Shown in pieces: positions 1 through 64,000 of a stretch of 64,000 nucleotides of DNA. The DNA comes from Clostridia bacterium (GTDB lineage: Bacteria; Bacillota; Limnochordia; DTU080; RSA5): assembly GCA_002919235.1 (NCBI GenBank), contig PKEX01000006.1, forward strand, positions 1 to 64,000. Direction: 5' to 3'. The notes beneath the pieces are model-generated. The model was not told where the DNA came from. It saw only the letters and a program-made list of their open reading frames with translations, and ran no database searches. The stretch's first letter is position 1. The number at the start of each line of letters is the position of its first letter. The position numbers and the translations under genes were made by a program.

Positions 1-1
1 G

Positions 2-89
2 CGGAGGAGGTGGGATTCGAACCCACGTCACCCTTTTGGGGTGGCACGATTTCCAGTCGTGTGCGCTAGGCCAGCTACGCGACTCCTCC
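2..89 (-). tRNA. tRNA-Ser (anticodon GGA)
   Basis: Reverse complement folds as a class II tRNA: acceptor GGAGGAG/CTCCTCC, anticodon loop CTGGAAA, long variable arm, T arm GTGGGTTCGAATCCCAC, discriminator G. Confidence 0.93.
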
Positions 90-143
90 GTGGCCACACT
101 GTACGCCGCAGACCGCGGCGGAAAAGTAATATGGAAAACGTGG

Positions 144-232
144 CGGAAGGGGAGGGATTTGAACCCTCGAGGCGCCTTGCAGCGCCTAACGGTTTTCGAG
201 ACCGCCTCTTTCGGCCGCTCAGACACCCTTCC
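144..232 (-). tRNA. tRNA-Ser (anticodon CGA)
   Basis: Reverse complement GGAAGGGTGTCTGAGCGG...CTCGAAA...GAGGGTTCAAATCCCTCCCCTTCCG; class II variable arm; anticodon CGA. Confidence 0.93.
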
Positions 233-261
233 GCGAACCTTTTTGTCTCGCACCCACGGCG

Positions 262-729
262 CTAACGCAAGCGGCGGAAAAAGTCCCGCATCAACATGGC
301 ACACTCTTCTTGCAGGACCCCGCCGGTCACCGCGGCCCGGTGGTTGAGCCGCTCGTCAGAGAGCAAGCGGTAGAGCGTATCCACCGCCCCCGCCTTGGGG
401 TCGGCGGCGCCGTACACCACCCGGTCGATCCGGGCGAGGACGATGGCGCCTGCACACATCGGGCAGGGCTCAATTGTAACATACAAGCTACAGCCTGTCA
501 ATCGCCACGAGCCCAGGCGGCGGGAGGCTTCCCGCACCGCCAGGATCTCGGCGTGCGCCGTGGGATCCTGCGCGGTCTCCCGGAGGTTGTGCCCCCGGCC
601 GATCACGGCGCCGTCCGGACCCGTCACCACCGCGCCGATGGGAACCTCGCCCATGGCAAAGGCCTTGCGCGCCTCGGCGATGGCCTCGCGCATCAAGGAC
701 TCGTCGCGCTCGCGCAGGTCGCTCGCCAT
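262..729 (-). CDS. tadA: tRNA-specific adenosine deaminase
   Basis: HAEI and PCPMCAGAIVLARI zinc/deaminase motifs. Start chosen at MASDLRER after GAGGAGG RBS; extended -10 TGGTATAAT on minus strand near 779-784. Confidence 0.93.
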   Translation of the reverse strand: MASDLRERDESLMREAIAEARKAFAMGEVPIGAVVTGPDGAVIGRGHNLRETAQDPTAHAEILAVREASRRLGSWRLTGCSLYVTIEPCPMCAGAIVLARIDRVVYGAADPKAGAVDTLYRLLSDERLNHRAAVTGGVLQEECAMLMRDFFRRLR

Positions 730-827
730 CCGCCAGGGCCTCCTCGCCGCGCGGCCAGCCGCGCGCAGACACAGTACCATTATACCACAAGCTGGCGGAG
801 CGCGGAGCGCCGCGGGCAGGTCCCGGA

Positions 828-1019
828 TCAGCTCTTTGTGGGGCGGCGCTCGCGCGCGTTTCGCCTCCCGGCTACGTCGGCGTTGTCGCCGGTTTCGAAG
901 AGCTCCCCATCATCGGGGTTGTCCAGCACCACCAGTCCCTCGTCGCTCTTCTTGGGGCGCCGCGAGGGCTGGGGCGCCTTTGGCTTCGACGGATCGTGCC
1001 GTTCTCTTGCTCGGGTCAT
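828..1019 (-). CDS. small charged hypothetical protein (63 aa)
   Basis: ATG preceded by GGGAGG RBS at good spacing; no family recognised. Confidence 0.5.
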   Translation of the reverse strand: MTRARERHDPSKPKAPQPSRRPKKSDEGLVVLDNPDDGELFETGDNADVAGRRNARERRPTKS

Positions 1020-1145
1020 GGTAGGCCTCCCGTGAGAGAAGTGGAGGGCGAGCCGCCCCCGGTCACGGTTAGCATCGCCGGAAAAGGACCGAGTCGTGCC
1101 GGGGGATTTTTGCCGGGGCTCCCGGCGTCACTGATGCGGCCTTCC

Positions 1146-1175
1146 TTGACACCGCTCGCTTCCGCCCGGTATAAT
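1146..1175 (+). promoter_or_regulatory. SigA-type promoter for SRP RNA (TTGACA-N18-TATAAT)
   Basis: Exact consensus -35 and -10 hexamers just upstream of the SRP RNA. Confidence 0.85.
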
Positions 1176-1182
1176 GAATCTC

Positions 1183-1474
1183 CCAGGATTGTGGAGTTTG
1201 CCGTGCTAAGCGGGGAGGTAGCGGTGCCCTGTACCCGCAATCCGCTATAGCGGGGCTGAATTCCCTCCCGAGGTCGCATCGCTTTGGGGTCCGGAGCCTG
1301 CAAGTGGCGTTGAGGGCCGGGTCTTGTGCAACGGGACCTCGTGAACCCCGTCAGGTCCGGAAGGAAGCAGCGGTAAGCGAGAGCTCTCGTGTGCCGCGAG
1401 GGTGCCTGGCCTGAGCTAACTGCAGGAGTGCCGCTCGGGGCGGTCGATCGACGGCGGGTGCACGGCGTTTTTTC
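1183..1474 (+). ncRNA. ffs: Signal recognition particle RNA, large (Bacillus) type with Alu domain
   Basis: GCCGTGCTAAGCGGGGAGGTAGCGGTGCCCTGTACCCGCAATCCGCT Alu-domain 5' part, GTCAGGTCCGGAAGGAAGCAGC domain IV, 3' GGGTGCACGGC plus T run. Lies between tadA and dnaX as in B. subtilis. Confidence 0.95.
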
Positions 1475-1601
1475 GCGTCCCATCGCGGCGGAGCAGCCCG
1501 GGCCAAAGGTCCGGGCTGCTCGCGTGCCGGCATCCACTGCCGTCCCGCACCGAAAGGAGTCGCCTGCCGCCTGGGCGAATGTTGAGCGAAGATGCCCGGG
1601 A

Positions 1602-3476
1602 GTGAGCGTGTTGGCATACCTTTCCCTCTACCGCAAGTGGCGCCCGCAAACCTTCGACGACGTGGTCGGACAGGAGCACGTCGTCCGCACGCTGAAGAAC
1701 GCGCTGGACGCGCGCCGGGTCGCTCACGCCTACATGTTCGCCGGCCCGCGGGGCACCGGCAAGACCACCCTGGCCCGCCTGCTCGCGAAAGGGCTCAACT
1801 GTGAAAAGGGGCCTACCGGCTCCCCTTGCAACCAGTGTGCCAACTGCATCCGGATCGCCCAGGGGAGCAGCGTCGACGTGATCGAGATCGACGGCGCCTC
1901 CAACCGCGGCATCGACGAGATCCGGGACGTGCGGGAAAGGGTGAAGTTCGCACCCGCCGAGGGCGAGTACAAGGTCTACATCATCGACGAGGTCCATATG
2001 CTGACGACGGAGGCCTTCAACGCCCTGCTCAAGGTGTTGGAGGAGCCCCCCCGTCACGTGGTGTTCGTCTTCGCCACCACCGAGCCCCACCGGATCCCGG
2101 CGACCATCGTCTCCCGGTGCCAGAAGTTTGACTTCCGCCCGCTGGCGCCCGACGAAATCGTCTCCCACCTGCGCAAGGTCGCGGAACATGAAGGGGTGAG
2201 CGTCGAGGCCGAGGCGCTGGAGCTTTTGGCGCGGCATGCCGGAGGCGGCATGCGGGACGCTCTGAGCTACCTGGACCAGTGCATCGCCTTCGGCCAGGGG
2301 AGCGTCACCCAGGCGGTGGTCGCGCAGGCTCTGGGCGTCGTCGAATCCCAGAGGATCGAAGAGCTGGCCGAAAGCTTGGCGGCGGAGGACCTGGGCCGCT
2401 GCCTTCTGCTGGTGAAAGAGGTGGCGGATGCCGGGCGGGACCTGCGGCAGTTTGCGGCGGATGCCGTGCGCTATTTCCGGGATCTGCTGGTGCTCACCGC
2501 CGCGCCCGGAAGCGACCGCCTGGTTTACCTGCCCGCCGGGGCCCGGGCCCGGGCCCGGGAGATGGCGGGCTGCTTTTCGCTCTCGCGGTTGGTGGAAATC
2601 ATCGAGGCGCTGGGACGGGCCGAGAGCGACATGCGCTGGGCATCCACGCCCCAGCTCTCGCTGGAGCTGGCCCTGATCCAGCTGCTGAGAGGGGAGGCCC
2701 GTGGGGAATGGCAGGCGCTCGCCCGGAGGGTCGAGGCCCTGGAGCGCCGGCTCGAGACGCCCGGCGCCGCCCCGCCCGCCTCTCTCTCTGCCGCCGGTGA
2801 CGGCGCGCGGGAGGCCCGGGAGCAGCCGGAGGCTCAAGGCGAAGTGCCCGCAGGGAAGGAGGAGGCGATCCCCGCCGGGGCAGCAGCCGCCCCCGGCCCG
2901 GGCGGAGAGGTTTCCCCGGAGCCGGCGGTGGGAGATCCGCAGCTCCTGGCTCTCGTCCGCTCCCAGTGGCCCCGGGTGCTGGAGCAGCTGCGGGCTGCCC
3001 GCTTCGTGCAGCAAGAGGCATTCCTCAGGGAGGGCGTTCCGGCAGCCGTTCAAGGCGATACAGTCATCGTCGCGTTCTCGCCCAGCCACCGCTTTCACCA
3101 GGCCAACATGGAAAAGGATAAGAACCGGCAGGCCGTGGAGAAGGTGATGTCCCAGGTCTTCGGCCGGCCGCTCAAAATGCGGGCGGTGCTCAGCAGCGGC
3201 AGTGGGCCTTTCCCGTCCCCGGCGGATTCCGGCGGTCCCCGGGACGGGGAAGGACGTTCCCCGGCTGGCCCGCCTCGAAGCGTGACGCCGGAGCGCGCAA
3301 GACCGGGCGCCTCGCCCGCGCCGGGAGGCGGGGATGAGGACGGCCGGGCAGCAGTCCCCGGAGAACCCGGGGGCGAGCCCATCGATCCTGCCGAGATCGA
3401 CGAGCCCATCGTCCGGGCGGCCCTGAACCTCTTCGGCGGCCGGATCACCCGGATTGAGCGAACGGAGGCCGAGTGA
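1602..3476 (+). CDS. dnaX: DNA polymerase III subunit gamma/tau
   Basis: YLSLYRKWRPQTFDDVVGQEHVVRTLKNAL; Walker A GPRGTGKTT; zinc Cys cluster; synteny with SRP RNA and recR. GTG start at 1602 or 1608 preferred over the long ORF start. Confidence 0.95.
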   Translation: MSVLAYLSLYRKWRPQTFDDVVGQEHVVRTLKNALDARRVAHAYMFAGPRGTGKTTLARLLAKGLNCEKGPTGSPCNQCANCIRIAQGSSVDVIEIDGASNRGIDEIRDVRERVKFAPAEGEYKVYIIDEVHMLTTEAFNALLKVLEEPPRHVVFVFATTEPHRIPATIVSRCQKFDFRPLAPDEIVSHLRKVAEHEGVSVEAEALELLARHAGGGMRDALSYLDQCIAFGQGSVTQAVVAQALGVVESQRIEELAESLAAEDLGRCLLLVKEVADAGRDLRQFAADAVRYFRDLLVLTAAPGSDRLVYLPAGARARAREMAGCFSLSRLVEIIEALGRAESDMRWASTPQLSLELALIQLLRGEARGEWQALARRVEALERRLETPGAAPPASLSAAGDGAREAREQPEAQGEVPAGKEEAIPAGAAAAPGPGGEVSPEPAVGDPQLLALVRSQWPRVLEQLRAARFVQQEAFLREGVPAAVQGDTVIVAFSPSHRFHQANMEKDKNRQAVEKVMSQVFGRPLKMRAVLSSGSGPFPSPADSGGPRDGEGRSPAGPPRSVTPERARPGASPAPGGGDEDGRAAVPGEPGGEPIDPAEIDEPIVRAALNLFGGRITRIERTEAE

Positions 3477-3479
3477 GCC

Positions 3480-3794
3480 ATGAACGTGCAAAAGATGATG
3501 AAGCAAGTGCAAAAGATGCAGGCCGAGATGATGAAAGTCCAGGAAGCCCTGGCCGAAAAGACGGTGGAGGGCTCGGCGGGCGGGGGCGCGGTGGCGGTGA
3601 CGGCCAACGGGCACCTCGAGATCGTCGCCGTCAAGATCGACCCCGCCGCGGTGGATCCGAGCGACGTGGAGATGCTGGAGGACCTGGTCCTTACCGCCGT
3701 GAACGACGCGTTGAAAAAGGCCCAAGAGATGGCGTCTCAAGCCATGGCGCAGGTGACCGGCGGTTTGGGCCTTCCGGGGCTGCCCGGTTTTTGA
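3480..3794 (+). CDS. YbaB/EbfC family nucleoid-associated protein
   Basis: [44 protein letters not shown]; between dnaX and recR. Confidence 0.93.
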
Positions 3795-3816
3795 GAGGGA
3801 GTAGGGCGGCGCATCC

Positions 3817-4416
3817 ATGGCGACCTTCGCACGGCCCATCGCCCGTCTGATCGAAGAACTGACTAAGCTACCGGGGATCGGCCCCAAGACGGCGCAGCGG
3901 CTGGCGCTCCACATCGTCACCTTGCCCCGGGAAGAGGCGCACGCCCTGGCCGGCGCCATCGTGGAGGCCCGCGAGAAGACCATCCAGTGCTCGGTCTGCT
4001 GCAACCTCACCGACGTCGACCCGTGCCGCATCTGCACCCACGAGAGCCGGGACCGCTCGCTGCTGTGCGTGGTGGAGGATCCCAAGGACGTGATCGCGCT
4101 GGAAAGGACGCGCGAGTTCAAGGGCGTCTACCATGTGCTCCACGGCGCCATTTCGCCGATGGAGGGGATCGGCCCGCAGGACCTGCGCATCCAGGAGCTC
4201 CTGCAGCGGCTGCAGGGCGGCGAGGTGAAAGAGATCGTCCTGGCCACCGATCCCAACCCGGAAGGAGAGGCCACCGCGATGTACCTCGCGCGGCTGATCA
4301 AGCCGCTGGGAATCCGCGTCACCCGGATGGCCCACGGCATGCCGGTGGGAGGAGACCTGGAGTACATCGACGAGGTGACCCTCACGAAGGCGCTGGAAGG
4401 CCGCCGGGAGATGTAA
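3817..4416 (+). CDS. recR: Recombination protein RecR
   Basis: [27 protein letters not shown]; Cys zinc finger; Toprim segment [16 protein letters not shown]. Confidence 0.96.
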
Positions 4417-4476
4417 GCCGGAATAGTTTGAACACGGCCCGCCTATACTGTCCAAGGATTCCCTCACCAGGAGGCG

Positions 4477-4803
4477 GTGGCCGTGGCCGGCTGGTGGCGT
4501 GCACTGGTGGCCAAAGTATGGGACTGGCTGGTGCTCGACGATCCCTTGCCCCGGCGCTCCGGGCGGCGGGCCGAGGTGGACAACGTGGACAAAGCGGTGG
4601 AAAAGGCCCGCGCCGAGTGGCAAGCCGCCCGGCTCTACTTCGAAAACGTCACCGATCCCGAGCTCATCGACCACGCCATCTTCTCCTTGGAGGCGGCGGA
4701 GCGAAAGTACATGTACCTGCTGCGGCAGGCGGAAGCGTCCCGGGGCGGCTTGCCGCGGGACGCAGGAGGCGCCGGCGCCGCGCGCGCCGACGCCACCGGC
4801 TGA
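4477..4803 (+). CDS. YaaL family (DUF2508) protein
   Basis: VEKARAEWQAARLYFENVTDPELIDHAIFSLEAAERKYMYLLRQA; position after recR. Confidence 0.8.
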   Translation: MAVAGWWRALVAKVWDWLVLDDPLPRRSGRRAEVDNVDKAVEKARAEWQAARLYFENVTDPELIDHAIFSLEAAERKYMYLLRQAEASRGGLPRDAGGAGAARADATG

Positions 4804-4822
4804 CGGTGCCAGGCCGGAGCCC

Positions 4823-5446
4823 TCACGCTTCTCGGGCGGGCGCCGCGCCCAGGGCCCGGAGGAAGAAGTCCAGCGCCTGGCCGCGGATGGCGTCAGGCTG
4901 GGCTCCCCGGTGCTCGGCGGCAAACTGGAAGAGGCTGAGCCGCGCGCCGAAAATGATGGCGGCCGCGAGGGCCGCATCGATAGACGGGGCGAAGACGCCC
5001 TGGCGCTGGCCTTCCTCGATCACCGATTGGATCAGCCGGACGTATCGCTCCCGCGCCGCCCGCATCTGATCGCGCAGCTCGTGCGCCATCCCCACCATCT
5101 CGCCCGAAGCCAGGATTTGTGCCAGGGGAGCGTGGCGGCGCCAGAAATCGAATTCGACGCCCGCGAGCACCAGGAGTTTCTCCTTGGCTCCCTGGACCTG
5201 GGCGATTCGCTTTTCCATCTCGTTCAAGTGGGCGCGGGTGACGGAATCGATCAGCTCGCTGACCAGCGCCAGCTTGCTCTCGAAGTAGAGGTAGATGGTG
5301 CCCTTGCCGACGCCGGCCTTCTCGGCGATCTCGTCGATGGTGGCCGGGTGGTACCCCTTCTCCGTGATGACGGCCAGCGCGGCGTTCATGATGGCCTGCT
5401 TCTTACCCCCCTCCAGCGGGGCGCGGGGGCTGCGCTCTTCCGGCAC
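4823..5446 (-). CDS. TetR/AcrR family transcriptional regulator
   Basis: N-terminal HTH KKQAIMNAALAVITEKGYHPATIDEIAEKAGVGKGTIYLYFESK; last gene of the efflux operon. Confidence 0.92.
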   Translation of the reverse strand: MPEERSPRAPLEGGKKQAIMNAALAVITEKGYHPATIDEIAEKAGVGKGTIYLYFESKLALVSELIDSVTRAHLNEMEKRIAQVQGAKEKLLVLAGVEFDFWRRHAPLAQILASGEMVGMAHELRDQMRAARERYVRLIQSVIEEGQRQGVFAPSIDAALAAAIIFGARLSLFQFAAEHRGAQPDAIRGQALDFFLRALGAAPAREA

Positions 5447-5452
5447 CGGCCC

Positions 5453-6955
5453 TCACCACCCCTGAAGCCCGTGGACGATCTGGCTCAAAGTCTCCAGGTC
5501 CCACGCCGCCGCGGCGGCCAGCCGGACCACGGCCAGCTCGTAGTCGAAGCGGGCCGAGACGGCGGCGGCCACCGCCTGCCAGAGCTGCATCGCGGCCGCG
5601 TCCACCTGGAGGCGGGAGCTCATGCCCAAAGCCGCCTTGGCCTCTTCGGTCTCGAGCTCGAGGTGGGCCAGCAGCGCCCGCTCCGACGCCATGAGGAGCG
5701 CCTCGTAAGCGCTCACCAGCTCCGCATGGCGCCCCTCGACGTCGAGGGCGACGCCGTGCAGCGCTTCATCGAGGCCGAGCTCGGCTTGGCGCAGCAGCTG
5801 TCCGGCGCGGTGAGCGGCCGCCCTGGAGGCGCCACTGTCCCAGAGGTTGTAGGTGACCCGAACCCCGAGGCTCCAGTCGACTTCGTCCTTGGGGGCCTGC
5901 GTCACCGCGGAGAGCTCGGAAGGGATCGCCCGGTCGAACCGCCATCCCGTCACGGACGCCTGGGCCACCCCCTCGTCGTCCACGGTGAGGCTGGCCCTGA
6001 TTTGCCCGGGCCACGTCGCACCGGCGGTAAGCTGGATGTCCGGCCGCCGGTCGAGCTTGACCTTCTCGACGCCGAGGCGGGCCAGGGCCACCGCGGCCCG
6101 GGCGTTCTGCACCTCCGGCCGGTTCGCCTTCGCGCGTTCCACCAGCTCTTCCAGGCTCTCCTGCCAGGGCACCGCCCTTTCCGGCCAAAACGCGGGATGG
6201 CGCCCGGCGATCATCTCCAAGGCTTCCTCCACCTCGATCACGTCGAGGTCGAGGATGTCGACGCCCGCCGGGTCGAGGCCCAGGAGGCGGGCCAGGCGCT
6301 GCCAGGCGATGTCGAGCAGGCGCCGGGAGGCGTCGCGCCTTTGGACCGCTTCCTCGTGGGCAAGGCGCGCTGCGCGCACTTGCGCCTCCGTGTGGGCGCC
6401 CAGGACCGCCTGCTCCTCGGCGGCCTCCAGCGAATCCCGGGTGAGCGCTACGGCTCGCTCGAGGATCCGGTGCCGGATGAGCGCCAGCTCCAGCTGGCGG
6501 TAGGCCTCGTAGGCGGTGACGCCGATCTCTCGCAGCCGGGCCAGGTAGTCGCGCTCGGCCTGCTCGCGCTGGAGGCGTGCCTCCTCCAGGGCCAGGGCGG
6601 TGCTGCCCCGGACAGCCAGGGCTTTGCGGGCGGCGACCGTAGCGGAGAACGTGTTGAGGGGATCGCCGCCCAGCACGGGCGCGAGCTGCTCCGAGCGGGA
6701 AAGCGTGTCGTCGAGGACGGCGTCGAAGCGCCAGCCCAAGAGCATGGACTCCAGGTTGACGCTGGCGGCCAGGGCCGCCTCCAGCTGGGCCCGGGCAATG
6801 GCCGCCTGGGGACTCTCCCGCAGGGCCAGCCCCACGGCCTCCGCGGCCGTGGGGATCTCGACGGGGGCTGCCACGGCCGGCGCCGGGGCGGCGGGGAGGG
6901 GGAGCGCCAAGGCCGCAGCCAGTACCATCAGGAAAAGCGCAGCACGGGTGTTCAC
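5453..6955 (-). CDS. TolC family outer membrane protein (full length, with beta-strand insertions)
   Basis: Signal peptide; two-repeat coiled-coil TolC pattern; beta-like segments LLGWRFDAVLDDTLSRS... and DIQLTAGATW...DWSLGVRVTYNLWDSG. Confidence 0.85.
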   Translation of the reverse strand: MNTRAALFLMVLAAALALPLPAAPAPAVAAPVEIPTAAEAVGLALRESPQAAIARAQLEAALAASVNLESMLLGWRFDAVLDDTLSRSEQLAPVLGGDPLNTFSATVAARKALAVRGSTALALEEARLQREQAERDYLARLREIGVTAYEAYRQLELALIRHRILERAVALTRDSLEAAEEQAVLGAHTEAQVRAARLAHEEAVQRRDASRRLLDIAWQRLARLLGLDPAGVDILDLDVIEVEEALEMIAGRHPAFWPERAVPWQESLEELVERAKANRPEVQNARAAVALARLGVEKVKLDRRPDIQLTAGATWPGQIRASLTVDDEGVAQASVTGWRFDRAIPSELSAVTQAPKDEVDWSLGVRVTYNLWDSGASRAAAHRAGQLLRQAELGLDEALHGVALDVEGRHAELVSAYEALLMASERALLAHLELETEEAKAALGMSSRLQVDAAAMQLWQAVAAAVSARFDYELAVVRLAAAAAWDLETLSQIVHGLQGW

Positions 6956-8019
6956 GGTGTGACTCCGCCTTCGAGCGGCCTCGAGACGGCCCGCTCATAG
7001 CGGGCCCGGGCCAGGTTGTAGTCGTAGATGGCATGGACGTAATCGGTCCGGGCGCTGTTGAGAGCGGCCTGGGCGCCCATCACCTGGACCAGCGGGGCCA
7101 TGTCCACCTCGTACAGGCTCTGGGCGACCCGGAGGTTCTCTTCGGCCTCCTCGACGCTCTTGGCCAGGGCGGAGAGGCGCCGGGCGGCGTCCTGCAGCGC
7201 CAGGTGCGCCTGGCGGATCTCCAGCTGGATGCCGCGCCGCACCTGCTCGAGGCCGTTTTCCGCCTTGGCCAGCGCCACTTTGGCCAGCTCCAGCGCGAGT
7301 TCGGGCGTGTAGTCGTTGTCGAACAGCTCCACCTGCTTGGCTGCGGCTTCGACGGCCAGGCGTGCTTGAAGCACTTCGATCCGGTGCTCCAAGGCGAAGG
7401 CGATGTCCGCGTCCGGCGACGTCTCGTACGGCTCAAAAGCGAACTCCGACGGGAGAGGCGCGATGGGTTCAGCGAAATCGACGCCCAGCACTCGCCGGAA
7501 GTTGAGCAGGGCAATCTCGTACCCGCCCCGGGCCTGCGCCAGGTTGGCTTCGGTCTGGGCTACTTGGCTCGCAGCGCTGAGCACGTCGGCCTGCGTCCCC
7601 GTCCCCCGGGCGAAGCGCTGCTCTGCAATCTCCAGCTGCCTGCGGGAGACGCGCAGCGCCTCTTCCAGCACGGCGACGAGATTTTGGGCGCGGAGGACGG
7701 CGTAGTAGGCCTCTTCCACCTCGAGTTTCAGGTCGAACTGGTCCAAGAGCAGCTGCCGCCGGGCGATTTCCGCCTGGCGCTCTGCTTGGAGGAGCGCCGT
7801 CGGCGACGGCTGGACGAGGTTGTTCGCTCGCGCCTGCTGCAGGTTGAGCTCCGCTTCGAGGACGTTGAGGCGGCTCAAGGCCAGAGAGAGGCTGTTTTCC
7901 CACGCCAATGCCACCGCGTCCTCCAGCGAGACGTAGGCCAGGCCGCCGCCCTCCTGGGCGCGAACCGCCGGTGAGAGCAGCAGCGCCAGGATGAGCCCGG
8001 CGAGAGCGATGCGCTTCAT
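6952..8019 (-). CDS. Short TolC family protein, apparently without beta-barrel segments
   Basis: Signal peptide MKRIALAGLILALLLSPAVRA; TolC-like helices (SLEDAVALAWENSLSLALSRLNVLEAELNLQQARA); beta insertions absent in both repeats. Confidence 0.78.
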   Translation of the reverse strand: MKRIALAGLILALLLSPAVRAQEGGGLAYVSLEDAVALAWENSLSLALSRLNVLEAELNLQQARANNLVQPSPTALLQAERQAEIARRQLLLDQFDLKLEVEEAYYAVLRAQNLVAVLEEALRVSRRQLEIAEQRFARGTGTQADVLSAASQVAQTEANLAQARGGYEIALLNFRRVLGVDFAEPIAPLPSEFAFEPYETSPDADIAFALEHRIEVLQARLAVEAAAKQVELFDNDYTPELALELAKVALAKAENGLEQVRRGIQLEIRQAHLALQDAARRLSALAKSVEEAEENLRVAQSLYEVDMAPLVQVMGAQAALNSARTDYVHAIYDYNLARARYERAVSRPLEGGVTP

Positions 8020-11000
8020 GACGCCATCTCCTTTCCCACGGTCCGGCTGCGGGCCCGGCGGACCCGCCGGAACCATTCCGTCAGGTCGTCCACCGCCAGG
8101 TAGACCGCCGGCACCAGGAGCAGCGTGAGGAGGGTAGAGGTGGACAGGCCCACGCTGACCACCACCGCCAGCGGCGCCTCCAGCTCCGACCCCTCGCCGA
8201 TCCCCAGGGCCAGCGGGAGCATGCCCAGGACGGTGGTGAGGGTCGTCATCAAAATGGGACGCAGGCGGATCTTGCCCGATTCCACCACGGCTTGCAGCCG
8301 GTCCACGCCGCGCCGGCGCGCCTGGTTGATGAAGTCGATGAGCAGGATCGCGTTGTTGACCACGATTCCTACCAGCATGATCACGCCGATGAACGCCACG
8401 ACGCTGAAGGTGTGGCCTGTGAGGTAGAGACCCCAGACCACCCCGATGAGCGCGAACGGGATGCTGCCGATGATCACCAGCGGCTGGGTGAACGACTCGA
8501 ACTGCGACGCGAGCACCGCAAACACCAAGACGATGGACAAGACGAACGCGATCCCCAGGTCGGAGAAGGCCTCCACCATCAGCTCGTCCTCGCCGCCGTA
8601 GGCCACCTCGACGCCCGGCGGAAACTCCATCTGGGCCACCGCGGCCCGGACGTCGTTCATGACGGAGCCGAGAGCCCGCCCGGAAAGCTGGGCCGTGACG
8701 GCCACCACCCGCGACTGGTCCACCCGGTCGATGGAAAGCGGGCTTCGCGCCTCGACCAGCTCCGCCACCTCGGACAGGGGCACGATGCCGAAGGGGGTCC
8801 CGATGGGCAGATTCCTCAGGTCCGACAGGTTCTGCCGGTACGGCTCGGCCAGCCGGACCACCACGTCAAATTCCTCGCCGCCGCTCCGGTAGATGGTGGC
8901 GGCCTGTCCGGCGATGGCCGTGCGCACGGAGGACGCGATCTGGACCACCGAGAGCCCGAGCTGCCCCGCCCGCTCCCGGTCGATGCGGATCTCCAGCTCC
9001 GGCCTGCTCTCGTCGAGGCTGGTCCGCACTTCCCGGGTGCCGGGGATGGTGCGGATCACTTCAGCCAGCCGCGCCGCTTGCTGGGCCAAGACGTCCAGGT
9101 CGTCGCCGCGCACCTGGACCTGCACGGGGGCGGCGCCGCCCACGCCGACGAAGGACATGGTGTGAACCTCGATGTTCGCCCCGGGGATCCCCGCCGCCAG
9201 CCGCCGCACGTCTTCAATGACGTCGGCGGTGGAGCGGCGCCGCTGCCGCAAGGGCTTGAGCTGCACCATGATGGCGCCGCTGTCCGAGGCGCTGGCGTCG
9301 CCTGCCTGCGACAGGATGGACGAGACTTCGGGTATCCGGAGCAGCGCCTCTTCGAGATGCGCCACCAAGTCCTGGGTCTCGGCCAGCTTGGTCCCTTTGG
9401 GCATTTCGACAGAGATCTGAAACTGGCCCTCATCCATGGCGGGCAGGAATTCGGTGCCCAGCTTTGGCCCGATCCAGAGAAGGCTCGCGGCCAGCGCGGC
9501 GGTGAAAGCCAGGAGAGTCCACCCGCGCCGGCGCAGCGTCAGCCGGATCAGCCGGTCGTAGACCGCCAGCACCCGCCCCAAGAGTCCCCCGGCGGGAGCC
9601 GCGGGCCGCTCGGGGCCGGAGGGTGTCCCTGTCCCCGCGGCGGCCAGGGACACCCGTGAGATGCTGCCGTCGTTGGCGAGAAGGCGCGAGGCCAGGAGCG
9701 GCACCACCGTCATCGCCACCGCCAGCGAGGCGGCGAGGCTGTACGTCACCGTGAGGGAGAGATCCGAGAAGATCTGGCTGGCCAGGCCTTCCATGAAAAC
9801 GATGGGGACGAAGACCGCGACGGTGGTCAGGGTGGAGGCAAGGATGGCGCCGGCCACCTCCCGGGCTCCTTCCACCGCGGCCTCGACCGCTTCGGATCCC
9901 AGCTGCCGGTGGCGGAAGATGTTTTCCAGCACCACGATGGAGTTGTCCACCAGCATGCCGACGCCCAGGGCCAGGCCGCCCAGGGACAGCATGTTCAAGG
10001 TCATTCCCGAGAAGTAGACCAAGAGGAACGTAAAGACGATGGAGACGGGAATCGAGATGGCGATGACCAGCGTCGAGCGGAAACTGCGCAGGAACGCGTA
10101 GAGGACCAGCGCGGCCAGGAGGGCGCCCACCGCCGCGTTGGAGGTGACGGCGTCGATGGCCGCTTCGACGAACGCCGATTCGTCGTACACGGCCACGAAC
10201 TCCACGTCGCCCAGCTCGCGCGCGATCTCGTCCAGGACCTCGCGCACCTGGCGCGCGACCTGCACCGAGTTGGCCCCCGTCTCCTTGACGATCTGCAGGT
10301 TGAGAGCGGGCTGCCGGTTGAGCCGGGTGATCTGCCGCTCATCGGATTCCCCCATGGAGACCTCGGCGATCTCCCGCAAGGGGATGGTTCCCGCGGCCGT
10401 GGGAATCCGGACGGCGGCGATGTCGGCCAGGTCGTGAAACTCCCCGGTGGTCCTGAGCGTCAGCTCTTCCCGCCCCGAGACGATGTTTCCGCCGGGCAGG
10501 TTGAGATTGGCCGCCTGCAGCGCCTGCACCACGGTCTCAAAGCTGACGTTGAACGCGCGCATGCGCACCGGGTCCAAGGTCACGTGGACCTGCTGCTCCC
10601 GGCCGCCGAAGACGCTGACGGACGCCACGCCCTCGATCCGCTCCAGGCGGTTCTTCACCACATCTTGCGCGAGAGCGTAGAGCTCGGGCAGGCTGCGGTC
10701 GCCTCCCATGCCCAGCTGCATGATGGGCGATGCGGACGGGTCGAAGCGCAGGATCCGGGGGGATCCCGCCCCGTCGGGAAGCAGCTCCCGGATGAGGTCG
10801 ATCCGCTCCCGCATCTCGAGGGCGGCGAAGTTCATATCGGTGCCCCAGTCAAACTCGACCAGCACCACCGACTGGCCCCGCGTCGAGGTGGAGCTGACGC
10901 CGGTCACGTTGGCCAGCGACGACATGGCCTCTTCGATGGGGCGGGTGACCAGGCTTTCCACTTCCTGGGGTCCGGCCCCCTCGTAGCTGGTGGCCACCGC

Positions 11001-11135
11001 GGCGATAGGGATGTTCATCTCCGGCAGCAGGTCGATGGGAAGCCGGGTGAGCGAAAAAAAGCCCAGCAGGACCGCGACGAAGACCGCCATCCAGACCGTG
11101 ATTGGCCGGGAGACGGCGAACTTGGCCACGTTCAC
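8016..11135 (-). CDS. Efflux RND transporter permease subunit (AcrB/HAE1-like)
   Basis: MNVAKFAVSRPITVWMAVFVAVLLGFFSLTRLPIDLLPEMNIP; GMLVDNSIVVLENIFRH; full 1039 aa. Confidence 0.96.
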   Translation of the reverse strand: MNVAKFAVSRPITVWMAVFVAVLLGFFSLTRLPIDLLPEMNIPIAAVATSYEGAGPQEVESLVTRPIEEAMSSLANVTGVSSTSTRGQSVVLVEFDWGTDMNFAALEMRERIDLIRELLPDGAGSPRILRFDPSASPIMQLGMGGDRSLPELYALAQDVVKNRLERIEGVASVSVFGGREQQVHVTLDPVRMRAFNVSFETVVQALQAANLNLPGGNIVSGREELTLRTTGEFHDLADIAAVRIPTAAGTIPLREIAEVSMGESDERQITRLNRQPALNLQIVKETGANSVQVARQVREVLDEIARELGDVEFVAVYDESAFVEAAIDAVTSNAAVGALLAALVLYAFLRSFRSTLVIAISIPVSIVFTFLLVYFSGMTLNMLSLGGLALGVGMLVDNSIVVLENIFRHRQLGSEAVEAAVEGAREVAGAILASTLTTVAVFVPIVFMEGLASQIFSDLSLTVTYSLAASLAVAMTVVPLLASRLLANDGSISRVSLAAAGTGTPSGPERPAAPAGGLLGRVLAVYDRLIRLTLRRRGWTLLAFTAALAASLLWIGPKLGTEFLPAMDEGQFQISVEMPKGTKLAETQDLVAHLEEALLRIPEVSSILSQAGDASASDSGAIMVQLKPLRQRRRSTADVIEDVRRLAAGIPGANIEVHTMSFVGVGGAAPVQVQVRGDDLDVLAQQAARLAEVIRTIPGTREVRTSLDESRPELEIRIDRERAGQLGLSVVQIASSVRTAIAGQAATIYRSGGEEFDVVVRLAEPYRQNLSDLRNLPIGTPFGIVPLSEVAELVEARSPLSIDRVDQSRVVAVTAQLSGRALGSVMNDVRAAVAQMEFPPGVEVAYGGEDELMVEAFSDLGIAFVLSIVLVFAVLASQFESFTQPLVIIGSIPFALIGVVWGLYLTGHTFSVVAFIGVIMLVGIVVNNAILLIDFINQARRRGVDRLQAVVESGKIRLRPILMTTLTTVLGMLPLALGIGEGSELEAPLAVVVSVGLSTSTLLTLLLVPAVYLAVDDLTEWFRRVRRARSRTVGKEMAS

Positions 11136-12451
11136 AGCGCGTCACTCCCGCTGATGCGCACCCGGGCGCCGTCGGCCAGGGCCGCGTGCCCCGCCACCAC
11201 CACGTGTTCTCCGGGGGAAAGGCCCGAGACGATCTCTGTCCAGCCGCCGCCGGCAAGGCCCACCTGCACCGGGCGTTTGTGGGCCATGCCGTGTTCCACC
11301 ACGTAGACGAAGGCCTGGCCCCGTTCCGCCAGGAGGGCTTCATCGGGGACCGCCACCGACTCTTCCCGGGAGTCGACGGCGATCCGCACCCGCGCCGACA
11401 TGCCGGGCTTGAGCGTCCCGTCGGGATTGGGAACTTCGATGCGGATGCCGAAGAGGCGGGACTGGGGGTTGGCCACCGCCTCCACCGCCGTCACGGTGCC
11501 GCTGAAGCTCTGGAAGGGGAAAGCGTCCAGCGTCAGCTCGGCCCGGGCGCCGGGACGGACGCGGATGATGTCGCGGTCACCTACTTCCACCCGGACCACC
11601 ACGGGGTCGATCTGGACGATGCGGAAAGCCGGCTGGCCCGCGCCGATGATGTCGTTGGGGTTCACCAGGCGGTCCGCGACGACGCCGTCGAGAGGGCTCG
11701 TGAGGTCGGCCTGGGAAAGCTGGAGCTTAGCCAGCCGGAGCGCGGCTTCTGCTTGGAGGACTTGGGCCTCGGCGGCCTGGCGGTCCTCCTCGCGCGCGCC
11801 TTGGAGCACCAGTTCCAGCTGGTTCGCGGCGGCGGTGTAGGCGGCCTGGGCCACGTCGAACTGGCTCTGCGCCTGTTCCAGCTGGGCTTGGGTGACGGCG
11901 CCCGCTTCGTACAGGGCCCGCAGGCGCGCGAGGTTGGAACGGGCCTGCTCCAGGTTGGCCTCGGCCTGGGCCACCTGCGCCCGCACCTGTTCGATCTCCT
12001 CCGGGCGGGCGCCGGCCTTCACTCGCTCGAGGTTGGCCCGGGCGGCCATCAGCGCCGCTTCCGCCTGGGCCACGTTGATTTCGAGCTCATCCTTCTCGAG
12101 GGAGAGAAGGAGCTGGCCCCGGGAGACGGTGTCGCCGACGTCGGCCGCGACGGCGGCGACCCGCCCCGAAACCTTGGGGGAGAGGCGGATCTCCTGGTTG
12201 GCCGAGAGGATGCCGTGAGCCTCGAGGCTCAACGTGACCGTGCGGCGGCTCACGGGGTGCACCCTTACGGAGACGGCCTGCGGCTCCGCGGCGGCAGGGG
12301 TAGAGGCTGCGGGCGCCGCCGGCTCTCCCGCGCCCGCGTTCACGCCCGCCGCGCGGGGAGCGGCGGCGTCTTGGGAGCCGGCCGAGAGGAACCAACCGGC
12401 TCCGGCTCCGAGGAGAAATACGAGAATCCACCCGATCCAGCTCTTCTTCAT
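11132..12451 (-). CDS. RND efflux periplasmic adaptor subunit
   Basis: N-terminal TM anchor, long coiled coil, SPLDGVVADRLVNPNDIIGAG lipoyl half, PGMSARVRI; coupled to the RND gene by 4-nt overlap. Confidence 0.92.
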   Translation of the reverse strand: MKKSWIGWILVFLLGAGAGWFLSAGSQDAAAPRAAGVNAGAGEPAAPAASTPAAAEPQAVSVRVHPVSRRTVTLSLEAHGILSANQEIRLSPKVSGRVAAVAADVGDTVSRGQLLLSLEKDELEINVAQAEAALMAARANLERVKAGARPEEIEQVRAQVAQAEANLEQARSNLARLRALYEAGAVTQAQLEQAQSQFDVAQAAYTAAANQLELVLQGAREEDRQAAEAQVLQAEAALRLAKLQLSQADLTSPLDGVVADRLVNPNDIIGAGQPAFRIVQIDPVVVRVEVGDRDIIRVRPGARAELTLDAFPFQSFSGTVTAVEAVANPQSRLFGIRIEVPNPDGTLKPGMSARVRIAVDSREESVAVPDEALLAERGQAFVYVVEHGMAHKRPVQVGLAGGGWTEIVSGLSPGEHVVVAGHAALADGARVRISGSDAL

Positions 12452-12529
12452 CGACAGGTGCCCTCCGACGGAAAATCTGGCGAGTCCGTCCGGCGCTCGA
12501 AGCAGCGAACGGTGTACCTGCGGTTGGGG

Positions 12530-12549
12530 CTGACCGACTGGTCGGTCAG
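12530..12549. promoter_or_regulatory. TetR-type operator
   Basis: Perfect 8-bp arms CTGACCGA-CTGG-TCGGTCAG just downstream of the efflux operon -10. Confidence 0.8.
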
Positions 12550-12561
12550 TGCGCCTCCCCT

Positions 12562-12591
12562 AGCATAATGGCCCGTGGAAGACCCTGTCAA
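12562..12591 (-). promoter_or_regulatory. Promoter of efflux operon (TTGACA-N18-TATGCT)
   Basis: Minus-strand hexamers at 12586-12591 and 12562-12567. Confidence 0.75.
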
Positions 12592-12615
12592 GAGGGGATC
12601 TTTTCTCCGGTTTTC

Positions 12616-13449
12616 CTAAAGCATACCGAGCTTCTCGAGGGCCGCCCGCACCATGGTCACGTGCTGTTGAACCCGGGTGTCCAGGGGCTGCTTGCGCGAG
12701 GTCTCCAAGATCATGGCCCGGGTGCCCAGCACCAGGCCGGCGGCCCGGGCCAGGCTGCCCTTGACGGGATACTTGAGCAGCGAGAAGCGGTGGTTCTTAT
12801 TAGCGATCCCCCGGTTTACGGCCGCCTGCATCGCTTTGGCCACCGACGCCCCGTCGCCTACAGGATAGTAGATGATCGACTGGCCTACTGATTCTTTATT
12901 GAGCTTGTGAAAGTCGTATCCTTCGTGGAGGTCGAAAAGGTAGTCGGGCTGTACCGCGAGCATGAGATTCCAGATGCTCTTGGCCAGGACGGAGCCGGTG
13001 GAGCCCGTCTTCGACTTGGGAAAATCCCGGTTGAGGTCGCCCGGATGGGAGCCGGTGCGCGTTCCGGCCTCAACCGCGAGCTTGTTGGCCTGCGGGATCA
13101 CGATCAGCCGCCCCTTCTTGGGCACCAGCCCGGCCAGCTGCTGCGCGGCGCGGAAGCCCGCGGGCTCGTTCCCGTGCATGCCGCCTACCACCACCACGGT
13201 AGGACCGGGCTTGCCGCTGTCATGGTCGTAGTAGGGCGTGGCGTACGGGGTGCCCTCCGCCAAAAGGCGCGGCGCCCCGCCCGAAAGCGGCGCCTGCCGG
13301 TCCTGAGCGCGGATGACGGTGACGCCTTGGGCGGCATCGGCTGGCGGAGAGAGCGGGGCGGCCACCAGGCTGAACAGGACCAGGACCAGAAGGATGGAAA
13401 GGCTGCGAAGGCTTCTGGGACGCATTGGCGTGTCTCCTTTCTCTGGCAT
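12616..13449 (-). CDS. Secreted succinylglutamate desuccinylase/aspartoacylase or M14-like zinc hydrolase
   Basis: Signal peptide; VVVVGGMHGNEPAGFRAAQQLA, NLNRDFP-like DLNRDFPKS, LFDLHEGYDFH zinc ligands. Confidence 0.78.
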   Translation of the reverse strand: MPEKGDTPMRPRSLRSLSILLVLVLFSLVAAPLSPPADAAQGVTVIRAQDRQAPLSGGAPRLLAEGTPYATPYYDHDSGKPGPTVVVVGGMHGNEPAGFRAAQQLAGLVPKKGRLIVIPQANKLAVEAGTRTGSHPGDLNRDFPKSKTGSTGSVLAKSIWNLMLAVQPDYLFDLHEGYDFHKLNKESVGQSIIYYPVGDGASVAKAMQAAVNRGIANKNHRFSLLKYPVKGSLARAAGLVLGTRAMILETSRKQPLDTRVQQHVTMVRAALEKLGML

Positions 13450-13565
13450 CTGCGGCCTGTGCTGGGACCGAAATCCTCGAAACGCCGTTGGTCGATTTCC
13501 CGCCGGCCAGGGCGAGTCCTACATGGAATCTATCCCTGCGCTTCCAGGAGCTGCAACAGGGCGCG

Positions 13566-13590
13566 AAAAGGCCCCGCCGGAAGGCGGGGC
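13566..13590 (-). terminator. Intrinsic terminator of the LysM gene
   Basis: Minus strand GCCCCGCC-TTCC-GGCGGGGC followed by CTTTT. Confidence 0.65.
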
Positions 13591-13632
13591 GCAGGCGGAG
13601 AAATCGTGTCTCCGGAGTCCTTGACAGGCGCT

Positions 13633-14541
13633 TCAGTTGAGGGTGGTCCAGCCGCGGATGATCTCTTTCCACGAGAGGGCAATGGACCGGGCCCGCCGGG
13701 CCGCGGCCGCCGCCGCGCGGACGATGAACGGGACCCGCACCAGCTCTCCCTGAAGCGGCGCGTCCGGATCGGCGACGCCGGGGTTGGCCCGGCGGAGGAC
13801 GTCGGCGTCGACCGCCATCTCGCGCGCGATGGCGGAGAGGGTGTCGCCTCGCTCGGCCCGGGCGGCGTGGACGGGCACCTGAAGGTAGTCCACAGCCGGC
13901 CAGTGAAGGCGCCAACCGGCGACGCCCAGGTCCTCCGCGGCTTGGAGGGGGGCCGCGTGCGCCCGTCCTTCGCCGTCCAGCACCCGGGGGAAAAGGAGCA
14001 GGTCCAGGCGGGGGCTTTCCCGCTCTTCCAGCCGGAGCACGCCGAGGACCCGCGCGTCGGAGACCGCCCCGTCCACGATGACGTCGTAGCTCCCCCACGC
14101 GATCAAGGGCACCACGGTCCAGCCGGGCTGCTCCGGCTCCCCGGGTTCGTCCGGCTCGCGATCGGTAGGCTGCAGCGCGCGGGCGGCGACGCCGCCGAAG
14201 TGCTGAACCGCCTCGTTTCTGGGAACGGCCACCCGGCCTTCCAGCCGGACGCGCCGGCCCAGCGGGTCGTCGAAAGCAGCGTGCGCCCACAGCACGTCTT
14301 CAGTGGTGCCGTCTTCCCGGTCCAGCGCTGTCTGGTCGATGGCAAAGAGCTCGATGGCGGCGCCCTTGGCCAGCGTCAGCGGCGACGGGGGTCCGGGCGG
14401 CGCCGGGAGATGGGTCCGGGGATCGATCCGGGGAAGCTGGTCAGCCGGGGGAAGCGGCAAGACCTGGCCCGACCCCGGATCCGACACCTTCATCGCGATG
14501 GGGACGGGGCGGTTGGACGAGAAGGCGAGCCGGTGCGCCAA
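13633..14541 (-). CDS. LysM domain-containing protein
   Basis: C-terminal LysM ERGDTLSAIAREMAVDADVLRRANPGVADPDAPLQGELVRVPF. Start chosen at TTG behind AAGGAGGG RBS. Confidence 0.75.
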   Translation of the reverse strand: MAHRLAFSSNRPVPIAMKVSDPGSGQVLPLPPADQLPRIDPRTHLPAPPGPPSPLTLAKGAAIELFAIDQTALDREDGTTEDVLWAHAAFDDPLGRRVRLEGRVAVPRNEAVQHFGGVAARALQPTDREPDEPGEPEQPGWTVVPLIAWGSYDVIVDGAVSDARVLGVLRLEERESPRLDLLLFPRVLDGEGRAHAAPLQAAEDLGVAGWRLHWPAVDYLQVPVHAARAERGDTLSAIAREMAVDADVLRRANPGVADPDAPLQGELVRVPFIVRAAAAAARRARSIALSWKEIIRGWTTLN

Positions 14542-14768
14542 GGGTCTCCCTCCTTGGTGCGGACGTGGCGCAGGCCCGGTCCCGAAAGGCCCACGGCGGG
14601 GCCGCCGCGCCATGCCCGCGTTCCACGGTATGACCGGGACCGTCCGGGAGGACTAGGCGCCTGTTCCTATTCGCAGTGGGTCATGGGGCGCGCGTGTTCG
14701 TATGGAGGGCCGCCCGCCGGCGTCATCCTAAGGCCAGGGAGAGAGCACACGTCGAGGGGTGACGCACC

Positions 14769-14951
14769 GTGGTGGTCGACGTCGAAAAGATCCGAAGGGA
14801 GTACCACCGGATTGAAGACCGCCTCTACCGGCTGAGGTGCAGCTACGGGTACTCGCCCATGCGCAACCAGGCGTTCCGGCGTCTTGAGGACCGGGCTCGC
14901 AGGCTCAACCGCATCGTGCGGCAGATGGAGACCCAGTGGGGAACCCGGTGA
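14769..14951 (+). CDS. small basic hypothetical protein (60 aa)
   Basis: Compact ORF MVVDVEKIRREYHRIEDRLYRLRCSYGYSPMRNQAFRRLEDRARRLNRIVRQME; GTG start downstream of GAGGGGTGA. Confidence 0.55.
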   Translation: MVVDVEKIRREYHRIEDRLYRLRCSYGYSPMRNQAFRRLEDRARRLNRIVRQMETQWGTR

Positions 14952-15177
14952 CATAATCTTCCAGCGCGCCGGATGCATGAGCGGCTCCTGCGGGGGCATT
15001 CTAGGGGATGCAGGGCTCACCCCTGCTTAAGGCGGCCCGGAACGGATGATGCAGGCCAAGGGAAAGTTCCGGGTCCGCCTTTTCCTTTGTGAGACTTTCC
15101 GGGAAGGGATGCGGCGGCGGCCGTGGAAGCACTGCTCCTCGACGGCTGACCGATTTCGGAAAAGGGGCTGGACCGAA

Positions 15178-16176
15178 ATGCCCGTGGAGCTCCCTTCCCC
15201 CGAACCTTCGGAACTGGAGGAAATCCGCCTCCTCAGGCGCTCCGCGAGGCACCGCTACGACCTTGCGCGGGTTCGGGCGGTGTACCCGCAGCGGGTGCTG
15301 TCCGGTTGGCTCGCCCGCGGCGCGGGCGTGCGCGCCGCCCATCCCGGCCCAAGCGCCGGGCGGGCTTTGCCGGACCCTCAGGTCGACCTCCTCTTGACCT
15401 CTCTCGCCGTCGTCGAGCGGCACGGCTTCACGTTCAGCTCGGACCACGTGGCCGGCGCTTGGGTGGACAACCTTTCCGAAGAGGCGCTTTCGGGAACGGA
15501 GAAGACCGCCTATAGGAGCCTGCGTTCGGGGATCCGGCCGCCCCGGTCGGCGGAGCTCGCGCGCGAGGAAGGCGAGGCGGACGGCGCGATGGCCAGGGCA
15601 TTCCTCTGGGGGTATCTCGCGCCCGGGGACCCGGGTTTCGCGGCGGAGCTCGCCTGGCGCGACGCGAGGGTGTCGCACGCCGGAAGCGGGGTGTACGGGG
15701 CGATGTTCGCCGCCGCTGCGGCGTCGGCCGCTTTTGTCTGCGACGACCCCTTGGAGGCAGTGCTGGTGGGTGTGGGGGAAGTCCCCGACACGTCCCGCCT
15801 GGCCGGGGCCGTGGGCCGCTGCGTCCGCCTGCACCTGGCAGGCGAGAGCTGGGAGCAAGCGGTCCGGGAGCTGGAAAGCGCCTGGGGCCATCTCCCGCCC
15901 GGCCACGCGGTGAGAACGGCCGGCCGGGTGGCGCTGGCGCTGCTCTACGGGAAAATGGCGCTGGCCGCTACCGTCGAGCTCGCGGCGGCAGGGGCCGGCG
16001 AGCGCATCCCGGTGGCGCCGGGGGTCGCCGGGGCCATTCTCGGCCCGATGCTAGGCGAGCCGGGCGCCCCGGAGTGGCCGGTGCGCCCGGGGGATACGGT
16101 GGCGGGCGGCGCCGGTGCGGTCACCGTCGCCGATCTGGCCGGGCGGACCGCACGGCTGGGACGGCACGGCGGGTGA
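15178..16176 (+). CDS. ADP-ribosylglycohydrolase family protein
   Basis: VSHAGSGVYGAMFAAAAASAAF motif and helical ADP-ribosylglycohydrolase layout. Confidence 0.75.
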   Translation: MPVELPSPEPSELEEIRLLRRSARHRYDLARVRAVYPQRVLSGWLARGAGVRAAHPGPSAGRALPDPQVDLLLTSLAVVERHGFTFSSDHVAGAWVDNLSEEALSGTEKTAYRSLRSGIRPPRSAELAREEGEADGAMARAFLWGYLAPGDPGFAAELAWRDARVSHAGSGVYGAMFAAAAASAAFVCDDPLEAVLVGVGEVPDTSRLAGAVGRCVRLHLAGESWEQAVRELESAWGHLPPGHAVRTAGRVALALLYGKMALAATVELAAAGAGERIPVAPGVAGAILGPMLGEPGAPEWPVRPGDTVAGGAGAVTVADLAGRTARLGRHGG

Positions 16177-16207
16177 GCCCGGACGCCCGGGTCCGGTCCC
16201 GGCGGCG

Positions 16208-17026
16208 TCAAAGTCCCAAGAGGACGGGCAGGTCGGCTGCGGAAGGGGCGACGTAATCGGGCTTTGCCGGCGCCGCGGCAAGATCGGCCTCGGTGACGCC
16301 CCCCGTGAGCACCAGGAGACAGCGCATCCCGGCGGCCTGGGCCGCGGGGACGTCGGAGCGGAGCGAGTCGCCCACCATGAGGCACCGCTCGGGGGGGACT
16401 CCCATGCTCTGCGCGGCCATGAGCAGCAGGTCGGGTTTGGGCTTGGCGATCATGATGTGGGGCTCGCGGCCTGCCATCGCCTGGATCGCGGCCGCCACCA
16501 CGCCCGAGCCGGGCATGTCCCCGTCTTCCGCGGGGTAGGTGACGTCCAGGTTCGCCGCGGCAAACTTCGCGCCCCTTTGCAGGCAGCGCAGGGCGCGCGT
16601 GAGCTTGCTCATGCTCAGGGCGGGATCGTCCGCGGCCACGACGAAGTCCGCGAGGTAGTCGATCTCCTCCGGCTCGTCGATCACCCGCAGGCCGTGTTCC
16701 TCCAGCTCCCGGCGGAGCCCGCCGGCACCCAGGAGGTACACCGTGGCGCGGGGTTCTCGCCGGGCGAGTTCGCGAGCCAGGGCCCGGGTGGCGATGAACA
16801 CCTCGTCTTCCTCGGCAGGGACGCCCATCTCCAGAAGCCGCCGGTGCGCTCCCCGGCGGTCGAGGGAGGAGTGGTTGCTGACGAAGCGGACGGGAAGGCC
16901 CGCCTCCTTGACGGCAGCGATCGCGGGCGCCGCCCCCGGCACCGGCTCCCGGCCGCGCCAGACGACGCCGTCCAGGTCGAACAGGACGCCTTGGACCCAC
17001 TGGAACTCCCGGTTCATCGCTGCCAC
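16208..17026 (-). CDS. HAD-IIA family (NagD-like) hydrolase
   Basis: VLFDLDGVVWRG, FVSNHSS, KPKPDLL, MVGDSLRSDVPAAQAAGM. Confidence 0.92.
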   Translation of the reverse strand: MAAMNREFQWVQGVLFDLDGVVWRGREPVPGAAPAIAAVKEAGLPVRFVSNHSSLDRRGAHRRLLEMGVPAEEDEVFIATRALARELARREPRATVYLLGAGGLRRELEEHGLRVIDEPEEIDYLADFVVAADDPALSMSKLTRALRCLQRGAKFAAANLDVTYPAEDGDMPGSGVVAAAIQAMAGREPHIMIAKPKPDLLLMAAQSMGVPPERCLMVGDSLRSDVPAAQAAGMRCLLVLTGGVTEADLAAAPAKPDYVAPSAADLPVLLGL

Positions 17027-17035
17027 CTCTCTGCA

Positions 17036-17815
17036 TCAGCTGGGCGGTCCCGCACGGGACGCGCTCCCACCCAATTCGACCGGACCCGGGGATCCCCTGC
17101 TCCCGGCCCGTTCCGTAAAGGTGTGAAGCCCGCATTCCGTCTTGGCCCGCCCCGGCCACCGGCCGGCCCGCTCGCCGCCGTCTCCGGCTCTCGCGGTGCA
17201 CTGGACGCAGCCGAGGCTAGAGTACCCTTGATCCAGCAGGGGATTGTACGGCAGCCGGTGCTCGGCGGCGTAGCGCCAGACGTCCTTTCGTGTCCAATAC
17301 GCTAAGGGGTTGAGCTTGACGATCTCCCGGCCACTTCCGAGCCGGTGAAGCTCCACCGGCTCCACCGAAGCCCGGGTGGGCGACTGGTCTCTCCGGAGCG
17401 AGGTGATCCAGCAGTCCAGCCCCTCCAGGGCCTTGGCCATGGGCTCGACCTTGCGCAAGGAGCAGCACAGGTCCGGATCCCGCTCCCAAAGGCGCGGGCC
17501 GTACTGCTCGGCCTGCTCCTCCGGCGACAGGCGGGGCGCCACGGTGCGGACGGGGAGGGAGAACGCCCGCTCTACCTCCTCTTTCAGGCGGTACGTCTCG
17601 GGAAAGAGATACCCGGTGTCGATGAAGAGCACGGGGATGGAGAGCCCGAGGCGGTGGGCCATGTGGATCAAGACGATCCCGCCGGGGCCCCCGAAACTGC
17701 ACGAGATGGCCACCCGGCCGGAAAAGGTGTCCGCTCCCCAGCGGAGCAGCGTCTCGGGGGAGGCGCCGGAGAAGCGTTCCCGGGCGTTTCGCACCGCGGC
17801 TCGCACGTCCCCCAT
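17036..17815 (-). CDS. cysH: Phosphoadenylyl/adenylyl-sulfate reductase
   Basis: SCSFGGPGGIVLIHMA, FIDTGYLFPETY, DLCC plus GCVQCT Fe-S cysteines, terminal ECGLHTF; next to sat. Confidence 0.9.
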   Translation of the reverse strand: MGDVRAAVRNARERFSGASPETLLRWGADTFSGRVAISCSFGGPGGIVLIHMAHRLGLSIPVLFIDTGYLFPETYRLKEEVERAFSLPVRTVAPRLSPEEQAEQYGPRLWERDPDLCCSLRKVEPMAKALEGLDCWITSLRRDQSPTRASVEPVELHRLGSGREIVKLNPLAYWTRKDVWRYAAEHRLPYNPLLDQGYSSLGCVQCTARAGDGGERAGRWPGRAKTECGLHTFTERAGSRGSPGPVELGGSASRAGPPS

Positions 17816-17820
17816 CCCGT

Positions 17821-19014
17821 TCACCTCCCGGCTCCCGCCCGGCTCTGCGCCGCGCTGGCCAGGAGCACTTCGGCCACCTCTGGCCGGGTGAACTCCTCCG
17901 GCAGCCTTTCGCCCCGGCGCAGGAGCTCGCGCACGCGGGTGCCGCTCAGGGCGACGCGGCTCCCGCTGCCGTGGGGGCACGTCCTGGCCGTTGCCATCCC
18001 GCCGCAGGCCCGGCAGTAGAAGGCGTGATCGAACTTCAAAGGGATGATGCCCAGCTCTTCCGGGGTGAAGCGGTCAAAGATCCGCTGGGCGTCGAAGGTG
18101 CCGTAGAAGCTGCCGACCCCCGCGTGGTCGCGGCCCACGATGAAGTGGGTGCAGCCGTAGTTCTTGCGGCAGAGCGCGTGGAACACCGCTTCCCTGGGCC
18201 CCGCGTACCGCATGCTCGCGGGAAACGCGGCCAGCAGCACCCGCTCCTTGGGAAAGTAGCCGTCGATCAACCGGAGATAGCAGCGAAAGCGGGTCGGCGC
18301 GTCGAGATCGTCCTCCTTGGTCGCCCCCGCCAGGGGATGGATGAGGAGGCCGTCCACCATCTCCAGGGCGCACTTTTGGAGGTACTCGTGGGCCCGGTGA
18401 ATAGGATTCCGGGTCTGAAAGGCGACGACGGTCCGCCAGCCCCGCTCGCGGAAGAGGCGGCGGGTCTGCCGGGGCCAGAGGAAGTACGGCGCGAGGTCGC
18501 CTTCCTCTTCCAGCGCCAGGTCGAGGACGGTGACGGGACCGGCTACGTACCAGTCGCCTTGTTCAAGAAGGGCCTGCACCCCGGGATGGCGGGTGTCGGT
18601 GGTGCCGTAGACCTGGAAGGCCTCCTCATTCTTGTCCGGCCGGTAGACCTCCTCGACGTCGACCACGGCCACCCGCCGGCCGCGGTAAGCCAGGGCCACT
18701 TGCCCACAGCCGCGGAGCCTCGCGGCGTCGTCGCCGCTCACCGGCAGCGTGACGGGGAGGGGCCAGACCAGGCCGCTGGCCAGCCGCATCTCGTGGACGA
18801 CCCGGTGGTAGTCGGCTCGGCCCATAAAGCCCGTGAGGGGACTGTAGGCGCCCATTCCCAGCATCCGCAGGTCGGACAAGACCCTCCGGTCCACGGAGAG
18901 CGTGGGCAGTGAGGCCGCCTTGGCCTTCAGGTCGGCGAGGCGGTCCGGCGGCGGAATCCTTTCGACCAGCTCGCCCCCGTGGGGTGCCGCCGCACGGGCA
19001 GGCAGCCATGACAT
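17821..19014 (-). CDS. sat: Sulfate adenylyltransferase
   Basis: GAYSPLTGFM, FQTRNPIHRAHEYLQ, HFIVGRDHAGVG, zinc site YCRACGGMATARTCPH, SGTRVRELLRRGE. Confidence 0.95.
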   Translation of the reverse strand: MSWLPARAAAPHGGELVERIPPPDRLADLKAKAASLPTLSVDRRVLSDLRMLGMGAYSPLTGFMGRADYHRVVHEMRLASGLVWPLPVTLPVSGDDAARLRGCGQVALAYRGRRVAVVDVEEVYRPDKNEEAFQVYGTTDTRHPGVQALLEQGDWYVAGPVTVLDLALEEEGDLAPYFLWPRQTRRLFRERGWRTVVAFQTRNPIHRAHEYLQKCALEMVDGLLIHPLAGATKEDDLDAPTRFRCYLRLIDGYFPKERVLLAAFPASMRYAGPREAVFHALCRKNYGCTHFIVGRDHAGVGSFYGTFDAQRIFDRFTPEELGIIPLKFDHAFYCRACGGMATARTCPHGSGSRVALSGTRVRELLRRGERLPEEFTRPEVAEVLLASAAQSRAGAGR

Positions 19015-19224
19015 GAGCAAAACCCCCCGAATCCGAGTGCCGTCATCCGTCTCATGGTATGAGCGGGAGCGCCGCCTGTGAGCGAAGCGGCGATTTCGGC
19101 CGGGCGATGAAAGGAGTTTGGGCGGCGCCGTCGAGAAGTATTGCGGCGCCGGCCGGCCCGGCGCTGCGGCGGGCGGCACGCGGCCACGGCGGGCAGCGTA
19201 GCATGAGGGGATCCCATCAGAAAG

Positions 19225-19452
19225 GTGAGTTTGCCGGTGACCTCGACGACCGCAGCCATCCACTGCCTGGTGTGCAACCGGCCTGTCGCGGACCCCCTTT
19301 GGATCCTGGGCGCCGCGGTGTGCGACCGGTGCGAAGAGCTCTTGGTGGCCACCGGGGCGGACGACCCCGGCTACGACCGTTTCGTGGAGCGGTTTCGCCA
19401 TTTTTGGCACGGCCTCGCCGCGGCGGCCGGGTCCTCCGAGGCGCGGCAGTAG
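19225..19452 (+). CDS. Anti-sigma-G factor Gin (CsfB) family
   Basis: CLVCNRPVADPLWILGAAVCDRCEELLV CxxC pair; position upstream of yaaO/tmk as in B. subtilis. Confidence 0.75.
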   Translation: MSLPVTSTTAAIHCLVCNRPVADPLWILGAAVCDRCEELLVATGADDPGYDRFVERFRHFWHGLAAAAGSSEARQ

Positions 19453-19531
19453 CTCGCGGCCGGGTCCCGTGAGAGTGCGGGGCGGAGGAGGGAACGCGCC
19501 AGCGGCTCCCGCGCGTTCCCTTTCTTGGTTT

Positions 19532-21025
19532 ATGGGGGATCGATGGAACATGGCCGATCGCGAGGATCTCCGGGAGAGCCCGGGCCTTGGGTTTCTGGCG
19601 GGTCTGCGCCGCTACGTGGAGCGGGCGGTGGTCCGGTTTCACACGCCCGGCCACCGGGGAGGGAGGTGGGTCCACCCCGGTTGGGCCCGCTCCGTGGGGC
19701 GCGACGCCCTGGCCCTCGACATGTCGGACGTGCTGGAAGGCCCGCGAGGTCCCGGCGACTGGGCAGGAGAGCTGCGGCGGGCGGAGGAGCGGGCGGCGCG
19801 CCTCTTCGGCGCACAGGCCAGCCGCTTTCTGGTGAACGGCACGTCCGGCGGGATTCACGCCGCCGTCTTTGCCCTGGCCGCCGGGGGAGAAGTGCTGCTT
19901 TCCCGGGCCAGCCACATCTCGGTCTACGCTGCCGCCACCCTCGCCCGGGCGACGCCGCGCGACGCGGCCCCGGTCTACGATGCCGAGTGGGACATCCCGG
20001 GGCCGCCGGGAGCAGCAGCGCTGGCCGAAAGTTTGCCTCTCCGCCGTCCCGGGCTGGTCTTTGTCACTTATCCTGACTACTACGGCCTGGCCGTGGACGG
20101 GCGGGAGCTGGTGGAGAGGGCAAGAGGCCTTCCCGTCCTGGCGGATGAAGCCCACGGCGCCCACTTCCGCTTCTGTCCCGGCGCTCCTGAGCCGGCGCTG
20201 GAGTGGGGGGCGGCGGTGTCCGTTCAGAGCACCCACAAGATGCTAGCGGCGCTCACCCAGGCGTCCATGCTGCACGTGGGCGAGAGGGGGAAGGAGCTCC
20301 TGGGCCGCATCGACCGCGCCCTATCGCTCTTTCAAACCACCAGCCCGTCGCCGCTTCTCTTGGCCTCTCTCGAGGCCGCCGCCGAGCAGGCCGCCGAGGA
20401 GGGGCGCAGGAGCTGGGCCCGGGCCGTGGAGCTCGCGGAATGGGCGCGCGCCCGCATCGAACGGGCCACGCCGTTCCGCTGCCTGTCCCCGCAGGACGCG
20501 CGCGAGCGCTGGAATGCCCGGCTCGATCCGGCCCGGCTGGTGGTGAATGTAGCCGTCGCGGGGTGGACAGGCCTTGAGGCGGCCCGGATCCTGCGGCACG
20601 ATTGGCGGGTGCAGGTGGAGATGGGAAACCAGCGCGCCGTCGTCCTCCTTTTTACGCCGGGCAATACGGCGGAGGACGTGGAGCGCCTGGTGCAGGCCTT
20701 AGAGGACCTGGGCCGAAGGCGGAGCCGCTCCCGGGCGCCGGCGGCGCTCCCGCCTCCCGGCGCGCCCCCCAGGAGGATGCTTCCCTGGGAGGCGGTGAGT
20801 GCGCCCACCGCCTGGGTGCCGCTGAAGGAGAGCGTCGGGAAGATCGCGGCCGAAACCGTCTGCACCTACCCTCCCGGCATCCCCGTCATCGTTCCGGGGG
20901 AAGAGGTGACGCCTGAGGTCGTCGAATACCTGGAGCACGCCGCCGCCCGCGGCTGGGAGATGCGGGGCCCGGCGCACAAGGACGCGGCGCGGCTCGGCGT
21001 GGTCGAGGAATCTGGGGTACAATGA
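19532..21025 (+). CDS. Orn/Lys/Arg decarboxylase-like PLP enzyme (YaaO family)
   Basis: RFHTPGHRGG, SRFLVNGTSGGIHA, LADEAHGAHF, VQSTHKMLAALTQASMLH, C-terminal CTYPPGIPVIVPGE. Confidence 0.9.
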   Translation: MGDRWNMADREDLRESPGLGFLAGLRRYVERAVVRFHTPGHRGGRWVHPGWARSVGRDALALDMSDVLEGPRGPGDWAGELRRAEERAARLFGAQASRFLVNGTSGGIHAAVFALAAGGEVLLSRASHISVYAAATLARATPRDAAPVYDAEWDIPGPPGAAALAESLPLRRPGLVFVTYPDYYGLAVDGRELVERARGLPVLADEAHGAHFRFCPGAPEPALEWGAAVSVQSTHKMLAALTQASMLHVGERGKELLGRIDRALSLFQTTSPSPLLLASLEAAAEQAAEEGRRSWARAVELAEWARARIERATPFRCLSPQDARERWNARLDPARLVVNVAVAGWTGLEAARILRHDWRVQVEMGNQRAVVLLFTPGNTAEDVERLVQALEDLGRRRSRSRAPAALPPPGAPPRRMLPWEAVSAPTAWVPLKESVGKIAAETVCTYPPGIPVIVPGEEVTPEVVEYLEHAAARGWEMRGPAHKDAARLGVVEESGVQ

Positions 21026-22485
21026 ACGGGAACTGCTCCGCCGGGAGGCGTGATCCCTTGCGTCAACAGGAGATCGTCGACGATCTGGACCAGCTGCTGG
21101 AGGTCCTCCCCGGCCCGATCCGGGCCGCGCTGGAGCGCCGGCCGGACCTATCGGGGCTCATCGAAGTGGTGATGGATCTGGGCCGGCTTCCCCAAGCCCG
21201 CTTCGCTTCGGGGTTTGAGTTCTTGAGCGAGCACCCCGTGACGGCGGAACACTTGGAGCACGTCCTGCGGAGGACGGGCGGCTTCGGTCCGGACAACCGC
21301 GCCGGCATCGAGCGGACGCTGCACCGCATCTCGGCCATCCGCAACCGCGCCGGCCGCGTGGTGGGGATCACCTGCCGCATCGGCCGGGCGGTCTTCGGCA
21401 CGCTGGACATCGTGCGGGACGTGGTCGAGCTGGACAAGAGCGTGCTGTTCGTAGGCCGTCCGGGCATCGGGAAAACCACCATGCTCCGGGAGTTCGCTCG
21501 CGTCCTCGCGGACGAGCTGCACAAGCGGGTGATCATCGTCGACACCTCCAACGAGATCGCGGGGGACGGTGACATCCCGCACCCTGCCATCGGCAGCGCC
21601 CGCCGGATGCAGGTGCCGGTGACGACCACTCAGGCGGACGTGATGATCGAAGCGGTGGAGAACCACATGCCCGAGGTGATCATCGTCGACGAGATCGGGA
21701 CGGCGCTGGAGGCGGAGGCGGCCCGGACCATCGCCGAGCGGGGCGTGCGGCTCATCGGCACCGCTCACGGCAACACCCTGGAAAACCTGGTCTTTAACCC
21801 CACGCTCTCCGATCTCGTCGGCGGCATTCAAGCGGTGACCCTGGGCGACGAAGAGGCGAGAAAGCGCGGCACCCAGAAGACGGTGCTGGAGCGGAAAGCC
21901 CCGCCCACGTTCGACGTGCTGATCCAGATCGAAGAGAAGGACAGGCTTGCGATCTGCCGCGACGTGGCCTCGGCGGTCGACCGGATCGTCCGGGGCCTGC
22001 CGCCGCTCTTGGAGGTGCGGGTGCGCCGCCCTGACGGCCGCGTCGACGTGGTGAGGGACGCCTCTGAGGACCGGGCGGCCGAGCCGGCCGCAGGGGAACT
22101 GCCCGGGCGCGGCCGGCGGGGGGCCGCAAGCGAGCCCGTCCGCGTTCCCGCCGGGCGACGGCCCATACGCATCTTCCCGTATGCGGTCAGCCGCAACCGG
22201 CTGGAGCGGGCCATCCGGGAGAGCCCTCTCGACATCGAGGTGACCGGGACGTTCCACGACGCCGACATGATCCTCACCTTAAAGGGACAGTACCGCAGGA
22301 TGCCAAAACGCTTGAAAGAGGCGGAGCAAAAGGGGCTTCCCATCCGGTTGATCCGGTCCAACACGGTCCACCAGATTCAAGCGTTCATCGACGATCTCGC
22401 GGAGGAGCTCGAGGAGACAAGCCCCGGGCGCGAGCCGGAGGGGATCCGGCAACCCGCCGGTGACGCGGGAAGGAGATGGAAGTGA
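21022..22485 (+). CDS. AAA ATPase of SpoIIIAA/Ycf45 (R3H-associated) type
   Basis: SVLFVGRPGIGKTTMLREFARVLADELHKRVIIVDTSNEIAGDGDIPHPAIGSARRMQV, VIIVDEIGTALEAEAARTIAERGVRLIGTAHG. Confidence 0.85.
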   Translation: MNGNCSAGRRDPLRQQEIVDDLDQLLEVLPGPIRAALERRPDLSGLIEVVMDLGRLPQARFASGFEFLSEHPVTAEHLEHVLRRTGGFGPDNRAGIERTLHRISAIRNRAGRVVGITCRIGRAVFGTLDIVRDVVELDKSVLFVGRPGIGKTTMLREFARVLADELHKRVIIVDTSNEIAGDGDIPHPAIGSARRMQVPVTTTQADVMIEAVENHMPEVIIVDEIGTALEAEAARTIAERGVRLIGTAHGNTLENLVFNPTLSDLVGGIQAVTLGDEEARKRGTQKTVLERKAPPTFDVLIQIEEKDRLAICRDVASAVDRIVRGLPPLLEVRVRRPDGRVDVVRDASEDRAAEPAAGELPGRGRRGAASEPVRVPAGRRPIRIFPYAVSRNRLERAIRESPLDIEVTGTFHDADMILTLKGQYRRMPKRLKEAEQKGLPIRLIRSNTVHQIQAFIDDLAEELEETSPGREPEGIRQPAGDAGRRWK

Positions 22486-23123
22486 AGGGCGCGCTGATCA
22501 CGTTCGAGGGGATCGACGCCTGCGGCAAGTCGACGCAGGCCTCCCTGCTGGTCCGGGCACTCGAGGCCCGGGGGGTGCCGGTGGTGCACACCCGGGAGCC
22601 CGGCGGCACCGAGCTGGGCCGGGAGATCCGCCGGCTGGTCCTTTACTCGCAGCGGGCGGAGATCCCCGCCGTCGCCGAGGCGCTGTTGATGGCGGCGGAC
22701 AGGGCAGATCACGTGGAACGGGTCGTCCTGCCCGCGCTCCGGCGCGGCCAGGTGGTGGTCTCGGAGCGCTTCGCCGACTCCACCGAGGCCTATCAGGGAT
22801 ACGGCGGCCAGGTGCCCCTGGAGGTGATCCGCTGCCTCAACGCCATCGCGACCCGGGGCCTTGAGCCTACGGTCACGTTCTTGCTGGACCTGGATCCCGA
22901 GGAAGCGGCCCGGCGGCGCGGCGGCCCCGCCGACCGGCTGGAGGCGAGGGATCGCACCTACCACCAGCGGGTCCGGCAGGGCTACTTGGAAATCCAGCGG
23001 AGGAGCCCGCAGCGGGTGGTGCTGGTCGACGCCTCGGCCCCGGCCGAAGAGGTGCACCGCGCGATCGTGAGGGAGCTGGAACGCCGGGAGATCCTTCCCG
23101 GCCAGGGGGGAGAAGGCCCGTGA
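22476..23123 (+). CDS. tmk: Thymidylate kinase
   Basis: LITFEGIDACGKSTQASLL, REPGGTELG, SERFADSTEAYQGYG. Confidence 0.96.
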   Translation: MEVKGALITFEGIDACGKSTQASLLVRALEARGVPVVHTREPGGTELGREIRRLVLYSQRAEIPAVAEALLMAADRADHVERVVLPALRRGQVVVSERFADSTEAYQGYGGQVPLEVIRCLNAIATRGLEPTVTFLLDLDPEEAARRRGGPADRLEARDRTYHQRVRQGYLEIQRRSPQRVVLVDASAPAEEVHRAIVRELERREILPGQGGEGP

Positions 23124-23572
23124 AGGTGAGCCATTCCAAGCGGCGGCAGGCGCCGATCTCCCCGCCGAAAGGGGAGGCCAAGAGGAGCGCCGGCATTCGC
23201 CACGGCGCGTTCCTGGAGGCGCTCCAGGCCGCCGAGGCGGTGAGCGGGACGGCGCCGCCGGGGGACGCCGGTCTCGAGCCCGTGGAGGCGGCGGCGCGGG
23301 CCCTCAAGGAGTCTCCGACCTTCGAAAACCTGGTCGCGTTCAAGCAGGCGGTCAAGGAGTTCCTCAGCTCGGTCCTGGAAAAGGCTTACGTAGTCCATCA
23401 CGTGCGCAGCTTCTCCCGGCGCGGGCGTCCCAGCGTCTCCGTGCTGGTCCGCACCGTCGACGAAAAGCTGGACGAGCTGGCGCGGCTGGTCCTGGCCGGC
23501 ACCCGGGACGCCATGGCCATCGCTGCCAAGATCGACGACATCCGGGGCATCCTGCTGGACTACTTCCGCTGA
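23120..23572 (+). CDS. YaaR family (DUF327) protein
   Basis: FENLVAFKQAVKEFLSSVLEKAYVV...DEKLDELARLVLAGTRDAMAIAAKIDDIRGILLDYFR; between tmk and holB. Confidence 0.85.
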   Translation: MKVSHSKRRQAPISPPKGEAKRSAGIRHGAFLEALQAAEAVSGTAPPGDAGLEPVEAAARALKESPTFENLVAFKQAVKEFLSSVLEKAYVVHHVRSFSRRGRPSVSVLVRTVDEKLDELARLVLAGTRDAMAIAAKIDDIRGILLDYFR

Positions 23573-23602
23573 GCGAGCCCGGCCCACGGAAGGAGCTTTG
23601 CC

Positions 23603-24616
23603 ATGCGGTGGAGCGGCATCTACGGCCACGACGCCATCAAAGAGCACCTGCGCCGCTCGCTGGCGACGGGACGGGTGGCGCACGCGTACGCCCTGGTGGG
23701 CCCCGAAGGCGTGGGGAAGCGGGCGGTGGCCCGGCTTTTCGCCCAGGCCCTGCTCTGCTCCGGACCGGAAGGAGGGGAGCCCTGCGGCCGCTGCCGGGCC
23801 TGCCGCCAGGTGGAGAAGGGCCTCCACCCGGACGGGCATTGGATCGAACCCCGGGACGGCACCATCGGCATCGACCAAGTGAGGGAGCTCCAGCGGGAAC
23901 TGGCGCTGAAGCCGTACGAGGCCGAGCGAAAGACGGCGGTGATCGACGGCGCGGACGCGATGACCACCGCCGCCCAGAACAGCCTCCTCAAGACGCTGGA
24001 GGAACCGGCCGGCCACACGGTGATCCTGCTGGTGGCCTCGAACCCCAGCGCGCTCTTGCCCACGGTGCTCTCCCGCTGCCAGGTGCTGCGGTTTCAGCCC
24101 CTCCCCCCCGAGACGGTGGCGGCGTTCCTGGTGGACCAGGGCGTCTCCGGGGAAGCGGCGCGGGTGGCCGCCGCCTTGAGCGGCGGCAGCATCGCCAGAG
24201 CGCTGGCGGCCACAAGCCAGGACTTCCTGGAGCTTCGCCGGCGGGTAGCTTCGTGGGTGGACGCGCTCTTGGACCGGTCCCGGTCGCTGCGTTCCGTCCT
24301 GCTGGTGGGGGAAGAGCTTGAGAAAGAGCGGGAGCGGGTGGAGGATTTCCTCAATCTTTTCTTCGTCTGGCTGAGAGATCTCTTGCTGGTCCGAGAGGGC
24401 GCCGAGGCGGCGGTAGCGAACTACGACGTGTTGGCGCGCCTTAGGCAGCAGGCCAGCGCGCTGCGGTCCGAAGGGCTCGCCCGGGCGCTGGACGAGGTGG
24501 AGCGAGCCCGGACGAGACTGCGCGCCAACGCCAACTTCCGGCTCACGGTCGACGTGATGTTGACCAACGTCCAAAGGAGCCTGGCGCATGACACGAGTGG
24601 TGGGAGTCCGCTTTAA
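23603..24616 (+). CDS. holB: DNA polymerase III subunit delta prime
   Basis: IYGHDAIKEHLRRSLATGRVAHAYALVGPEGVGKRAVARLFAQALLC; NSLLKTLEEPAGHTVILLV. Confidence 0.93.
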   Translation: MRWSGIYGHDAIKEHLRRSLATGRVAHAYALVGPEGVGKRAVARLFAQALLCSGPEGGEPCGRCRACRQVEKGLHPDGHWIEPRDGTIGIDQVRELQRELALKPYEAERKTAVIDGADAMTTAAQNSLLKTLEEPAGHTVILLVASNPSALLPTVLSRCQVLRFQPLPPETVAAFLVDQGVSGEAARVAAALSGGSIARALAATSQDFLELRRRVASWVDALLDRSRSLRSVLLVGEELEKERERVEDFLNLFFVWLRDLLLVREGAEAAVANYDVLARLRQQASALRSEGLARALDEVERARTRLRANANFRLTVDVMLTNVQRSLAHDTSGGSPL

Positions 24617-25409
24617 GACGGCGGGCAAAGTATATTACTTCGATCCCGGTCCCTTAAGGGTGAAGGTGGGCTCCCGGGTGGTGGTCGAGACCGCCCGGGG
24701 CGTCGAGCTGGGCGAGGTGATCGTCCGGCCCAAAGAGGTGCCCGACGAGCTGGTCACGCAGCCCCTCAAGCGGGTGCTGCGGATCGCGACCGACGAGGAC
24801 CTCGCGGTCTGGCGCAGCAACGCCTCCCGCAAGAGAGAGGCTTTCAAGCTGTGCCAGGAGCGGATCGCCAGCCACGGCCTGCCGATGAAACTGGTCGACG
24901 TGGAGTACACTTTCGACAACAGCAAGGTGATCTTCTACTTCACGGCGGAGAAGCGGGTCGACTTTCGCGAGCTGGTGAAGGACCTGGCCCAGCGCTTTCG
25001 TTCCCGGATCGAGCTGCGGCAGATCGGCGTGAGAGACGAGGCCAAGATCCTGGGCGGGTACGGCATCTGCGGCCGGCCCCTGTGCTGCGCCACCTGGATC
25101 ACCGAGTTTGACCCCGTCTCCATCCGCCACGCCAAAGAACAAAACCTCTCGCTCAACCCGGGGAAGATCTCGGGCGTCTGCGGCCGGCTCAAGTGCTGCC
25201 TCCGGTTTGAGGCCGACACCTACCGGGAGATCAAGAGCGAGCTGCCGAAGGTGGGCGACACGGTCACCACGCCGCGGGGCAGCGGGAAAGTGGTGGACGT
25301 GCTGATCATGCGCGAGTCGGTCCTGGTGCAGCTCTCCGAGAGTGGTGAGCGGGTTGAAGTCACGGCGGAAGAGCTCAAACGCTCCGGAAAGCAGCCCGTC
25401 GGGGCCTAA
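24588..25409 (+). CDS. ricT: PSP1 domain regulatory protein RicT (YaaT)
   Basis: VVGVRFKTAGKVYYFDPG, ARILGGYGICGRPLCC, GRLKCCLRFE. Confidence 0.92.
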   Translation: MTRVVGVRFKTAGKVYYFDPGPLRVKVGSRVVVETARGVELGEVIVRPKEVPDELVTQPLKRVLRIATDEDLAVWRSNASRKREAFKLCQERIASHGLPMKLVDVEYTFDNSKVIFYFTAEKRVDFRELVKDLAQRFRSRIELRQIGVRDEAKILGGYGICGRPLCCATWITEFDPVSIRHAKEQNLSLNPGKISGVCGRLKCCLRFEADTYREIKSELPKVGDTVTTPRGSGKVVDVLIMRESVLVQLSESGERVEVTAEELKRSGKQPVGA

Positions 25410-26259
25410 GCCGGGCACGCTCTACCTGTGCGCCACACCCATCGGCAACTTGCAGGACATCACGCTCAGGGCCTTGTCTACCTTGCGCGGGGTGGCGTGG
25501 ATCGCCGCCGAGGACACGCGGCGTACGCTCAAGCTCCTGAACCACTTCGAGATCGCGGCGCCGCTCATCAGCGTTCACGAGCACAACGAGGAGCAGCGCG
25601 CGGCGGAGCTGGTGGAGCGCCTTCGCCGCGGCGAGGACGGGGCACTGGTCTCGGACGCGGGAACCCCCCTTCTGAGCGATCCCGGCTTTCTCCTGGTGCA
25701 GAGGGCCATCGAGGAGGGAATCCCGATCGTCCCGCTCCCTGGGCCCTCGGCGCTGCTCGCCGCCCTCATCGTCTCGGGCCTGCCGCCCTACCCCTTCTAC
25801 TTCGGGGGGTTCTTGCCCCGAAAGAGCGCGGCGAGAGCCCGCCTTCTCAAAGGGTTGGCGGATCTCGACGCGACGCTGGTGTTTTACGAGGCGCCTCACC
25901 GCCTGGCGGACACCCTGGAGGAGGCCTGCGCGGCCCTGGGAGACCGGCGGGCGGCGGTGGCCCGGGAGCTCACCAAGGTCCATGAGGAGGTGAAGCGGGG
26001 GACTCTCTCCCAGCTGGCTGCGGACTACCGGGAGCGGCCGCCGCGGGGCGAGTGCGTCCTGGTGATCGAAGGCACCGGCGACAAGAGCGGGGCGAAGCAG
26101 GACCGCCCGGCGGACGACGAGATCATCGCCCATCTGGAAAAGGCGCTGGCCTCCGGGCTGACAAAAAAGGAAGCCATCGCAAAGGTGGCTTCCTTGCTGG
26201 GGATCGGGCGGAACGAGGTGTACCGCAAGAGCCTCGAACTGGACGCATCGCGGCAGTGA
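25342..26259 (+). CDS. rsmI: 16S rRNA 2'-O-ribose (C1402) methyltransferase
   Basis: GTLYLCATPIGNLQDITLRALSTL, AEDTRRT, SDAGTPLLSDPGF, LPGPSALLAALIVSG. Confidence 0.94.
   Translation: MVSGLKSRRKSSNAPESSPSGPKPGTLYLCATPIGNLQDITLRALSTLRGVAWIAAEDTRRTLKLLNHFEIAAPLISVHEHNEEQRAAELVERLRRGEDGALVSDAGTPLLSDPGFLLVQRAIEEGIPIVPLPGPSALLAALIVSGLPPYPFYFGGFLPRKSAARARLLKGLADLDATLVFYEAPHRLADTLEEACAALGDRRAAVARELTKVHEEVKRGTLSQLAADYRERPPRGECVLVIEGTGDKSGAKQDRPADDEIIAHLEKALASGLTKKEAIAKVASLLGIGRNEVYRKSLELDASRQ
26163..26195 (-). terminator. Intrinsic terminator for abrB, inside the rsmI 3' coding region
   Basis: Minus strand AAGGAAGCCA-N9-TGGCTTCCTT followed by TTTT: 10-bp perfect stem plus U tract. Confidence 0.75.
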
Positions 26260-26262
26260 CCG

Positions 26263-26508
26263 TCACGATACCTGCTTCATTTCCTCCAAGCAGTTGGCGC
26301 AGATGTTCTTGTCGCGGTAGTTGCGCACACCGTCCGCGCTGCCGCAGAAGATGCACGCCGGCTCGTACTTCTTGAGGATGATCTTCTCCCCGTCGACGTA
26401 GATCTCCAAAGCGTCCTTTTCCGCGATCTGAAGCGTCCGGCGCAGCTCGATCGGGATGACAACGCGGCCTAGCTCGTCCACTTTGCGGACGATCCCTGTG
26501 GATTTCAC
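26263..26508 (-). CDS. abrB: AbrB family transition-state regulator with C-terminal CxxC pair
   Basis: MKSTGIVRKVDELGRVVIPIELRRTLQIAEKDALEIYVDGEKIILKKY; CIFC...CANC tail. Confidence 0.93.
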   Translation of the reverse strand: MKSTGIVRKVDELGRVVIPIELRRTLQIAEKDALEIYVDGEKIILKKYEPACIFCGSADGVRNYRDKNICANCLEEMKQVS

Positions 26509-26526
26509 CTGGCGTCTCCCCTCTCA

Positions 26527-26543
26527 TTCGACAAAATTCGACA
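26527..26543 (-). promoter_or_regulatory. Tandem Spo0A boxes (TGTCGAA x2, 10-bp period)
   Basis: TTCGACA at 26527-26533 and 26537-26543 (TGTCGAA on the minus strand), downstream of the abrB -10. Confidence 0.78.
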
Positions 26544-26558
26544 TGCAGCGTCGCGTTG

Positions 26559-26587
26559 ATTATACTAAAATTTCCAGGGCGCGTCAA
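26559..26587 (-). promoter_or_regulatory. abrB promoter (TTGACG-N17-TATAAT)
   Basis: Minus-strand hexamers at 26582-26587 and 26559-26564. Confidence 0.8.
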
Positions 26588-26605
26588 CAAATGATCCATG
26601 TTTTA

Positions 26606-27127
26606 TTATCGGCTAATCTGGAGGATTCTGAAGAGGAGCGCGGCAAAGCCGGCGGCCACCAGGGGCCCGGTGGGGATCCCGCCGAGAAAGGAGACGCCCA
26701 GGATCGACCCGATGATCAGCCCCACCATCACTTGGGGTTTGGCGGCGAGCAGTCCCAGGCCAAAGACTCCGAGGCACGAGGCCAGGGTGCCGACGCCCAC
26801 GGCGAGCAGGCCTGCCGGGGAAAAGAGCGTCTGGGCGACGTGGGACAGGCCCATTTTCCCTGTGGCGAAGGGGACGAGGAGGCCCAAGGTCATGAAGAGG
26901 ATGCCGGTGTGGATGCTGTGCGCCTCGATCCAGGCGAGCAGCGGAGGGGGAGCGACGAGCGCCAGGGCGAGGAGCGCGCCGGCGGCCAGGGCCACGTGGG
27001 GATTGCCGCCCAGAAGTCCCAGCAAACTGACCACCGCCAGCGCGACCTCTCCGTCCTTCAAGGGAGTCCCTCCTCTCCCCATGGGTATGCCGGGCGGCGC
27101 CGGCCCTATCCCGGCCGGACTTGACAC
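26606..27127 (-). CDS. DUF441 family membrane protein
   Basis: Multi-TM; LMTLGLLVPFATGKMGLSHV, GLIIGSILGVSFLGGIPTGPLVAAGFAALL. Confidence 0.82.
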   Translation of the reverse strand: MSSPAGIGPAPPGIPMGRGGTPLKDGEVALAVVSLLGLLGGNPHVALAAGALLALALVAPPPLLAWIEAHSIHTGILFMTLGLLVPFATGKMGLSHVAQTLFSPAGLLAVGVGTLASCLGVFGLGLLAAKPQVMVGLIIGSILGVSFLGGIPTGPLVAAGFAALLFRILQISR

Positions 27128-27149
27128 CGCGGCACCGATTCGCTATATT
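27121..27149 (+). promoter_or_regulatory. Promoter of T-box/metG unit (TTGACA-N17-TATATT)
   Basis: Hexamers at 27121-27126 and 27144-27149. Confidence 0.78.
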
Positions 27150-27159
27150 CGAGGGCAAC

Positions 27160-27510
27160 GGAAAAGCTTTGCGCTCACGATCTGCTAAAGGCGACGATGG
27201 GGAGGAGTAGGCGGCGGCGTCCGACTCCAGAGAGCCGGGGTGGGCGGTTCCGCCCGAGGTGCAAGCCGGCGTCGAGACGTGCCGCCCAAGATGGCCCCGG
27301 AGCTTCCCGCCGAACCTCCGAGCGGAGCAGTAGGCGGCGACGGGATGTCCTCCGCGCGCGGAGGGCGCGGCGCCCGTTAACGCGCCAGGGTATGAAACGG
27401 CCGGAAGGCCGGGAGTACCTGCTGAGGCCCGCGGCCGCGAGGCGCGGGCGAACGAAGGGTGGTACCGCGAGACCTTCGCCCCTTTTTCCGGGCGAAGGTC
27501 TTTTGTTTGT
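27160..27510 (+). promoter_or_regulatory. T-box riboswitch, methionine (specifier AUG at about 27291-27293)
   Basis: AGTAGGC..., AGAGAGCCGG, AAGATGGCCCCGGAGC specifier region, antiterminator AAGGGTGGTACCGCG at 27455-27469, terminator GACCTTCGCCC...GGGCGAAGGTCTTTT. Confidence 0.92.
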
Positions 27511-27528
27511 CCGAGGAGGTTGACGCGC

Positions 27529-29526
27529 ATGGCCAAGGGCAAGTACTACATCACGACCCCCATCTACTATCCCAGCGACCGGCTGCACATAGGCCACGCC
27601 TACACCACCGTCTTTTGCGACGCCATCGCCCGCTGGCGGCGGATGGCGGGCGAGGAGGTCCTTTTCCTCACCGGCTCCGACGACCACGGCCAGAAGGTGC
27701 AGCGGGCCGCCCAGTCCAAAGGGATGACTCCCAAGGAGTACGTGGACCACATCGTCCCCACGTTCAAAGAGCTCTGGAGGCGGCTCGACGTCTCGTACGA
27801 CGATTTCATCCGCACCACCGAGCCGCGCCACATCCGGGTGGTGCAGGAGATCTTCCAGCGCCTCTACGACCAGGGCGACATCTACAAGGGCTCTTACGAC
27901 GGGTGGTACTGCACCCCCTGTGAAACCTTCTGGCTCGAGTCCCGCCTGGGGGAGGAGAAGGTGTGCCCCGACTGCGGCCGGCCCGTGGAGTGGGTCGAAG
28001 AGGAGAGCTACTTCTTCCGGATGTCCAAGTACGCGGACGCTCTCCTGGCTCACATCGAGGCGAACCCGGACTTCATTCAGCCGGAAAGCCGCCGCAACGA
28101 GGTGATCAGCTTTATCCAGAGCGGGCTTGAGGACCTGTCGGTCTCCCGGACCACGTTCGACTGGGGCGTGCCGGTGCCGTTCGATCCCAAGCACGTGACG
28201 TACGTGTGGATCGACGCGCTGAGCAACTACGTGACGGCCGCCGGGTACCTCCAGGACGAAGCGAAGTTCAACAAGTGGTGGCCGGCCGACTGCCACGTGG
28301 TGGGCAAGGACATCCTGCGCTTTCACGCCATCATCTGGCCCGCGATCCTTCTCGCTGCGGGGCTGCCGCTGCCCAAGCAGGTGTACGCCCACGGCTGGCT
28401 GCTGACGGATACGGGCAAGATGTCCAAGTCCAAGGGGAACGTGGTGGACCCCATCCGCCTCATCGATTACTTCGGTCCCGACGCGATACGCTATTTCCTC
28501 CTGCGGGAAGTCTCCTTCGGCCAGGACGCCCGCTACAGCACGGAAGCCCTCGTCGAGCGCATCAACGCGGACTTGGCCAACGACCTGGGCAACGCGTTCC
28601 ACCGCAGCTTCTCCATGCTGAAGAAGTTCTGCGGCGGCGTCATCCCTGAGCCGGCTGATCCCGAGGAGCTGGACACCGCCTTGCAGGCCCTGGCGGAGGA
28701 GACCTTCCGGGCGGTGGACGGGGCGGTGCGGTCGCTCCACGTCAACACGGCCTTGGCCGAGCTCTGGAAGCTGGTGCGGGCCGTCAACAAGTACATCGAC
28801 GAGGCCCGGCCCTGGGCGCTGGCAAAGGAAGGCGATTCCCGCCGGCTGGGCACCGTGATGTATCACGTCTTCGAGGCCTTGCGGATCATCGCGGTCCTGG
28901 TGACGCCGTTCATGCCCCGGACCGGCCAGGCCTTCTGGCAGCAGCTGGGCCAGAGCGGCCGCGTCGAGGATCAGGGCCTGGCCGCCTCGGCCTGGGGAGG
29001 CAGCCGTCCGGGGACGGCCGTCCAGGGCGGCGAGCCCCTCTTCCCGCGGCTCGACGTCGACCAGGTCCTGGAGGAGCTCTTGGGAGAGGCCGCGGAAAAG
29101 GACCAGGGTGCCGCCGGAGGAGCGCAGGACGGCGGAGCGCCGGGGACCCGGGGCGGCGCGACGGGACCGTCGGGAGTGAACGTGACAGGAGGGACGGAAG
29201 GTTTGATCACCATCGACGAATTTGCTAAAGTGCAGCTCAAAGTGGCCAAAGTGCTGGAAGCGGAGAAGGTGAAAGGGGCGGACAAGCTGCTCAAGCTCCG
29301 GATCGACCTGGGCTCGGAGACGCGCCAGATCGTCGCCGGCATTGCCCAGCACTACTCGCCCGAAGAGCTGGTGGGTAGGAGCATCGTCGTCGTGGCCAAC
29401 CTCCAGCCGGCAAAGCTGCGGGGCGAGGTCTCCGAGGGGATGCTGCTGGCTGCCTCCGATGAAAGCGGTCGCCTGGCCCTGCTCACGGTGGACCGGGAGA
29501 TCGCGCCGGGGAGCGCGATCCGGTGA
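27529..29526 (+). CDS. metG: Methionyl-tRNA synthetase with C-terminal tRNA-binding domain
   Basis: YYITTPIYYPSDRLHIGHAYTTV, KMSKSKGNVV, C-terminal IDEFAKVQLKVAKVLEAEKVKGADKLLKL. Confidence 0.96.
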   Translation: MAKGKYYITTPIYYPSDRLHIGHAYTTVFCDAIARWRRMAGEEVLFLTGSDDHGQKVQRAAQSKGMTPKEYVDHIVPTFKELWRRLDVSYDDFIRTTEPRHIRVVQEIFQRLYDQGDIYKGSYDGWYCTPCETFWLESRLGEEKVCPDCGRPVEWVEEESYFFRMSKYADALLAHIEANPDFIQPESRRNEVISFIQSGLEDLSVSRTTFDWGVPVPFDPKHVTYVWIDALSNYVTAAGYLQDEAKFNKWWPADCHVVGKDILRFHAIIWPAILLAAGLPLPKQVYAHGWLLTDTGKMSKSKGNVVDPIRLIDYFGPDAIRYFLLREVSFGQDARYSTEALVERINADLANDLGNAFHRSFSMLKKFCGGVIPEPADPEELDTALQALAEETFRAVDGAVRSLHVNTALAELWKLVRAVNKYIDEARPWALAKEGDSRRLGTVMYHVFEALRIIAVLVTPFMPRTGQAFWQQLGQSGRVEDQGLAASAWGGSRPGTAVQGGEPLFPRLDVDQVLEELLGEAAEKDQGAAGGAQDGGAPGTRGGATGPSGVNVTGGTEGLITIDEFAKVQLKVAKVLEAEKVKGADKLLKLRIDLGSETRQIVAGIAQHYSPEELVGRSIVVVANLQPAKLRGEVSEGMLLAASDESGRLALLTVDREIAPGSAIR

Positions 29527-30308
29527 CGCTGATCGACACCCACGCCCACCTGGCCGCGGAGGAATTTGACGCGGACCGGGAAGAGGCGCTGGCCCGGGCG
29601 CGGGAGGCGGGCGTTGCGGGAATCGTCTGCGTCGGGGACCGCCTGGACTCCTCCAGGGCCTCCCTGGAGCTGGCGCAGTCCCGGACGGGACTGTGGGCCA
29701 CCGCGGGCGTGCATCCTCACTACGCGCGAGAGGCCGGAGACGACCTGGAAAGGCGGCTCGAGGAGCTCCTGGCGCACCCGCTGGTGGTCGCCGTGGGGGA
29801 GGTCGGCCTCGACTACCATTACGACTTCTCCCCCCGGGACGTGCAGCAGGACGTCTTTCGCCGCCAGATCCGGTTGGCCCGCGCGGTGGGAAAGCCCTTG
29901 GTGATCCACAATCGCGAGTCGGACCAGGACCTGGTGCGGATCCTGGAGGAGGAGAAGGCGGGCGACGTGGGCGGTGTCCTCCACTGCTTCTGGGGCGACG
30001 AGGCGCTGGCCCGCGCCGCTTTGGAGATGGGGTTTTACCTCGGGGTCGGGGGGCCGGTTACGTTCAAGAAGTCGGACGCCCTGCGGCAGACGCTGCAGGG
30101 CGTTCCGGTGGAGCGCCTGATCGTGGAGACCGACGCGCCTTACCTGGCTCCCGTGCCCTACCGGGGCAAGCGCAACGAGCCCTCGTACGTGGTGGAGACG
30201 GCAAAGCAGCTGGCCGCTCTCAAGGGGCTGGACCTCGAAGAGCTGGCCCGCATCACCACGGAGAACGCCCGGCGCCTTTTCCGGATCGAGTTGAACCAAA
30301 CCGCGTGA
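29523..30308 (+). CDS. TatD family hydrolase
   Basis: LIDTHAHLAAEEF, VGEVGLDYHYDFSPRDVQQ, ETDAPYLAPVPYRGKRNEPSYV. Confidence 0.95.
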   Translation: MTLIDTHAHLAAEEFDADREEALARAREAGVAGIVCVGDRLDSSRASLELAQSRTGLWATAGVHPHYAREAGDDLERRLEELLAHPLVVAVGEVGLDYHYDFSPRDVQQDVFRRQIRLARAVGKPLVIHNRESDQDLVRILEEEKAGDVGGVLHCFWGDEALARAALEMGFYLGVGGPVTFKKSDALRQTLQGVPVERLIVETDAPYLAPVPYRGKRNEPSYVVETAKQLAALKGLDLEELARITTENARRLFRIELNQTA

Positions 30309-30346
30309 ACATGGTATTCTACACTGGGTAGAGCAGGCGCCAGCCG

Positions 30347-30374
30347 GCCGGCCCCGGTAGGGGGCCGGCTTTTC
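30347..30374 (+). terminator. Intrinsic terminator after tatD
   Basis: GCCGGCCCC-GGTA-GGGGGCCGGC followed by TTTT. Confidence 0.75.
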
Positions 30375-30406
30375 GCGTCTATGAGGGAGCGGAGCGGAGG
30401 GAGTTC

Positions 30407-31348
30407 ATGGCGTTTTCGAGGGGGCTTGAGGACGCCCTGCGTTCGCTGGACGAGGCTGCGGGCCTGCTGGAGGCGGCCGCGGGCCGCCTGCGGGACGCGG
30501 CGGAGCAGCTCCGCCGGGCGGCGGGAGACGGCCCGGGCGGGGGCGGGCCGGGCGCGCCGGACGCTCTCCCGGGCGGGTACAGGGGCGCGGCGTCCGGCGA
30601 AGACCCCGCGGCCTACGTCGCCCGGCACCTGGCTGCGCGGTGGTCCCGCGAGGCGCGTGACCCTATCTTCACAGCCGGCGGCGTGGAGATTGATTTGACC
30701 ACGGCCCACGGCAAGTGGCAGCTCCTCATGCTGGCCGTGCTCAAGGGGGCCAGGGTGCGGGAGGCGGTGGTCTACCGGACCTTTGCCGGTCTGGTGGAGC
30801 GGGGCCTCGACCGTCTGGAGAAGCTCGCGGCCGATTCCGCGTTCACCCGGGAGGAGCTGGAGGAGGTCCTCGCCCGCCGGTACCGGGCCCTCACCCGGCG
30901 GGAGGCGAAGGTCGAGGCCTTGGTGGAGAACGCCGCGCGGCTCTTGCGTGAGTACGGCGGCGACCTGGACCGGCTCTACGCCGCCGCGGGCGGCGACAGC
31001 CAGGCGCTGGTCCGCGCGCTTCAGGAATTTAAGCAGATGGGAGTGACCGCGCACTGGCTCTGCCGGGTCTTGAAGCACCATGGAATCTGGCCCGGCGCAG
31101 GGCCGGAGGCCACGCGGTACTTCGACCGTTACACGGAGCTGCCTCTCCAGCGGCTGGGGCTCGTCGCCGGCGGGGCCGGTGGGGGGCGGGGCGGCGGCGC
31201 CGCGAAGTTCGTCGACGCCTATCTGGGAGGAGACACCCTCCCGCTCTACCGCCACGGCCTTTTCCTCTGCAGCCGAGACGATGCCGCGCTCTGCCGGGCC
31301 GAGTGCCCATTTCATCGGCTCTGCACATTCCCGGCGAGAACCGAATAA
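30407..31348 (+). CDS. Uncharacterised protein with C-terminal four-cysteine cluster
   Basis: GGAGGG RBS before ATG; C-x7-C-x3-C-x5-C (CSRDDAALCRAECPFHRLC). Confidence 0.65.
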   Translation: MAFSRGLEDALRSLDEAAGLLEAAAGRLRDAAEQLRRAAGDGPGGGGPGAPDALPGGYRGAASGEDPAAYVARHLAARWSREARDPIFTAGGVEIDLTTAHGKWQLLMLAVLKGARVREAVVYRTFAGLVERGLDRLEKLAADSAFTREELEEVLARRYRALTRREAKVEALVENAARLLREYGGDLDRLYAAAGGDSQALVRALQEFKQMGVTAHWLCRVLKHHGIWPGAGPEATRYFDRYTELPLQRLGLVAGGAGGGRGGGAAKFVDAYLGGDTLPLYRHGLFLCSRDDAALCRAECPFHRLCTFPARTE

Positions 31349-31384
31349 AGATCTTTCGTCTCGGCGAAATGTTCGGGGCTGAAG

Positions 31385-31413
31385 TTGACACTGCCTGGCC
31401 GCTCTGCTAAGAT
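31385..31413 (+). promoter_or_regulatory. purA promoter (TTGACA-N17-TAAGAT)
   Basis: Hexamers at 31385-31390 and 31408-31413. Confidence 0.7.
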
Positions 31414-31460
31414 TTATCCGGCCTTCGGGCCGCACACGAACGATGGGAGGACACTTTCCG

Positions 31461-32777
31461 ATGCCCAGTGTGGCGATTGTCGGGTCGCAGTGGGGGGACG
31501 AAGGAAAGGGGAAGATCACCGACTTCCTGGCGGAAGAGGCGGACGTGGTCGTCCGCTACCAGGGCGGCAACAACGCAGGACACACCGTGGTCGTCGGCGA
31601 CCAGGTGTTCAAACTCCACTTGATCCCGTCGGGCGCCATCCATCCGGGGAAGCGGTGCGTTCTCGGGAACGGGGTCGTCGTCGATCCGAAAGTGCTCGTG
31701 GATGAGCTGAGGCAGCTCTGGGAGCGGGGCGTCACCCAGTTCTCGCTGTACGTCAGTGAGCGGGCGCACGTGATCCTCCCGTACCACCGGGTCCAGGACG
31801 AGCTGGAGGAGGCGTCCCGGGGCGACGGGAAGCTGGCGACGACGGGGCGGGGGATCGGGCCCGCCTACGTCGACAAGGTGGCGCGGAGCGGCATCCGGAT
31901 GATCGACTTCGTCGATCCCCAGCGTTTCCGGCAGCTCCTCTCCGCCGTGGTGCCTCAGAAGAACCGGCTGCTGGGGGCGCTTTACGGCCATCCCGGCTTC
32001 GATGCGGACGAGATCTTCGAGGAGTACGCCCCCTTGGCGGAAGAGCTCCGGCCGCTGGTGACGGATACGTCGGTGCTGGTGGCGGAGGCGCTCGCAGAAG
32101 GGAGGAACGTCCTCTTCGAGGGAGCGCAAGGGACGCTCTTGGACGTGGACCACGGGACGTACCCGTTCGTCACGTCCTCGTCGCCCACCGCCGGCGGGAT
32201 CGCCTCGGGCGTGGGCATCAGCCCCAGGGCCATCGACCGCATCCTCGGCGTGGCCAAGGCCTACACCACGCGCGTGGGTACGGGGCCCTTCCCCACGGAA
32301 CTCACCGGTGCGACGGCCGAGCGCATCCGCGAGCGGGGGAAGGAGTACGGTACCACCACCGGACGGCCGCGCCGCTGCGGCTGGTTCGACGCGGTGGTGG
32401 TACGGCACGCCGCCCGGGTGAACGGCCTGACGGATCTGGCGCTGACCGGCATCGACACCTTGGGCGGCTTCGACGAGGTGAAGGTGTGCGTCGCCTACCG
32501 GTGCGGCGGCCGGCGCCTCGAGCACTTTCCCAGCAGCCTCCAGGCGCTGGACGAGTGCGAGCCGGTCTATGAGACGTTTGAGGGCTGGCCGGAGGACTTG
32601 ACCGGCGTCGAGCGGTGGGAGGATCTCCCGGCGGCGGCCAGGGCGTACGTGGAGGGCATCGAGCGCCTGGTCGGTGTGCCCGTCTCGATCGTCTCCATCG
32701 GGCGCGCCCGCTCGGCCACGCTGGTGCGGGAGCCGCTCTTTCCCGGCAAGGGCGCTGTCCTGGCGCCGCGCGCGTAA
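31461..32777 (+). CDS. purA: Adenylosuccinate synthase
   Basis: VAIVGSQWGDEGKGKITDFLAEEADVVVRYQGGNNAGHTVV; GTGPFPTEL; TTGRPRRCGWFD. Confidence 0.97.
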   Translation: MPSVAIVGSQWGDEGKGKITDFLAEEADVVVRYQGGNNAGHTVVVGDQVFKLHLIPSGAIHPGKRCVLGNGVVVDPKVLVDELRQLWERGVTQFSLYVSERAHVILPYHRVQDELEEASRGDGKLATTGRGIGPAYVDKVARSGIRMIDFVDPQRFRQLLSAVVPQKNRLLGALYGHPGFDADEIFEEYAPLAEELRPLVTDTSVLVAEALAEGRNVLFEGAQGTLLDVDHGTYPFVTSSSPTAGGIASGVGISPRAIDRILGVAKAYTTRVGTGPFPTELTGATAERIRERGKEYGTTTGRPRRCGWFDAVVVRHAARVNGLTDLALTGIDTLGGFDEVKVCVAYRCGGRRLEHFPSSLQALDECEPVYETFEGWPEDLTGVERWEDLPAAARAYVEGIERLVGVPVSIVSIGRARSATLVREPLFPGKGAVLAPRA

Positions 32778-32853
32778 GGTGCGCAGGCCCGCGAACCTGC
32801 CGCGGGGACGAACCCGCGGGCAGCCGGGCCGGCGCCGGGCGGCGAAAGACAGC

Positions 32854-32882
32854 TTGACACCAGCTGGACAATGGGTTATAGT
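32854..32882 (+). promoter_or_regulatory. tRNA-Val promoter (TTGACA-N17-TATAGT)
   Basis: Hexamers at 32854-32859 and 32877-32882. Confidence 0.75.
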
Positions 32883-32929
32883 AAACTATGCACTTGTCCG
32901 GCGGCGTTCGCCGCTGGGCAGTGCGCCGT

Positions 32930-33006
32930 GGGCAGATAGCTCAGCTGGTCAGAGCGCTGCGCTCACATCGCAGAGGCCGGGGGTTCGAGTCCCTCTCTGC
33001 CCACCA
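32930..33006 (+). tRNA. tRNA-Val (anticodon CAC), CCA encoded
   Basis: GGGCAGATAGCTCAGCTGGTCAGAGCGCTGCGCTCACATCGCAG...TTCGAGT...TCTGCCCACCA. Confidence 0.95.
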
Positions 33007-33011
33007 GCGCG

Positions 33012-33050
33012 AAAACCCTTCCGGAGCCCGGCTCCGGAAGGGTTTTTTTC
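33012..33050 (+). terminator. Intrinsic terminator after tRNA-Val
   Basis: AAACCCTTCCGGAGC-CCG-GCTCCGGAAGGGTTTTTTT. Confidence 0.93.
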
Positions 33051-33069
33051 GTCCGGGCAAAACCTCGTG

Positions 33070-33099
33070 TTGACGCCGGCGGCGGCCAGCACATACAAT
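33070..33099 (+). promoter_or_regulatory. Promoter of the RND/barrel cluster regulator (TTGACG-N18-TACAAT)
   Basis: Hexamers at 33070-33075 and 33094-33099. Confidence 0.65.
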
Positions 33100-33132
33100 G
33101 GAGTTGGTTGTTGGGTCTTTTGGGAAGAGGAG

Positions 33133-33837
33133 GTGGGGGCGATCCGGCTGACGGAACGCCGCAAGCAGTTCTTGCGGGGCGTGCTGGACTTGTACCGGAG
33201 GACCCAGCTTCCGGTACACTATGAGACCTTGGCCCAGCGTCTGGGCGTCAGCAAGTGGACGGCCTACGACGTGCTGCGGGCCCTGGAGGAGCAGGGTCTC
33301 CTCGCCCGGGACTACACGGTGAACCGCGGCGAGCCGGGTCGTTCCCAGATCGTGTTCGTGCCTACCCCCGCGGCGGAGGCGCTGTTCTCGCAGGTGCGCC
33401 CGGCTTCGGTGGAAGGCGGTGACCTGGTGGCGCTCAAAGCAGAGGCGCTCCGGTCGCTGGCCGAGTGGCGCACCCTCAAGCCCGCGAAGGCCACCCAGCG
33501 CATCATGGCGGCCATAGCCGAAGCCGACGTTCAGGTGAAGTTTTGCACGTACATCATGGCCCTTTTTCTGGTGCACTTGGGCGCCCTCAGCGACAGCGCA
33601 GTCGCCGTCGTCCGCCGGTTGGTGCGGGAGACGCCGGGAGTGGAGATGCCTCTCACGGTGTTCGTCGGCATCGTGCTGGGCATGGCCATCGAAGCCATGG
33701 GCCTCGGGGTGGGAGAGGAGCTGCTGGGGCTCTTGGGCCGGTTTCTGAAGTCCGTCATGGACTTGTCCCAGTCCGAAAAGGAGATGCTGGTCAGCTTCCT
33801 CAACGACGCCCTGGCGGATGAGGCCGCGGCCACGTAG
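33133..33837 (+). CDS. Winged-helix transcriptional regulator with alpha-helical C-terminal domain
   Basis: LTERRKQFLRGVLDLYRRTQLPVHYETLAQRLGVSKWTAYDVLRALEEQGLL HTH. GTG start after GAGGAGG. Confidence 0.75.
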   Translation: MGAIRLTERRKQFLRGVLDLYRRTQLPVHYETLAQRLGVSKWTAYDVLRALEEQGLLARDYTVNRGEPGRSQIVFVPTPAAEALFSQVRPASVEGGDLVALKAEALRSLAEWRTLKPAKATQRIMAAIAEADVQVKFCTYIMALFLVHLGALSDSAVAVVRRLVRETPGVEMPLTVFVGIVLGMAIEAMGLGVGEELLGLLGRFLKSVMDLSQSEKEMLVSFLNDALADEAAAT

Positions 33838-33858
33838 ACTTCCGCTTGTTCGCGGGAA

Positions 33859-33895
33859 ATATTTGGGTCTTCCTTGTTTTCTTGGATATTTGGGT
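33859..33895 (+). repeat. Two direct repeats of ATATTTGGGT (27-bp period)
   Basis: Exact 10-mers at 33859-33868 and 33886-33895 in an AT-rich patch between regulator and RND gene. Confidence 0.85.
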
Positions 33896-33970
33896 GTCGT
33901 GCGGTGCAGCGCCCGCGAGAGGAGCGGGGACGGTGCGCCGCGTCCGAAGCCTTGGAAGGAGCGGCGTGGA

Positions 33971-36271
33971 ATGGGTCTCTTGAGCCGGATGGTGCGGCAG
34001 TACCCGGGTTGGATCGTCGGCGTCACGGCGCTGGTCACGGCCGTGTTCGCCTACGGCGTGCTGCAGCTGGAGATCAGCACCGACGTGCAGAGCTTCTTCG
34101 CCGAGGACGACCCCCGGCTCGCGTCGTTCCGGCGGGCGGGAGACACTTTCGGCAGCTCGCTGTACGTGCTGGCGGTAGTCTCCGCCGACGATGTTTTCTC
34201 GGTGCCGGTGATCCAGGCGCTGGATTCGCTCACGAGGGAGCTGGAGGAGGTTCCCGGGGTGGCCAGCGTCCGCAGCATCACCAACGTGGAGAACGTGCGG
34301 GGAACGCCGTGGGGAATCGAGGTCGCGCCGGTCATGGACGTGCTGCCGGACTCCGACGCGGCGGCCGCCCGCTTTCGGGAGCGGGTCTTGAGCAGCGAGA
34401 ACGTAGCGGACCGGCTTGTCTCGGAAGACCAGCAGCACACGCTGATTTTGATCCAGATGGCCGCCAGCGAAAACAACGACCCCGTGGTGCTGGCCATTCG
34501 CGACGTGGTAGACCGGTACGCGGACCGGCTCACGGTGCGCTTGACGGGCCACGCCGCGCTGACGCAGGAGCTGAACCACTTGCTCCGGGCCGACATCGTC
34601 CGGCTGATGCCGCCCGTGCTGGCCGTCATCGTCGCCGTCCTGTACTTCAGCTTCCGGACGGCTTCGGGTGTCCTCCTGCCCTTGGCCAGCGTCGGGATCA
34701 GCGTCATCTGGACGCTGGGGCTCATGGGTTTTCTCGGCGTCTCCTTGAGCCAGCTGGGCTCCGCCATCCCGGTGGTCCTCACCAGTCTCGGCAGCGCCTA
34801 CGGCATCCACGTCCTGCGCCGCTATGAAGAGGAATGGCGCAAGGCGCAGGACAGCCGGGAGGCCGCCGAGCAGACGGTCCGCTCCGTGGGGCTCGCAGTG
34901 GTGATGTCCGGGCTGACCACGGTGGTGGGATTCGTCGCCAACGCCTTCACCTCCATCGTCCGCATCCGGGAGTTCGGCCTCTTCATGGGGGTAGGCGTCG
35001 CCGTCGCGCTGCTGGTGGCGGTGCTGTTCATCCCCGCCGTGCTGGTGCTGGCCCGCGGCGGAAAGCGGGCGCGGCCTTTGGCGCCGGCGCCGGTCAGCGG
35101 TGTCGCGGGAGCCCGCAGCGGTCTCTTGGAGCGTCTGGGCGCCGCCGTGACCCGCCGGGCGGCGGTGCCGCTGGCCGCCGCCGCGGCGCTGGTCCTCCTT
35201 TCCTTCACCGGCTTTGCCCGGCTGGAGGTGGACACCGACTACCTGCGCTTCTTTGACGCGAGGAGCGAGACCCGCCAGGCCTACGAGCTGGTGCAGGAGA
35301 AGTTCGGCGGCGTCGACACCATCCAGATCATCCTGGAGGGCGACGTGCTGGAGCCGGAGACCCTCCGCGCCATGGAGGCGCTCCAGGCGGAGCTGGACGG
35401 GATGCCGCGCGTCAGCGGTTCCATGTCGGTGGCCGACATCGTGAAAGAGGTGGGCCGGGCGCTCAACGAAGACGACCCCGCCTACGCGGTGATCCCGGAA
35501 TCGCGGGCGGCGGTGGCGCAGTACCTCTTGCTGCTCTCCATGTCCGGCGACGCGGTGCTGGACCAGTTTCTCACCTGGGACCAGGGTACCGCCAAGATCG
35601 AGGTGCCCGTGGCCACCACGTCCGCGCAGGAACGCGCCGAGGTGCTGCGGCGCGTCGAAGCGCTGGCCGCCGAGAGGCTGGGTCCTTACGGGCGGGTGGA
35701 GGTGACCGGCCTGCCGTACCTCATCGACGGCATGGCGGAGCTGATCACCGGCGGCCAGATCCAGAGCCTCCTCGTTTCGCTCGCCGGCGTGCTGGTGCTC
35801 CTTTGGATTATGGTGGGCTCCCTCGGGACCGGACTCCTCTGCCTCGTCCCGATCCTGGTTACCGTCGCGATCAACTTCGGATTCATGGGCTGGGCCGGCA
35901 TGACCTTTGACGTCATCACCGCGTTGGTGGCCAGCATCGTGGTGGGGGTCGGCATCGACTACAGCATCCACGTCTACAGCCGCTGGCGCGAGGAAGTGTC
36001 CAACGGGCACGGGCCGAGGGAGGCGGCCGTCGCCACCCTGGCCACGACGGGAAAGGCGGTGCTCTTGAACGCGGCGGCGGTCGCCGCCGGGTTCCTGGTC
36101 CTGCTCCTGTCGACGTTCCCGCCCCTCAGGACCTTCGGTTTCCTCGTGGCGTTCACCATGGGCGTCTCGTCGGCCGCAGCGCTGACGGTGCTGCCGGCCC
36201 TCCTGTCGGTGGCGGCCAGCGTCCGCCGGGCGCGGCGCGCCCGGGTGGCCGGCGTCTCGAAGGCGGGATGA
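33971..36271 (+). CDS. RND/MMPL family transporter (HAE3/hopanoid-transporter-like)
   Basis: Twofold repeated 6-TM layout; FFAEDDPRLASF; PVVLTSLGSAYGIHVLRRYEEE; VVGVGIDYSIHVYSRWREE. Confidence 0.9.
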   Translation: MGLLSRMVRQYPGWIVGVTALVTAVFAYGVLQLEISTDVQSFFAEDDPRLASFRRAGDTFGSSLYVLAVVSADDVFSVPVIQALDSLTRELEEVPGVASVRSITNVENVRGTPWGIEVAPVMDVLPDSDAAAARFRERVLSSENVADRLVSEDQQHTLILIQMAASENNDPVVLAIRDVVDRYADRLTVRLTGHAALTQELNHLLRADIVRLMPPVLAVIVAVLYFSFRTASGVLLPLASVGISVIWTLGLMGFLGVSLSQLGSAIPVVLTSLGSAYGIHVLRRYEEEWRKAQDSREAAEQTVRSVGLAVVMSGLTTVVGFVANAFTSIVRIREFGLFMGVGVAVALLVAVLFIPAVLVLARGGKRARPLAPAPVSGVAGARSGLLERLGAAVTRRAAVPLAAAAALVLLSFTGFARLEVDTDYLRFFDARSETRQAYELVQEKFGGVDTIQIILEGDVLEPETLRAMEALQAELDGMPRVSGSMSVADIVKEVGRALNEDDPAYAVIPESRAAVAQYLLLLSMSGDAVLDQFLTWDQGTAKIEVPVATTSAQERAEVLRRVEALAAERLGPYGRVEVTGLPYLIDGMAELITGGQIQSLLVSLAGVLVLLWIMVGSLGTGLLCLVPILVTVAINFGFMGWAGMTFDVITALVASIVVGVGIDYSIHVYSRWREEVSNGHGPREAAVATLATTGKAVLLNAAAVAAGFLVLLLSTFPPLRTFGFLVAFTMGVSSAAALTVLPALLSVAASVRRARRARVAGVSKAG

Positions 36272-36330
36272 GGGAAGGAGCGGCTCTCAACGTGTGGAGT
36301 TGCGAATCATCGCGGAGAGGTGATGAACGG

Positions 36331-37146
36331 GTGGCAGCAGAGAGAATGACTAGGCGGCGCGGCGGCCTTTTGGCCGCGGGGGTCCTGGCCGCAGTCGCGG
36401 TGCTGGTCCTGGCCGTGGCCCCCGGCGTCCGGGCGGCCGGCGAACTGACCGCGGAGGAGATCTTGGATGAGCTGGAGGGTACGGCGTTCGTCGGCAGCGG
36501 GCGAGCCACCGTCGAGCTGGTGACGGTGAATGCCCGGGGACAGGAGCGTTCGAACCGGCTGGTCTTCTACCGGAAGGAGACGGCTCACGGCGCCAACCAG
36601 CTCTTGGAATACCTGGCTCCCGCGGACGTGGCCGGGACCAAGTTCTTGACGGTGGACGACGAGAGCGGCGAGACGCTGATGTGGCTGTACTTGCCGGCCC
36701 TGGGCCGCGAGCGGCGCATCGCGGGCAGCGCAGCCCAGGACAGCTTTATGGGCACCGACTTCACCTTTGAGGAGATCGGGAGCCTCGGTACGTTCAGCAA
36801 GGACTACGACGCGGAGCGCCTGGCGGACGAGGTCTACCAAGGTGTTGACAGCTATGTCCTGCGGCTGGTCCCCCGGGAGGCGGGCGGCAAATACAGCGCC
36901 GTCACCCTCTGGGTGGCAAAAGAGAGCTTCGTTCCCTTGCGGGTCGAGTTCTATAACCGCCAGGGCAGCCTGGAAAAGGTTTTGATCAACGAGGACCTGC
37001 GGCAGACGGCTCAGGGCCGCTGGCAGCCTCACCTCATCACCATGCGCAACGAGAGCACCGGCAGCCGGACGGTCATCCGGGTGCTCGAAACCAGCGACGA
37101 GCCGGTCCCTGACGAATACTTCACCCTTCGCTACTTGCGGCGGTAG
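36331..37146 (+). CDS. Outer membrane lipoprotein-sorting (LolA-like) family protein
   Basis: Signal peptide; SNRLVFYRKETAHGANQLLEYLAPADVAGTKFLTVDDESGETLMWLYLPALGRERRIAGSAAQDSFMGTDFTFEEIG. Confidence 0.82.
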   Translation: MAAERMTRRRGGLLAAGVLAAVAVLVLAVAPGVRAAGELTAEEILDELEGTAFVGSGRATVELVTVNARGQERSNRLVFYRKETAHGANQLLEYLAPADVAGTKFLTVDDESGETLMWLYLPALGRERRIAGSAAQDSFMGTDFTFEEIGSLGTFSKDYDAERLADEVYQGVDSYVLRLVPREAGGKYSAVTLWVAKESFVPLRVEFYNRQGSLEKVLINEDLRQTAQGRWQPHLITMRNESTGSRTVIRVLETSDEPVPDEYFTLRYLRR

Positions 37147-37172
37147 CGGAAGACGGCGGCATTGAGGAGGGA

Positions 37173-38477
37173 ATGACGGTGCGGGCGGTGCGCAGTGGGC
37201 GCTGGTTCGCCTGGGCGGTTCTCATAGCGTTCTTCACGGCGTTCGGGCCGGCGGCGGCCGCGGCAGAGACAGAGGTCCGGGGCACCGTGGCCTACCGGCT
37301 GGGATACGGGTACGACGCAGAAGAACTGGTGGAAAACTCCCTTAGCCTCGACTTGTCCGTCCAGCGGCGGCTGGGTTTCTCAGGCAAACTGTACGTAGGC
37401 TTCGAGGGGCGCATCCCGTTTACGGACGAAGAGGCCGAGCTGAACGTGGGCGAGGCGTACGCCGACCTCTACGTGGGTGCGACGGACTGGCGCATCGGCC
37501 GCCAGGTCATCAGCTGGGGGACGGCCGACGGGTTCAATCCCACCAACGTGATCAACCCCCGGGGGACGCTGACACCCGCCGCGCTCACTCTGGCCGGCGG
37601 GGCTCTGGACGGGGAGCCGGTCCTGGCCCTGCAGGCCTCGTACTACCTGGCCTCGGGCGGCAGCCTCACCGCCGTCGCGGTGGGGGAGTTCGTCCCCGCT
37701 GAGGGTGCAGACGAGATGCTGGCGGCGGCGGCCGGAAGGCTCAGCGCCGGGCTCGGCGGTCTGCCCGTGGAGGTGGCGGGCCCCGACCCGGTGCCGGCCG
37801 ACGGCTCCCAGGTGGAGTGGGCCGTGCGGGCCGAAGGGCTCCTGGGCAACCACAACGTGTACGTCTCGTACTTTCGCGGCTGGGACGACTACCCGGCGGC
37901 CTGGCTGGAATGGGGGCCCCACCCGCTGGATCCCGCGGGCTTTGTGCCCTCGAAGATCGCGGCCTCTTACCGCCGGGTCCACAAGTTCGGCGTGGCCACC
38001 GCGGGCACACTGAAGGACGCGGGCGTCTGGACGGAGCTCTCCTACACGGTCTTTGATGAACTTGAGGAGCTCGACGGCGCCGGCGCCCTCTCGTCCAACG
38101 CCGGGTATGCAGAACTGGTGGCAGGCGCCGACTACACCTTCGCCAACGGGCTGATGCTCTCGGGGCAAGTGATCTACTCCGGCGGCGGCTCGCTGCTCAG
38201 CCCGTACAAGGATCCTTTCGGCGACGTCGAACCGCAGACCTATTTCGCCGGCATCGCCCGGTATTCGCCCGAACCGGGACACGACTTCGAGGGCATCCTG
38301 CTGGCCAATGCCGGGGACGGCGGCGTCATCGCCGCGGGCCGTTATACGTACGACATCCGGCAGGCGGCCAAGCTCATCCTGGGGATCTCCCGGGTGTTCA
38401 GCGGGGCCGGTTCCGAGTTTCACCCGCTGAAGTCCATGGCCAACCTGATCTCGGCCGGCGTTGAACTCCATTTTTGA
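37173..38477 (+). CDS. Predicted outer-membrane beta-barrel protein (DUF1302-like)
   Basis: Signal peptide, alternating amphipathic strands, RIGRQVISWGTADGFNPTNVINPR, C-terminal strand LISAGVELHF ending in Phe. Confidence 0.75.
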   Translation: MTVRAVRSGRWFAWAVLIAFFTAFGPAAAAAETEVRGTVAYRLGYGYDAEELVENSLSLDLSVQRRLGFSGKLYVGFEGRIPFTDEEAELNVGEAYADLYVGATDWRIGRQVISWGTADGFNPTNVINPRGTLTPAALTLAGGALDGEPVLALQASYYLASGGSLTAVAVGEFVPAEGADEMLAAAAGRLSAGLGGLPVEVAGPDPVPADGSQVEWAVRAEGLLGNHNVYVSYFRGWDDYPAAWLEWGPHPLDPAGFVPSKIAASYRRVHKFGVATAGTLKDAGVWTELSYTVFDELEELDGAGALSSNAGYAELVAGADYTFANGLMLSGQVIYSGGGSLLSPYKDPFGDVEPQTYFAGIARYSPEPGHDFEGILLANAGDGGVIAAGRYTYDIRQAAKLILGISRVFSGAGSEFHPLKSMANLISAGVELHF

Positions 38478-38502
38478 CGTCGCGAGGTCTCAGAGCGGAA
38501 AG

Positions 38503-38536
38503 GCCCTCCCGGAGCCCGGGAGGGCTCTTCATTTTC
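38503..38536 (+). terminator. Terminator of the RND/LolA-like/barrel operon
   Basis: GCCCTCCCGG...CCGGGAGGGC followed by TCTTCATTTT. Confidence 0.7.
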
Positions 38537-38652
38537 GCATGCGCCGATGGCCCTCCGGTCCGGTTGCATCTTCCGCGAATCGTGGTACCATGGACATATA
38601 TGCCGTTTAAGCTCGGAGAGGGAGGTGCAGGGCGACGGACGGGCTGGCGCTG

Positions 38653-39534
38653 GTGGCAGTCGGCGGCGTGGGGCTGGTTGCCGGATTCGTCGGGTCCATG
38701 CTGGGCATCGGCGGCGGAGTGTTTCTCGTGCCGCTGTTCTCCGTCGTCCTGGGCCTGCCGCTCAAGCTGGCGATCGCTACCAGCCTGGTCTGCGTCATCG
38801 CGACGGCGGCCGCAGGCGCCAACGTCTACCTGCGCCAGGGCCTCGCCGACATCCGCCTCGCCATGCTCCTGGAGATTCCCACGGTGGTGGGCGCCATCGC
38901 CGGCGGAATGCTGGCATCGGTCCTGGAGGCGGATGCCCTCGCTTTGATTTTCGTGGCCCTCGCGCTCTACACGGCGTGGACCATGTTCCGGCGGCACGGG
39001 AGATCGCAAGGGGACGCCCGGGGCGGGCCGGGTCCGGAGGAGACCGAGCTGGCCGCGACCGGTGATCCGGGCGAGGGCGGTGTCTCGGCCGGCGGCGGTT
39101 CGTGGCGGGAGCGGGAGTACTTCGACGCAAAGGCGGGCCGCGTGGTCCGGTACCGGATCGAGCGGCTGGGGCCGGGCCTCGCCGTGTCGGTGGTGGGCGG
39201 CCTCGCTTCGGGGCTTTTGGGAATCGGCGGCGGGATCATCAAGGTGCCGGTGATGAACCTGGCGATGAAGGTGCCGATGCGGGTGGCGGTGGCCACCAGC
39301 AACTTCATGGTCGGGATCACCGCGGCGGCCAGCGCCGTGGTCTACTACGCCAACGGCCTGGTCGATCCGCTGGTGGCTTCAGCCGCCGCGCTGGCGGTGC
39401 TGGTGGGCGGGAACCTGGGCGCCAGGACCGCCGCGCGGGTGGATCAAGGGATGCTGGCGCGGGTCTTTGCCGTGGTCCTTGCGGTGCTGGCCCTGCAGAT
39501 GCTCTACCGGGTGCTGGGGAGCGCCGGAGGTTGA
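38653..39534 (+). CDS. Sulfite exporter TauE/SafE family protein
   Basis: VGGVGLVAGFVGSMLGIGGGVFLVPLF and repeat GLASGLLGIGGGIIKVPVMNLAM. The 5' end is uncertain. Confidence 0.9.
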   Translation: MAVGGVGLVAGFVGSMLGIGGGVFLVPLFSVVLGLPLKLAIATSLVCVIATAAAGANVYLRQGLADIRLAMLLEIPTVVGAIAGGMLASVLEADALALIFVALALYTAWTMFRRHGRSQGDARGGPGPEETELAATGDPGEGGVSAGGGSWREREYFDAKAGRVVRYRIERLGPGLAVSVVGGLASGLLGIGGGIIKVPVMNLAMKVPMRVAVATSNFMVGITAAASAVVYYANGLVDPLVASAAALAVLVGGNLGARTAARVDQGMLARVFAVVLAVLALQMLYRVLGSAGG

Positions 39535-39546
39535 TGCCGGGGTGAG

Positions 39547-39924
39547 GTGGGTGGATCCGTGATGAAGCGAATGAGGACCGTCGCCGAACGCCCCGGCGCC
39601 GAGCCGCTGGAGCGCCGGCTCGCGTCGGTGGTGCGGGTGGAAATGTATTTGGCCGGCGCGGCGATGGCGATCGGGATGCTCCTCCACCTGCTGTCCCGAG
39701 GGAGAGGGAGCGGCGGGAGCGCCTCCGTTTTTGGACTGCGGCTTCTTTACGGCGACGGCGCCGCCTGGGCGTCGCTGGGGATCATGGGTCTCCTCGCGAT
39801 CCCCGCGACGTTCATCCTGTATTCGGTGCTCTACTTCACGCGGCGGCGAGAGTACGGGTTCGCCGCGGCGGCGGTCGCGGTCTTGCTGTTGATGATCGCG
39901 GGAGCCTTTTCGGGGCTGGATTGA
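39547..39924 (+). CDS. DUF1634 domain membrane protein
   Basis: Three TM segments, RLASVVRVEMYLAGAAMAIGMLLHLL; typical TauE neighbour. Confidence 0.75.
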   Translation: MGGSVMKRMRTVAERPGAEPLERRLASVVRVEMYLAGAAMAIGMLLHLLSRGRGSGGSASVFGLRLLYGDGAAWASLGIMGLLAIPATFILYSVLYFTRRREYGFAAAAVAVLLLMIAGAFSGLD

Positions 39925-39963
39925 GAGCAGCCCGGTGCTCGCCGCGGACGGGCAGGCCGCCTC

Positions 39964-39993
39964 TTGACGCTGCAGGTCAAGCCTGGGTATACT
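39964..39993 (+). promoter_or_regulatory. Promoter of terC leader (TTGACG-N18-TATACT)
   Basis: Hexamers at 39964-39969 and 39988-39993. Confidence 0.75.
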
Positions 39994-40003
39994 TTTGGCG
40001 TGA

Positions 40004-40126
40004 CGAAGGGGAGTAGCAGTTCCTCCTACGGTCGTCATTACGGCCGCACCCGCGGCCCGGACGTAGGGCGGGAGTTGTCCCGGTGCGAGACCTTCGCAGG
40101 CTTACCAGCCCGCGAGGGTTTTTTTG
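40004..40126 (+). promoter_or_regulatory. yybP-ykoY (manganese) riboswitch with terminator
   Basis: AAGGGGAGTAGC ... CGGTGCGAGACCTTCGC conserved elements; 3' hairpin CCTTCGC...GCGAGGG plus T7. Confidence 0.87.
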
Positions 40127-40175
40127 TGCTTCGAAGCACGCCCTCGCGCCGATCAGTTCGGGAGGAGTGGGTCTG

Positions 40176-41111
40176 TTGAGTTCCGTGGGGACATGGGTTT
40201 GGGTTCTCTTCAACCTGGGCGTCATCGTCATGCTGCTGCTGGATCTCGGCGTCTTCCACCGGCATGCCCACCGGGTCAGCGTGCGGGAGGCCGCCTTTTG
40301 GAGCGTCTTTTGGATTGCGCTGGCGCTGGCTTTCAACGTGGCGATTTACTTCTGGATGGGCGCGGAGACCGCGACGGAGTATCTCACGGGGTACTTGATC
40401 GAAAAGTCGCTCAGCGTCGACAACCTCTTCGTCTTCGCCCTGATCTTCAGCTACTTCCGGGTGCCGGCGCAGTACCAGCACCGGGTGCTGTTCTGGGGCA
40501 TCCTGGGAGCCCTGGTGATGCGCGGCACGCTGATCTTCCTGGGCACCAGCCTCATCAGCCGGTTTCACTGGGTGTTTTACCTCTTCGGCGCGCTGCTTCT
40601 CTTCTCGGGCTACCGCATGCTGCGGCACGACAAGGAGCGCGAAGAGTTGGATCCCGAAAAGAACCCGGTGGTCCGGATCGCCCGCAAGGTGATTCCCGTC
40701 ACCCCTCATTACGTGGGCGAGCACTTGTTCAGCCGCATCGACGGGGTGCTCCACGCCACCCCGCTCTTCGTCGTGCTGCTGGTGGTGGAGTCCACGGACC
40801 TGGTGTTCGCCATCGACTCCATCCCGGCCATCTTCGCCATCACCCAAGACCCGTTCATCGTCTACACCAGCAACGTCTTCGCCATCCTGGGTCTTCGCTC
40901 GCTCTACTTCCTGCTGGCCCACGTCCTGGACTCGTTCCGGTACCTCAGCAAAGGCCTGGCCCTGGTGCTGATGTTCATCGGCGTCAAGATGCTGGTGGTC
41001 GACCTGGTGCACATCCCGGTCGGGGTCTCGCTGGGCGTGGTCCTCGGCGTCGTGGCGGTCTCGATCGCCTTGTCCCTCTGGGTGCGGGCCAAAGAAGCGC
41101 CCCAGTCGTAA
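40176..41111 (+). CDS. TerC/Alx family membrane protein
   Basis: EKSLSVDNLFVFALIFSYFRVP; VESTDLVFAIDSIPAIFAIT. TTG start behind GGAGGAG at 40161. Confidence 0.93.
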   Translation: MSSVGTWVWVLFNLGVIVMLLLDLGVFHRHAHRVSVREAAFWSVFWIALALAFNVAIYFWMGAETATEYLTGYLIEKSLSVDNLFVFALIFSYFRVPAQYQHRVLFWGILGALVMRGTLIFLGTSLISRFHWVFYLFGALLLFSGYRMLRHDKEREELDPEKNPVVRIARKVIPVTPHYVGEHLFSRIDGVLHATPLFVVLLVVESTDLVFAIDSIPAIFAITQDPFIVYTSNVFAILGLRSLYFLLAHVLDSFRYLSKGLALVLMFIGVKMLVVDLVHIPVGVSLGVVLGVVAVSIALSLWVRAKEAPQS

Positions 41112-41181
41112 AGGAAGGCCCCGGTCGCGAGGCTGCCGGCCGTAGGGGGCGGAAAGCCGGGGCAAGCCGGCGCCGGAGCCG

Positions 41182-41382
41182 CTAAAGGCGCCGCCTCGAG
41201 CGGCCGCGGGTCAGGCGCATGTACGCGGCGAGCAGTTGGTCGAAGCGGCGGGAGAGCGTCTGGACGTCGGCGTCGAGGTGGTTGCCGCAAGCCCTGTCGA
41301 GGGCCCGGTGAAGCTCGGCGCGGACGCGCTCCATGTCGCAGCGGAGTCGATCCAGCACCTCGTGATGAGGTACGCCGCTCAT
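41182..41382 (-). CDS. Spo0E-like aspartyl-phosphatase regulator
   Basis: Two short helices with TLSRRFDQLLAAYMR resembling the Spo0E S-x-x-(L/F)-D signature. Confidence 0.55.
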   Translation of the reverse strand: MSGVPHHEVLDRLRCDMERVRAELHRALDRACGNHLDADVQTLSRRFDQLLAAYMRLTRGRSRRRL

Positions 41383-41499
41383 ACGTCCACCAACCCTCGC
41401 CGGTGTTGCAACCATTATTGGATATGCGTGCGCGGCGGGGTGTAATGACGGTCACAGTGGAGGGGGAGGCCAGAAGACAGCGGCCGCGACGTGAGCAGA

Positions 41500-41533
41500 A
41501 AGTCGAAGCCCTCGGGAGGTGATCTCCCGAGGG
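41500..41533 (-). terminator. Terminator after tRNA-Gly/tRNA-Thr
   Basis: CCCTCGGGAG-N5-CTCCCGAGGG hairpin followed (minus strand) by CTTCGACTTTCT. Confidence 0.65.
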
Positions 41534-41539
41534 CCCTCT

Positions 41540-41615
41540 TGGAGCTGGCGATCGGACTCGAACCGATGACCTGCTCATTACGAGTGAGCCGCTCTACCGA
41601 CTGAGCTACGCCAGC
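41540..41615 (-). tRNA. tRNA-Thr (anticodon CGT), CCA encoded
   Basis: GCTGGCGTAGCTCAGTCGGTAGAGCGGCTCACTCGTAATGAGC...CGCCAGCTCCA. Confidence 0.95.
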
Positions 41616-41668
41616 AGAGTTTTCCCGCCGCTCCGGCACCCGCCGGGGCGACGGAGGGCAAAAAGAAA

Positions 41669-41744
41669 TGGAGCGGATGACGGGACTTGAACCCGCGACC
41701 CTCAGCTTGGGAAGCTGATGCTCTACCAACTGAGCTACATCCGC
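41669..41744 (-). tRNA. tRNA-Gly (anticodon CCC), CCA encoded
   Basis: GCGGATGTAGCTCAGTTGGTAGAGCATCAGCTTCCCAAGCTG...CATCCGCTCCA. Confidence 0.95.
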
Positions 41745-41825
41745 CCGCGGTCAAGTTCGCTTAGCAAGTCTGATTATAGCCAAGGGGCCGTGCGCAAGTC
41801 AAGGGCCTTCCGCGACAAACCCAGC

Positions 41826-41850
41826 TCCGGGCGGAAAGGCTTTCCGTCCG
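41826..41850. repeat. 25-bp near-perfect palindrome
   Basis: CCGGGCGGAAAG-G-CTTTCCGTCCGG, 12-bp arms with one G/T mismatch. Confidence 0.75.
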
Positions 41851-41940
41851 GGAGTGACCTGCGGCCGCATAGCGGCGCCGCCGGGGGAGAGTCTACATAG
41901 GAGAGTGCCACTGGACGAGGGGAGTTGGGCAAGCGGCGCC

Positions 41941-42639
41941 ATGGTCTCAGCGGTGTTCTGGCGGACGATCTTCTTTTACTTCCTGCTGCTGGTGGTGATG
42001 CGGGTCACCGGCAAGCGGGAGATCGGCGGTCTGGCTCCGGTGGACCTGGTGGTCACCATCCTCCTGGCGGAGCTGGCCGCCATCCCCATCCAGGAGCCGG
42101 AACGCCCGGTCTTGATGGGCGCGATTCCCATCGCCACCATCATGCTGCTCCAGCTGGCCCTTTCCGCCCTCAGCCTGCGCAATCGCCGCTGGCGGACGCT
42201 GCTCAACGGCAGCCCGAGCGTGATCATCAAGGACGGGAAGCTGGTGCCGTCGGAGATGAAAAAGATCCGCTACACCGTAGACGACGTCCTGGAGCAGCTG
42301 AGGAGGCAAGGGTACGCCTCCGTCAGCGACGTGGAGGTGGCCGTCATCGAGACCGACGGCAACCTCTCGGTCATTCCCAAGTCGCAGCGGCGGCCGCTCC
42401 AGCCCCGGGACCTCAGCCTGCCCACTGCCTACGAGGGGATGGCCCTGACCATCATCACGGACGGGGAGATCGAATACCAGCACCTGAAGGCGTGCGGCCT
42501 CGACATGACGTGGCTCCAGCGGGAGCTGAAGAAGCGGGGCATCACGGACCACCGGGATGTCTTTTGCGCGATCCTCGACACCGACGGGACCCTGTTTGTC
42601 CAGCGCAAGGAGGATAACCGCTGGTACCTCCAGCCGTGA
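41941..42639 (+). CDS. DUF421 (YetF/YcaP-like) membrane protein
   Basis: LLVVMRVTGKREIGGLAPVDLVVTILLAELAAIPI; LLNGSPSVIIKDGKL. Confidence 0.9.
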   Translation: MVSAVFWRTIFFYFLLLVVMRVTGKREIGGLAPVDLVVTILLAELAAIPIQEPERPVLMGAIPIATIMLLQLALSALSLRNRRWRTLLNGSPSVIIKDGKLVPSEMKKIRYTVDDVLEQLRRQGYASVSDVEVAVIETDGNLSVIPKSQRRPLQPRDLSLPTAYEGMALTIITDGEIEYQHLKACGLDMTWLQRELKKRGITDHRDVFCAILDTDGTLFVQRKEDNRWYLQP

Positions 42640-42733
42640 GCGGCAGGGATCGAGACGCCCGCGAAACCTTGCGCGCCGGCGAGTCCTTTGCTATAATGTG
42701 AGCTGTAAGCGAACAGACTTCCTTCACGTGCGT

Positions 42734-42808
<75 letters not shown>

Positions 42809-42966
42809 TTTTTTTGTCGTTTCGCCGCGCGGCGCCGGCGTATGAGCCGGGTGACGCGCGGGAAATCTTGAAAATGCCGCCGCGCGCGGCGCGTGGACGA
42901 GGGCCGCAAAGCCAAGGACGGGCGGCTCTCTTCCTATTTCGCCCGGATTTGCACAGCGCTCCCCTT

Positions 42967-42996
42967 TTGACGGTCGTCCAGCCTCTCTGGTATAAT
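42967..42996 (+). promoter_or_regulatory. Promoter (TTGACG-N18-TATAAT) of a small-protein unit
   Basis: Hexamers at 42967-42972 and 42991-42996. Confidence 0.75.
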
Positions 42997-43035
42997 CACC
43001 CCGGCTGCAGCGGCTCGCGGTAAGGGGGGACGCGC

Positions 43036-43209
43036 TTGGCGATCCGGTTGGACCACGGTGTGCCCGAGCCGGTTCGGCGCCGCGAGGACGTGGTGATCGT
43101 ATGGAAAGGCCGGCGCATCGCCAAGCTGGTCTTTCCCTCGGGCAAGGTCGTCGCGTTCGACGAGCCGGTGGAGCCTGGGCCCCAAGAAGGCCAGAGGTCA
43201 TCTTCGTGA
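43036..43209 (+). CDS. 57-aa hypothetical protein (TTG start), not in supplied ORF track
   Basis: MAIRLDHGVPEPVRRREDVVIVWKGRRIAKLVFPSGKVVAFDEPVEPGPQEGQRSSS; RBS AAGGGGGG; own promoter and terminator. Confidence 0.6.
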   Translation: MAIRLDHGVPEPVRRREDVVIVWKGRRIAKLVFPSGKVVAFDEPVEPGPQEGQRSSS

Positions 43210-43226
43210 AGTGTGAAGCCGGTCGA

Positions 43227-43253
43227 GCGCCGTCATGGGGACGGCGCTTTTTT
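43227..43253 (+). terminator. Intrinsic terminator of the 57-aa ORF unit
   Basis: GCGCCGTC-ATGGG-GACGGCGC followed by TTTTTT. Confidence 0.9.
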
Positions 43254-43330
43254 CATTGGCGGAGGCTGCGAAGGGATGGGACGCGGCCACCTCGAAAGTG
43301 CCTTTATCGACCGGTAGGAGGCCTTAGATC

Positions 43331-44476
43331 TTGAAGGTCGTCATCGCGCCCGATTCGTTCAAGGGAAGCCTTCCGGCCAAGGAGGTCGCGGCGGCCATCG
43401 CCGCCGGCGTCCGCAAGGTATGGCCCGATGCCCGCATCGACTGCGTCCCGCTGGCCGACGGCGGGGAGGGAACGGTGGAGGCCCTGGTCGAGGCCACCGG
43501 CGGCCGCTTCGTCCAGGCCCGGGTGACGGGACCGCTGGGAGAGCCGGTGGAGGCCGTCTACGGGCTCTTGGGAGACGGCGAGACCGCGGTGATCGAGATG
43601 GCGGCGGCCTCGGGATTGCCGCTGGTCCCGCCGGACCGGCGGGATCCGGCCCGGGCGACGACCCGGGGCACCGGCGAGCTGATCCGGGCCGCGCTGGACC
43701 AGGGATGCCGCAGGCTGATCATCGGGATCGGCGGCAGCGCCACCAACGACGGCGGCGCCGGCATGGCGCAGGCGCTGGGCGTGTCGTTCAGGGACCGGCA
43801 CGGCCGGGAACTGCCTCCGGGGGGCCTGGCGCTGCGGGAGCTTGAGACCATCGACCTTTCGGGACTCGATCCCCGCATCCGGGAAACGGAGATCGTGGCC
43901 GCGTGCGACGTGGACAACCCTCTTTACGGCCCCCGGGGCGCCAGCGCCGTGTACGGCCCTCAAAAAGGGGCCACGCCCGAACTGGTGGAGGCACTGGACC
44001 AGGCGCTGCGCCGCTACGCGGAGGTGCTCTATAGGGATCTGGGCATCGACGTTCAGGCGATCCCGGGCTCCGGAGCGGCAGGGGGCCTGGGGGCCGGACT
44101 GGTGGCCCTGCTGGGGGCCCAGTTGAAACCCGGGATCGAGCTGGTCCTGGAGGCCCTGGACTTTCGCCGCCGGCTGGAGGGGGCCGACCTGGTCATCGCC
44201 GCGGAAGGGGGCGTCGACCGCCAGACGGCGTTTGGGAAAGCCCCCAGCGGCGTCTTGAAGGAGGCGGCCCGCCAGGGCATCCCGGTGGTGGTGGTCGGCG
44301 GCAGCCTCTCGGACGACGCGGTCCAGCTCTACGATCACGGTTTCGCCGCGCTGGTGAGCTGCACGCCCCGGCCCATGCCGCTGGAAGAAGCCGTCGCCCG
44401 CACCCCAGCGTCGCTGGTCCAGGCGGGTGAAACCATCGCCCGCCTGGTCCAGGTCGGGCGGGAGATGTCGAGGTAA
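43331..44476 (+). CDS. glxK: Glycerate kinase
   Basis: KVVIAPDSFKGSLPAKEVAAAIAAGV; GGSATNDGGAGMAQALG. Confidence 0.95.
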   Translation: MKVVIAPDSFKGSLPAKEVAAAIAAGVRKVWPDARIDCVPLADGGEGTVEALVEATGGRFVQARVTGPLGEPVEAVYGLLGDGETAVIEMAAASGLPLVPPDRRDPARATTRGTGELIRAALDQGCRRLIIGIGGSATNDGGAGMAQALGVSFRDRHGRELPPGGLALRELETIDLSGLDPRIRETEIVAACDVDNPLYGPRGASAVYGPQKGATPELVEALDQALRRYAEVLYRDLGIDVQAIPGSGAAGGLGAGLVALLGAQLKPGIELVLEALDFRRRLEGADLVIAAEGGVDRQTAFGKAPSGVLKEAARQGIPVVVVGGSLSDDAVQLYDHGFAALVSCTPRPMPLEEAVARTPASLVQAGETIARLVQVGREMSR

Positions 44477-44493
44477 GGAGGTTCATCTCGCCC

Positions 44494-45360
44494 ATGGCAT
44501 GCCGAATCATCGACGGGAAAGCCATCGCCGCCGAGATTACGCAAGAGCTGAAAGGGAAGGTGGCGGAGTTCACCAGGAGGTACGGCTCGCCCCCGCTCCT
44601 CTCGGTGGTGCTGGTCGGCGACGACCCCGCGTCCCACGTGTACGTGCGGAGGAAGGAGCGGGCTTGTGGGGAGGTGGGGATCGGGTTTGAGCGGCACCAT
44701 CTCCCCGCCGGGACGTCCCAAGCCGAGCTCGTGGAACTGGTCCGCCGCCTCGGCCGGCGAAGCGACGTCGACGGCATCCTGGTCCAGCTTCCCCTCCCGG
44801 ACTCCATCTCGGAGCAGGCGATTTTGGCCGAGGTCGATCCCGCCAAGGACGTGGACGGGTTTCATCCGGTCAACGCCGGGCTCCTCTTCACCGGGGGAAA
44901 AGGCATCGTTCCCGGAACACCCCGGGGCATCCTCGAGCTCATCCGGAGGACGGGCATCGAGCTCCAAGGAAAGGAAGCCGTCGTCGTCGGGCGCAGCAAT
45001 ATCGTGGGCAAGCCCACCGCCATGCTGTTGCTGCAGGAGAACGCCACCGTCACCCTGGCTCATTCCCGGACCCGCGATCTCGCGGCGGTCTGCCGCCGTG
45101 CCGACGTGCTGGTGGTGGCGGCCGGCCGGCCGCGCCTCATCACCGCGGAGCACGTAAAGCCCGGCGCCGTGGTGATTGACGTCGGGGTCAACCGGATGCC
45201 CGACGGGAGCCTTGCCGGCGACGTGGATTTCGAGAGCGTGAAAGAGGTGGCAGGTTACCTCACGCCGGTGCCGGGCGGGGTCGGGCCGATGACCATCGCC
45301 ATGCTCCTCTCCAACACCCTGGAAGCGGCGGCCGCCCGCCGGGAGGCCGCTGGCTCATAG
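44494..45360 (+). CDS. folD: Bifunctional methylenetetrahydrofolate dehydrogenase/cyclohydrolase
   Basis: VGDDPASHVYVRRKERACGEVGI; PLPDSI; VVGRSNIVGKPTAMLLLQENATVTLAHSRT. Confidence 0.96.
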   Translation: MACRIIDGKAIAAEITQELKGKVAEFTRRYGSPPLLSVVLVGDDPASHVYVRRKERACGEVGIGFERHHLPAGTSQAELVELVRRLGRRSDVDGILVQLPLPDSISEQAILAEVDPAKDVDGFHPVNAGLLFTGGKGIVPGTPRGILELIRRTGIELQGKEAVVVGRSNIVGKPTAMLLLQENATVTLAHSRTRDLAAVCRRADVLVVAAGRPRLITAEHVKPGAVVIDVGVNRMPDGSLAGDVDFESVKEVAGYLTPVPGGVGPMTIAMLLSNTLEAAAARREAAGS

Positions 45361-46278
45361 GCCTTGAGGCGCCACGAACTCGATGACCACGGGCCAGTGG
45401 TCCGAGGCGTCTGACGGCACCACCTCGGCCGCGGCCAGCAGCGGCAAGAGGGCGGTGTGGACAAAGGCGTAGTCGATGCGGCTCTGCGGCGACGGGGCGG
45501 GGAAGGTGGAGCCGTCTCCCTCGCCGGCGGCGACGTGAGCGTCGTGCCATGGGGCCTCCCAGAGAAACGGGGCGTCGTGCGCTAGGCGTTCCGGGGGAGA
45601 GTTGAAATCGCCCAGGATCACCGTGGGGTAGGGCGACGCGGCCACCAGCTCGGCCAGAGCGTTGAGCTGCAAGACCCGCTCGCGGCCGTCGACGCTGAGG
45701 TGGGTGCCGTAGAGCCTCACCGTGGTTCCCCAGATCTGAACATCGATCCACAAGACGTTGCGGGGCTCGTTTCTGCCCAGCCGCGGCAGGTAGGCGGCGC
45801 CGGCTCCGGCGATGGGCAGCCGCGAGAGAAAGAGGTTTCCATAGCGCGCAGTAGTCCCCGGAGAGGTGTGAAGGAGCGACCGCGTGGTCAGCGCGGGGGC
45901 GAAATGGACGTAGGGCATGTCCAGCGAGCGGGCAAGGTAGGCCACCTGGTCAATGAAACCGCTCCTGCGCCAGTGCTGGTCCACCTCGGAGAGGAACACG
46001 ACGTCGGCGGCCAGCCGGGAGAGGGTTTCCACCGCCCGGTCCAAGTCGACGCGGCCCTGGACCGGGCGGCCGTGGCGGATGTTGAACGCGGCCAGGCGCA
46101 GGCGCCGGGCGGGAGCGGCGGCCTCTGGGCCGCTTTGGACGGTGGGACCGGCGGCGCCGGGGCCATCGGCCTCCAAGCGGACGGCGGCCCATCCGGCCAG
46201 CGCGACGGCGGATACCAGGATGAGTCCCATCACCTGTGCCAGCGGAAGGCCCGCGGCGAGTCGAAGCGCAGGTTTCAT
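45355..46278 (-). CDS. Endonuclease/exonuclease/phosphatase family protein, membrane-anchored
   Basis: N-terminal TM; AAFNIRHGR, FLSEVDQHW, LYGTHLSVDGR, ILGDFNSPPE, SDASDHWPVV. Confidence 0.88.
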   Translation of the reverse strand: MKPALRLAAGLPLAQVMGLILVSAVALAGWAAVRLEADGPGAAGPTVQSGPEAAAPARRLRLAAFNIRHGRPVQGRVDLDRAVETLSRLAADVVFLSEVDQHWRRSGFIDQVAYLARSLDMPYVHFAPALTTRSLLHTSPGTTARYGNLFLSRLPIAGAGAAYLPRLGRNEPRNVLWIDVQIWGTTVRLYGTHLSVDGRERVLQLNALAELVAASPYPTVILGDFNSPPERLAHDAPFLWEAPWHDAHVAAGEGDGSTFPAPSPQSRIDYAFVHTALLPLLAAAEVVPSDASDHWPVVIEFVAPQGL

Positions 46279-46408
46279 ACCACGGCTCCAGCTGCGGCGA
46301 AGTGGCGGATCGACACCTTGAGGTTCGGCCGGAGCCGAGCCTTCCCCTCTTGGCAAGTGGTGCCGGAGCCGGGCATAGCGTTACCCCGGGCGCCGCGAGG
46401 GGGAGGTC

Positions 46409-46624
46409 GTGTCCGCCATGGTCTGGCTGCTGACGGCGAGCCTCGCCGTGCTGCTGGTCTCCAATCTGTGGCTGCTGCGGGAAGTGGAGCGCCTCAGCGC
46501 CCGGTTCGAGGCATGCCAGAAGGAAGTGCTGGCCCTGGAGGCCCGGGTGGTACGGCTTACGGCGCTGGTGGATCTTCTTCACCATCCGCCGACGGACCCA
46601 GATGGCGCTGCAGGCGCCGGATGA
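46409..46624 (+). CDS. Small TM plus coiled-coil hypothetical protein
   Basis: MVWLLTASLAVLLVSNLWLLREVERLSARFEACQKEVLALEARV. Confidence 0.45.
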   Translation: MSAMVWLLTASLAVLLVSNLWLLREVERLSARFEACQKEVLALEARVVRLTALVDLLHHPPTDPDGAAGAG

Positions 46625-47318
46625 ACGCCCGGCTGAGCTCTTGGTCTTCCGCAGCGCTGAGCAGCGCGGGGACAGCCGCCGTCAAAGGGACGGCCCACGG
46701 CGGGGGCTCCGAGAGAGGGAGATAGAACCGGGGCTCCTCGCCGTCGCCGATGGGAGCCAGCAGCCCCGTGCGGGCCAGCCGTTCGGCGTCGCCTTGGGGG
46801 AGCACCAGCACATGAGGGAGCTCGCCGGCCAGCAGCGCGGCGCTCAGGGCGGCCGGCAGGTCCGGCTGGAACGTGACGACCGCCTCCCGTCCGTCGCGCA
46901 GCATCTCCGCTGCCAGGCGCGAGAGCGCGGCGCCTTCCGCCGGGCCGGCCGTGTGCCACACGTGGAAGGGCCGTGCCGGCGGCCCGCCCGAGACCGCGGC
47001 GTCTCCGGAAGGTCCCAGAAGGCGCGCCGCGGCGTAGAGCGCCGCGGAGAGAAGGATCGCGCCCGCGGCCAGGAGCGTGCGGCGGCGGGGCGGCGCCGGG
47101 CGCTCCTGGGCCGTGTCCGTATCCACCCGCTTGGCCTTTTGCGACGCGAGGATCCACGGATGGGTGCCGGCCTCGGCCGGCAGCCGTCTGGTCGCCTCCT
47201 TTAGGAGGCGGGCCTCGCGCTTTGCCCGGGCGTAGCTCCTTTGCGCCTCGCGAAACCTTTCGAAATCGGAAAGGGGCCGGCGGCCCTCCCCGGGCCTGCC
47301 TTGCGCTTTGTTGGGCAT
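46557..47318 (-). CDS. Hypothetical single-TM protein
   Basis: Start MPNKAQG..., TM RTLLAAGAILLSAALYAAARLLG; C-terminal part resembles a solute-binding fold. Confidence 0.5.
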   Translation of the reverse strand: MPNKAQGRPGEGRRPLSDFERFREAQRSYARAKREARLLKEATRRLPAEAGTHPWILASQKAKRVDTDTAQERPAPPRRRTLLAAGAILLSAALYAAARLLGPSGDAAVSGGPPARPFHVWHTAGPAEGAALSRLAAEMLRDGREAVVTFQPDLPAALSAALLAGELPHVLVLPQGDAERLARTGLLAPIGDGEEPRFYLPLSEPPPWAVPLTAAVPALLSAAEDQELSRAFIRRLQRHLGPSADGEEDPPAP

Positions 47319-47498
47319 CGTCGACCTCCGGCGGTGCGAATGGGGTACTGGACCCGTCTTTCGCAGGGTAGTATCCCGAGGCCGTGGTCTTTTCAGCCTC
47401 CCGGATGCGAGGAAATCGCAAAAGCGCGTGTAGCCGGGGCTAGGACGACCTGTTATAATCAATGACAGCAATCGCGGTGGTGAGGAGGAGAAGACCGG

Positions 47499-48382
47499 TG
47501 GAGGAGAAGGCGACATCTCGCGTCAAGGCGGGACTGGCTGAGTCGCTCAAGGGCGGCGTCATCATGGACGTGACCACGCCGGAGCAGGCCAAGATCGCGG
47601 AGGACGCCGGAGCGGTGGCGGTCATGGCTCTCGAGCGGGTTCCGGCGGACATCCGGGCCGCCGGCGGCGTGGCCCGCATGGCCGATCCCGAAGTGATCAT
47701 CCGGATCCGGGAGGCCGTCAGCATCCCGGTGATGGCCAAGGCCCGGATCGGTCACTTCGTCGAGGCCCAGATCCTCGAGGCGCTGGGCGTCGACTTCATC
47801 GACGAGAGCGAAGTGCTCACCCCGGCGGACGACAAGTATCACATCGACAAGCACGCGTTCAAGGTGCCTTTCGTCTGTGGCGCCCGCAACCTGGGCGAAG
47901 CGCTGCGGCGCATCGGCGAGGGCGCGGCGATGATCCGCACCAAGGGCGAAGCGGGCACCGGGGACATCATCGAGGCCGTGAGGCACCTGCGCCAGGTGAA
48001 CGAGGATATCCGGCGGGTGCAAAGCGCCGGCGAAGAGGAGCTGATGGCCCTCGCCAAGGAGCTGGGCGCCCCTTATGAGCTGGTGCGCTACGTGCACCAG
48101 CACGGCAAGCTCCCGGTTCCCAACTTTGCCGCCGGCGGCGTGGCTACGCCCGCGGACGCCGCCTTGATGATGCAGCTCGGGGCGGAAGGTGTCTTCGTCG
48201 GTTCGGGGATCTTCAAGTCGGACAACCCCGCCGCGAGGGCCAGAGCCATCGTCGAAGCCGTGGCCCACTACAACGATCCTGAAGTCCTCGCCCGGGTGTC
48301 GCGGGGCATCGGCGAAGCGATGCGAGGCGTTTACGTGGGCCAGATGCGCGAGGAGGAAAGGCTGGCCCAGCGCGGCTGGTAA
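47499..48382 (+). CDS. pdxS: Pyridoxal 5'-phosphate synthase lyase subunit
   Basis: [52 protein letters not shown]; -10 TATAAT at about 47453. Confidence 0.97.
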
Positions 48383-48489
48383 GGACGGCTCGCGCATGCG
48401 CCGGCGCCTCGCGGCTACACTACCTTCCGGCAGCAGCGGTGAGCCGGCAGGTGGCTTCCCGCCGGCAGCCGGGATGGGGGTAGTGGGCC

Positions 48490-49596
<1,107 letters not shown>

Positions 49597-49694
49597 CGGA
49601 CCAGCGGTTCACGTTCCCGCCACGCTGAGCGGAGGTCCGGGGCCAGCGCCCCAGCCCGGCTGGAGGCTTCTTTCCCGTGTGATATAATGGTCGT

Positions 49695-49712
49695 TAATGA
49701 AAGCGTTCACAA
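49695..49712. promoter_or_regulatory. Rex-like operator upstream of rex
   Basis: TAATGAA-AGCG-TTCACAA versus TTGTGAA-N4-TTCACAA; directly after extended -10 TGATATAAT at 49680-49688. Confidence 0.55.
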
Positions 49713-49733
49713 GCCCGGATCGGAGGTGGCTGG

Positions 49734-50375
49734 ATGCGCTGGAAGAAGATCTCCGATGCCGTCGTTCGGCGCCTGCCCTTATACTTAAGGGTCCTGGAGG
49801 AAGTGAGCCGGGACGAAGGGCGCAAGCTCATGTCCTCCCAGGAACTTGGCGAACGGGCGGGTGTCAGTCCAGCGCTGGTTCGCAAAGATCTGGCGTGGTT
49901 CGGCGAATTCGGCAAACAGGGCGTCGGCTACGAGGTGTCGTATTTGAAGGATGAACTGCGCCGGATCCTCAACCTCGACCGGCAGATCCGGGTGGCGCTC
50001 ATAGGGGTCGGCAGCCTGGGGCAGGCGCTGACCCGCTACAACCGCAACCGCGTCCGGCAGGACGACAGTTTCAACATCGAGATCGTCGCGCTTTTTGACA
50101 ACGATCCAGAGAAATTTGGAATGGAAGTTGACGGGATCACCATTCACCCGTTTTCCGAGTTCGAGGAGAAGACGAGAGCGCTCGATGTGCGCATGGCCAT
50201 CGTCACGGTCCCGGCCGACCAGGCACAGATGGTGGCGGACGCGGCGGTGGCGGCGGGCATCCGCGCCATCCTCAATTTCGCGCCGGTAAAACTGGTGGTC
50301 CCCGAGGGCGTTCGAGTCGCCAATGCCGATCTCAGCTTGGAGCTCCAGCGGCTCGCGTACTACCTCGACGACTGA
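49734..50375 (+). CDS. rex: Redox-sensing transcriptional repressor Rex
   Basis: ISDAVVRRLPLYLRVLEEV; SPALVRKDLAWFGEFGKQGVGYEV; VALIGVGSLGQAL. Confidence 0.96.
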   Translation: MRWKKISDAVVRRLPLYLRVLEEVSRDEGRKLMSSQELGERAGVSPALVRKDLAWFGEFGKQGVGYEVSYLKDELRRILNLDRQIRVALIGVGSLGQALTRYNRNRVRQDDSFNIEIVALFDNDPEKFGMEVDGITIHPFSEFEEKTRALDVRMAIVTVPADQAQMVADAAVAAGIRAILNFAPVKLVVPEGVRVANADLSLELQRLAYYLDD

Positions 50376-50408
50376 CGGGACGGGGCCCGGCGGAGGGGCG
50401 AGAAAGCC

Positions 50409-51386
50409 GTGAAACTTGCGCAAGAGCTTTTTTCATTGATTGGGGAAGCGCTGGTGGAAGTGGAAGCGGGCCTGCGAGCCGCGTTGGACGACGCGTCTCC
50501 CCACGCCCGTGAGGTGCTCATGCACCTGGCCGAAAGCGGGGGCAAGAGGGTCCGGCCCGTGCTCTCGCTGCTCTCCGCGGCCAGCCTGCGCGGCGAACCG
50601 GAGCCGGCGATCCCGGTGGCCGTCGCCGCCGAAATGATCCACATGGCCACTCTGGTGCACGACGACGTCATCGACCGGGCGGAGACCCGCCGCGGCCGCA
50701 AGACCGTGAACCAGATCTGGGGCAACCACGTCAGCGTCCTCGCGGGCGATGCCCTTCTGGCCAAGGCCTTGATCATCCTGGTGGAGCGCACCTCCGGCGA
50801 GATCGTCCGGATCATGTCCGACATGATCTACCGGATGTGCGAGGGAGAGATCGCCCAGCACGCTTCGCAGCACGACATGTATCAAGAGGAACAGGAATAC
50901 TTCGACCGGATTGAGAAAAAGACGGCGCTCTTCTTCGCCGCGTGCTGCAAGGCGGGCGCCCTGATGGGAGGGGCCAGCGCCGAGCAGGCGGAGGCGCTCT
51001 GGCGGTACGGGCGGCACCTGGGCATGGCGTTTCAGGTGGTCGACGATCTGCTGGACGTGAGCGCCGAGGCGCAGGTGGTCGGCAAGCCGGTGGGCAACGA
51101 TTTGCGTTCCGGGATTCTCACCCTTCCCGTGCTGCACACGCTCCGGGCCGAAGGGTACCGGGGCGAGGCGGCGGCGCTCATCGGAAAAGGCGAGGCGATT
51201 ACCGGGCCGGAGATCCAGCGGGTGCTGGAACTGGTACGCACCCGGGGGTCGGTGGAGTACGCCTTCGACGTAGCCAGGCGGTTCACCGAACAGGCGAAGG
51301 AAGCCCTTTCGGATTTTGAGGGGAGCGGCGACGTCAAGGAGATGCTCCTCCAGATCGCGGACGGCGTTCTGAACCGCTCGTTCTGA
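50409..51386 (+). CDS. Polyprenyl synthetase family protein
   Basis: [34 protein letters not shown]. Confidence 0.94.
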
Positions 51387-51439
51387 CCGGCCGCCGGAGC
51401 GGGCCGCCGGTCGCGGGCGGGTTGAAAGGAGTAGAGCGC

Positions 51440-51658
51440 GTGTTTGGAAACATCGGCGCGGCCGAGCTCATCATCATCTTGGTGCTGGCCCTGATCATCT
51501 TCGGGCCGGGAAAGCTCCCGGAGGTGGGCAAAGCCATCGGCCGCAGCATCCGCGAGTTTAAGCGGGCCCAGAGCGGGCTCGAGGACGATGAGAATGGAAC
51601 GGGAGGCGCAAAAAGCCCCTCTGAGGACAAGTCCGGCGCCGGAAAATCCGGTGAGTGA
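51440..51658 (+). CDS. tatA: Sec-independent translocase TatA/E
   Basis: [42 protein letters not shown]. Confidence 0.93.
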
Positions 51659-52424
51659 ACCGGAGGCAGAGGCCGCCGGCGCCCTTGCCGGCCCGCTGGG
51701 CCAGCTGGTCGCGATGCTCGAGGAGGAGGGAGAAGCCCTCGTCGAGCACCTGGAGGAGCTCAGGATTCGGCTCTTGATCTTCGCCGGTGCGTTTCTCGCG
51801 GCGGCGTGGGTGGGCTGGCTCGCGGCGCCCCGGGTGTTGGCCGGGTTCCAGCAGGCCGTGGGACGGCTGATCTTCGTGGCACCGGCCGAAGCGTTCATGA
51901 CGCGCCTTAGGATCGCCGGCGCGCTCGGCTTGCTGCTCTCGCTGCCGGTGGGGATCTATCAAGCGTGGCGCTTTGTGGCGCCCGCTCTTTTCCCTGAGGA
52001 AAAGCGCCTCGCGCGCCTTTTCGTGTGGGCGAGCAGCCTCCTCTTCGCAGGGGGGCTCGCCTTTGGGTACTGGGTCGTCTATCCCGTCTCTCTCTCCTTC
52101 TTCCTGCGCCTGGGTACTGAAGGCCTGCGGCCCGCCGTCGTCGTCAGTCAACACTTGTCGTTCTTTCTGGGCACCACGCTCTCGTTCGGGATCGCCTTCC
52201 AGCTCCCCGCGGCGCTGCTCCTTCTCGTCAGGGCAGGCGTCCTCACCGCAGAGCGGCTCAAAGAAGTGCGCCGGCCCGCGCTTTTCGCCTGCGTCGTCGC
52301 GGCGGCGGCGTTGACGCCGGCGGACGTGGTGTCGCTGGCGATGATGGCCGTCCCCCTGGTGTGCTTGTACGAAGCGGCGGTGTTCCTCGCGCCGCGCTTT
52401 GAGAGGGAGTCGAGTTCTGCGTGA
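51651..52424 (+). CDS. tatC: Twin-arginine translocase subunit TatC (paralogue 1)
   Basis: [60 protein letters not shown] start overlapping the tatA stop; upstream ATG 51588 possible. Confidence 0.9.
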
Positions 52425-53164
52425 ATGCGCGCGTCAACCTGTGGGATCACCTGGAATTCGTCAGGATCCGGGTGCTGCGGGCGGTGGCAGCCTATGCGGG
52501 CGCGGCAGCGCTCGGTTTTGCCTTTGCTCCCCGTGTCACCCACCGGCTGATGGTGCCGGAAGCAGGGCTTTCAGGCCTGGTCTTTCTGAGCCCCACGGAA
52601 GCGCTGATCGCCCGGATCAAGCTGGCCTTGGCCCTCGGCCTCCTCATCGGCCTTCCGTTCATTTTGTACCAAGTCTGGGGGCTGTTTGTCCCGGTGATGG
52701 ACAGAAGAGCGCGCCGGGTCACCCTCGCGCTGATCCCGCTGGTTTACGCCCTCTTTGTGGCCGGCGTCGCCTTCGCTCTCACGGCGGTGCTTCCCCTGGC
52801 CGTCCGCTTCTTGCTGGGCTTTGGCGGCGCCTACCTGGAACAGGAGATCTCCGTCGGCAACTACCTCTCGTTTGTCATCGCCTTCACGCTTCCGTTCGGG
52901 CTCCTCTTTGAGCTGCCGGTGCTGATCGTGGCGCTGGCGCGCCTTGGCATTCTCCGCCCCGAAGCGCTGGCGCGGCAGCGGAAGTACGCGCTCTTCGGGA
53001 TCTTCGTCATTGCGGCCGTCCTCACCCCGCCGGATGTTGTCTCCCAGCTGATGCTGGCCGCACCGATGCTGGTCCTATACGAGGCCAGCATTCTCCTGGC
53101 CCGGCTGGCGGCGCCCAAGAGGGCTGCGCCCGGCGAGGGCGAAGACGGTGGGAGGGAGAGCTAG
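52421..53164 (+). CDS. Twin-arginine translocase subunit TatC (paralogue 2, divergent)
   Basis: LWDHLEFVRIRVL, LYQVWGLFVPVMDRRARRVTLA, YLSFVIAFTLPFGLLFELPVLIV, LTPPDVVSQLMLAAPMLVLYE. Confidence 0.9.
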   Translation: MNARVNLWDHLEFVRIRVLRAVAAYAGAAALGFAFAPRVTHRLMVPEAGLSGLVFLSPTEALIARIKLALALGLLIGLPFILYQVWGLFVPVMDRRARRVTLALIPLVYALFVAGVAFALTAVLPLAVRFLLGFGGAYLEQEISVGNYLSFVIAFTLPFGLLFELPVLIVALARLGILRPEALARQRKYALFGIFVIAAVLTPPDVVSQLMLAAPMLVLYEASILLARLAAPKRAAPGEGEDGGRES

Positions 53165-53165
53165 C

Positions 53166-56255
<3,090 letters not shown>

Positions 56256-56352
56256 TCCGGAGGCCAGGGAGGCGCCGTCCCGGCCCTGCGATCGCGGCCC
56301 GCCTCTAGACACCAAAAAACTCAACGGCAACTAGGAGGAGCGTGCGAGCAAG

Positions 56353-56763
56353 GTGCAGGTGGAGCAGACGTTCATCATCATCAAGCCCGAGGCGGTGGCC
56401 CGGGGGCTGGTAGGGGAGATCCTCTCGCGGTTTGAGCGCAAAGGGCTCACGATCCGCCGGCTGGCAGTGCGGCAGATCGAGCCTGAGCTGGCTAAGGTGC
56501 ACTACGGCCACCACGCCGACAAGCCGTTCTTCGGTGAATTGATCGAGGCCATCACCGCCGGGCCCGTGGTCATGGGCGTCCTGGAGGGACCGGGAGCCAT
56601 CGCCCACGTCCGCAACCTCATCGGGGCGACCGATCCGCTCAAAGCGGCGCCGGGCACCATCCGGGGCGACTTCGCCCTGCAGAACCCGTACAACATGGTG
56701 CACGCCTCGGACAGCCCGGAAACCGCCCGGGCGGAGATCGCCCGCTTCTTCGGCGACGAATAG
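56353..56763 (+). CDS. ndk: Nucleoside-diphosphate kinase
   Basis: EQTFIIIKPEAVARGLVGEIL; VVMGVLEGPGAI; NMVHASDSPETARAEIARFF. Confidence 0.95.
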   Translation: MQVEQTFIIIKPEAVARGLVGEILSRFERKGLTIRRLAVRQIEPELAKVHYGHHADKPFFGELIEAITAGPVVMGVLEGPGAIAHVRNLIGATDPLKAAPGTIRGDFALQNPYNMVHASDSPETARAEIARFFGDE

Positions 56764-56807
56764 GGAAACCGGCGGCCCGTGCGCACGGCGAGGCGGGATG
56801 CGGCGCC

Positions 56808-59615
56808 CTACGGCGCGCCGCGCCCGCCTCCTTCTTCGCCTCGCGGCAGCTTTTTTCGCGCCGCAAGGTACCGGCCGGCCTGCTGCGCGGTCTGGCCCGC
56901 CGACCGGCCCGACTCGTCCCGGCCCTCCCGGGCCTTTTCCCAGCCTTCCGCGTCCTGTGCCATCATGCGGCGCAGTGCCTGTTCGTCGGTGACGGCTCCG
57001 GCCGCTCCTAGGCGCCTCGGCCTCAGAGTGCCGAGCAATCCGGCGATCGCGGAGAGCGGTACGTAGCGCACGGCGATGTCGAGAAACGCCAGGATCAAGG
57101 CCGCGGCCAGGAGATAGGGGGCCAGGGGCACCGCCCGCACCGAAGGCGCCGGGTGGGTGAGGAGGGCGCGCAGGCCGGCGGGTCCGGGATCGCTGAGGAC
57201 CGCCCCGCCTGTGGCTTCGGCGAGGCGGAGGAGAAGGCCTGAATCAGGTCTAAGCACTCGATACTCTTCGGGGTAGGGGGACGCCGCGCCCGTCCAGGCG
57301 GCCGAGGGCAGGTCCCCGCCGGCGCTGCGGATCGAGGCGAGGTACGGCCCGGGGCGGCCGGCGGGAAACTCCGCCTCGTACCGTCCGGGCGCGACTTGAT
57401 CCAGGGCTAGGGTGAGGCGTTCTCCTCCCGGTGCGAGCACCTCCGCGGCCAGTTCGAGGAAGTTCTGAAAACCCCCTTCGAGATCCAGCGCGTCCACCGT
57501 CAGAATGCCCCGGCCGCCTTCGATGGCGATCTGCGGAAGGAGGCCCGCCGGCGGATCGGAGCGCATCAGCCAGCGGACCAGCTGGCTCATGAGCGCGCCG
57601 TAGCCCTCCCAGTCCCGCCAGGCGCCGATCCACGGCTCGCCGGCGCTGGCGGTGAACGCCGCCGCTTTGCCCAGGCCCCGCCGCCACGTGGCCAGGATGG
57701 GGCTCTCGTCCGGCGCCTTGAGGTGCACGGCCGCCGCCGCCTTGGGCGAGGTGACCACGTACCCGCCCAGCGGCGGCACGGGCGTGCGGTCGTGCCAGAA
57801 GTCGGCCTGCTGATGCCACTGGGGGATGAACGGCTCGTCCACCCGCAGCGGCCGCGAAATCAGGGTAGCCTCGGTCACGAAAATCTGCGGGATGGCCCGG
57901 ATGTCCTCGGTAAAGTAGTACCTGCCGCCGCCCCAGCGAGCGATGTCGGCCAGGAGCTCCAGGTCCGCGTCGCGGCCGACGCCCACCGCGGTGACGGTGA
58001 CGCCGCTGTTTCGGAGCGCGAGGGTGAGCGCCTGGAAATCGGCGGGCGTCGAGCGGCCGTCGGACAGGACGATGAGGTGCTTGAGCGCGGCGTCTACCTG
58101 GACCAGGCTGCGGTGCGCGCTCTCGAGAGCCGGCCCCAGGTTGGTGCCGCCTTCCGCAGAGAGCGAGGCGACCGCGCTGGCGATGGCGACGCGGTTTTGC
58201 ACGGGCTGGACGGGCACCACCCAGAAGGGGTACGAGTCGAAGGCCAGCACTCCGATGAGGTCCCGCTCGTTCATGAGCTCCAGGACGCTCAAAGCCGCCT
58301 CCTTGGCCAGATCCAGCTTGGAATAGGACCCTTGAGTCTCTGCCATGCTTCCCGAACGGTCAAGGGCCAGCACCAGCGCGAGCGACGGCATGATCAGGCT
58401 TTGCGGGGCGTCCATGGACACCGGCAGGAGCGCTTCCAGCTCCGTGCGGGCGTATCCCCCCAGGCCAAAGCTGTTGGGCCCGCCGATGGCCAAGAGCCCG
58501 CCGCCCAAGTGTTCGACGAAATGGACCAGCGCCTCCCGGTGGGCCGGCGAGAGCTGAGACGCGGGGAGGTCGATGAGCACGACGGCGCGGTAGTTGGCCA
58601 GCATCGGCCCGGAAGGGAATGAACCGCCCCCCCTCACGTCGGCGGTGATTCCCCGGGCCTTCAGCAGCTCTCCGAACGCGCGGCCTGCGTCGGGGTCGCC
58701 GGAGACAACCAGCACCTGGGCCTCCGTCTCGACGCGGACCAGGGCGTAGCCCGAGTTGTTCTCACTGAAGCCGTCGTCCACGGCATCGAGCCACAGTTCG
58801 TAGGCGACGGCCTCCCCGGCGGCCGCATCCTCCCGGAGCCCGTCGAAGGTCACCGCCGTGCGCCCGGGGGCGAGCTCTACGTCCCGCGCCGCGATGAGGC
58901 TGCCGTTCCGGTAGAGGCGCAGCGTCGCCCGGGTGGGAACCGTGCTGCGCACGACCGCCCTGGCGCTGTACGGCTCACCCGGGGCCACGGAGGCGGGGAG
59001 CGCCAGGTCTTCCACTTCCACCTCGGCGCCGTACTCCCGGGGCAGCGGAACCACGTCGATGGGAGTCCCGCGGGATGCGGCCAGCGCCGCCAGGGCTCCG
59101 GCGTTCCCGCGCGTCTCCACGCCGTCGGAGATCAGGAGGATCCGGGCGTTGGCCCCCGGCGCGGCGCGGCCGAGCGCCACTGTCAGGGCTGCGGCGATGT
59201 CGGTGGCGCCGGGATCCGCAGCGACGGCCCCGGGGACGCCGCCACCTCTCTCGATTTCACCCAGCGAGACGACGTCCCCGCCGAAGGCATACAGCATGAT
59301 GCGGTCGTGCGGGCCGAGGAGCTCTGCCAGCGACCGGACGACGCCGAAGGCCCGCTCGCGCCCCTCCGGGAGGACGCTGGCGGATGCGTCGACCAACACG
59401 TGAAGCTCGACGCCGGGACGGGGCGCCCACACGGTGGTTCCGGCCGCCGCCAGGATCAGGCAGAAGAGCGCAAGCGCCCGAAGCAGCGGCACCCACCGCT
59501 GCTGCCGGGCAATGCCGGGCAGCAGGACGTAGCGGCGCCACCGCCAGTACGCGTACGGAACCAGGACCAGCGCCAGGAGCCACCAGGGCGACTCCCAAGA
59601 GAGGCGCAGGTTCAT
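56808..59615 (-). CDS. Membrane protein with two VWA domains and a glutamine-amidotransferase-like domain
   Basis: MIDAS motifs VDASASV and LDRSGSMAE; LVVSGDPDAGRAFGELLKARGI; HFVEHLGGGLLAIGGPNSFGLGGY. Confidence 0.87.
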   Translation of the reverse strand: MNLRLSWESPWWLLALVLVPYAYWRWRRYVLLPGIARQQRWVPLLRALALFCLILAAAGTTVWAPRPGVELHVLVDASASVLPEGRERAFGVVRSLAELLGPHDRIMLYAFGGDVVSLGEIERGGGVPGAVAADPGATDIAAALTVALGRAAPGANARILLISDGVETRGNAGALAALAASRGTPIDVVPLPREYGAEVEVEDLALPASVAPGEPYSARAVVRSTVPTRATLRLYRNGSLIAARDVELAPGRTAVTFDGLREDAAAGEAVAYELWLDAVDDGFSENNSGYALVRVETEAQVLVVSGDPDAGRAFGELLKARGITADVRGGGSFPSGPMLANYRAVVLIDLPASQLSPAHREALVHFVEHLGGGLLAIGGPNSFGLGGYARTELEALLPVSMDAPQSLIMPSLALVLALDRSGSMAETQGSYSKLDLAKEAALSVLELMNERDLIGVLAFDSYPFWVVPVQPVQNRVAIASAVASLSAEGGTNLGPALESAHRSLVQVDAALKHLIVLSDGRSTPADFQALTLALRNSGVTVTAVGVGRDADLELLADIARWGGGRYYFTEDIRAIPQIFVTEATLISRPLRVDEPFIPQWHQQADFWHDRTPVPPLGGYVVTSPKAAAAVHLKAPDESPILATWRRGLGKAAAFTASAGEPWIGAWRDWEGYGALMSQLVRWLMRSDPPAGLLPQIAIEGGRGILTVDALDLEGGFQNFLELAAEVLAPGGERLTLALDQVAPGRYEAEFPAGRPGPYLASIRSAGGDLPSAAWTGAASPYPEEYRVLRPDSGLLLRLAEATGGAVLSDPGPAGLRALLTHPAPSVRAVPLAPYLLAAALILAFLDIAVRYVPLSAIAGLLGTLRPRRLGAAGAVTDEQALRRMMAQDAEGWEKAREGRDESGRSAGQTAQQAGRYLAARKKLPRGEEGGGRGAP

Positions 59616-61567
59616 CGCCGGCAACCCCCCGGCCGCCCTCGCCGGAGGGCGGGGCGAGCGCTGGAAGCCAGAAGCCCGGGAGCGGGCGCCCTCGATCGCC
59701 CGCGGGCGGTGTAGAGCCGTTCCTCAAGGAGCAGGAGGCACGCGGCGGCCACGGCTGCCGCGCTCCAGGCGGCGGCGAGAGGCGCCCCGGGGGCGGAGGC
59801 CGCGTCGTCCCGGGACACCGCCGCCAGGTGGACCAGGCGGTCGACGGCCGGATCGAGGAGGTGGACGCCAGGAACGGTCGAGAGCTGGTCCCAGCGGCTG
59901 GCCAGGTCCGACTCGGTGCGGTCGAGAAGGCTCAAAGCGAACTGGCCCGTGCGGCTTCCCGCACGCCACGCGTAGACTCCGGGCGCAAGAAGAAGACGGT
60001 AAAGCCCGTCGCCCTCCGCTTGCCCCGGGGCCAGCTCCGCGTGCTCCTCCAGCGGCGTCGTCAGGTGGATGGTCTCGCCGGAGCGGAGCAGGGCCGCCAC
60101 GGGTTCCGGCAGCTTCCCCAGGGGGCTCGGGGGCGGGACCAGCTCCTGGCCGCGGGGATTGGCCCATTCCAGGGCGTTTTGCAAAAAGACGGGGAACGCC
60201 ACCCGGAAGGGGAAGTCGCTCTGCTCCAGCGGGATGCCCACCCGGACCACCCGGCGGGCGCCTTCGCCCGCGACGGTGATGAGCGGCCCCGCCGTGGAGT
60301 CGAGAAGGACCTGTTCACCGGGGGCGGCCGGCACCGGCGCGGCCGCCGCCAGGGAGACGCTCTCCCAGTCGACGAACCGGGAGAGGGGATGGCGCCGGTC
60401 CCACCAGGTCAGGGCGGGGTAAGGGGCGAGAGAGTCCCCTCCCGCGGCGAAGACGAGAGCCGCGCCGGCGAACCCGGCGGGCGGCTGTTCTCCGTAAAAG
60501 ACCGCGAGGTCGTATTCGCCTTGGCGCTCCAGGGCGGCCCGGGGATCGAGCGCCCGCTCAATTTCGACCCCCCCTGCGGCGACCAGTCCCTCTCTCAGGA
60601 AGTGGTTGTCCTCCCCGATCCAGAGGACCCGCGCGGCCCCTTCCGCCGCGGCCGCCAGGTACGCCGTGTTGTCCAAGGCGAAGGCGTCGTCCGTGTCCAG
60701 CTCCGCGGCCAGGACCTCTCCCGGACGGAACGTGTGCTCGAAGACGTAGGTTCGCCTTCCCCTGGGTTCGAGGCGGATTGCGAATGCGGCCGCGGGCTGC
60801 CCCGTGTCGTCCGCAGCGCCGGCGGGCCCGGTCGACGTCACCACGAGCTGTCCTTCGACGGGGGAGGTCCCAAAGTTTTCGACCTCCACCATGACCTGAT
60901 GGTGGCCCGCTCCCCGGCCTGTGGCCCGCGCGGAAAACCGCGTGATGGCCGCGTTGTCCAGCGGAGACCCGACGGGAATCACCCATGTCCCGGCGGCGGA
61001 CCCCAGGGCCGGCCACAGTCCGCTCGGGACCGCGCCCCACCCCCCGTCGGTGACGAGGACGATCAGAAGAGGGCTTCCCGCCTGGACGGCGGCGGCCACC
61101 TCGCGGCTTACCGCATCCCAGTCGCTGCTTCCACCCGGCGGGGGAAGCCCGTACAGGGCCCGGAGAAACTGCTCTTTGGAAGGGCCGTCGTACCGGAGCA
61201 GGGTGCCCGTGGTGGACCACAGGATATAACGGGCGGCCTCCCCTTCCGAAAGAAACCGCTCCAGGGCGGCGACCGCTTCGCCGGCGCGCGTCTCCCCGCT
61301 GCCTGCCGCCATGCTCGCGGACGTGTCGACGATCACGCCCAGGTGAACCGCGGCGCCGTTCCGGTGGAATTGGGGACCCGCCAGCGCCGCGGCCAGCAGC
61401 TCGATGACCAGGAGCTGGACCAGGAGAATGAGGCTCTTGATGAGGCGGTGCCGCCGGTGGTCGGCCGCCATGGCCCGGGACGCCAGCTGCCACAGGAAAA
61501 GGCTGGACACTTCTCGCTCCCGGCGCCGCATGCGCAGCGTGTGCATGAGGACGACGGCGGCCCCCAT
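59612..61567 (-). CDS. BatA/VWA domain membrane protein
   Basis: N-terminal BatA-like TM region; LGVIVDTSASMAAG MIDAS; C-terminal TM. Confidence 0.87.
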   Translation of the reverse strand: MGAAVVLMHTLRMRRREREVSSLFLWQLASRAMAADHRRHRLIKSLILLVQLLVIELLAAALAGPQFHRNGAAVHLGVIVDTSASMAAGSGETRAGEAVAALERFLSEGEAARYILWSTTGTLLRYDGPSKEQFLRALYGLPPPGGSSDWDAVSREVAAAVQAGSPLLIVLVTDGGWGAVPSGLWPALGSAAGTWVIPVGSPLDNAAITRFSARATGRGAGHHQVMVEVENFGTSPVEGQLVVTSTGPAGAADDTGQPAAAFAIRLEPRGRRTYVFEHTFRPGEVLAAELDTDDAFALDNTAYLAAAAEGAARVLWIGEDNHFLREGLVAAGGVEIERALDPRAALERQGEYDLAVFYGEQPPAGFAGAALVFAAGGDSLAPYPALTWWDRRHPLSRFVDWESVSLAAAAPVPAAPGEQVLLDSTAGPLITVAGEGARRVVRVGIPLEQSDFPFRVAFPVFLQNALEWANPRGQELVPPPSPLGKLPEPVAALLRSGETIHLTTPLEEHAELAPGQAEGDGLYRLLLAPGVYAWRAGSRTGQFALSLLDRTESDLASRWDQLSTVPGVHLLDPAVDRLVHLAAVSRDDAASAPGAPLAAAWSAAAVAAACLLLLEERLYTARGRSRAPAPGLLASSARPALRRGRPGGCRR

Positions 61568-61605
61568 GGCGAGCCCGGCGGCGAGCCATCCCCAACGACT
61601 GAACG

Positions 61606-62481
61606 TCAGCGCAGGAGCCCCCCTTCACGAAACGCTTTGAGCAGCAGCGCGTCCAGCGGATAGGACGTGTCCAGCTGGTAGCAGGCGATGCCCAGTTTCG
61701 CGCAGCGCTCCCTCACCTGGAGCAGCCACCGTTGGGCCGTGTCGATGAAGGCACGGGCGGCCGCCTCGTCCAGCGTCACGGCGAGGCGGTCGCCGGTCTC
61801 TGCATCCACGAGTTCCAGCGCGCCGCGCGAGGACGGCGCCCAGTCTTCCGGCGCGAGCAGGTGGACGAGGACCGGAGTGGCCCGCAGGCGGCTGAGCGCG
61901 GCCAGGGCCTCCTCCCACGAGGGGTCCAGCAAGTCGCTGATGAGGACTGCGACGGCGTGGTGAACGTCCTTGGAGGAGAGCCCCCGGAGGGCCGGAGCCA
62001 GCGCCGTCCTGCCGCGCGCTTCCGTGCGGGCCAGCGTGTGGAAGAGCGGCAGCAGGCGGTGGCGTCCCCTCAGCCAGGGCGTCCGCCAGGAGAGGCGGGT
62101 GGAGAGCTCGGCTTGGCGCACGTGATCGCCGCGCCGCAGGGCGACGTAGCCCAGCGCGGCGGCCACCTGCCGGGCGTACTCCACTTTCGGCGGATCGCCG
62201 ACCCGCATGGAAGAGCTGTGGTCGATCAACAGGACCAGGCGGCGATTTCGCTCTTCGGTGAACACTTTGACGAAGAGCCGGTCGAGCCGGCTGTAAATGT
62301 TCCAGTCGATGTGACGGTAGTCGTCCCCCGGCTCGTACTCGCGGTAGTCGTGAAACTCGACGCTGCTCCCCGGAGCCTGGCTGCGGTTTTCGCCGGCGTG
62401 CGCCCCGGCGGTCTTCACGGGCGCATCGAGGCGGAGCCGGCTCAGGGCGCGGATGAGTTCGGGGGAGAGAAGGGGCGGCAT
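61606..62481 (-). CDS. DUF58 domain-containing protein
   Basis: SSVEFHDYREYEPGDDYRHIDWNIYSRLDRLFVKVFTEERNRRLVLLIDHSSSM. Confidence 0.94.
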   Translation of the reverse strand: MPPLLSPELIRALSRLRLDAPVKTAGAHAGENRSQAPGSSVEFHDYREYEPGDDYRHIDWNIYSRLDRLFVKVFTEERNRRLVLLIDHSSSMRVGDPPKVEYARQVAAALGYVALRRGDHVRQAELSTRLSWRTPWLRGRHRLLPLFHTLARTEARGRTALAPALRGLSSKDVHHAVAVLISDLLDPSWEEALAALSRLRATPVLVHLLAPEDWAPSSRGALELVDAETGDRLAVTLDEAAARAFIDTAQRWLLQVRERCAKLGIACYQLDTSYPLDALLLKAFREGGLLR

Positions 62482-62483
62482 CG

Positions 62484-63476
62484 CTACACCGCGACCTCTT
62501 TCCTGGCCTGGTCCACCAGGGAGGCGATGAGCCGGTCCGGCTCGACGCCGTCGGCTTCCGCCTCAAAGCTGAGGATCAGCCGGTGGCGAAGGGCCGGGGC
62601 CGCGACGCGCACCACGTCGTCCAGGGAGGCGTTGAAGCGCCCCTCCAGCAGCGCCCGGCCCTTCGCCGCGAGGACCAGCGCCTGGGCGCCCCTGGGACTT
62701 GCGCCGTAACGCACGTACCGCTTCACTTCTTCGGTGGCCCGGGGCGACGACGGGTGCGTCGCTTCCACCAGGTGGACGACGAAGTCCAGGACATGGCTGG
62801 CGATGGGCACCTGGCGGACGGCCCGCTGGAGCGCCAGCAGTTCGTCCCGCCGGAGTACCGGTGTGAGGACGGGATCGTACTCGCCGGTGGTCCTTTCGAG
62901 AATGGCCTTGAGCTCGTCTTTGGACGGCGGCTTCACCAGCAGCTTGAAGAAGAACCGGTCGATCTGCGCTTCGGGCAGGGGATAGGTGCCCTCCATCTCG
63001 ATGGGGTTTTGCGTCGCCAGGACGAAGAAGGGCTGCTCCAGTGGATACGTCTTCCCGGCGGTGGTCACCGTCCCCTCTTGCATCGCCTCGAGCAGAGCCG
63101 ACTGTGACTTGGGAGTCGCCCGGTTGATCTCATCGGCCAGGACGAGATGGGCAAAGATGGGCCCGGGCTGGAACGTGATGCGGCGCTCCCGGCCTTCGGC
63201 GTCGGTGAGCAGGACGTGGGTGCCGAGGATGTCGGCGGGCATCAGGTCCGGGGTGAATTGGATCCGGGTGAACTTGAGGTCGAGCCCTTGCCCGATCGCC
63301 CGCACTAGGCGGGTCTTCCCCAAGCCGGGCGCCCCTTCCAGCAGCACGTGCCCGCCGCAGAGGAGGGCGATCAGGGTCTCTTCGATGAGCTGCGCCTGGC
63401 CTACGATCACCTTGCCCAGCTCCCGGCGGAGCCGGTCCAGCTTGCCCTGGGCCTCCACGAGCTGCGTTTCGTCCAT
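62484..63476 (-). CDS. MoxR family AAA ATPase
   Basis: GGHVLLEGAPGLGKTRLVRAIGQGLDLKFTRIQFTPDLMPADILGT; NPIEMEGTYPLPEAQIDRFFFKL. Confidence 0.95.
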   Translation of the reverse strand: MDETQLVEAQGKLDRLRRELGKVIVGQAQLIEETLIALLCGGHVLLEGAPGLGKTRLVRAIGQGLDLKFTRIQFTPDLMPADILGTHVLLTDAEGRERRITFQPGPIFAHLVLADEINRATPKSQSALLEAMQEGTVTTAGKTYPLEQPFFVLATQNPIEMEGTYPLPEAQIDRFFFKLLVKPPSKDELKAILERTTGEYDPVLTPVLRRDELLALQRAVRQVPIASHVLDFVVHLVEATHPSSPRATEEVKRYVRYGASPRGAQALVLAAKGRALLEGRFNASLDDVVRVAAPALRHRLILSFEAEADGVEPDRLIASLVDQARKEVAV

Positions 63477-63514
63477 TGCCCATCCTCCTTCCCGGAGCGC
63501 CGGCCGCCGGGCCG

Positions 63515-64000
63515 TCACGGCTCCTCGCCCGGCTCAAGGCTCCGGAAGTAGTTGCGGACCGCGTCCCGGTAGACGAGGGGGACGTTCTCCCGGCCGACCC
63601 CGTGTTCGCTGAAGCCGCCGGCGCCCGAGGCCAGCGGGCCGGAGAGACGGGGGACCTCCGCCGCTTGAGAGGGAGCGGGAAGGGCGGTGTTCACCCGGCC
63701 GATGTGCAGGGGACCGTCTCCCAGCTGGCCCGTGACGTGGTCGACGATGCGGACTCCTTGGCCCGCTTCGAAGGTACCGTCTTGGCCCCCGCTGCCGCGG
63801 TCGCCCGCGGGCGACGGGCCGCCTCCTGTCCCGGAACTGCCGCCGGGCTCGCCCGGGCCGCCGGGGAGGGATACCTGTGCGCCGTCCCGCTCTCCGCCGC
63901 TGTCTTGAGACGCGGGGCCGGCGGGACCCTCGACCGCTCCCGGCGACGGAAGCGCGGCGCCGTCTTCCGGGACATCAGCGACGGCGAACGCCCCGCCCTC
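63515..64000 (-). CDS. C-terminal part of a protein encoded upstream of moxR, truncated by window edge
   Basis: Open minus-strand frame through 64000, ending ...GQGVRIVDHVTGQLGDGPLHIGRVNTALP...VPLVYRDAVRNYFRSLEPGEEP*; Gly/Pro-rich linker. Confidence 0.6.
   Translation of the reverse strand, partial: EGGAFAVADVPEDGAALPSPGAVEGPAGPASQDSGGERDGAQVSLPGGPGEPGGSSGTGGGPSPAGDRGSGGQDGTFEAGQGVRIVDHVTGQLGDGPLHIGRVNTALPAPSQAAEVPRLSGPLASGAGGFSEHGVGRENVPLVYRDAVRNYFRSLEPGEEP

Follow-up and report, generated by a model that had tools for sequence, protein, structure and literature searches.

The window, that is, the whole 64,000-nucleotide stretch of DNA analysed here, carries on its forward strand, at positions 33133–38477, a cluster of four genes encoding a regulator, an HAE3 RND pump, a LolA_like protein and a beta-barrel protein (Table 1). 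The operon starts directly after a tRNA-Val gene (32930–33006) and forms a stand-alone cassette. As the preliminary description had claimed, a promoter-like sequence precedes the regulator gene and a terminator-like hairpin lies downstream of the barrel gene; when the promoter was compared in five genomes, ATACAAT was unvarying and the -35 hexamer mostly retained. No additional genes were found between 33971 and 38477 beyond those for the pump, the carrier and the barrel. None of the four genes of the operon encodes an adaptor (MFP) or a TolC-type factor, which bears out the earlier report that an adaptor gene is missing. A simple HAE1-TolC pump (RND-MFP-TolC) was ruled out because both adaptor and OEP genes are absent from the operon; TolC-type proteins are encoded elsewhere in the genome.

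Table 1. Features of the operon, in positions of the window.
Feature	Position	Strand	Basis
Operon promoter, TTGACG-18-TACAAT	33070–33099	+	Consensus scan, 10/12
Operator-like element 1, TTGGGTCTTTTGGG, in the regulator leader	33111–33124	+	TTGGG..TTTTG invariant in five genomes
Winged-helix regulator	33133–33837	+	Several HTH families, scores just under cut-off
Operator-like element 2, two ATATTTGGG direct repeats around GTCTTCCTTGTTTTCTTGG	33859–33894	+	Conserved in five genomes
HAE3-type RND/MMPL transporter, 766 aa	33971–36271	+	TIGR00921, PF03176
Periplasmic LolA-like carrier with signal peptide, 271 aa	36331–37146	+	PF17131
Predicted outer-membrane beta-barrel, DUF1302 superfamily, 434 aa	37173–38477	+	AlphaFold2, Foldseek, relatives
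Intrinsic terminator-like hairpin, operon end	38502–38526	+	11-bp stem, then T-rich tail

The winged-helix regulator gene proposed earlier was confirmed, ending at 33837, but a clear ATG start is missing: translation may begin at the GTG at 33133 or at an ATC that aligns with the ATG or ACG of relatives. No solved structural relative of the regulator was found. A regulator of this type precedes the pump, carrier and barrel genes (the trio) in the closest relatives of the window, and a TetR gene substitutes for it elsewhere. TetR lies immediately upstream in 26 trio loci and the window-type regulator in 3 others, while 20 loci with sufficient upstream sequence have neither. The TTGGGTCTTTTGGG element in the regulator leader has no other exact match within the window. 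The two direct repeats noted previously are the copies of ATATTTGGG starting at 33859 and 33886, spaced by 27 bp, between the regulator and HAE3 genes; a pattern built from the conserved element to which they belong matched the window only at this place, with 0 matches expected by chance. A TTGGGTCTT repeat footprint is present upstream of both the regulator and the pump gene, and is conserved in the five genomes.

The pump matches TIGR00921 over its full length (388.5 bits against a cut-off of 351.9, residues 11–746) and PF03176 with 220 bits, in keeping with its initial assignment as an RND/MMPL transporter. The nearest folds to the model of a pump relative are MmpL4/5/3 and HpnN. A simple hydropathy scan gave 11 hydrophobic peaks, where the family expectation is twelve TM helices together with two large periplasmic loops. 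Asp663 in TM10 is invariant in 53 of 53 pump sequences, and TM4 is without the acidic residue that MmpL3-type proton relays carry. Energy coupling may therefore differ in the present pump.

The barrel, the carrier and the pump were each identified independently of one another. For the carrier, the LolA_like family (PF17131) was matched with 178.7 bits against a gathering score of 30, and a hydrophobic, signal-peptide-like segment occupies residues 12–30, as expected of the secreted LolA-like protein first described. Its LolA fold, on which the original proposal depended, was supported by matches to the solved LolA-superfamily structures 3bk5, 9tp6, 4z48 and 3buu (E about 1e-30). The AlphaFold2 model of the last protein of the operon is a porin-type beta-barrel (pLDDT 91.4, pTM 0.85), in line with the closed barrel that had been anticipated. 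Foldseek placed AlgE and general porins as its nearest solved folds and found no specific structural relative, the best TM-score being 0.54, to AlgE. The C-terminal residue, Phe434, is invariant in 28 sequences, and the protein carries the motif D..GRQ.I.WGTADGFNPT. The expected link to DUF1302 (PF06980) held only in part: the window protein itself scored 18.6 bits, under the gathering cut-off of 23.2, but 28 of 50 barrel relatives matched at E <= 0.01 (best 1.7e-15) and distant trio barrels scored above the cut-off. By way of these relatives, we assign the window barrel to the DUF1302 superfamily.

We surveyed loci chosen solely by the barrel motif, 54 of which were free of contig-edge truncation. 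HAE3 and LolA genes lay near the barrel gene in 52 of these 54, spanning several diderm phyla; the trio thus does co-occur elsewhere, as the earlier proposal demanded, and is not restricted to Bacillota. Among the barrel-motif loci, the order HAE3-LolA-barrel on one strand was found in 47 and the reverse order in 2; gene order was preserved in all 21 neighbourhoods inspected, the window included. Besides the trio and its regulator these neighbourhoods showed no consistent neighbours, flanking genes in common being mostly inside one family, and no substrate gene cluster travelled with the trio. In 11 loci of one lineage the HAE3 frame reads into LolA without a stop. However, the reading of these as clean HAE3-LolA fusion proteins is weakened by the junction, where each of the 10 in-frame genes inspected still has a start codon, a segment like a signal peptide and a purine-rich stretch resembling a Shine-Dalgarno site, so that free LolA is probably also produced.

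The distribution of the genes ties them to the outer membrane. Among 150 Bacillota genomes, strong LolA_like matches occurred in 27 of 37 Omp85-positive and 0 of 113 Omp85-negative genomes (Fisher 8e-22), and all 25 barrel matches fell in Omp85-positive genomes. A monoderm context was ruled out for the window because its genome encodes Omp85, OEP and TamB. Genome-wide counts rest on family searches, and these gave no match in this genome to canonical LolA (PF03548), MlaD or LptD, the absence of the last being weak evidence because the model detects only 2 of 14 controls.

Such a genome, with Omp85 and TamB and without matches to canonical LolA, LptD or MlaD, might be taken to use the trio in normal outer-membrane building, to supply the outer membrane with a structural lipid of the envelope (phospholipid, hopanoid-like or glycolipid) drawn from the inner one. 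The nearest solved pump folds, MmpL3/4/5 and HpnN, are indeed exporters of lipids or lipid-like molecules, and for the diderm Firmicute Veillonella it has been proposed that lipid-trafficking systems await discovery (PMC10665443). We nevertheless consider this use unlikely. The barrel is absent from 24 of 61 genomes of the organism's family, order and class, and a strong LolA_like match from 10 of the 37 Omp85-positive Bacillota genomes; the trio's own regulator, often TetR, points toward inducible use; TamB is itself a candidate bulk lipid route; and the missing LptD match is unreliable, the model being insensitive to divergent LptD.

Pump-carrier-barrel systems of this kind are already known, and the window operon is a minimal variant. 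The AmeABCD system of Castellaniella defragrans likewise co-encodes an HAE3 RND pump, a LolA-superfamily periplasmic protein and a DUF1302 outer-membrane protein, and deletion of ameABCD lowers monoterpene tolerance and increases net Nile Red influx (PMC6394551). The carrier belongs to DUF1329 in AmeABCD and to PF17131 here; the Ame genes are listed from barrel to pump, whereas ours run from pump to barrel; and our operon comprises three transport genes and its own regulator, with a barrel that scores under the DUF1302 cut-off. By analogy the operon would work like Ame, yet we do not class it as AmeABCD proper because it has no gene for the fourth protein, the YCF48-like periplasmic AmeC. The AmeABCD phenotype and the adjacent TetR or winged-helix regulators lead us to favour regulated, inducible hydrophobe export over lipid building, with a toxic or surface-active hydrophobe, rather than bulk membrane lipid, as the most likely cargo.

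Two further systems resemble the operon in layout and suggest other uses. In Thalassolituus oleivorans, C28 alkane strongly upregulates TOL_3187, a single protein with an MMPL and a LolA-like domain, laid out as in the in-frame HAE3-LolA genes of Bacillota, together with its porin-like neighbour TOL_3188; passage of alkanes into the cell was the authors' proposal (PMC6304351). This Gammaproteobacterial pair, induced by a long-chain alkane, is likened to ours by layout, not by sequence. An uptake system, in which the barrel admits a hydrophobe and the carrier passes it inward, is scarcely credible for our operon: HAE3/MmpL pumps of known function are exporters, the invariant TM10 aspartate is as expected for a proton-driven RND pump, and deletion of ameABCD acts like a loss of efflux (PMC6394551). 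In the PG1175–PG1181 region of Porphyromonas gingivalis, a TetR-MMPL-LolA-like-hypothetical operon ranks with the most strongly induced genes when hemin is limiting (PMC10470040, PMC10434189). It shares with ours a regulator, an MMPL pump and a LolA-like protein in one co-regulated unit, but its regulator is TetR rather than winged-helix, ABC ATPase genes lie within the same stretch, and its hypothetical protein is at most a candidate counterpart of our barrel. Together with the best structural matches, the siderophore exporters MmpL4/5, it could suggest that the cargo is an amphiphile connected with metals or heme, for example a porphyrin or a siderophore-like compound. The trio neighbourhoods inspected showed no recognisable co-travelling genes for iron uptake or siderophores, and we regard such a cargo as improbable. 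Although HpnN and MmpL3/4/5 come nearest to the pump both among solved folds and in sequence, MmpL4/5 employ an MmpS adaptor and HpnN functions with neither carrier nor barrel encoded alongside it (PMC6394551), unlike the present system.

The carrier-barrel pair was also found with an ABC ATPase and FtsX/MacB permeases in place of the RND pump, and the genome of the window holds one RND and two ABC versions of the cassette. In a quick tree of LolA, RND-linked and ABC-linked proteins were split by one branch (support 82, with some long branches), giving 1 engine change against 13.9 in shuffles; free swapping of the two engines is therefore unsupported. In the literature searched, we found nothing relevant on PF17131 or on the FtsX-LolA-DUF1302 combination.

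The operon resembles LolCDE-LolA-LolB in having an energised inner-membrane extractor, a LolA-fold carrier and an outer-membrane acceptor, but an RND pump and a barrel stand in place of the ABC/FtsX engine and the lipoprotein acceptor. With no PF03548 protein and an RND pump, it is not a canonical Lol system (PF03548 LolA plus LolCDE). A specialised lipoprotein-sorting role, with HAE3 replacing LolCDE and the barrel replacing LolB, would suit the annotation of LolA_like as a lipoprotein-sorting protein, the lack of a canonical LolA match in the genome and the use by the paralogous cassettes of FtsX/MacB permeases, the family of LolC/E. We judge it highly improbable, as the trio is patchy even within Omp85-positive genomes, the sole genetic data on a relative (AmeABCD) concern small hydrophobes and no RND pump is known to extract lipoproteins.

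We think it reasonably probable that the operon is a self-contained, regulator-controlled route for hydrophobe export across both membranes. The trans-envelope route put forward in the preliminary description is well supported as an architecture because of the barrel model, the LolA-superfamily match and the wide co-occurrence of the genes; its lipid cargo is less favoured than a hydrophobe. In the mechanism that we infer, modelled in its first step on MmpL and HpnN proteins, the proton-driven HAE3 pump would extract a hydrophobic or amphiphilic molecule from the inner membrane or its outer leaflet and hand it to the LolA-like protein, in whose cavity the cargo would be shielded while being ferried across the periplasm. 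The carrier would then dock on the DUF1302-type barrel, which may release the cargo to the exterior or laterally into the outer membrane. Until an inducer is present, the regulator would act via the TTGGGTCTT repeats to repress both its own promoter and the genes of the pump.

It is a major unsolved problem how lipids and oily molecules traverse the aqueous periplasm, especially in diderms without the machines of Escherichia coli. The pump-carrier-barrel route is little studied; as a compact cassette that is conserved across phyla and exists in proton- and ATP-driven forms, it offers an alternative to tube-like pumps and protein bridges that can be tested. PF17131 and DUF1302, two large families still unnamed, also acquire a specific function in common. 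Tentatively, and with more doubt than confidence, we suggest that the carrier, together with the DUF1302-type barrel, is an ancient and general bridge for hydrophobes across the envelope, distributed over diderm phyla and powered either by HAE3 (proton) or by FtsX/MacB (ATP, LolCDE type), and that the paralogous cassettes, three in this genome, may be the missing lipid or lipoprotein export routes of those diderm Bacillota in which no Lol or Mla systems can be recognised. Diderm Bacillota (Limnochordia, Halanaerobiales) are thereby marked as the ground on which to search for such routes.

The close named relatives of the genome containing the window (2.24 Mb, completeness 99.45%) are metagenome-derived Bacillota, ZCTH02-B6 and ZC4RG06 among them, and the same operon is present in one Limnochordaceae genome. 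In the window, a tRNA-Val gene is followed by four plus-strand genes encoding a regulator, a pump, a carrier and a putative barrel. The carrier aligns to solved structures (3bk5 and 9tp6) with E about 1e-30. Elsewhere in the window (5510-10145, minus strand), OEP/TolC-type genes adjoin a 1041-residue RND frame; this locus probably encodes a conventional tripartite pump.

Features of the operon and of related loci. Unprefixed coordinates are those of the window; C, contigs of the same genome; L, DNA stretches around loci; FtsX, FtsX/MacB permeases.
Feature	Location	Strand	Remarks
Winged-helix regulator	first of four genes	+	
HAE3 RND transporter (pump)	33971-36271	+	TIGR00921 above curated cut-off
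LolA-like secreted protein (carrier)	36331-37146	+	LolA_like domain, 178.7 bits
Signal-peptide protein (barrel)	37173-38477	+	434 residues; DUF1302 score below cut-off by itself
Hairpin ending operon	38502-38526		
ABC, FtsX, FtsX, LolA_like, barrel (DUF1302-like)	C28, L121:2837-8865		
FtsX, LolA_like, FtsX, ABC, weaker barrel candidate (sequence differs)	C14, L120:2016-7544	minus	
In-frame HAE3-LolA loci	L076, L077, L079, L082, L086-L088, L090-L092, L098		

The barrel was found in 37 of 61 genomes (60 relatives and that of the window). In the DNA around these matches LolA and HAE3 adjoin wherever the contig permits, with few exceptions, and the order HAE3-LolA-barrel is kept in 21/21 larger neighbourhoods, window included. 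A barrel-motif scan of 85,488 species genomes, which shares some genomes with the relatives sample, gave 62 loci, 8 of them cut by contig ends. All three genes lay inside the fetched stretch in 52 of the other 54, which were used for the linkage counts. Since the loci were chosen by the barrel alone, this linkage is not circular, and the co-occurrence expected in the preliminary description is borne out by both the neighbourhoods and the scan. HAE3-LolA-barrel lies on one strand in 47 of the 52 complete loci; in 2 the order is reversed, and in 3 HAE3 occupies the opposite strand. The scan loci include Halanaerobiales and Limnochordaceae in the Bacillota and, outside it, Aerophobota, Spirochaetota, WOR-3, Fermentibacterota, Bacteroidota, Myxococcota and Desulfobacterota.

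In a survey of 150 Bacillota genomes, LolA_like matches of at least 70 bits occurred in 27/37 Omp85-positive versus 0/113 Omp85-negative genomes (Fisher 8e-22); barrel matches occurred in 25 of the 150, every one Omp85-positive. Both parts are thus tied to the presence of an outer membrane. The genome of the window, a diderm, carries Omp85, OEP and TamB; canonical LolA and MlaD gave no match there, nor did LptD, by a model that misses divergent LptD. The motif D..GRQ.I.WGTADGFNPT is common to 28 aligned barrel proteins, including that of the window, and their terminal Phe is invariant. The AlphaFold2 model (50 sequences; pLDDT 91.4, pTM 0.85) has about 20 strands; among solved structures it is most similar to general porins and to AlgE, an alginate exporter (TM-score about 0.54 for AlgE). 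The earlier guess of DUF1302 is right at the superfamily level, because 28/50 barrel relatives match the family (best 1.7e-15) and trio barrels of other phyla, distant from the window's, are above the cut-off; the window protein alone is below it.

Among 53 pumps, Asp663 in TM10 is invariant (53/53), His280 and His667 are nearly so, and TM4 is without an acidic residue in most, a pattern that makes one-sided proton coupling likely. On contig C6 (104345-104890, locus L124), an MMPL-type match lies within a frame holding two TGA stops; this could be an RND gene that has decayed or suffered a frameshift, or the frame could have arisen by chance.

The window and the relatives nearest to it have a regulator of the winged-helix type, and a TetR gene lies directly upstream in 26 other trio loci. 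When the window was aligned with four relatives, the promoter was conserved, as were TTGGG..TTTTG directly downstream of it and ATATTTGGGTCTT..GTTTT.TGGATATTTGGG between regulator and pump; the latter pattern has a single match in the window and none in shuffles. The TTGGGTCTT common to both elements suggests that one regulator may bind both. As both lie inside the predicted transcript, they may also have an RNA-level role. The regulator start (window 33130-33145; loci L038, L039), preceded by a good Shine-Dalgarno sequence, aligns with ATG in one relative and with ACG in two others, whereas the window has ATC at this position; a rare start codon could possibly hold the repressor level low.

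HAE3 is absent from many LolA_like-barrel loci of the phylum sample, and in those inspected an ABC ATPase and FtsX/MacB permeases precede the pair. The genome of the window has two such ABC/FtsX cassettes, whose ABC, FtsX and LolA parts are backed by Pfam matches; the C28 cassette is an ATP-driven counterpart to the window operon. In a quick tree of 72 LolA domains, with several long branches, one branch splits RND-linked from ABC-linked carriers (1 change versus a shuffled mean of 13.9; support 82). On this tree, these carriers are two paralogous lines. Free engine exchange between RND and ABC is not supported by the one-branch split.

One Bacillota lineage has 11 loci at which no stop codon separates HAE3 from LolA, the frame of the former running on into the latter. 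In 10/10 junctions read, a purine-rich GAAAGGGG-like, Shine-Dalgarno-like stretch and a start codon are followed by an intact signal-peptide-like segment. The pump would then be made as a fusion with the carrier, in which the signal segment is possibly a thirteenth membrane helix; free carrier is probably produced as well. The structure predicted for one of these proteins (pLDDT 92.8, pTM 0.77, low at the junction) resembles MmpL4/5/3 and HpnN. An MMPL-LolA protein with an adjoining porin-like gene is known in Thalassolituus (PMC6304351), and therefore pump-carrier coupling seems to have had more than one origin.

This kind of system is already known. The HAE3/DUF1329/DUF1302 system AmeABCD of Castellaniella is required for monoterpene tolerance (PMC6394551). 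By analogy, the window operon would work like AmeABCD, although it is without AmeC and its carrier is PF17131 rather than DUF1329. In Porphyromonas, a TetR-MMPL-LolA-like-hypothetical operon is strongly induced under hemin limitation (PMC10434189, PMC10470040). A Tween-20 phenotype is common to DUF1302, DUF1329 and an efflux pair of Pseudomonas putida, for which an interaction is also predicted (PMC10866462). Delivery of a structural lipid, the main rival, seems to us rather improbable; we favor, with some reserve, regulated export of a hydrophobe via pump, carrier and barrel. What is added here is the minimal Bacillota form of the system, its spread, its ABC twin and a predicted operator.
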